NCBI GenBank assembly: GCA_024640845.1
Contig: JAHEEE010000043.1
Span: forward strand, 1-32,326
Direction: 5' to 3'
DNA from: Myxococcales bacterium
GTDB lineage: Bacteria; Myxococcota_A; Polyangia; Polyangiales; Houyiibacteriaceae
Length of the DNA: 32,326 nt
Shown here piece by piece: positions 1 to 32,326 of the stretch. The notes beneath the pieces were generated by a model. That model was given only the letters and a program-made list of their open reading frames with translations. It did no database searches and was not told where the DNA came from. The position numbers were made by a program, and so were the translations under genes. The stretch's first letter is position 1. Each line of letters begins with the position of its first letter.

Positions 1-297
1 CAATGCCGCAGCCCTTCTGATGCACAGAGTCGTCCATAAGGGGCTCGGAAAAACGCGACAGGGGGTGGAGCGGGCGTACGAAGTGCCAATCGCAAGACAG
101 CAACCACCGCGATTGGCGCGCCGTCCGAGGGCGGCTTGCGCGGCCTGACCTACCCAGTCCTACGAGGCCGCATCTGCAGGCCGCCCGTCCCGTGAATCCC
201 CCTGTCGGGTTTTTCCGAGACCCGTGTGCACCTCGACGCCCGGGCGTCGCGCGCAAGCGCGTGCCGTCGTCAGCGCCACTCAGTTCTCAACGAGTCT
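1..297. repeat. Intergenic repeat-bearing spacer
   Basis: No gene is supported here. Positions 166-248 are one copy of an 83-bp dispersed repeat whose inverted partner is at 13917-13999 (4 mismatches by eye). A partial copy of the repeat core (CTCGGAAAAACGCGACAGGG) sits in the opposite orientation at about 45-64, so the spacer has an inverted arrangement. A 9-bp inverted repeat (85-93 with 109-117, 15-nt loop) lies between them. It could fold after transcription of the long minus-strand operon that ends at 298, but it has no T-tract, so I do not call it a terminator. Confidence 0.7.
166..248 (+). repeat. 83-bp dispersed repeat, left copy
   Basis: Partner of the copy at 13917-13999. The palindromic tip GACGCCCGGGCGTC is at 235-248. 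The copy lies wholly in the intergenic DNA downstream of the minus-strand operon. Confidence 0.85.
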
Positions 298-1140
298 TCA
301 GACTTCGACGAATCGCGTGACCGGCTCCGGGTCGCCGCCGCAGCTCTCGGGTCGCGTCGCGCCGCTCTGCTCGAGCTTCACATGCACCCGATGTTCCCCC
401 TTTGGGGACCGGAATCGCGCAGTCCAAGTTTGCTCACCGTCGGGCTCCGTCCCGATCCAATCGAAGGCATCCACCGCCTTGTCCCTAGTACGCCTGCGCA
501 GGAAGATCTCCGCCGCCTGCGTCGGTCGGTCATACTCGCATCGGCCGCGAAACAGATCCAAGTCGCCCACTTCGCCTGCATGCCGCGCTGCGACGAAGGA
601 ATCGCCGTGCTCCGCTCGCAGCCGGCCGTACATCAAGCCATCCGGCAAAGACAGCACACACGCAGCAAAGCGGTGTCCTCCGAGATGACTGGTTTGCCAG
701 ACTTCGCCGATGCGCGCCTGGAGCGATCGGTACACCGCGCTCCCGTGTCGGGCACAGCAGCGATCGCGGCGACCATGGACGCACACCAACACCATGGCCT
801 CGGCCGGTTCCACCGGCATCGTATCGAGCTCGAGCTCCAGTAGGTCCTCGTAGCGATCGAGCTCGGCCTGACGCGTTTGCTCCTTCGACGCGACCATGAA
901 AAGCGGGCGCTTCCCAGAACGTCCGGGACGGCGAATCAACTGGAGACGGGAGCGCGGGACTTCGAGCCATTGCGCGAGGCGCTCACGCACGGCCGTCGGC
1001 AACGCTTCGGTTTGAAGCACCTTGGGTGCCCAAGTGTCCGTCACTTCGAGCAACAACCAACGATCGACCGACTCGACCGCGGTACCTGCGAGGGATTCGC
1101 TCGCCTCGAGCGACGCGAGCGAGCAAGCGGAAGACCCCAT
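298..1140 (-). CDS. Sucrase/ferredoxin-like (Apd1-type) [2Fe-2S] protein
   Basis: 280 aa. This looks like the Suc_Fer-like thioredoxin-fold family. The diagnostic block is C120-VHGRRDR-CC129, followed about 20 residues later by SHLGGHRFA, with His152 and His156 spaced HxxxH, and then LPDGLMYGR. In the yeast homologue Apd1 a [2Fe-2S] cluster is held by two Cys (CX8C) and two His (HX3H). The same spacing is kept here through C120/C129 and H152/H156, so a redox role is likely. The substrate is unknown. The ATG at 1140 was chosen because it follows the upstream gene's TAG at 1143-1145 by 2 bp; the frame is open further upstream but would overlap that gene. It is the last gene of the long minus-strand run that begins with atpF'. 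Confidence 0.8.
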   Translation of the reverse strand: MGSSACSLASLEASESLAGTAVESVDRWLLLEVTDTWAPKVLQTEALPTAVRERLAQWLEVPRSRLQLIRRPGRSGKRPLFMVASKEQTRQAELDRYEDLLELELDTMPVEPAEAMVLVCVHGRRDRCCARHGSAVYRSLQARIGEVWQTSHLGGHRFAACVLSLPDGLMYGRLRAEHGDSFVAARHAGEVGDLDLFRGRCEYDRPTQAAEIFLRRRTRDKAVDAFDWIGTEPDGEQTWTARFRSPKGEHRVHVKLEQSGATRPESCGGDPEPVTRFVEV

Positions 1141-1142
1141 CG

Positions 1143-1460
1143 CTAATCCGCTTGATTCGGGAGTGGGCGCGCCATTTCTTCTGCGGCGCTGTCGATGGTG
1201 TGCTGACGTCGCGCCGCGATCTCCGAGCGCCACTGGTCGTACTGTGATTGAAGCTCGCCAAGGAGCTCGTTCGCGCGGGCGAGGTGTGCAGCGAGCCGCA
1301 CCTTCTCAGTCTCGTCGCTGACGCCGGCGATCGCGTCCTCGATGGAGTTACGGACCAGCTTCATCCGCGCCACCGCGTCGGCGAAGTTCTGCCGCTTGGC
1401 AAATCTGCGCGCCTGGACGGTCCACACGGCCCAGTGTTCTTTCTCACTCGTCAGATCCAT
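1143..1460 (-). CDS. Small helical (coiled-coil-like) protein
   Basis: 105 aa from the ATG at 1460; a TTG three codons upstream is also possible. I recognise no family. It is rich in Ala, Arg, Glu and Gln, with no signal peptide or membrane segment. From about residue 10 to the end it reads as long amphipathic helices (the ARRFAKRQNFADAV and HLARANELLGELQSQYD stretches), so it is probably a cytosolic helical-bundle or coiled-coil protein. It sits 10 bp after the membrane-protein gene and 2 bp before the Suc_Fer gene, so co-transcription is likely. Its function is unknown. Confidence 0.6.
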   Translation of the reverse strand: MDLTSEKEHWAVWTVQARRFAKRQNFADAVARMKLVRNSIEDAIAGVSDETEKVRLAAHLARANELLGELQSQYDQWRSEIAARRQHTIDSAAEEMARPLPNQAD

Positions 1461-1470
1461 CGCCGCCAAT

Positions 1471-3078
1471 TTAGGGTCTTTTGCCGGCCGGTCCAGCCGG
1501 GGCGCCTTCCCGGTGGTAGAGCCACCAGTTCTCGAAGTGGGCGACGCGCGAAATCGAAGGGTCCGCGGCGAACAGAGTGTCCGCGGAGCTTTTTCGACGG
1601 ATCAGGAACCAGTCGAAGAACGCGCCGTGCTGGTCGAGCTGGAAGAGCTGTGGGCTCCATTCCCAGCGCATAGGGGTTTCCGGCGGGACCTCGGCTTCGG
1701 GGTCGCTTTCGTCGCGGTACCGAAAGGGAGAGGACTCGAACTGGGCAAAGTGATAGCTCAACCAGCCGCCTCGCTCCGCCTGCACGTACGCAGGCATATG
1801 GACGTACGGGCTGCTCGTAGCCCGCGAACCTTCGTGGTCGTAAACCAAGTAAAGCAGCTTGGGGCCCTTTGGAAGCTCCCGAACGAGCTCGCGGAAGTGC
1901 ACCGTGGTCGTCCCGAACTCGCGGTGCACGTCGGCGACGTGCTCGGCAAGCGGCGCGATAGCCACCGCAGTCCAAATCACGAATCCGAGGTGCGCCCAGG
2001 TCTTGCGCGGAAGGTTCGGCAGGAGCGCGGGCACCAGGAAGATCGCGGCGGTGATCTCCCTCGGGAACACGTACCACCAAACGCCCCGCTCCATGGGCAG
2101 AGTGAGGTAAAGGCCCACGAAGAGAAGGATCGCAATGGCAACGACCCCGTGCGCCGGGACCACCCACCCCACCTTGGGCCACGAACGCAGGCGAAGTACG
2201 GCCACCACGAACAACACTGCTGCCGTCAACGCGAACAGCAGCCCGACCCGGCGGAACATCTGCGCGTCGTCATCGCCGACGAAGATGTCGAACGCGTAGC
2301 GGCCGGCATCGGGGAGGCGGCTCCAATCGGGCATCCGGAACCACCCGAGGACCGCCGCTAGCGGCTCCGCGCTCGTCGCCCACCACGCGATGAACAAAGC
2401 GGCAGCCACGGCTGCCGGAATGACGACCCCACGGATGCTGTCGACCCGCCTGTTCATGACGAGGGCGACGACGAGCAGCATCGCAATCGTGCTTGGAAAG
2501 CGGAATACGTCGGTGAAGAAGAGGAGAACCAGGACTGCGACGAGAAACCCCTGGAGCTTCGGGCTCGACCGTTCCGCCAGCCGCAAGGCGAGCCCAAGCG
2601 CCATCGCGAACAATCCGAGCGCCGCGATGTAATTGATGAATCCCCAGTGCGTGACAGCGCCCCAAACGGGGACCAGACCCCAGAGGCCCAGCAACGGCGA
2701 CTTCCGAAGCCCCCAGCAAAGCACCATAAGCCCCACGGGCAGCAGCGAGATCATCAGCGCAGCGGCGAGCTTCGTGGCGACCAGCGGCGGCAGAGCGATC
2801 ATGAAAATCGCGGCCAGGGCATAGAACGTCACATATGGCACCGCGAAGAGCCGAAAGACGAACTGCTCGTGGAAATGCCAGCCAGGGTCGAGGTAGTGAC
2901 GGAAAATCGAAGACGACGCCGTGTGGAAAGGAAAGTCGGTCATCATCGGGTACTCGGCGGCCCAAAGCGGCGCGCCGATGACGTACGCGATCGTGACGAC
3001 TGCGCAGACCCAGGCCAGCCAAAGCATCGGTGGCGGGCCGCTCATGCGCGCACCCGGCTGGATTTGCCCCCCCGGCAT
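1471..3078 (-). CDS. Polytopic inner-membrane protein, GT-C-like architecture
   Basis: 535 aa from the ATG at 3078; a GTG at 3081 and an ATG at 3045 (523 aa) are alternatives, and no start has a strong ribosome-binding site. About ten hydrophobic segments fill the first 375 residues, starting with LWLAWVCAVVTIAYVIG. A soluble C-terminal part of about 160 residues follows, rich in Trp, Phe and Tyr. The first extracytoplasmic loop contains TDFPFH followed by a segment ending RHYLDPGW. An acidic-aromatic first loop, many membrane helices and a periplasmic tail recall GT-C-type glycosyltransferases or related uncharacterised Myxococcota membrane proteins, but I see no definitive motif. It lies 27 bp downstream of atpG, in the same operon-like run. 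Confidence 0.7.
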   Translation of the reverse strand: MPGGQIQPGARMSGPPPMLWLAWVCAVVTIAYVIGAPLWAAEYPMMTDFPFHTASSSIFRHYLDPGWHFHEQFVFRLFAVPYVTFYALAAIFMIALPPLVATKLAAALMISLLPVGLMVLCWGLRKSPLLGLWGLVPVWGAVTHWGFINYIAALGLFAMALGLALRLAERSSPKLQGFLVAVLVLLFFTDVFRFPSTIAMLLVVALVMNRRVDSIRGVVIPAAVAAALFIAWWATSAEPLAAVLGWFRMPDWSRLPDAGRYAFDIFVGDDDAQMFRRVGLLFALTAAVLFVVAVLRLRSWPKVGWVVPAHGVVAIAILLFVGLYLTLPMERGVWWYVFPREITAAIFLVPALLPNLPRKTWAHLGFVIWTAVAIAPLAEHVADVHREFGTTTVHFRELVRELPKGPKLLYLVYDHEGSRATSSPYVHMPAYVQAERGGWLSYHFAQFESSPFRYRDESDPEAEVPPETPMRWEWSPQLFQLDQHGAFFDWFLIRRKSSADTLFAADPSISRVAHFENWWLYHREGAPAGPAGKRP

Positions 3079-3105
3079 CACACGGAGGATATCACGGACG
3101 GTCGT

Positions 3106-3975
3106 CTAGCCCTTGAGAGCTTCCGCGCCGCCGATGATCTCCATCAATTCCTTCGTGATGGCGGCTTGGCGAGCTCGGTTGTACTGCAGCGTCAGGCGGT
3201 CGATGAGCTCGCCGGCATTGCTGGTGGCGGAGTCCATGGCGGTCATTCGCGCGCCATGCTCCGAGGCGACCGACTCTAGGAGAGCCCGGTAGATCTCGAC
3301 CTCCACGTACATGGGGAGCAGGCTGTCGAGCAGCGCGCGCTGGCTCGGCTCGTAGATGAAATCGCCGAGGCGATCGTCGGCGAGCTCCATGGGCTCGATC
3401 GGTAGAAACGGCTCGATCACGACCTCCTGGCTGATCGCGCTCTTGAACTCGTTGTAGACGAGGAAGCAGGCGTCCAGGTCGATCGAGGTGTAGTCCTCGA
3501 CGATGTAGCGTCCGATCTCGCCCGCCTTGTCGACGCTGAGGTCCTCGAAGACGCCGAGGAAGTCGTGACGAATGTCGGCCTGACGGCGATTGAAATAGTC
3601 GCGGCCCTTGCGGCCGATGATGCCGAAACACACCTCGCTGCCCTCGGCCTCGAGCTCTTTCCAGCGCTTGAACGCCGCGCGGCAGATGTTGGAGTTGAAC
3701 GCACCGGCCAAGCCTCGGTCGCTGGTGAGGACGACGAGCATCACCTTTTTGGGCTCGCGCCGCGCGAGAAGCGGGTGCAGCTCTTCTTCCGGACTGACGC
3801 GTGCCGCGACACCGCTCAATACCTCGTAGGTCTTTAGCGCGTAGGGTCGGAGCGCCTCGATGTTCTCCTGCGCCTTCCGAAGCCGCGCGCCCGCGACCAA
3901 CTTCATGGCGCGGGTGATCTTCTGCGTGTTCTTGACGCTCCCGATACGCTTCCGGATGTCTTTGAGGGCAGCCAT
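3106..3975 (-). CDS. atpG: F-type ATP synthase gamma subunit
   Basis: 289 aa, full length for the family. This is the central rotor shaft of F1, coupling proton-driven rotation of the c-ring to catalysis in the alpha/beta hexamer. Both conserved ends are present. The N-terminal helix holds KDIRKRIGSVKNTQKITRAM, and the C-terminal helix holds MTAMDSATSNAGELIDRLTL followed by NRARQAAITKELMEI. The Rossmann-like middle contains LVVLTSDRGLAGAFN. It starts 6 bp after the atpA stop and is followed at 27 bp by the membrane-protein gene. It is the last recognisable ATP synthase gene of the minus-strand cluster. Confidence 0.98.
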   Translation of the reverse strand: MAALKDIRKRIGSVKNTQKITRAMKLVAGARLRKAQENIEALRPYALKTYEVLSGVAARVSPEEELHPLLARREPKKVMLVVLTSDRGLAGAFNSNICRAAFKRWKELEAEGSEVCFGIIGRKGRDYFNRRQADIRHDFLGVFEDLSVDKAGEIGRYIVEDYTSIDLDACFLVYNEFKSAISQEVVIEPFLPIEPMELADDRLGDFIYEPSQRALLDSLLPMYVEVEIYRALLESVASEHGARMTAMDSATSNAGELIDRLTLQYNRARQAAITKELMEIIGGAEALKG

Positions 3976-3981
3976 GAGCCG

Positions 3982-5634
<1,653 letters not shown>

Positions 5635-5660
5635 TTTGCAAGGCTCCTGATTCGATGCGG

Positions 5661-6209
5661 TTAGGGCGTGTCGCCATCCGCAAGCAACGTCTCATTAAGT
5701 TCGCTCAAACGGTTGCTCAGGCTTCCGTCGAAGACCTGATCTCCGATGCGGGTCACCACACCGCCGATGAGTGAGGGATCTTGTCTTTTCACGAGGACGA
5801 CCTTGCGATCGCTCACTCGCTGGAGTTTTTCGACGAGCCGGCTGTAGTACGCCTCGCTGAGCGGTTTGGCGCTCGTCACCTCTACGCGAACGCGGCCCGT
5901 TTCCGTCTCGGCAAGCTGTTCGAGCGCTTGAAGCACCTCGTCGAGCTGCGGGAGGCGGCCCTTGTCGGCAAGCAGCTTGACGGTGCTGCGCGTGAGCTCG
6001 GATACGCCGAGCTTCTGCATGACGGCATCGAGCGCAGCTTTGAGCGCTGGCTTAGGAATGACGGGATTGCGAACGATCTCTCGAAGGTCAGCGCTTTCCT
6101 TCCAGGCGGCAAAGAGAGAGCCGACATCGCTCAAGACCTGGTCGACCTGACCCTGTTCCCGCGCGAGGTCCAACAAAGCCTTCGCATAACGGCGTCCAAC
6201 CGCGCTCAT
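5661..6209 (-). CDS. atpH: F-type ATP synthase delta subunit (OSCP)
   Basis: 182 aa, normal length. The delta/OSCP protein ties the peripheral stalk (b/b') to the top of F1. The N-terminal helical domain opens with [20 protein letters not shown]. The C-terminal part has the family's [11 protein letters not shown] followed by [20 protein letters not shown]. The ATG at 6209 overlaps the atpF stop as ATGA, so translation is probably coupled. A GAGGGGCGG purine-rich stretch just upstream can act as the ribosome-binding site. Confidence 0.97.
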
Positions 6210-6868
6210 GTCCGCCCCTCATCGATCACCTCATCGAGCCGCTCGAGGTAGGCCTCAGCAAGCCGATCCTGGTCAGCGTCGGTGGTGCTCTTTTGAAGCA
6301 GATCCTGCGCGGCCAACACGGCGGCGCTTGCGGCTTCGCGGATGAGGTCCTCACGAAGCTGTTTGATTTGCTGCTCGATGAGGAAGCTCGTGTCCCTGCG
6401 CATGCGGGCGGCCTTTTCTTCGGCCTGCTCGACGATGCGGTCTCGCTCGGCCTCACCGGCTTTGACCATCTCCGCCCGAATCTGAACCATCTCGTGGTCG
6501 AGCTTCTCGAGACGCTTCGTGGTTTCCATGTGGCGCTTCTCTGCCTCCGCTCGCAGGCGCTGGGCTTCTTCGAGCTCGGCTTCGACCTGCTTGCGTTTCT
6601 CCGCGAGCGCCGGGTTGCCCTTCTTACGGATGACCCACGCGATCAAGAGGATGAGCGCGCCGAAGTTCACCAGTGTGCCTTGGAACTCGGGGGTTTTCAG
6701 CAAGCCCCAGAACGTGAGCTCGCCGTGGCCGCCGTGCGCGTCCTGGACGGCGTCGTGCTCCTCAGCCACTTCATGTGCCAACGATTCATGCTCTGCGCTC
6801 TCCGCCCAAGCGAGGCTTGGGAGCGCAAGCACCGATGCGAGGAAGAGCCAGCGTACCGAGCCGCGCAT
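6206..6868 (-). CDS. atpF: F-type ATP synthase b subunit with signal peptide and periplasmic extension
   Basis: 220 aa from the ATG at 6868. The layout is unusual. A typical signal peptide (about 1-22, ending SLAWA) is followed by about 40 residues rich in His, Glu, Asp and Gly (HESLAHEVAEEHDAVQDAHG). Next come the b-type membrane segment (about 63-80, NFGALILLIAWVI, then RKKGNPAL) and a long charged coiled coil to about 200 (EKRKQVEAELEEAQRLRAEA). Subunit b normally has only a short periplasmic N-terminus, so the topology fits but the extension is extra. It overlaps the atpF' stop (TGATG) and the atpH start (ATGA). It forms a heterodimeric stator with b'. Confidence 0.92.
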   Translation of the reverse strand: MRGSVRWLFLASVLALPSLAWAESAEHESLAHEVAEEHDAVQDAHGGHGELTFWGLLKTPEFQGTLVNFGALILLIAWVIRKKGNPALAEKRKQVEAELEEAQRLRAEAEKRHMETTKRLEKLDHEMVQIRAEMVKAGEAERDRIVEQAEEKAARMRRDTSFLIEQQIKQLREDLIREAASAAVLAAQDLLQKSTTDADQDRLAEAYLERLDEVIDEGRT

Positions 6869-7335
6869 CACTGCACCTCCCGACTGAGAAGCTTCGACGC
6901 GATCTGCCTGGCCAGCACCGGCACGGACTCTTTCAGGTCGGCGCGGAGCTTCGAGGCCTCGGTCGCGAGCTGCTTGTCTGCTTGGCCAAGCTGCTTGTCG
7001 GTCTCTTCGCGGACCCGTTCGAGCACCGCTCTCTCGAGCCGCTTGCCTTCGGCGCGGAGTCGGTCGCGCTCTTCGCCGGCTTGAAGTCGGATGCGGCGCA
7101 TTTCCTCTTCGAATTCCTCACCCTCTGCGGCTGCTTCGTCCTGCAGACGGAGCGCTTCTAGCTTCGCGCCCTCGATGGCGTTCTCACGCGCCTCGAAGAG
7201 GGCGATCATCGGACGGAAAACCAAAGGGCGCAGAACCAGAAAAGCGACACCAAAGAGCGCGAGCTGGATCCAGATCGTCCCGTCGAGGTCGATGATGGAC
7301 CCCTCAGAAAGAAGGGCTGTAGATAACACGTTCAT
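6868..7335 (-). CDS. atpF': F-type ATP synthase b' subunit
   Basis: 155 aa. It has one membrane segment near the N-terminus (about 20-40, IWIQLALFGVAFLVLRPLVF) followed by the b-type motif RPMIALFEARENAIEGAK and a long charged helix to the end. Two b-type genes in tandem, one shorter, are typical of bacteria with a heterodimeric peripheral stalk. This one lacks the signal peptide and His-rich extension of its partner. It is the first gene of the minus-strand ATP synthase run, and its stop overlaps the atpF start by one base. Confidence 0.93.
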   Translation of the reverse strand: MNVLSTALLSEGSIIDLDGTIWIQLALFGVAFLVLRPLVFRPMIALFEARENAIEGAKLEALRLQDEAAAEGEEFEEEMRRIRLQAGEERDRLRAEGKRLERAVLERVREETDKQLGQADKQLATEASKLRADLKESVPVLARQIASKLLSREVQ

Positions 7336-7430
7336 CGCAGCGGTATTCCCGGTCGGCCCCGGATCGACTTCCGGTTGGCGCTTGGGGCCGAATCGCAGCT
7401 ACGGCAAGGACAAAACCCTAGCGGCGCGCG

Positions 7431-7458
7431 TTCGTAGCATGGGGTGGTACCCAGTCAA
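7431..7458 (-). promoter_or_regulatory. Candidate promoter of the atpF'FHAG operon
   Basis: Read on the minus strand there is TTGACT (7453-7458), a 16-bp spacer and TACGAA (7431-7436), about 95 bp upstream of the atpF' start at 7335. This resembles a housekeeping sigma promoter and sits in the only non-coding gap before the operon (7336-7486). It is pattern-based only. Confidence 0.4.
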
Positions 7459-7486
7459 GTTCGCCGGAGAGCGTCGAACGCGGGAT

Positions 7487-8080
7487 CTAGCTGGAGCCCT
7501 GTGGGCCCTCGAAGACGCGCAATCGAAGGGCGCGAACGGCGCGGCCCGCAGCCTTCTCGTTCTCGCGGCTGAAGGTGGATGAGGGCAGCGGAATGGCGGG
7601 ATCGACCAAAATCCGAAAATCGACCTGTGTGCGCGTGCCGCCATCGAGCGGCGTGAGCGTAAATCGGGCATCGAAGGTATCGACGTTGCCCTCCATCAGA
7701 TGCGCTTCGACGACGTGACTCTGGTCCTCGGTCGGACGCTCTGCCAACGAGAGCTGCCCCCAGAGCGTGAACGCCCCTTTGGCGACGCTCACCTCCATGT
7801 AGACCATGGCGCGGCTGCCCCGCTGGGCGAGCACGCGAGACTTAGTGAAATTCGGCATAAATTGTGCGTAGTTCGCGTAGTCGCGAATGATCGGGAGCAC
7901 CTCGTCGATGGGTTTGTCCATCACGATGACCGCTTGACCCCAAGAAATGCTCGAGCCGGCCTCCGGAACCTGGCTCGTGAAGATCGCGAGATTCTCGTCG
8001 AGCTCGGCCGCGGCGGGCGCGGCCAAGGCGGTCAGCGCGAGAGCGGCTGTGATGACGGAAAAGTGCTGGTTCCTGCTCAT
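7487..8080 (-). CDS. Secreted SRPBCC/START-like lipid-binding-fold protein
   Basis: 197 aa from the ATG at 8080, chosen because it opens directly into a signal peptide (MSRNQHFSVITAALALTALA, cut near PAAA). The mature part fits the SRPBCC (START/polyketide cyclase-like) helix-grip fold. It begins with a strand and an ID-E-V-x-x-I-x-D-Y-x-N-Y-x-x-F-M-P helix (about 68-85), continues with beta strands (RAMVYMEVSV, HVVEAHLMEG, TQVDFRILVD), and ends in a long helix (SRENEKAAGRAVRALRLRVF). Such proteins usually bind hydrophobic ligands; the ligand here is unknown. It is divergent from the outer-membrane protein gene at 8220 and lies upstream of, and in the same direction as, the atp operon. Confidence 0.75.
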   Translation of the reverse strand: MSRNQHFSVITAALALTALAAPAAAELDENLAIFTSQVPEAGSSISWGQAVIVMDKPIDEVLPIIRDYANYAQFMPNFTKSRVLAQRGSRAMVYMEVSVAKGAFTLWGQLSLAERPTEDQSHVVEAHLMEGNVDTFDARFTLTPLDGGTRTQVDFRILVDPAIPLPSSTFSRENEKAAGRAVRALRLRVFEGPQGSS

Positions 8081-8219
8081 GGTCTCGTTTTTCCTGTGCT
8101 GCTCTACGCCCGCAAAGCTCCTCACGTTACGTCATCTGTCTAGCCCCGTGCCAGATCCGAGCATGTGTCGAGCCAGAAAGACCGGCGCCTCGAGGGGAGC
8201 TTGCTACGCTGACAGCGGA

Positions 8220-9064
8220 ATGCCTCGCCTCTTCATAGTGTGCGTGATCGCTACGCTTTTGACCTCTACGGCCGCAGGCGCAGAGCCCCTGGAGGCCGAT
8301 GATCGCGGAGCGGATATTCCTGAGGCAGCCCCAGCAGAGTCTGCTGCGCTCCCCGACGACGACAGCTGGCAGCGAATCGTGTTCGCCGCGCTGGTCGGCG
8401 GCGGGGTCCGCTCTCGTCGCATCCACCTCGACGTCGGGAATGGAACGGGGGGCACAGAGCCGCGGGATTTCGACACAGGGGCCTATTTCGACTTCGGTTG
8501 GCATCTGTTCATCCGTCCGATGGGCCGACGGTCGCCGAGGCCCGCCATTCAAGCGATGGTGCTCCAGCTCGACGGTGGCGCCGGCATCAGCCTGGTCGTG
8601 GAGCCCGTCGGCACCGGGATCTCCCTCCAGACGAACACCTGGAGGATGGTCGGCCAGCTCGGCTACCTTTATCCGATCGGCCGTTGGCAGGTCGGGGGCC
8701 TCGCGGGGATCGGCGGCGACGTCTTCAAGATCGACCCCAATTTCGTGCTGCCGAGCTGGCGGATCGTGTACGCGCGGCTGGGCCCCTCGGGCGCTGTCGA
8801 TCTGCTTGGCGATTTCCTGATGATTCGGGCCGATTTCGGTCTCAGATTCCCGTTCGACCTCGGTCGGCTCGAGAACACCTTCGGCCGCGACACACGCGCC
8901 TTCGGGCTCGACTCCACGTTGACTTTCCAGGGCCGCATCAACGCCGGCTTCACCTACGCTCTTCGGTTCGTCTGGGAATACTTCAGATACCGCTTCGCCG
9001 GTGAGACCGACGAGGTCCAAGCGATGGGACAAGGCGGCCGGGGCGACGACCATGCGGTCAACCT

Positions 9065-9092
<28 letters not shown>
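8220..9092 (+). CDS. Putative outer-membrane beta-barrel protein
   Basis: 290 aa from the ATG at 8220, which starts a clean signal peptide (MPRLFIVCVIATLLTSTAAGA). After an acidic Ala/Pro-rich linker the chain alternates polar and hydrophobic residues in strand-length pieces (FDFGWHLFIRP, WRMVGQLGYLYPIG, WQVGGLAGIGGDVFKI, LMIRADFGLRFPFD, INAGFTYALRFVWEYFRYRF) and ends LLVGWSL. This pattern fits an 8-12-stranded outer-membrane barrel. I recognise no specific family. The last 28 bp overlap the 3' end of the bactofilin gene on the other strand. Confidence 0.65.
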
Positions 9093-11114
<2,022 letters not shown>

Positions 11115-11120
11115 TCCACC

Positions 11121-11549
11121 ATGGCCACCTCCGAGCATCTGCAACTCGACGTCGTCACGCCGACGGGCTCCGTGCTTTCCATGCAAGTGGACTCCGTGCA
11201 GGCGCCGAGCGTCGAGGGCGAGTTCGGCGTGTTGCCGAATCACCTTCCGTTGTTGGCGGCGCTGAAGTGCGGCCTTCTGTTCTGGGAGGTCGGAGGGAAG
11301 CGCAAAGTCGCGGCGATCGGCCCTGGCTTCGTCGAAGGCGGGCCGGACAAGGTGTTGCTACTGACCGACCTCTATGCGTCACCCGAAGAGATCAAGCCGG
11401 ACGCGGTGCGTAAGGAGCTGGCAGAAGCCGAAGAGGCGCTGAAAGCATTCGACGAGCTCTACGAGGGCCCGGACTACAACGAGCTCCAACGCGACGTCGA
11501 TTGGGCGCATGCGCGCTTGGAAGCCTACGCGGCCTCGCGGGCTGTTTAG
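11121..11549 (+). CDS. atpC: F-type ATP synthase epsilon subunit
   Basis: 142 aa. It has an N-terminal beta-sandwich with LQLDVVTPTGSVLS, then GEFGVLPNHLPLLAALKCG and the FVEGGPDKVLLLTD strand region, followed by a C-terminal helical hairpin (about 88-138). This is the normal layout of the epsilon subunit, which sits at the foot of gamma and can inhibit ATP hydrolysis. It lies 6 bp after atpD, so the two are co-transcribed. Its 3' end faces the RNase III gene 36 bp away. Confidence 0.95.
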   Translation: MATSEHLQLDVVTPTGSVLSMQVDSVQAPSVEGEFGVLPNHLPLLAALKCGLLFWEVGGKRKVAAIGPGFVEGGPDKVLLLTDLYASPEEIKPDAVRKELAEAEEALKAFDELYEGPDYNELQRDVDWAHARLEAYAASRAV

Positions 11550-11585
11550 CTCGCGCAGTGCGAGAGGGTGGGCGGCTGGATTCGA

Positions 11586-12305
11586 CTAACCTTCCAGCCC
11601 GCCTTGCCACCCGTCCAGCGCCAGCTCCGCAGCCGCCTGCTCCGCTTCCACCCTGGATCGCCCTACCCCCGTGGCGATTTGCTCGTCGTTTAGCTCGATG
11701 GCGACTGTGAACTCCCGTTCGTGGTCGGGGCCCTCGCTGCTGATGATGCGGTAGCTCGGGGTTCCGCCTAGGTTTGCTTGGGCCCACTCCTGCGCGCGCG
11801 ATTTTGCGTCGCGGCGGCCGGGCGCGGCGGTATGAAGTCGCGGCTCGAAGATTCTGCGGGCGGCCTCGAACGCTGCGTTGGCGCCGCCGTCCGAGTAGAT
11901 CGCGCCGATGCACGCCTCCAGGGCGCTCGACAAGAGCCTCGGCTTCTCGCGTCCGCCCGACTTCTCTTCCCCCTTGCCGAGACGAAGCGCGGCACCGACA
12001 CCGATAGCCTCCGCGGCTTCGCTGAGACCCTTCTCGCTCACGAGGTCGGCGCGACGCCGTGTGAGCTCTCCCTCGGCGGCATCGGGAAAACGCACGTAGA
12101 GCAACGAGGCAGCGACGAGATCCACGACAGCATCGCCGAGGAACTCGAGACGCTCGTTGTCCGTGGCAGATTCCTCGGGGTTTTCATTCTTGAAGGAGCG
12201 GTGCGTGAGCGCATCGCGCAGGAGCCCTGTATCGGCGAACGAGTACCCGAGCGCAGTGCACAGCGCTTCGGTCGCTTCGTCCAGTGGCTCGTCTCTGTTG
12301 GACAT
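11586..12305 (-). CDS. rnc: Ribonuclease III
   Basis: 239 aa from the ATG at 12305, the normal length; the frame is open further upstream but the sequence there is unlike RNase III. The protein cleaves double-stranded RNA in rRNA and mRNA processing. The signature NERLEFLGDAV is at 50-60, followed by LTRRRADLVS. The second catalytic helix reads LLSSALEACIGAIY, so E130 is kept, but the position matching E. coli Asp114 appears to be Ser127. A double-stranded-RNA-binding domain spans about 165-237 (YRIISSEGPDHEREFTVAI, then GRSRVEAEQAAAELAL). It is convergent with atpC and divergent from the GNAT gene. Confidence 0.93.
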   Translation of the reverse strand: MSNRDEPLDEATEALCTALGYSFADTGLLRDALTHRSFKNENPEESATDNERLEFLGDAVVDLVAASLLYVRFPDAAEGELTRRRADLVSEKGLSEAAEAIGVGAALRLGKGEEKSGGREKPRLLSSALEACIGAIYSDGGANAAFEAARRIFEPRLHTAAPGRRDAKSRAQEWAQANLGGTPSYRIISSEGPDHEREFTVAIELNDEQIATGVGRSRVEAEQAAAELALDGWQGGLEG

Positions 12306-12371
12306 CGGCGGGAACCTATCAGCAAGACCGGGCGTGATCCATCGACGAAAGGCCCGTGGTATACGCGGCGA

Positions 12372-12917
12372 GTGGAGTTCCCTCCCGACGACCTGCAGAC
12401 GCGACGCCTCGAGCTGAGGCGGCCCACGCTGGAAGACGCCGAGGCCGCGTTCGAATCGTATGCGAGCGACCCGAAAATCACGCGCTACCTCACCTGGTCT
12501 GCGCACACGAGCCCCAAGCAAACGCGAGAGCACTTCCAGCAAGCCATCGACGCCTGGGACTTGCGCATGGGCCATCGCCCCTGGCTGATCGAACGCAAAG
12601 CAGATGGCCTCTTGATGGGCACGATCGGCTGCACGGTTTGGTTTCACCGGGTCGAGATAGGCTTCGCGCTCGGAAGCCGGTTCTGGGGAGAGGGCTACAT
12701 GCCGGAAGCGTTGGCGGGTGTGTGCAAGGCCGCCTTCGAAGACCCGCGCATCTATCGCGTGCAAGCGCTTTGCGATGACGAGAACGTGCGTTCATCTCGC
12801 GTCATGGAAAAGGTCGGGATGCGGTACGAGGGGTTGCTTCGAAGCTACGGGTACCACCCGAATCGGTCGAACGTGCCGCGTCACTGCAGGATGTACGCGC
12901 TGGTTCGCGGCGATTGA
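12372..12917 (+). CDS. GNAT family N-acetyltransferase (RimJ/RimL-like)
   Basis: 181 aa from the GTG at 12372; there is no nearby in-frame ATG, and the frame is open upstream only across the RNase III gene. The layout matches RimJ/RimL-type acetyltransferases: LQTRRLELRRPTLEDAEAAF at the N-terminus, the acetyl-CoA loop region FWGEGYMPEAL at about 104-114, and the motif-B-like ENVRSSRVMEKVGMRYEG at about 137-154. It would transfer acetyl from acetyl-CoA to an amine, either a protein N-terminus or a small molecule; the substrate cannot be read from the sequence. It is divergent from rnc (66 bp) and followed by the rhomboid gene 34 bp downstream, a possible two-gene unit. Confidence 0.9.
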   Translation: MEFPPDDLQTRRLELRRPTLEDAEAAFESYASDPKITRYLTWSAHTSPKQTREHFQQAIDAWDLRMGHRPWLIERKADGLLMGTIGCTVWFHRVEIGFALGSRFWGEGYMPEALAGVCKAAFEDPRIYRVQALCDDENVRSSRVMEKVGMRYEGLLRSYGYHPNRSNVPRHCRMYALVRGD

Positions 12918-12951
12918 ATCGAGGATCGAAGCAGCTACACTCGCCCACCCG

Positions 12952-13857
12952 ATGCGCTTGCTTACTACCGTGGACTCGCGCGACGCCGCGCAAACGCTCG
13001 GCGACGCGCTCTACGCCGACGGCGTGGCGACGACCGTGAAAGAGACCCGCGACGGGGAGTTTGCCGTCTGGGTGCACGACGAAGAGCGGGTGGAAAAGGC
13101 CAAGGCCTTTCTTGCGAGCTTCGATCCAAACGCCTCACGTTTCGCCGAGATGGCCAAGACTGCGCGCTCGAAGAAGCGCAAGGAGGCCAAAGCAGACGCG
13201 GAGCTTCGCGCCCGTACCGAGAAGATCCGGCAGCAGATCGAGGCCAAGCAGAATATGCGCATTGGCACGGTGACCGGCGGGCTGATCGCGATCTGCGTCG
13301 TCGTCTTCTTACTGACCGGGATGGGCGATAACATCGACGTGGTCCGCCTTTTCACCTTCGTCCCGCTGGTCCCGGTGAAAGGAGGATACATTCCGGGAAA
13401 TGCGAGCGCGCTCCTGGAGCAGCCATGGCGGCTGGTCACGCCGATGGTGTTGCATTTCGGATGGCTGCACATCTTCTTCAACATGTGGTGGCTCAAGGAT
13501 CTCGGCACCGCGGTGGAGCGTGTTTTTTCTGCGCGCTACCTCCTGGTTTTCGTGTTGGTCGTCGCGGTGTTCTCGCACACCCTGGAGTATATGATGTCCG
13601 GCGGCCGGATCTTCGGCGGAATGTCCGGAGTGGTGTACGCCTTGTTTACGTTCATCTGGGTTCGTGGCCACCTCGATCCGAGCTTCCCGTACCGAATGCC
13701 ACAACAACTCGTGACGTTCATGCTCATCTGGCTCGTGCTGGGCTTCACCGGCTGGGTCGGCCACATCGCCAACTGGGTTCACTCGGGTGGGTTGATCGTC
13801 GGCGCGCTGTGGGGAGTGATCTCTTCGGGGTGGGTTGGTCGCAAGCTCGGTCGCTGA
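12952..13857 (+). CDS. GlpG-like rhomboid intramembrane serine protease
   Basis: 301 aa. Residues 1-65 resemble the cytosolic domain of GlpG (DAAQTLGDALYADGVAT, then FAVWVHDEERVEKAKAFLA). A charged linker (70-102) follows, then six membrane segments. The catalytic features are present: HIFFN (H173, N177), FGGMSGVVYAL with the nucleophile S225, and VHSGGLIVGA with H277. Rhomboids cut transmembrane substrates within the bilayer. The start is the ATG at 12952, since the frame upstream overlaps the acetyltransferase gene. The gene ends 3 bp before the repeat-rich spacer. Confidence 0.93.
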   Translation: MRLLTTVDSRDAAQTLGDALYADGVATTVKETRDGEFAVWVHDEERVEKAKAFLASFDPNASRFAEMAKTARSKKRKEAKADAELRARTEKIRQQIEAKQNMRIGTVTGGLIAICVVVFLLTGMGDNIDVVRLFTFVPLVPVKGGYIPGNASALLEQPWRLVTPMVLHFGWLHIFFNMWWLKDLGTAVERVFSARYLLVFVLVVAVFSHTLEYMMSGGRIFGGMSGVVYALFTFIWVRGHLDPSFPYRMPQQLVTFMLIWLVLGFTGWVGHIANWVHSGGLIVGALWGVISSGWVGRKLGR

Positions 13858-13916
13858 CGGGTCTCGAAAAAACGCGACACGGCCCGGAGAATCGGTAAAC
13901 GCGAGCGCCAGCGCAG

Positions 13917-13999
13917 GACGCCCGGGCGTCGAGGTGCACACGGGTCTCGGAAAAACACGACAGGGGGTTTCACGGGACGGGCGACTTGCAGATGCGGCC
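13917..13999 (-). repeat. 83-bp dispersed repeat, right copy
   Basis: The reverse complement matches 166-248 with 4 differences in 83 positions by direct comparison. It contains a palindromic tip (GACGCCCGGGCGTC) at 13917-13930 and the GTCTCGGAAAAA core. The two copies are in opposite orientation about 13.7 kb apart, both in intergenic DNA. Confidence 0.85.
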
Positions 14000-14261
14000 G
14001 GGGATGGCGATTGACGGCCCGGAGAATCGGTCGCGACGCACGTGCTCGGGAGCGGGTCCCGCTCGGCCGACTCGATACGCCGATGTACGACTCGCCTCCC
14101 GCCCACTCCCTGTGCCGCGCATCCCGACCGATTCTCCTCGGTACACGCAACCGTCCCAAGACACGCGCGGCAGCGCGAGCCCGCAGGGCGAAGCCCGGCG
14201 CGAAGCGCCGCCAAGGCCGAGCGAAGCGAGCGCCGCGGAGGGAGGACTACGCGGTGGGGGT

Positions 14262-14410
14262 GGGCGGGTCGGATGTAACTAAACCAAACCACGTCCCAAG
14301 CCCTCCCCACCGCCGAAGGCGTCCGGGCGGGTCGGATGTAACTAAACCAAACCACGTCCCAAGCCCTCCCCACCGCCGAAGGCGTCCGGGCGGGTGGCAT
14401 TCACCAAACC
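14262..14410. repeat. 63-bp tandem repeat, two full copies plus a partial third
   Basis: Positions 14262-14324 and 14325-14387 appear identical. A partial third copy starts at 14388 (GGGCGGGTGGCATTCACCAA) and diverges. The unit starts GGGCGGGTCGGATGTAACTA and ends CGCCGAAGGCGTCC, which contains a short inverted repeat (GCCGAAGGC). The unit length is a multiple of 3, but no real protein is apparent. Confidence 0.85.
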
Positions 14411-14432
14411 TCCCGACGCCAATCACGTTCAC

Positions 14433-15074
14433 TCACGCGGGCCAACTCGAGATGCGGGAGTAGGTTTCGTTTCGATCTCGCCGAATATCCTCGATGACCG
14501 CCCGCAACGGCGCCCTTCCCTCACGCGCGATCAAACGCTCGTTGTGGGCGAGGACAGACGCCGCGACGGTCTTGGGAGCGTTGCCCCCTTCCAGGTCGCG
14601 CGGATCCAAATCGAAGATGTCCGTGTAGTGGGGTTGATCCTGGGCGCGGATTTCTTCGAGCCGCTCGCGGCGAACGAGCTGCACCGTCGGATCGGGTGTT
14701 TGGCGGAGGAAGTGCACCGTGCCGGCCGTCTTCGGCGCATCCGGGTGAAACGGCGCGCTCAGGAACACGTCGTCTCGGAGAGCGCCGACTTCTGCAGTCC
14801 AACTCTCGAACGCATCGATCGCGCCGTGGAAGCGCGGGACGATGATGAAGGCGACTTCTGCGCGTGCATCGTCGGCCCAGCGATCGACGATGGGTCGAAG
14901 CGCCCGAGTGTCGTGCGTCGCGTCGACGACGACGTGAGCACGGACGCGATCCTTCGAACGTGCCGGCTTAGCCCAAGGGCAGATCGAAAAGCGCTCGATC
15001 ACCTCGCATTGATATCGATGGTGGAGGCGGAGCGCCTCACGCGCGAGCGCCGTTCGTGGGCTCTCGGGACTCAA
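14433..15074 (-). CDS. DUF1415 family protein
   Basis: 213 aa. It resembles the DUF1415 family: an N-terminal helix followed by EVIERFSICPWAKPARSKDR (the usual ...CPFA... motif), a central AEVAFIIVPRFHGAIDAFES, then FLSAPFHPDAPKTAG and FLRQTPDPTVQLVR. The biochemical role of the family is not established. The start is a TTG at 15074 that overlaps the Nudix stop (TTGA); no in-frame ATG or GTG fits the conserved N-terminus, so translational coupling is likely. It is the third gene of the MATE-Nudix-DUF1415 run, and its 3' end faces the repeat spacer. Confidence 0.8.
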   Translation of the reverse strand: MSPESPRTALAREALRLHHRYQCEVIERFSICPWAKPARSKDRVRAHVVVDATHDTRALRPIVDRWADDARAEVAFIIVPRFHGAIDAFESWTAEVGALRDDVFLSAPFHPDAPKTAGTVHFLRQTPDPTVQLVRRERLEEIRAQDQPHYTDIFDLDPRDLEGGNAPKTVAASVLAHNERLIAREGRAPLRAVIEDIRRDRNETYSRISSWPA

Positions 15075-15541
15075 CTCGCACCCTGCCCGATTCTTCGCGA
15101 AAGGTACTCTTCGAGGTGAGGGACGACGCTCAGGTCGAGTGCCTCGGTCGGTGTGTGAAACTCGGCTCGCACCACCTCGCGCTCGTCGACCTGCACGTTC
15201 GGGGCTTCGTCCATCTCGAGCTCGTAGATGTCGAGCGTGTCTTTGCGATACTCGAAGAAATGTGTGCCGTGATAGGCATGCACCAGCCGCTTCGGCTGCA
15301 CTCGAATGCCCACTTCTTCACGAAGCTCGCGCGCCGCTGTCGTCCGGCGGTCCTCCCGCGGCTTCACGTAGCCCCCCGGCAATGTGAGTTGCCGCCGGTA
15401 GGAATTTTTGACGAGCAAGACGCGGCCTTGGTGCCACACGGCGACGAGTGCGCCCGTCGTCTCCGGGCGGCGAATGAACCACAGTAGTCGCAACCCCAAA
15501 TGCGCCAACCGGTAGACCACCCTGATCAAGGCGTTGATCAT
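15071..15541 (-). CDS. Nudix hydrolase
   Basis: 156 aa. The Nudix box fits the consensus GX5EX7REUXEEXGU exactly at residues 57-79 (GYVKPRE, then RELREEVGI), so it should hydrolyse a nucleoside-diphosphate-linked compound with a divalent metal. The substrate is not evident. The first 25 residues are hydrophobic/basic (IRVVYRLAHLGLRLLWFIRR) and may attach the enzyme to the membrane, which is unusual for a Nudix enzyme. It lies 48 bp after the MATE gene and overlaps DUF1415 by 4 bp. Confidence 0.9.
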   Translation of the reverse strand: MINALIRVVYRLAHLGLRLLWFIRRPETTGALVAVWHQGRVLLVKNSYRRQLTLPGGYVKPREDRRTTAARELREEVGIRVQPKRLVHAYHGTHFFEYRKDTLDIYELEMDEAPNVQVDEREVVRAEFHTPTEALDLSVVPHLEEYLSRRIGQGAS

Positions 15542-15589
15542 GGCGAGCAGGATATCAAAAAGGCGAGAGTCACGAGAACTCCGTGGTGT

Positions 15590-16969
15590 TCAAATCGTCG
15601 CGCCCGCTCGCGCCCAGCGACCTTGCCGATACGCGGCGATCCCGAGAAACATGCGGATGACGAAAGAAATGGGGAGAGCCACCCAAATCCCAAAAGCGCC
15701 CCACCCGACGACAAACCCGAGGAGCCAACTCAGCGGAACTTGAATCACGAGGGTGCCTACGATGTTGATCATCAGGCTGGTGTTGGTCGCTCCCGCCCCG
15801 CGCAACATGCCGATCAAGGCGATGTGGACGCCGACGATCGGCATGCCCGCGCCGAGAATACGCATCCACATGATCGAGTAGCGCCCGAGCTCGGTGGTCG
15901 GGTTGACGTCGAAGATCGCGAGGATCGGCACTGCGCCGGCGACGATCGAGAGCCCGATTAGGGTGCTGATCGTCGTCGACAGGATCACCCCGCCCCGGAC
16001 GACCTCGCGCGCTTCAGGAACCTCGCCGCCGCCGAGCGCATTCCCAACCATCGCGCCGGTGGCCTGGGAGACGCCGAGCGCCGGAACGAACGCGAGGGAT
16101 TGGATTCGAATGCCAATGCCATGCGCCGCGACAGTGACTTGGGCGACGCGCGCGAGCATTCCGACGATCGTGAGGAACGCGACGTTGAGGATCACCATGT
16201 CGAGCGCCGCGGGCGCGCCCACACGGAAAAGGTCGCGGGCTAAAGAGCGGTCGAGCCGAGCCAACCCCAGGCGCGCGCGCATCCCGGGGACGAAGTCACG
16301 CTGGAGGATCAGTACGATCAGAGCGACGGCCACCGCTTGGGAGATGACGGTCCCCCAGGCCGCCCCCCGAACGCCGAGTGCGGGCAGGCCGAGGCGCCCG
16401 AGGATGAAGCCGTAGTTCAGAACAATGTTGAGCAGGTTGGTGAAAAGGGCAACCATGAACGGGAGCATCGTATTGCCGACGGCACGCAGAGCCGCGGCGA
16501 GCAGCAAGTTCAGATAGAAGAACACCGTCAGGCTGAGCAAAGGGCGAAGATAGCTGACACCCAACTCCCGAACGCCGGCGTCGGCGCCGAGCCATTCCAT
16601 CGCGAGATCGGCACCGAGATTGCCAACGATCGCGACACCTATCGACACCATGTACGTGAGCATGATGCTCTGCTGGAGCACGTGATTGATCCGATCGGTT
16701 GCCCGAGCGCCCCACGCTCGCGCGATGAATGCAACCGTCCCGACGGTGAGACCGAGCATCGCAACCATCAAGAGAAATACGAGCTGACTCGCGAACCCAA
16801 GCGCCGTGAGCGCCTCCTCGGCGTCGACCAGACGGCCGCACATCGCGGTGTCGACCGCAAGCGTGATGACGCTGAGCACGTTCAAGCCGACGATCGGCAT
16901 CGCCAGCTCGAAGAGGCGTCGGAAGACGGTGCGGTCGACGCCCGCAGATGAGCTTGACGTTGCCTTCAT
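15590..16969 (-). CDS. MATE family efflux transporter
   Basis: 459 aa, the usual length, with about twelve hydrophobic segments arranged as two homologous halves. Family-like phrases include LAMPIVGLNVLSVITLAVDT at the first helix, NTMLPFMVALFTNLLNIVLN midway, and the second-half counterpart LFRVGAPAALDMVI. MATE proteins export organic cations, drugs or metabolites in exchange for Na+ or H+. The substrate cannot be deduced. It starts the three-gene minus-strand run and is divergent from the kinase gene (73 bp). Confidence 0.92.
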   Translation of the reverse strand: MKATSSSSAGVDRTVFRRLFELAMPIVGLNVLSVITLAVDTAMCGRLVDAEEALTALGFASQLVFLLMVAMLGLTVGTVAFIARAWGARATDRINHVLQQSIMLTYMVSIGVAIVGNLGADLAMEWLGADAGVRELGVSYLRPLLSLTVFFYLNLLLAAALRAVGNTMLPFMVALFTNLLNIVLNYGFILGRLGLPALGVRGAAWGTVISQAVAVALIVLILQRDFVPGMRARLGLARLDRSLARDLFRVGAPAALDMVILNVAFLTIVGMLARVAQVTVAAHGIGIRIQSLAFVPALGVSQATGAMVGNALGGGEVPEAREVVRGGVILSTTISTLIGLSIVAGAVPILAIFDVNPTTELGRYSIMWMRILGAGMPIVGVHIALIGMLRGAGATNTSLMINIVGTLVIQVPLSWLLGFVVGWGAFGIWVALPISFVIRMFLGIAAYRQGRWARAGATI

Positions 16970-17042
16970 CGGGGCGGATGAGGGTGAATCGACGCCGCGG
17001 ACGACGCCAGCACTTTCGGGAATGGTGCTAGTCTTGGCGACG

Positions 17043-18572
17043 ATGGCCGGTGAGCCGCGAGAATTCGGTCCCTACAGGCTGGTTCGTCGTCTGGGTGTGG
17101 GCGGCATGGCTGAGACGTTTGAAGCGACTCGGATTGGCGCCGGTGGCTTCGCGCAACGGGTTTGCCTGAAGCGGGTGCTGCCTGCCTTCAGCGACGACGA
17201 AGAGTTCGTGTCACGCTTTCAACGCGAAGCGAAGTTGGCCGCGAGGCTTCGTCACACGAACATCGTCGGTGTCATCGACGCCGGCGAAATCGATGGTGCA
17301 CACTACATGGCACTCGAGCTCGTCGACGGCGTCGACCTTCGGTCCTTGCTCAAATCGTCGCCCGGGGAACGGCTCTCACCCGACACCGTTGCGTTGATCG
17401 GAATGGACTTGGCGTACGCGCTCGAGCACGCACATGGGGCCTTGGTGCATCGAGACATCTCACCATCGAACATCTTGTTGAGCCGCTCGGGAGAAGCAAA
17501 GCTCGCCGATTTCGGGATCGCTAAAGCGATCGACAACGCCAACGTGACGGCAAGTCGGAGCGCCAAAGGGAAGATCCCCTACATGGCGCCGGAGCGGATG
17601 CGCGGCGAGTCGGTCGACGGTCGAGCTGACTTGTTTTCGCTGGGTGTCGTCTTGTTCGAAGCCCTCAGCGGCGTACGTCCGTTCGACGGCGTCCACGACG
17701 TCGAGACGATGCGAAAGATCCTCGAAGGCGACCGAGTTTCGCTCTCCGAAGCCGCCCCCGACGCGCCTGAGCAGCTCCGCAAGGTGGTCGAGCGATTGAT
17801 CGAGGTCGACGTCGATGCGCGCATACAAAGCGCGAACGAGCTGCTCGATCAGCTGGCCGCGGTGGCGCCCCTTCCCGCCGTTCGCCAAGCCCTTGCCGCA
17901 ACGGTGGAAGAGCACCGCGGCGGCCCCGAAGCGCGGCTTCACGTGCGGGCGGCCGAAGAAGAACGAGACACGGAGCTCACCCGCGTGCCAGGGGTGGTCG
18001 CGGAGTCCGCGCCGGACCTGACTGCGAAGAATCGCGTACGGCGCCCGTGGTTGTTCGCTGCCTTCCTTGCGGCGGTCGCCACGACGTTAGTCGTCGTATC
18101 CCAACGCGCAACAGAAGCCCCGGCCCCGGAGACCCGAATCCCCGAACCGTCCGACGCTAAGGCTGACACTGGCCCTGTCGCTGCCGCTGACGCTATCACT
18201 GGCCCTGTCGCTGACGCTGACGCTGTCACTGACGCTGGCGCTGACGCTGACGCTGGCGCTGTCACTGACGCTGTCACTGACGCTGACGCTGTCACTGACG
18301 CTGACGCTGACGCTGACGCTGTCGCTGACGCTGACGCTGTCGCTGACACTGCTCCCGCCCCGGTCCCCCGGGGCTCCGTGCGTGTCGTCGTGCAGCCCTG
18401 GGGCAACGTCTGGATCGACGGGAAGTTCTTTGGGCGCGCGCCGGTCAGAGCACGCTTGCCGAAAGGCCGACACGTCATTGCCGCCGGACACGAGATCCCG
18501 ACTGTCCGACGGATCGTCTGGGCTCGGCCGGGCGCCCGAAAAGAGGTCGAGCTCACGCTCTCCGAGGAGTAG
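17043..18572 (+). CDS. Transmembrane Ser/Thr protein kinase with Ala-Asp repeat and PEGA-like tail
   Basis: 509 aa from the ATG at 17043; an in-frame ATG at 17020 is possible. Hanks-type kinase domain at about 8-285: glycine loop LGVGGMAETF (17-26), Lys43, Glu62, catalytic HRDISPSN (136-143), DFG (156-158), APE. A linker leads to one membrane helix (about 333-352, PWLFAAFLAAVATTLVVV). The outer part begins with a tract of about 60 residues of Ala-Asp, Ala-Val and Thr-Asp (about 375-436), encoded by GCTGAC-type hexamers, and ends in a PEGA-like domain (GSVRVVVQPWGNVWIDGKFF, then GRHVIAAGHE). This is the typical membrane sensor-kinase layout of Myxococcota. It ends 4 bp from the convergent VWA gene. 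Confidence 0.92.
   Translation: MAGEPREFGPYRLVRRLGVGGMAETFEATRIGAGGFAQRVCLKRVLPAFSDDEEFVSRFQREAKLAARLRHTNIVGVIDAGEIDGAHYMALELVDGVDLRSLLKSSPGERLSPDTVALIGMDLAYALEHAHGALVHRDISPSNILLSRSGEAKLADFGIAKAIDNANVTASRSAKGKIPYMAPERMRGESVDGRADLFSLGVVLFEALSGVRPFDGVHDVETMRKILEGDRVSLSEAAPDAPEQLRKVVERLIEVDVDARIQSANELLDQLAAVAPLPAVRQALAATVEEHRGGPEARLHVRAAEEERDTELTRVPGVVAESAPDLTAKNRVRRPWLFAAFLAAVATTLVVVSQRATEAPAPETRIPEPSDAKADTGPVAAADAITGPVADADAVTDAGADADAGAVTDAVTDADAVTDADADADAVADADAVADTAPAPVPRGSVRVVVQPWGNVWIDGKFFGRAPVRARLPKGRHVIAAGHEIPTVRRIVWARPGARKEVELTLSEE
18166..18348 (+). repeat. In-frame hexanucleotide repeat (GCTGAC variants)
   Basis: About 30 consecutive six-base units, mostly GCTGAC with GCTGTC, ACTGAC, GCTGGC and a few diverged units, coding for alternating Ala-Asp, Ala-Val and Thr-Asp. 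It lies in the extracytoplasmic stretch of the kinase between the membrane helix and the PEGA-like domain. Gain or loss of units would preserve the reading frame. Confidence 0.9.
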
Positions 18573-18576
18573 CCCT

Positions 18577-19839
18577 CTACTCGACGACGATCGCGCCGCA
18601 CGGGAAGCTGGCGCTGAAGGTCACATCGCCGCTCTTGAAGGTGTCGCAGGCGCTGCCGACGAGCTCGATGACGTCGTCGACACCTGGCTTCACGCGCCAA
18701 CCGTCAGTCTCCGAGCAGGCCAAGGGCGTGCCGTCGAGCCGGACATCGCCGTCCTGGCAGGCCTTCTCCTTGTCGTCAAAACGCCTGTCCATCTGCACAT
18801 CGCAAGAGATGCTTGCGCTAATGATGCTGAGGAACGCATCGGAGAGGGTTCCTGGATCGTCACCCACATAGACGGTACCCGTGCCGTTGATGCCCGCGTT
18901 TGCGACGTCTTGCATGTGACTACGCGTGGGATCCGCTGGGTCGTTGCTGAGGTTGCCGACCCAGAGCACGAACAGGTCGATGCCCGCGTCGTGTGAAGCG
19001 CCTGCAGCGGTCACTGCTTCGCCCCGAGCCTGAGCTCGTTGCGTGCTATTGCTCGGGTTGGGGTATTCACAGGAGTCGGGCTCGCCGTCGGTCGCGAGAA
19101 CGATGATCGTCGGACCCTCGTTCGGAGGCGGGCTGACTTGAATGTTGTCCACCAACGCATCGATGCTGTCGCCCGTGGGTGTGTCCGCGCCTGCGCTGCT
19201 CGGGTAGCTGTAGGGATATTGGCCGTCGTCGCCGATGTTGCTCGAGTTGTTGAGCGCAAAGTCGATTTGAGTGGGTAATTTCGGGCAAGGTGGGTTGGCG
19301 TTGCCGTTGTCGGATGTATAGGTCGTCAGGCCGTAGCGCACGATCGAGTCAGTGGTGCTGACGATACCGTTGATGACCGTGTTGGCCGCCTCCCAGCGGT
19401 TCTCGCCTCCACCAAACGTGGCGTCCATCGATCCGCTCTGGTCCACGAGGAACATCACGTTCGGGATGCTGCGGGTCGGCGTGATCGTGACCGACTGACA
19501 GTCGGTGTTGCCCGTGCCGCCCGTGCCTCCGGTGCTGGCGTTGGGGATACACCGGCCGCGGACGTTGCAAGTCCAATTCTCGCCGCATCCTTCCGTCGGC
19601 GTGCAGTTGGCGACGCAGACACCGCTGTCGCAGAAGCTCGCTTCGCATTGCGTGTCGGAGGTGCAGACCTTGTCGCAGTCCGCGGGTGGATCCACCAGCG
19701 TGTCGCAGGTCAGCGTCACACCACCTGTTCCACCGGTGCCACCGCTCCCAAACGGCGGTCCGTCCGAGGTGTCACCCCCACACGCCAAAACCACGAGACC
19801 CGCAAGAGCCACGAGCACGATCGAAACCCAGCTACGCAT
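18577..19839 (-). CDS. VWA-domain lipoprotein
   Basis: 420 aa. Lipoprotein signal with lipobox VLAC (Cys20), followed by a Gly/Thr-rich spacer (GSGGTGGTGG). Next is a Cys-rich segment (about 45-98; CDKVCTSDTQCEASFC, then CGENWTCNVRGRC) and a second Gly/Thr spacer. The von Willebrand factor A domain follows from about 115, with the MIDAS motif DQSGS at 133-137, T and D partners (GLTTY; IVLATDGEPDSC), and a C-terminal Cys-containing tail. Such proteins are surface lipoproteins that bind partners through a metal. Cys-rich plus VWA lipoproteins of this type are frequent in Myxococcota. It converges with the kinase gene. Confidence 0.88.
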   Translation of the reverse strand: MRSWVSIVLVALAGLVVLACGGDTSDGPPFGSGGTGGTGGVTLTCDTLVDPPADCDKVCTSDTQCEASFCDSGVCVANCTPTEGCGENWTCNVRGRCIPNASTGGTGGTGNTDCQSVTITPTRSIPNVMFLVDQSGSMDATFGGGENRWEAANTVINGIVSTTDSIVRYGLTTYTSDNGNANPPCPKLPTQIDFALNNSSNIGDDGQYPYSYPSSAGADTPTGDSIDALVDNIQVSPPPNEGPTIIVLATDGEPDSCEYPNPSNSTQRAQARGEAVTAAGASHDAGIDLFVLWVGNLSNDPADPTRSHMQDVANAGINGTGTVYVGDDPGTLSDAFLSIISASISCDVQMDRRFDDKEKACQDGDVRLDGTPLACSETDGWRVKPGVDDVIELVGSACDTFKSGDVTFSASFPCGAIVVE

Positions 19840-19875
19840 GACGAACTCCCAACACGAAAAGCCAACTATGCTGAT

Positions 19876-19904
19876 ATTCTACAATGAAACTGTATACCGT
19901 GCAA
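19876..19904 (-). promoter_or_regulatory. Candidate promoter of the VWA lipoprotein gene
   Basis: On the minus strand: TTGCAC (19899-19904), a 17-bp spacer and TAGAAT (19876-19881), placing transcription start about 30 bp before the ATG. A GGGAG lies just upstream of that ATG. The local AT-rich patch stands out from the GC-rich surroundings. Confidence 0.5.
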
Positions 19905-20247
19905 ACCGCCCCAGGTCGGGCCCCGCAAAGATTAACCATTGGTTTCAGGTAGTTGAGCGCAGCCAGCGCAGTGCCCCCTGCCCCATCTTCCCGCACAGCA
20001 TGAAAAGCACCAAAAAACAACCGGATCGCAGGTCCGAAGCGAGAGCTTGCGGGCGCAGGGACGATACCCGCCCCTTTTTTCATCTAGGAAAGGGGTCGGA
20101 AACCTCATGGAAATAATCGCGGTCCACAGATCGGGCAACCAGCTCTTCGGCACGGTCCATACCGACCGAGGGTGCGATCCCCGTGGTCTACCGCCGACGC
20201 CGTCGCTGGTGCTGCGGCGACGCAAACATCTTTAGGAGTAGTGAACG
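19905..20247 (+). other. Leader region upstream of glutamine synthetase
   Basis: No established gene. It contains a 7-bp inverted repeat CCCCTTT/AAAGGGG (about 20071-20097) with an 11-14-nt loop. An ATG at 20107 opens a 42-codon frame that closes with TAG at 20233-20235, directly on the glnA ribosome-binding site (TTTAGGAGTAGTGAACG then ATG). The frame could be an upstream peptide or chance. No sigma-54 -24/-12 box and no riboswitch I know is recognisable. Confidence 0.4.
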
Positions 20248-21285
20248 ATGAGCATCATCAAGGCTGAATACATCTGGATTGACGGCACCGAGCCGACGCC
20301 GCTTCTTCGCTCGAAGACGAGAATGCTCGAGGCGAACATCATCGAGAAGGTGCTCGGCGCGATCACCGGCGTTGCTGCACTTCCAACCTGGGGCTTCGAC
20401 GGCTCGAGCACGAACCAGGCAACTGGTGACGATTCGGACTGTCAGTTGTTCCCGGTGTTCGCATGTCGCGATCCTCTCCGAGGCGGCGACAACCTCCTCG
20501 TGCTCTGCGAGGTCGTCACCCATGGCGGCACACCGCACCCGAGCAACACGCGCCGCGCGGCCCAGGACACCGAGGACCGACTGAAGGACCTGGAGTGCTG
20601 GTACGGCATGGAGCAGGAATACACGATGATGAAGGACGGCTACCCGCTCGGCTTCCCCGAAGGCGGCTTCCCCGGCCCCCAGGGTCCGTACTACTGCGGC
20701 GTTGGCGCCCAGTACGTGTTCGGCAGAGAAATCGTCGAAGAGCACATGGACGCGTGCATCAAGGCCGGCCTCAAGATCTCCGGCATCAACGCCGAGGTCA
20801 TGCCCGGCCAGTGGGAGTTTCAGATCGGTCCCGCCGGCATCACGGAGGTCGGCGACCACATGTACATGGCGCGCTACCTTCTCGGTCGCATCGCCGAGAC
20901 GTACGGCGTGGACATCAGCTATGACGCAAAGCCCGCCAAGGGCGACTGGAACGGCGCTGGCTGCCATACCAACTTCAGCACCAAAGCGATGCGTGAAGAT
21001 GGCGGCTTGAAGATCATCCACGAGTACTGCGAGAAGCTCGGCGAGCCGGACCGAATCGCTCGCCATCTGGCCGCGTACGGCCACGGTCTCGAGGACCGGC
21101 TCACGGGCGCTCACGAGACGGCGTCGTACAAGGAGTTCAAGTACGGCGTGTCTGACCGTGGCGCTTCGATTCGTATCCCGATGGCCACCGACCTCGAGGG
21201 CAAGGGTTACCTGGAGGATCGTCGCCCGTGTGCGAACATCGACCCCTACACCGTCGCGACCCTGATGGCCGAAGCCGCCGAGTAG
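20248..21285 (+). CDS. glnII: Glutamine synthetase, type II (eukaryotic-type)
   Basis: 345 aa, the length of GS-II and far shorter than the roughly 470-aa bacterial GS-I. It makes glutamine from glutamate, ammonia and ATP. Family motifs in order: EYIWIDGTEPTPLLRSKTR, LPTWGFDGSSTNQATGDDSD, the metal-binding CWYGMEQEYTMM, GINAEVMPGQWEFQIGP, the ATP-site GAGCHTNFSTKAM, and GVSDRGASIRIP near the C-terminus. GS-II lacks the adenylylation loop of GS-I, so it is presumably controlled at expression or by feedback. An AGGAG lies 9 nt before the ATG. It stands alone and is followed by a hairpin. Confidence 0.96.
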   Translation: MSIIKAEYIWIDGTEPTPLLRSKTRMLEANIIEKVLGAITGVAALPTWGFDGSSTNQATGDDSDCQLFPVFACRDPLRGGDNLLVLCEVVTHGGTPHPSNTRRAAQDTEDRLKDLECWYGMEQEYTMMKDGYPLGFPEGGFPGPQGPYYCGVGAQYVFGREIVEEHMDACIKAGLKISGINAEVMPGQWEFQIGPAGITEVGDHMYMARYLLGRIAETYGVDISYDAKPAKGDWNGAGCHTNFSTKAMREDGGLKIIHEYCEKLGEPDRIARHLAAYGHGLEDRLTGAHETASYKEFKYGVSDRGASIRIPMATDLEGKGYLEDRRPCANIDPYTVATLMAEAAE

Positions 21286-21304
21286 ACCGCGCTGATGATC
21301 GAAG

Positions 21305-21340
21305 AGACGCCGCGTTCCCCGGAGCGCGGCGCTCTCATTT
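21305..21340 (+). terminator. Hairpin terminator after glutamine synthetase
   Basis: GCCGCGTTCC (21309-21318) pairs with GGAGCGCGGC (21321-21330) to form a strong GC stem of about 8-10 bp with a small C-rich loop, 20 bp after the stop codon. It is followed by the pyrimidine-rich GCTCTCATTT. This is consistent with an intrinsic terminator with a weak T-tract. Confidence 0.6.
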
Positions 21341-21369
21341 AACCGCCTCCCCGAAGTGGTCCACCCCCC

Positions 21370-22377
21370 TCATTCGAGGGTCAGAACGGCGGCGCCCCGG
21401 ATGGCGTCATGTTGGAGATGGTCGAGCGCGACGTTGGCCTCTTCGAGCGGGAAGGTCTCGACGTGCGTGCGCACGGGAATTGCGGCGGCTTCCTTCATGA
21501 ACGCGTGCCCGTCTTCGCGTGTGTTGTTGGCCACGCTGCGTATGACCCGCTCCTGGTAGAGCAGCTCGTAGGGGAGCTCCGGGATCGGGCTCATGTGGAT
21601 CCCTCCCAATACCAACGTGCCACCCTTGTCGAGATGTGAGAGTGCCGGCGGCACGATCTCGCCCGCCGGTGCGAAGATGATGCTGGCGTCGAGAGGGACT
21701 GGCGGCTTGTCGACGGTGCCGCCGGTCCACGTCGCGCCGAGCTCTGCGGCCAACGCTTGGTGCTGGTCTCGGTCGCGCGTGCATACGTACACGTCGGCGC
21801 CGCGGGCCCTTGCGATCTGAATGGCAACGTGACCCGCCGCACCGAAACCGTAGAGACCAAGCCGAGCGCCCGCCCAATGCTCGATGCCTGTCTTTCGCAG
21901 GCAGCGGTAGCCGATGATCCCCGCGCAGAGCAGGGGCGCGGCTTGCAGATCGCTGAACCCGACCGGGAGCGGGTACGTGAAGTTGGCGGGAGCGACGACC
22001 TGCTCCGCAAAGCCGCCGTTTACGGTCCACCCGGTGAAGTCGGGCGAGTCGCAGAGGTTCTCCCGATGACTCTCGCAGAACGCGCAACAACCGCAGGTCC
22101 GGTGAAGCCATGCGACCCCGACCCGCTCACCGATCCGCCGATGGGTGACGCTGGAACCAAGCGCCTCGACGACGCCCACCACTTGATGTCCAGGGATGAT
22201 GGGAGAGCGCTTTAGGTCGAGGTCCCCTTCCACCACATGCAGGTCGGTCCGACACACCCCACACGCGTGCACTTTGATGCGCACTTCATCGGCGGCGGGC
22301 TCCGGTAGCGGGACGTCTTCGAGACGCAGAGGGTGGGTCTTGATGGGAGCGGGGGTCTGTAGCAACATCGCTCGCAT
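21370..22377 (-). CDS. Zinc-dependent alcohol dehydrogenase
   Basis: 335 aa, medium-chain dehydrogenase/reductase. Catalytic-zinc ligands are seen in [10 protein letters not shown] (C42) and PGHQVVG (H64). The structural zinc site is C95-x2-C98-x2-C101-x7-C109 ([15 protein letters not shown]). The nucleotide-binding turn is [20 protein letters not shown]. It would interconvert alcohols and aldehydes with NAD(P)H; the sequence looks close to bacterial AdhA-type single-enzyme dehydrogenases. The physiological substrate is unknown. It is divergent from the alpha/beta hydrolase gene across about 75 bp that holds a perfect palindrome. Confidence 0.92.
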
Positions 22378-22418
22378 GGGAGGGACTCAAGCGTATCACC
22401 GACGCTGGCGCTCGCGGT

Positions 22419-22437
22419 GCGCGCAAATTTTGCGCGC
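22419..22437. promoter_or_regulatory. Perfect 9-1-9 palindrome, candidate operator
   Basis: GCGCGCAAA-T-TTTGCGCGC is a perfect inverted repeat in the divergent spacer between the alcohol dehydrogenase (start 22377) and the hydrolase (start 22453). Its size and symmetry fit a dimeric repressor site serving both genes. No regulator gene is adjacent. Confidence 0.5.
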
Positions 22438-22452
22438 TCACCTTCTCCAACC

Positions 22453-23667
22453 ATGGTCGACAACAATTGCACTGAATGTCTGGTTCCGATATACGACTAC
22501 AGCATCGTGGCTCGCGATTTGCACCATGTTTGGGATCTCGATGATGGGAGCCGCACCAGCGGCGTGACCCTCGCAGGTGGTGGCGCGAATCTCGCGGCGC
22601 GCGTCGGGCCACGCGGCCTCGTTCAGAAGTTGGCGTACAAAGCCGATGGCGTTCTCGTCGCCCAGATCGGGAAGCTCAAACCCTCCGATCTCAAAGCCCC
22701 TCGGGAGCTCATCCACGATCTCACCGCGTTCGCCTCGAGCAACGACTACCGCGCATACCGCCACAACCCGAGCGACCTCTTTCCGACCCCCGGCCGAATT
22801 GCCGTGAAGAAGCGTTGGCTCGCGCCCCATCGCGTCGGCTTTGCGGAGTGGAGCTGGCAAAGTCTTCACCCGCTCGTCTTCAAAGGCATCAAGCGCGAGT
22901 ACCGAAGCCACCGGGACAACCAAACGGCACTCCTTCGCACGCTCAATCTGAAGATCAAAGGCAAGCCGATGGCGATCCTCGTCAACGGTTTCTCGTCGGG
23001 GCACCACCTGATGGAGCGGGTCGCATGGCCGATGCGGGAGTTCCACCGTCTCGGAATCGGCGTCTCGCTCTTTGCGCTTCCGTTCCACGGCCCCCGCGGG
23101 CACGCGTTTCCCCCGGAGTGGCCGCAACAGGACACCGCCTTCACCATCGAGGGCTTTCGCCAAGCGATCTGGGATCTGCAAATCGCGATTCGCGCGATGC
23201 GCGATGCAGGAGCGAGCCACGTCGGGGTCGTCGGCATGAGCCTCGGCGGGTACACCGCGTCGCTCCTGGCGACCGTTACTTCCGACGTCGATTTCGTGCT
23301 CTCGTACATTCCGATCTGCAGCGTCCCCGACGTCATGAACGACAACGATCTGGTCCCGGGCTCGGGAGACGTTCAGCGCGCACTCTACGAGGGCTATCGC
23401 GAGCAGCTCGTCCCCATCACACCGGTATGCCGCATGCCGAAAGTCGAACCGAAAAGAGTATCGATCATCTCGGGTGCGTATGATCGACTCGCGACCGTCC
23501 AGCACGGCAAGCGTTTGGCCGATCACTTCGGCACCGAGCTGATCACGTTTCCAGGCGCGCACCTCGTGCAGCACGGGCGGGCGAAGGCCTTCCGAGAGTC
23601 GCTCGAGGGGTTCCAGAAGAAGGGCGTCTTGCCTCGCCGAGGGTGGGTACGGCGCCGCAAGTCGTAA
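22453..23667 (+). CDS. Alpha/beta hydrolase family protein
   Basis: 404 aa from the ATG at 22453; a GTG at 22417 would run through the palindrome and is disfavoured. The C-terminal half has an alpha/beta-hydrolase fold: an oxyanion-region strand (PMAILVNGFSSGHH), the nucleophile elbow GMSLGG with Ser263, a probable acid Asp344 (ISGAYDRLAT) and a probable catalytic His370 (PGAHLVQHGR). The N-terminal 160 residues are basic and lack a signal peptide. The arrangement resembles ABHD18-like/DUF2048 proteins, whose substrates are poorly known. It may be co-regulated with the divergent alcohol dehydrogenase. It ends 18 bp from the convergent HAD gene. Confidence 0.8.
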   Translation: MVDNNCTECLVPIYDYSIVARDLHHVWDLDDGSRTSGVTLAGGGANLAARVGPRGLVQKLAYKADGVLVAQIGKLKPSDLKAPRELIHDLTAFASSNDYRAYRHNPSDLFPTPGRIAVKKRWLAPHRVGFAEWSWQSLHPLVFKGIKREYRSHRDNQTALLRTLNLKIKGKPMAILVNGFSSGHHLMERVAWPMREFHRLGIGVSLFALPFHGPRGHAFPPEWPQQDTAFTIEGFRQAIWDLQIAIRAMRDAGASHVGVVGMSLGGYTASLLATVTSDVDFVLSYIPICSVPDVMNDNDLVPGSGDVQRALYEGYREQLVPITPVCRMPKVEPKRVSIISGAYDRLATVQHGKRLADHFGTELITFPGAHLVQHGRAKAFRESLEGFQKKGVLPRRGWVRRRKS

Positions 23668-23685
23668 TTGTTTGAGAGCCCTCGG

Positions 23686-24354
23686 TTACCACTGGAGGAT
23701 CGGCCAGCCTCGCTGCCGGGCTTCGCGGCTCAGGCGCGGATCGGGGCTCACCACGCGCGGCTTGCCTACCTGGCGGAGCATCGGGGCATCGCTGTACGAG
23801 TCGGTATAGAAATAGCTCTGCCGAAGGTCGACTTCATGCTCCTTCGCCCACGCGCATGCGCGCTGCACTTTGCCCGCACCGTAACAGAGCGGTGCAATGA
23901 AGGTGCCATCCAGGTTGCCGCGATCGTCGGTGAGGAAGTCGTTCGAAAGGAAATCGTCGAGCTCCCAGGTGTCGCGCGCGGCTCGTGCCGCAAAGGCGGA
24001 TGCGCTCGTCAGCAATACGAGCTGATGCCCCTCCGCCCGGTGCTCTCGGAGTGCCCGCCCTGCCCCGGGTCGGAGGTGGTGCGCAACGTCCCGCGCGAAC
24101 CACCGCCGCGTCTCTTCCTCGAGGTCGTCGTAGGGTCTCCCTCGATAGTGAGCTAGCGCTTCTTTGTACGCGGTTTCGATGTCGATCACTGACAGATGAT
24201 AAAGCGCGTTCCACAAAAGCACGCGACCAAACTGCCGAAGAGAGATGCTCCGCTTCAGGAGCTCATGCTTGGCCCACAGGGTCGAGCTGTTCATGTCCAA
24301 CAACGTGCGATCGAGATCGAAGAACGCGGCAACTCGTGAGTCGATGTCGTTCAT
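23686..24354 (-). CDS. HAD-IB family phosphatase (SerB-like)
   Basis: 222 aa from the ATG at 24354. HAD motifs in order: I FFDLDRTLLD (D13, D15), II LLTSAS, III Lys in GAGKVQRAC, IV YTDSYSDAPML. The fold type is HAD-IB, like phosphoserine phosphatase. The helical cap lies between motifs I and II (AKHELLKRSISLRQFGRVL). It should dephosphorylate a small phosphate ester; the substrate is not evident. It starts 4 bp after the upstream lipoprotein stop, so the two genes are probably co-transcribed. Confidence 0.9.
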   Translation of the reverse strand: MNDIDSRVAAFFDLDRTLLDMNSSTLWAKHELLKRSISLRQFGRVLLWNALYHLSVIDIETAYKEALAHYRGRPYDDLEEETRRWFARDVAHHLRPGAGRALREHRAEGHQLVLLTSASAFAARAARDTWELDDFLSNDFLTDDRGNLDGTFIAPLCYGAGKVQRACAWAKEHEVDLRQSYFYTDSYSDAPMLRQVGKPRVVSPDPRLSREARQRGWPILQW

Positions 24355-24358
24355 CAGG

Positions 24359-25045
24359 TCAGTCCGCAGCGAAGCAGTAGAAGCGCCCGGCACCCTGCCG
24401 CTCGGCGAGCCCCTGCTCGGTGCAGCCTGTCGTTTCGTGCACGGAGTTCCATGACAATCGGTCCGGCCCGCCGATCGTCACACCCGGTGGCGCCAAGTCG
24501 CTGTGCCCGACCTGAGCGACTTCCTCGTCGCTGGCCGAGGTCCAGTCGCTACAGGTACGACCTTCGAGCACTGTCCCCTCCATGGTGCTGCCGGTGATGA
24601 TGTCGTGCTCGGTGAGCGGAACGTAGTCGCCGTTTTCATCGATGACCAAGCCCTCTTCATCGGGATCCTCGGCGAACCACTCGATCCGAGCAATCCCTTC
24701 GGCATGGAGGGTTTCTACATCCGGGGCGACCTCTTGCAATCGAGCATTGTACCAAGGGCCGGTTCCGATTCGGTCACGCGCATCTTCTGCAGACGTGCTC
24801 AAGTATGCACGCCAAGCTCGATTGCCGGCTCCTACGGCAGCGGCGAGCGTTCGGCATGTCTCGTCGGCGCCTGTGAGACCACCGAGGTCTCCCCCCATCG
24901 CGCCGCTGCCGATGCTGGTCACGAAGAACGACAGGCTCGGCTCGGACCCGCCGCCCGCGCCGGCCATCCCGCCCGCGCCGCCGTCACTCGAGCACGCCAC
25001 GAACGCAAACGTGAGCCATGCGAGTCCAATCAAAGTCGACTTCAT
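24359..25045 (-). CDS. Lipoprotein with DUF1554/lectin-like domain
   Basis: 228 aa. Lipoprotein signal with lipobox FVAC (Cys18), a Gly/Ala-rich spacer, then a domain from about 36 to the end. The domain shows FFVTSIGSGAMGGDLGGLTG, ADETCRTLA, AWRAYLSTSAEDARDRIG, WYNARLQ, CSDWTSAS and a terminal GRFYCFA. This pattern (a TS..GGDLGGL..AD..C opening, then W.AYLS) is that of the C-type-lectin-like DUF1554 proteins known from Leptospira and Myxococcota. The mature protein would be anchored in an outer or inner membrane leaflet and may bind ligands. It is transcribed with the HAD gene. Confidence 0.75.
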   Translation of the reverse strand: MKSTLIGLAWLTFAFVACSSDGGAGGMAGAGGGSEPSLSFFVTSIGSGAMGGDLGGLTGADETCRTLAAAVGAGNRAWRAYLSTSAEDARDRIGTGPWYNARLQEVAPDVETLHAEGIARIEWFAEDPDEEGLVIDENGDYVPLTEHDIITGSTMEGTVLEGRTCSDWTSASDEEVAQVGHSDLAPPGVTIGGPDRLSWNSVHETTGCTEQGLAERQGAGRFYCFAAD

Positions 25046-25164
25046 CGGGCCCTTCTAGCACGACCGAGGTTTGGCGCGCACTGAGATCTCGGCCCTAGGG
25101 GCGGAGATTGGTAGGTCTCGCACGAGCTGTTGCATCAACGCCGATCTCCTGGCTTGATGGCCCC

Positions 25165-26067
25165 GTGGAGTCGACACCTCCTCAGTTCACGAACGCACAG
25201 ATTGCCGATGTCCTCGAACAAGTCGCGGACCGGCTCGAAGCCCAACATGCCAACATCTATCGCATCGATGCGTATCGGGCCGGCGCAGCCGTGGTTCGCA
25301 ATCACCCGACCAGCATTCAGGACCTGGCCCTGACCGAAGGCCGCGCCGGGCTCGACGCGCTTCCGCAAATCGGCTCCAGTCTGTCAGGCACGATCGAGGA
25401 GATCGCCCACACCGGCGGGCTTCGCATGCTGGAACGACTCGAGGGCAGGCTCTCACCCGTCGAGCTCTTCAAGACCGTCCCTGGAATCGGGGAAGAGCTT
25501 GCAGAGCGGATCCACCGTGAGCTCGACATCGACACGCTAGAGGAGCTGGAGGTCGCCGCCCACGACGGGCGACTCGACGAGGTGGCCGGCTTTGGCCCGC
25601 GGCGCCTAGAGGCGGTACGCGATATCTTGGCCACGATGCTTGCCCGCTCGCCGCGCGGGAGAGCACGCCGGTTCGAGCAGATGCAAGACGCAGGGGCTCG
25701 GGTCACTCGCACGGAGCCCGCCGAGGCCAAGCCCGACGTCGCGCTGCTCCTCGAGATCGATCGCGAGTACCGTGAGAAGGTCGAGGCGGATGCGCTTCCT
25801 CGGATCGCGCCGCGGCGAAACAACCCAGATGGCGCAGCATGGCTCCCCATCCTCCACAGCCTTCGAGACGGTTGGCACTTCACCGCGCTCTTCTCGAACA
25901 CCGATCGCGCGCACGAGCTCGGCCGCGTTCGTGATTGGGTCGTGATCTACTTCGAGCGCGACGGCCACGAGGGACAATGCACCGTCGTCACGGAATACCG
26001 CGGTCCACTCGCGGGAAAGCGCGTCGTTCGCGGTCGCGAAGACGAAGTCGAAGGTCTCGGAAGCTGA
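25165..26067 (+). CDS. Helix-hairpin-helix protein related to the PolX N-terminal region, no polymerase domain
   Basis: 300 aa from the GTG at 25165. A TTG at 25108 is possible but adds residues unlike the family. The N-terminus (NAQIADVLEQVADRLEAQHA, then YRIDAYRAGAAVVRN) is the 8-kDa-like helical domain of family X polymerases. Three helix-hairpin-helix segments follow: LPQIGSSLSGTIEEI (66-80), VPGIGEELAERIHREL (105-120) and VAGFGPRRLEAV (140-151). The polymerase palm is absent. Instead there is a conserved-looking C-terminal domain (LPRIAPRRNNPDGAAWLPIL, then WHFTALFSNTDRAHELG and VVTEYRGPLAGKRVVRGRE). DNA binding is likely; the enzymatic role is unknown. It is followed after 3 bp by a small outer-membrane gene. 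Confidence 0.85.
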   Translation: MESTPPQFTNAQIADVLEQVADRLEAQHANIYRIDAYRAGAAVVRNHPTSIQDLALTEGRAGLDALPQIGSSLSGTIEEIAHTGGLRMLERLEGRLSPVELFKTVPGIGEELAERIHRELDIDTLEELEVAAHDGRLDEVAGFGPRRLEAVRDILATMLARSPRGRARRFEQMQDAGARVTRTEPAEAKPDVALLLEIDREYREKVEADALPRIAPRRNNPDGAAWLPILHSLRDGWHFTALFSNTDRAHELGRVRDWVVIYFERDGHEGQCTVVTEYRGPLAGKRVVRGREDEVEGLGS

Positions 26068-26070
26068 CCC

Positions 26071-26664
26071 ATGGACCGGGGAACTGAGAAGAGGCCTCGA
26101 GGGACGGTATTTTTTGCCCTCTGCTTGCATTGCGCGCTCTTGGCGGCCGTCTGGGGCGCCGGCCCGGCGCATGCGGAGGCGGAGGAAGGCAATCGCCCGA
26201 ATGCACTCGAGCTTGGCTTCACTCACACGTTTCAGCTTCTCCGAACCAGCCCAAGCGAAGCGGAAGCGGGCCGGAGCGAAAACCTCTGGGGGTTCGTAAT
26301 CGCGTATGAGCGCGTTCTCATTCCGGACAGGCTGGCACTGGTCATCGCGAAGCCGTTTCACTTCACGAAGGATCGTTTCGATTCGCCGCTCGACATCTTC
26401 CTGAAGGTTCCCTTTCCCAAAGGTCGCTGGGAGCCCTACGTCGCTGCGGGGTTCAGCGGCAACGCGCGATTCTTCAGCGGAGAGCTCGAACAAGAAGAGG
26501 GCAGGCGCGTCGAATACACCTTTGGAGTCGGCGCCATCGCCGGCTGCGTTTACCGTTTCACCCCGCGCTGGGGTCTCTCCCTCGAGGTCGGCTATTTGTA
26601 TTTCGTCAATGGCCTGACGCAGCACGGGTTCGTCGATGCCTTGTCGGCCGTGTGGAGTTACTAG
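26071..26664 (+). CDS. Small putative outer-membrane protein
   Basis: 197 aa. It has a signal peptide (about 1-35, with a long basic N-region, ending GPAHA) and then strand-like amphipathic pieces (NALELGFTHTFQLL, WGFVIAYERVL, RLALVIAKPFHFT, LDIFLKVPFP, WEPYVAAGFSGNARFF, EYTFGVGAIAGCVYRF, WGLSLEVGYLYFV). It ends near an aromatic Tyr. This fits an eight-stranded outer-membrane barrel. No specific family is recognised. It starts 3 bp after the helix-hairpin-helix gene, so it is probably co-transcribed despite the unrelated role. Confidence 0.65.
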   Translation: MDRGTEKRPRGTVFFALCLHCALLAAVWGAGPAHAEAEEGNRPNALELGFTHTFQLLRTSPSEAEAGRSENLWGFVIAYERVLIPDRLALVIAKPFHFTKDRFDSPLDIFLKVPFPKGRWEPYVAAGFSGNARFFSGELEQEEGRRVEYTFGVGAIAGCVYRFTPRWGLSLEVGYLYFVNGLTQHGFVDALSAVWSY

Positions 26665-26720
26665 GGGCTACGCTCTCCCCTCCGGCCTTTCGTTCGTTGC
26701 TGCTATTTTCCGTCAGAGCG

Positions 26721-27113
26721 TCAAATGGATGAGGTCGGTCGCATGTGAGCTTTCATCATCGTTGCGAAATCGACCTTCCATTCGCCGTCGAGCTTCACCA
26801 GAGGGATGGTGGCGAAACCGCCGCCCTCCTCGAAGCGCACCCGCGCGGTACCCTCCTCGACGAGCTCATCGGACGCACCGGCCTCGGCGATCGTTCGAAA
26901 CATCTCGGTGCAGTGCGTCGCTGCGATGTAGCTGAGCATCTCCGCGGTCTCTGGCGTCGATAGGCTCTTGGCTACGTCGATGTTTCCGGCGGCCATTTCC
27001 TCGTAGAAGGCCTCGGCTACGGCCGTAGGAGTGCCGCCGCTGCTGCTGCCGCAGCCACCAAGCAGAGCGGAAGTGAGGAGGACGAGAGCGAAAGTTCTTC
27101 GTGAGCTGGCCAT
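26721..27113 (-). CDS. Small DUF4878-like lipoprotein
   Basis: 130 aa from the ATG at 27113, which starts a lipoprotein signal (ALVLLTSALLGGC, Cys21); the frame is open upstream without a signal-like sequence. The mature part resembles DUF4878/NTF2-like lipoproteins: TAVAEAFYEEMAAGNIDVAK followed by a helical middle and C-terminal strands ending LVKLDGEWKVDF. Its function is unknown. It converges with the outer-membrane protein gene, 56 bp apart. Confidence 0.75.
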   Translation of the reverse strand: MASSRRTFALVLLTSALLGGCGSSSGGTPTAVAEAFYEEMAAGNIDVAKSLSTPETAEMLSYIAATHCTEMFRTIAEAGASDELVEEGTARVRFEEGGGFATIPLVKLDGEWKVDFATMMKAHMRPTSSI

Positions 27114-27502
27114 TGTGGGTTTCTGGTGACCGCGAGCTCCGTCGCAACCTTTGAGTGAGCGGCCCACGCCAAAATCCGCTTCTGGAGACAGGTGTCCACG
27201 ACAGTGCGTCGGGGGCGGGACGTTCTCCATGACAGCAGAGCCCCTTTGCTGGCGCCCTCAAGCCAACGCTTGCAGCGTTTCGAGGTCTTGCCCAGCGGCT
27301 CGAGAAGTGCGGCCTTGTAGTCGTTTGTCTCGACCTGATTGCGGATCAAATCGAGCCCGAGCGATTGAAATACGGGAGCCATGCCGCCAGAGAGCGGCGT
27401 CGCCAACCATCGAAAATCAGACCTGAGCGACGGGTTCTCCCAGTAGCGGGCGTGAGACGATCGAGACGTGAAGGAAACACGAGGTCGGTCATTGCTCTGT
27501 TC
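27114..27502. other. Intergenic stretch without a supported gene
   Basis: 389 bp between the small lipoprotein start and the flavoprotein stop. A minus-strand frame (27017-27406) enters it but overlaps the lipoprotein gene in another frame and resembles nothing. No clear promoter, repeat or RNA gene was seen. Confidence 0.5.
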
Positions 27503-28552
27503 TCAAGCTTTCTTGCGGCGTTCGAGGTCCTCGTTGAAGGCGGAGCCGACAAGGGCAACCTCGCGCGCAAGCTCGAGACCGGACAGAAACGCGCCTTCGA
27601 CTCGGTTCCCATTCGCCCAATCCCCGCAGGCGCCGACTCGGAGACGAGGATCGAAGGCAAAGCCCTCGTCGAGCGCGTTTTCGGCAAGAGCGTATCGCCA
27701 CCGGTGTGCTGTCAGCCACGCCGGGGCGTGCGGCTCGGATTTCGAGACCTGGAAGAATGCCTCGAGCAGGCGCTCCGCGACCTGAGCGGAAGCATCCTCT
27801 AGATGTTGGGCCGACCAGATTGGACCCGCATGAAGTACCCAGCGATCTGGCGAGGCCTTCCTGCCTGGCTTCGCAGAGCTGCGGGCAGCCCAACTGAGTG
27901 GACCTTCGTTGATGAAGCAGCCGTCGAAAGGGACGGAAAGCGCATCGGGGAAGGCAGCAAGGACAGCCCAACACGGTTGCATGCGGACCGCAGCAGCGCG
28001 TGTTGCAATCTCCGGGGCCTCACGCTCGAGTAGCTTCGCCGTTTGCGGGGCCGGCGCACTGCAGATCAGGAAGTCGTGAGGACCGTGATGCGCACCCTCC
28101 GAATCGACGAGCGTCCATCCTCGGGCGTTGCGGATGATCTGTTCGACCTGCACGCCCAACCGGAGGTCGATCTCGGAGGCAAGATGTCGACAGACCGCGT
28201 TCATCCCGGGCGTACCCACGAATCGCTCGATCTCCCGGCCGGAGGGCTCAACACCCTCAGGCCCGAGAGCCGCGAGACGACCATCCCAAGGACGCACCAC
28301 GCCTGCCTTGAACCATTGGTCGACGCGAGTCAGCAGCTCGCTCGACCGGGCCGTGAAGTACTGCGCGCCGTGATCGAAACCGATGCCAGCGCCGAGCTCC
28401 GGGACACGCCGTGTCGACATTCGCCCCCCTGGACCTCGCGCCTTGTCGAAGACCATCACCGAAAAAGATTGCCGCGCGAGCTCCGTCGCGCAGGTGAGCC
28501 CACTGATCCCGGCACCGATGATCGCGATGCTTGCTACGTCGTGAGTGCGCAT
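27503..28552 (-). CDS. Renalase-like FAD/NAD(P)-dependent oxidoreductase
   Basis: 349 aa. N-terminal Rossmann FAD site IAIIGAGISGLTCATELA (about 9-26), followed by the family-typical VFDKARGPGGRMSTRR and GFDHGAQYFTAR. The C-terminus closes the FAD site with LRVGACGDWANGNRVEGAFL and SGLELA. This arrangement matches the bacterial renalase-like flavin amine-oxidase family, which oxidises reduced nicotinamide isomers or similar small molecules; the true substrate is uncertain. It lies alone, with 246 bp of apparently non-coding DNA separating it from the degraded cardiolipin synthase remnant upstream. Confidence 0.9.
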   Translation of the reverse strand: MRTHDVASIAIIGAGISGLTCATELARQSFSVMVFDKARGPGGRMSTRRVPELGAGIGFDHGAQYFTARSSELLTRVDQWFKAGVVRPWDGRLAALGPEGVEPSGREIERFVGTPGMNAVCRHLASEIDLRLGVQVEQIIRNARGWTLVDSEGAHHGPHDFLICSAPAPQTAKLLEREAPEIATRAAAVRMQPCWAVLAAFPDALSVPFDGCFINEGPLSWAARSSAKPGRKASPDRWVLHAGPIWSAQHLEDASAQVAERLLEAFFQVSKSEPHAPAWLTAHRWRYALAENALDEGFAFDPRLRVGACGDWANGNRVEGAFLSGLELAREVALVGSAFNEDLERRKKA

Positions 28553-28798
28553 CAGTCCGAAGCCTTCGTTCTATCGAGCGGCATCGTGCAGGGTTCGAAA
28601 CTCCTAAACGACATCCACGTGGCTCGCATCCGGAAATTGATCCAACCCCCGGCGGTGGAGTGCGCGCATGCAGCCATCGACGAGAGCATACCCGGTTTGA
28701 AAGCGCGCCGCCTGCGTTCGCGAGCTTCGTCTTGGCGGTCGGGGCGCGTGCCGGCCTACTGCGGCGGAACGTCTGATCCGGCGACCTGAATGCCCGAC

Positions 28799-29318
28799 TC
28801 AGTCCAGGAGATCGACCCACTTGTAGAAGCGGCCGCGTACGCCGCCGTCGGTATCCCCTTTAACCATGAGCGACTCGAACGGCGCGGGCGCGTAGTACAA
28901 GTGCCACTCGTCGTTGTTGGGGTCGTCCGAAAGCCGGAGACTTGGATTCCCGCTCGACGCATCTCGTCCAGATACGAAGCCGGGAGCTTGATCGAGTCGA
29001 TCTCGTCGTACAGGAAGTACACGCGAAGGCCGCTATCCGCCGGTACCCATCGGGTATCCGTTCATCGAGTTGCCGTTCCTTTTCGCACAGGGCCTCTGCA
29101 TAGCCGCGGAACTGTGGACGCCCGAATACCAGATCGATCGGGATGGCCAAGGTCGGAATGGAGACGAGCGCCACCGACCAGGCGATGGCTCCCTGTGGCG
29201 AGCGTGGCCGCATCACGGCGTCGATCGCCAGGAATACGCCGGATCGCTCGGAGACGAGGAGAAGGATCGCCAACGTCGAGGACATCGAACTCCAGGTTGG
29301 GGGCTTTCCCTGCGACAT
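28799..29318 (-). pseudogene. Degraded cardiolipin synthase-like gene
   Basis: Fragments in successive frames. Frame 1 (29318 down to about 29050) encodes the membrane N-terminus of Cls-type synthases (DAVMRPRSPQGAIAWSVALV, then PIDLVFGRPQFRGYAEAL). Frame 2 (about 29040-28930) resumes with GLRVYFLYDEIDSIKLPASY and RRAGIQVSGFRT, the piece before the first HKD motif. The roughly 100 residues normally between these parts are missing, as are both HKD catalytic motifs. Frame 3 then reads DPNNDEWHLYYAPAPF and ends FYKWVDLLD at a TGA (28799-28801). Deletion plus frameshifts means no functional phospholipase-D-type enzyme can be made. Sequencing error alone would not explain the missing region. Confidence 0.65.
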
Positions 29319-29507
29319 GACGCCGCCTCACGAGAATGACACGGATTTCATCTCGGGAACGCGAATCTTCCGACATTTTGGAAGTCGAGCGGCGCACCGG
29401 TTTTTAGAGCAGCTCGGGCGCCCTGGTGGAGACGGCTGCGACGAGCGCGTTCCGACAACGACTGAACGACGCGCCTGGACCTCCCCCATCTGGTACACCC
29501 TGTCGCA

Positions 29508-31481
29508 ATGACCATTCGGCGTCCTCGAAGGCAAACGCTGTGGGCCACCGCCTGCGTCTTGTGCGCGGCCGCTCTCTCCTTTTTGGCTTACGAGTCTTCC
29601 GCCAGTCTGAGTGGTGGGTTTGCACACGAGCTCGTCGCCAAGCTCTCCGGTACCGTTTACTTCCTCACGGTCGCGTTCGGGGGATTCTTCGTCTATCTAA
29701 TCGCGTCGCTCGAGGATGCGCCCTTCACTTACAGAGCGGTGGGCGCTCTCGCCACGCCGTTCCTCTGGATGACGAAGGAATCCGTTCGCCTGCTGGAGTC
29801 TCATCCGCTGAGCGAGTGCCTGTACTACTTCCTCAATCCGCTCAACCTCTGGTTGCTGCTTCTCGTCGTGCTGGAAATGGCGGCGGCGACACTCGTGGCA
29901 CGGAGGCTGCGCCGGAACCTTGGTGAGCCAGGGCGCGTGCTCACGCCAGCGCCGCTCACAGCGATCGCCGTGAGCCTCTCGCTCTTCGTAGGGCTCTACG
30001 CCTGGGGCCGTGGCGAGAACATCTACGTACTGTTTCTCTCCGGCTACCGTGGGCTCTTCGGCGCCGGAGTTGGGGTCCCTTGGGACGCGGACGATGGCGC
30101 AAAACGCGACATCGGGGAAGGTCGTGAGGCAGCTTCGAGCCGCGCGAAGCGGGCACGACACCCTCGAGACCGCCCCACCCCGAGTGGCCGTCCCGACATC
30201 GTCTTCATCGTAGGTGACAACCACAACGCGGAAACGATGAGCTGCGCGGGGCATCCCATCATCGAGACTCCGGCCTTGGACCGCCTGGCGCGCGAGGGCG
30301 TGCGATTCGAGAGTGCGTTCAACACGACCTCGCTGTGTAGTCCTTCGCGCGCGAGCATACTCACCGGCGCGTACGCCCATTCACACGGCGTCAAGAACAA
30401 CCACACTCCATGGACCGGCGAGATGCCTACCTTCCTCGAACGCCTGAGCGACGCTGGCTACGCCACCGCGTTCATCGGCAAGTGGCATATGCCGGGGGAT
30501 GGCCTGCCCGAGATGCCTTTCCTGGACTTGTTCGTCTCCTACACCTACCGCGAAGGTCAGGGAGCCTACTTCGAGTGCCCCATGGTCGTGAATGGGCGCA
30601 AGGTCGCCTCACGCAAGCCCTACATCACCGAGGAAGTCACCGACTATGCAATCGACTTCATCGAGCGGGCAGCGGCCGAGCCCGCTGAAGAGCGTCGCCC
30701 GTTCGCCCTGTACCTTGCGCACCGCCCTGGCCATCCGCCCTACCAGGCGCCCGCCGGTATTGACGGAATGTACGACGACGCGGACGTCCGAGGGGCCCTG
30801 CCATCGAACGTCGATGCGTGGTGGTTCGGCAAGACGCACGGCAACGTGTTTCAGGGCACGATGGTGGGCTCATACTTCGACCAGTACCGTGGATATCTCG
30901 AGACTCTCACTGCGATGGACGAGGACATCGGCCGGCTGCTCGAGCGCATCGACGAGCTCGGTCTGACCGAGAACACCCTCGTGGTCTACATGGGCGACAA
31001 TGGCCAGCAGTGGGGAACGCACGGCCGCCACGGCATCCGCGAACCCTACGCAGACAGCGCGAGGCTCCCGTTGATTGTGCGCGCTCCTTGGCTCATCCCG
31101 GACCCCGGAACACGTCGCGAGCAGATCGCCCTCAACATCGACATCGCCCCAACGATCTTGGAGCTGGCCGGCCTAGATCCTCCCCATCACGTCGACGGAG
31201 AGAGCCTCGTGCCAATCTTGCGCAACGGCAGCGCAAAAAGCCGCGACGCGTTCTTAATGGAGTTCTGGCGTTACTTCCCAGAGAACACACCTTCGTACCG
31301 CGGGGTGCGAACTCAAACACACATGTACATCGAGTTCGAAAGGGGACGGGAGCCCTGGCTGTTCGACCTCGAGAGCGATCCGGATGAGCTGCACAATCTC
31401 TATGCTACGCCGGAGGGGCACCAGGTCCTCCCGGATTTGCTCGAGTCGCTCGAACGTATGCAGGCTGGAGAAGGGCTCTAA
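29508..31481 (+). CDS. Sulfatase with N-terminal membrane domain
   Basis: 657 aa. Residues 1-180 hold about four membrane segments (LWATACVLCAAALSFLAY; TVYFLTVAFGGFFVYLIA; NLWLLLLVVLEMAAATLV; TAIAVSLSLFVGLYAWG). A basic linker (about 195-227) leads to a formylglycine-type sulfatase domain. Its maturation motif is CSPSRASILTG with C277, which must be converted to formylglycine. Other active-site parts seen are FIGKWHMPGD and YMGDNGQQWGTHG. The first metal-binding pair, usually DD, is D237-N238 (IVGDNHNAETMSC). The C-terminal small domain ends with EPWLFDLESDPDELHNL. It would hydrolyse sulfate esters. No sulfatase-modifying enzyme is in the window. Confidence 0.9.
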   Translation: MTIRRPRRQTLWATACVLCAAALSFLAYESSASLSGGFAHELVAKLSGTVYFLTVAFGGFFVYLIASLEDAPFTYRAVGALATPFLWMTKESVRLLESHPLSECLYYFLNPLNLWLLLLVVLEMAAATLVARRLRRNLGEPGRVLTPAPLTAIAVSLSLFVGLYAWGRGENIYVLFLSGYRGLFGAGVGVPWDADDGAKRDIGEGREAASSRAKRARHPRDRPTPSGRPDIVFIVGDNHNAETMSCAGHPIIETPALDRLAREGVRFESAFNTTSLCSPSRASILTGAYAHSHGVKNNHTPWTGEMPTFLERLSDAGYATAFIGKWHMPGDGLPEMPFLDLFVSYTYREGQGAYFECPMVVNGRKVASRKPYITEEVTDYAIDFIERAAAEPAEERRPFALYLAHRPGHPPYQAPAGIDGMYDDADVRGALPSNVDAWWFGKTHGNVFQGTMVGSYFDQYRGYLETLTAMDEDIGRLLERIDELGLTENTLVVYMGDNGQQWGTHGRHGIREPYADSARLPLIVRAPWLIPDPGTRREQIALNIDIAPTILELAGLDPPHHVDGESLVPILRNGSAKSRDAFLMEFWRYFPENTPSYRGVRTQTHMYIEFERGREPWLFDLESDPDELHNLYATPEGHQVLPDLLESLERMQAGEGL

Positions 31482-32021
31482 AAGGCTTCCCCGCAGCCGG
31501 CGCGCCGGTTCTCCTCGGTCAAATGTTTGGACGTCACCAACGCATTCATCGAGTTCGTCGCGACCGAGGGGTATCTCGCGGCGTTTCAGAGCTGGGCAGA
31601 CAGTAGCTACAAACGCCCTTCGAGCTTCACATCCCAGGTGACACGAGATTCAGCACCGCGAAACTCGGCGCTCATCGTCATTCCTCTGGGCTAAGAGTAC
31701 CCGGTCACACTCATCCAGCGCGCTGTCTGACGATAGCGAGTCACCGATGGGTGCCGCTACCACGAGCAGCGTTTGTATGTGCCGAACAAAGCGCTTTCAA
31801 GTCTTCGATGAACGACATTCGTGCACCGAAGCGCATGCCGAGCTTTGCGATCGGGAAAGGGAGCTTTGATAGCTTCTCTCGGCGGCGATTTCTGTCTTGG
31901 ACCCATCTCGTAGGAGCGCCTCGCGCGGCGCTCGGGCGTGTGGCGGCTTGTTCGAGCTGGCCTTCTGCGATGATGGCAGCGGTTGCTTCGGCATCTTCTA
32001 TCGCCGCGGAAGACTCGCATC
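31482..32021. other. Gene-poor tract before the mobilization-type gene
   Basis: 540 bp without a convincing gene. Directly after the sulfatase TAA the same frame stays open to a TAA at about 31692-31694 and encodes a protein-like stretch (VTNAFIEFVATEGYLAAFQS, ending SALIVIPLG), but it has no ATG and no recognised family. It may be a remnant of a lost gene. The rest gives only short frames. Confidence 0.45.
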
Positions 32022-32326
32022 GTGTCGTTGCGAATCGACGACGACAATTTCGCCCGACTCGACGCTCTTGCGAGGCAGACAAGCTGCTCGCGCGGTGAGG
32101 TCCTGCGACGCTGTCTCACGGGCGCCCAGCTCAAGAGCACCATCGATGCCCAGGCCCTCACCGAAGTCTCCCGAGTCCACGCCCACCTCAACCGCATCGG
32201 TGGGCTTCTCAAGCTCGCGATTCGTGAGGGCGTGTCGGACCGATCGAGCTACCACCGACTGAACCTCGAGCTCATCGACTCGGTCGTGGACGTCCGCCGC
32301 GCGGTGCATCGCTTGGCGGGGCAGCG
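32022..32326 (+). CDS. MobC/TraJ-like mobilization (relaxosome accessory) protein, 5' part
   Basis: 101 codons are visible; the gene runs off the window. The GTG at 32022 is preceded by GGAAG at 9 nt; a TTG at 31983 is an alternative, and the frame is closed upstream by a TGA at 31971-31973. The N-terminus is ribbon-helix-helix-like (SLRIDDDNFARLDALARQT, then RGEVLRRCLTG). The next part carries a motif typical of MobC/TraJ relaxosome accessory proteins (QALTEVSRVHAHLNRIGGLL). Such proteins bind oriT DNA and help the relaxase nick it. A relaxase gene would be expected immediately to the right if the element is intact. Confidence 0.65.
   Translation, partial: MSLRIDDDNFARLDALARQTSCSRGEVLRRCLTGAQLKSTIDAQALTEVSRVHAHLNRIGGLLKLAIREGVSDRSSYHRLNLELIDSVVDVRRAVHRLAGQ

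Follow-up and report, generated by a model that had tools for sequence, protein, structure and literature searches.

Introduction

Canonical integrative and mobilizable elements (IMEs) of the MOBP type, such as NBU1 and others that reside in tRNA genes, combine a tyrosine integrase with a MOBP relaxase and take the 3' end of a tRNA gene as their integration site; a 2017 review describes both the use of tRNA genes by IMEs and the build-up of decayed copies at one site (PMC5704250). According to the review, no proteobacterial IME then described was canonical in the sense of having its own relaxase and no type IV secretion system (T4SS), and the review's table lists a Burkholderia element that has a MobP relaxase plus pore proteins. 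A second relevant system is the TraJ-TraI relaxosome of IncP plasmids (RP4 type), in which a ribbon-helix-helix (RHH) TraJ-like gene lies directly before the gene for a TraI/MobA(P) relaxase. A third is formed by the REP/REPIN or MITE-type repeats, which are short, intergenic, and present in many copies and in both orientations. In the open-licence literature, we found no published mobilizable element from the myxobacterial group studied here.

The window, that is, the whole stretch of 32,326 nucleotides that was analysed, is the entire contig C35 of a draft genome (4.14 Mb in 145 contigs) from an uncultured genus of the Myxococcota. Its right end probably holds the larger part of a mobC (nikA/traJ-like) gene from a small IME whose family occurs in multiple copies within the genus. 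We describe this gene, its relatives, the complete element to which one of them belongs, and a 110-bp repeat that accompanies the family.

Results

The terminal reading frame of the window (31983-32324) has 114 codons and is still open at the contig end. It matches the Pfam family NikA-like (PF21983) with 34 bits against a cut-off of 27 (E 3.2e-8) and the RHH_1 family with 22.9 bits against 20.5; NikA-like, a curated profile for relaxosome accessory proteins of the NikA/MobC kind, is the sole non-generic Pfam family above its cut-off. The top NCBIfam profile is TraJ (PRK13877; E 4.4e-9), at 36.7 bits far below its cut-off of 134. These matches bear out the sequence-only reading of the window, which had recognized an RHH protein with a MobC/TraJ-like motif. 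Relative to the copy in locus L024, the gene carries 36 substitutions, distributed 8/3/25 over codon positions 1, 2, and 3, a skew indicating that the frame has been under selection and is not a chance open reading frame (ORF). The copy in its closest relative (L023; contig C306 of genome G007) has a DNA identity of 98.1%, with 6 differences over 321 bases. No second copy of mobC was found in the source assembly by protein search, and at the DNA level the gene matched only itself and 28 bases on contig C110. The features of the window are collected in Table 1.

Table 1. Features of the window, with strand and supporting evidence
Feature	Coordinates	Strand	Evidence or remark
Possible decayed piece of a cardiolipin synthase gene	28860..29318	-	E 0.003; 16 bits against a cut-off of 787
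Sulfatase gene	29508..31481	+	PF00884 and SGSH_C
Copy of the genus-restricted, dispersed 110-bp repeat	31593..31702	+	Model search, 83.4 bits, E 1.2e-21
Stretch lacking a counterpart in the genus's other 18 genomes (E<=0.001)	31703..32005		
Junction at which homology to the element starts abruptly	32005..32006		Base-by-base comparison with L023
NikA/MobC-like RHH gene, nearly whole (the contig stops within the final codons)	32006..32326	+	Pfam and NCBIfam profiles, DNA identity, relaxase neighbour in relatives

When 57 genomes of the genus, family, and order were searched at the protein level, copies of mobC with at least 70% identity occurred in the same genus only; outside the genus there was a single, weak match. 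A scan of genome contigs yielded 15 loci, all from metagenome bins whose titles read Myxococcales, Deltaproteobacteria, or uncultured bacterium. LJTN01000005.1 ('Myxococcales bacterium SG8_38') is among them; bins of this name come from estuary sediment (PMC4411801). Sixteen copies with at least 70% identity lie outside the source genome, and removal of the near-duplicates L031 and L035 left 14 close relatives.

In all 14, the start of a MOBP relaxase gene lies directly 3' of mobC. In the window itself, the sequence to the right, which had been proposed as the place to look for a relaxase, lies beyond the contig end. Imperfect relaxases are those of L023 and L032, which run into the contig end (at residues 191 and 29, respectively), of L026, which stops after 60 residues, and of L024, which is frameshifted. 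Four of the relaxases, those tested, match PF03432 with 92 to 94 bits (cut-off 24.6) as well as TraI_middle, and the one tested against the NCBIfam profile for TraI/MobA(P) (NF041893) reaches 302.9 against a cut-off of 250. Among plasmid proteins, TraI-like proteins (the best 8 of 4498 plasmid records) cover 86 to 96% of the family's relaxase at 31 to 35% identity. The gene order is that of the IncP TraJ-TraI relaxosome, but here the intact relaxase is only about 415 residues long, and an extra small gene lies upstream. This gene, acc (about 70 to 125 codons), precedes mobC in one group of copies; two further groups have other sequence at this place, and DNA is common to the groups only from about the start of mobC.

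Upstream of mobC, at a distance of about 230 to 475 bases, 9 of the 14 copies have a motif resembling a tRNA T arm, compared with about 0.08 such motifs per 700 bases over the same loci; among the five copies lacking it, L030 and L028 had just 387 and 401 upstream bases. In L024, this upstream point (positions 9565-9607) forms a direct repeat (43 of 43 bases identical) with an intact tRNA-Lys gene at 15746-15788, and by eye no integrase-like gene was noticed between these att copies. L027 (contig C261 of genome G011) is a complete element of about 7.85 kb. An 81-bp direct repeat (94% identity) pairs the corresponding point (positions 81-161) with an intact tRNA-Leu gene at 7931-8011, and the adjoining tyrosine integrase matches PF00589 (Phage_integrase) with 61.3 bits. 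The element consists, in this order, of an att half (the 3' half of a tRNA gene), acc, mobC, the MOBP relaxase gene, a copy of the 110-bp repeat, cargo, the tyrosine integrase gene, and att within the intact tRNA gene; reading by eye revealed no transfer apparatus. A tmRNA gene lies beside a divergent copy in L170, and 3' ends that are tmRNA-like on sequence reading are repeated in L026. Exact end overlaps of 20 to 399 bases, as expected of circular contigs, were present in 0 of 11 contigs tested.

The relatives thus have relaxases above the PF03432 cut-off (four tested) and the NF041893 cut-off (one tested), a site-specific recombinase in L027, and att direct repeats at both ends in L024 and L027. 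This is the layout of canonical IMEs that reside in tRNA genes; the family probably belongs to this known kind, and the gene at the end of the window is a genuine mobilization gene, cut by the contig end. An integrated plasmid had been suggested as one possibility for this locus; the complete relative is instead an IME lodged in a tRNA gene.

In the window, DNA homology to related copies begins at 32006-32025, and to the left of 32006 the window and L023 have no sequence in common. No acc-like gene was found upstream of this position, the window has no tRNA gene, and no att half was seen upstream of 32006 on reading the sequence; up to the contig end, the window shows no relaxase, oriT, integrase, or att. 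The source genome has 0 PF03432 matches, and a full-length relaxase query retrieved relics of the 3' end only, on contigs C127 and C101. C127 was considered as the missing right-hand continuation of the contig and rejected, because its relaxase fragment is internal and other DNA precedes it. Among the matches listed for the contig-end region, all those outside C35 lie on the 110-bp repeat or leftward of it, and two run 1 to 4 bases beyond the right edge of the repeat. Given the absence of acc and att on the left and the presence of only 3' relaxase fragments in the genome, our reading is that the left side of the window copy is truncated or rearranged (and the copy possibly dead), or that the junction stems from assembly; we do not regard it as a clean element end. 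Of the earlier proposal of a left boundary of an integrated plasmid or conjugative element, the mobilizable family stands; at the boundary itself, homology breaks off abruptly within the mobilization operon, and no att is recognisable there.

An assembly artefact is the alternative that has to be weighed most seriously. In this case, the assembler would have run chromosomal DNA into a multi-copy element and halted at the next branch, and the gene would belong elsewhere. The assemblies are draft-level and many are metagenome bins, so that junctions in them may be assembly errors; the genus carries the mob family in multiple copies, the contigs of L023 and L032 likewise end inside it, and the window copy is 98.1% identical to that of another species, yet has nothing in common with it upstream. 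However, no second mobC copy was seen in the source assembly, hence there is no visible repeat on which to branch, and 321 bases of homology before the contig end are long for a pure overlap. On balance we consider an artefact at 32006 possible but somewhat unlikely. Two side observations concern other assemblies. In L023, an apparent 5' half of tRNA-Leu (about 8120-8165) precedes the mobC copy, in a sense opposite to the 3' halves at other copies, which looks like an inversion or an assembly error. Genomes G015 and G017 share contig stretches that are 98 to 100% identical (e.g., L030/L054 and L142/L154) though they are assigned to different species, possibly by cross-binning or very recent transfer.

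Between 18300 and 32005, counterparts were found for the gene at 27503-28552 only, in 3 genomes (20 stretches compared, three picked as orthologous). The sulfatase is accessory: at E<=1e-50, none of the genus's other 18 genomes has a match to it. A decayed gene had been suspected before the sulfatase; the faint match to cardiolipin synthase may point the same way, and Pfam finds nothing in 28860-29318 or 28756-29022. From the sulfatase stop (31481) to the contig-end gene, a home-made codon-usage scan found no gene, so the 540 bp described as gene-poor are that, but they are not empty, as they contain the 110-bp repeat. An orphan open stretch noted earlier is confirmed as a plus-strand ORF (31751-32098) without a Pfam match; an overlapping minus-strand ORF (31741-32082) likewise has none. 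Elsewhere in the window, the ATP synthase genes are apparently split, with gamma, alpha, delta, and two b-like genes at 3106-7335 (minus strand), beta and epsilon at 9678-11549 (plus strand), and unrelated genes between the two groups (gene names are from reading the translations). Long runs of the six-base repeat CACTGA/CACTGG occur at 9352-9541 and 15344-15478 on the same contig of L029, and the translation of the protein kinase in the window contains a similar repeat, rich in Ala/Asp, near 18200-18400.

Partial copies of the element are common in the genus, and we take them to be the decay of accreted elements. In a tally made by eye from the relaxase-protein search, with copies cut by contig ends excluded, 15 relics keep only the 3' end of the relaxase and 4 keep only the 5' side (L195, L197, L198, and L218). 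Six more 5'-side relics without relaxase, some of them copies of one event, were found through mobC (L225-L229 and L231), which brings the total to 15 against 10 and leaves no clear 3'/5' asymmetry. L189 and L196 have lost the middle but retain sequence from either end. Break points recur: mobC fragments are broken at codon ~31-36 in at least four separate contexts (L225, L227, and L228; L226 and L229; L232; L198), and nine relaxase relics start at codon 367-376 (L201, L202, L204, L205, L207-L210, and L213), three of which (L205, L208, and L213) also have common DNA upstream of the break. At the mobC break of L232, about 10 bases are common to the two sides.

The 110-bp repeat was searched for with a model built from 29 copies. 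It is present in 18 of the 19 genomes of the genus (0 to 43 copies each, 15 in the source genome) and, at E 1e-5, in none of 14 genomes from other genera in the family; at most 150 (genus) or 116 (other genera) first-look candidates were scored per genome, so these counts are in principle lower bounds. The repeat lies within about 25 bases of the relaxase stop in 8 of the 11 operons with a readable relaxase end, those of L036 and L034 being partial and low-scoring, and is absent from L046, L029, and L028; it follows the relaxase in all three upstream-module groups. None of the 48 copies that do not directly follow a relaxase, the window's among them, lies wholly inside a predicted gene, and 5 overlap a gene end by 10 to 60 bases. 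Such solo copies adjoin genes of many kinds and have no orientation preference, with upstream neighbours on the same strand in 20 cases and on the opposite strand in 26 (46 of the 48 scored). Across the 19 genomes, repeat copies and relaxase fragments (including split frames) are correlated (Spearman 0.73; partial correlation given genome size 0.56, permutation p 0.008; both without correction for relatedness), and genome size alone gives 0.74.

We found no strong consensus structure in the repeat. RNAalifold on 29 copies gave 4 pairs at -1.1 kcal/mol, which led us to reject a conserved hairpin; a covariation scan of 70 distinct rows showed no clear helix, and copies from five sources (the window, L042, L043, L030, and L046) had no match in Rfam. 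An integron cassette array was rejected because IntI (TIGR02249) is above cut-off in 0 of the 19 genomes of the genus and neighbour orientation is mixed; TIGR02249 matches below cut-off occur in all 19, as they do in each of the 14 control genomes. We also rejected the idea that solo repeats mark the ends of IMEs lacking a relaxase: of 66 genes near solo copies, only 1 matches PF00589 at E 1e-5. No empty sites of the repeat were found among the loci compared; the apparent ones were a 53-base alignment of one copy and its duplicates, and one local duplication. In two species, similar small lipoprotein-like genes, with the same signal and start by eye, are each flanked by two repeat copies (L043, contig C101 of G000, 4722-5198, minus strand; L140, contig C319 of G005, 3131-3598, plus strand). 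At 4115-4375 of L030, two copies lie head to head with their tips outward, in a unit of about 260 bases.

An IncP-type nic motif is present in 0 of 73 copies of the repeat and in only 3 of 14 upstream regions; these 3 belong to one subtype and have the motif inside a palindrome. In two groups, most copies have a palindrome upstream of acc, with its symmetry kept while the sequence varies (for example, GGACAC-N-GTGTCC, GGTCACGGTGACC, and TTTTGCCA-NN-TGGCAAAA); besides the repeat, it is the other candidate for oriT, or a candidate operator.

Discussion

The family described here resembles the canonical MOBP IMEs (PMC5704250) in its tyrosine integrase, its MOBP relaxase, its integration at tRNA 3' ends, the build-up of decayed copies at one site, and, as far as was noticed in L027, the lack of a transfer apparatus. 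It differs in its host, an uncultured Myxococcota genus, in the occurrence of near-identical mob operons at several sites (tRNA-Lys, tRNA-Leu, and tmRNA-like), and in the genus-specific 110-bp repeat after the relaxase. We infer how an element of this kind could move. The integrase would recombine the two att copies, and the element would be excised as a circle; MobC would bind oriT and bring in the relaxase, which would nick one strand. The relaxase-bound strand may then exit through the T4SS of a helper element, and in the recipient the circle would integrate again at a tRNA 3' end.

The repeat might be the oriT, or a replicative end, of this MOBP relaxase family, staying with mobC and the relaxase while the att and acc modules are swapped, with the solo copies, up to dozens per genome, having been spread by the relaxase; we regard this as unlikely. 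If it were true, solo copies would leave chromosomal regions mobilizable in trans. The repeat also resembles REP/REPIN or MITE-type sequences in being short, intergenic, and present in many copies in both orientations, but its terminal symmetry is weak by eye, and it has neither a strong consensus structure nor an Rfam match.

A more radical alternative is that the mobile unit is acc, mobC, relaxase, and repeat, moved by the relaxase in one-ended transposition of the IS91 or Helitron kind with the repeat as a fixed 3' end. The position of the repeat after the relaxase in 8 of 11 readable copies and in all three upstream-module groups would fit this, as would the 15 relics with the relaxase 3' end only against 4 with the 5' side only in the relaxase search, and L189 and L196, which retain both ends. 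However, the asymmetry is no longer clear once the relics found through mobC are counted, the att direct repeats and integrase account for the complete element, the 5' break points recur (nine relics at relaxase codon 367-376) rather than spread, one deletion junction has overlapping sides as microhomology would give, and there is no empty site among the loci compared, so that we hold one-ended transposition to be very unlikely. Least probable of all is that the gene takes no part in mobilization and encodes a stand-alone RHH regulator or antitoxin: a profile search for another regulator family, suggested earlier as a means of overturning the assignment, gave weak matches to the VapB antitoxin and the aCcr1 regulator, both below their cut-offs, whereas NikA-like is the sole non-generic Pfam match above cut-off and mobC directly precedes the relaxase start in 14 of 14 close relatives.

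We therefore retain, as probable, the reading of the contig end as part of a small IME. An uncultured genus of sediment myxobacteria carries many small, relaxase-bearing integrative elements in its tRNA genes, and these are a possible route of gene exchange. The genus-specific repeat beside the relaxase is a concrete candidate for an oriT or for a new mobile repeat.
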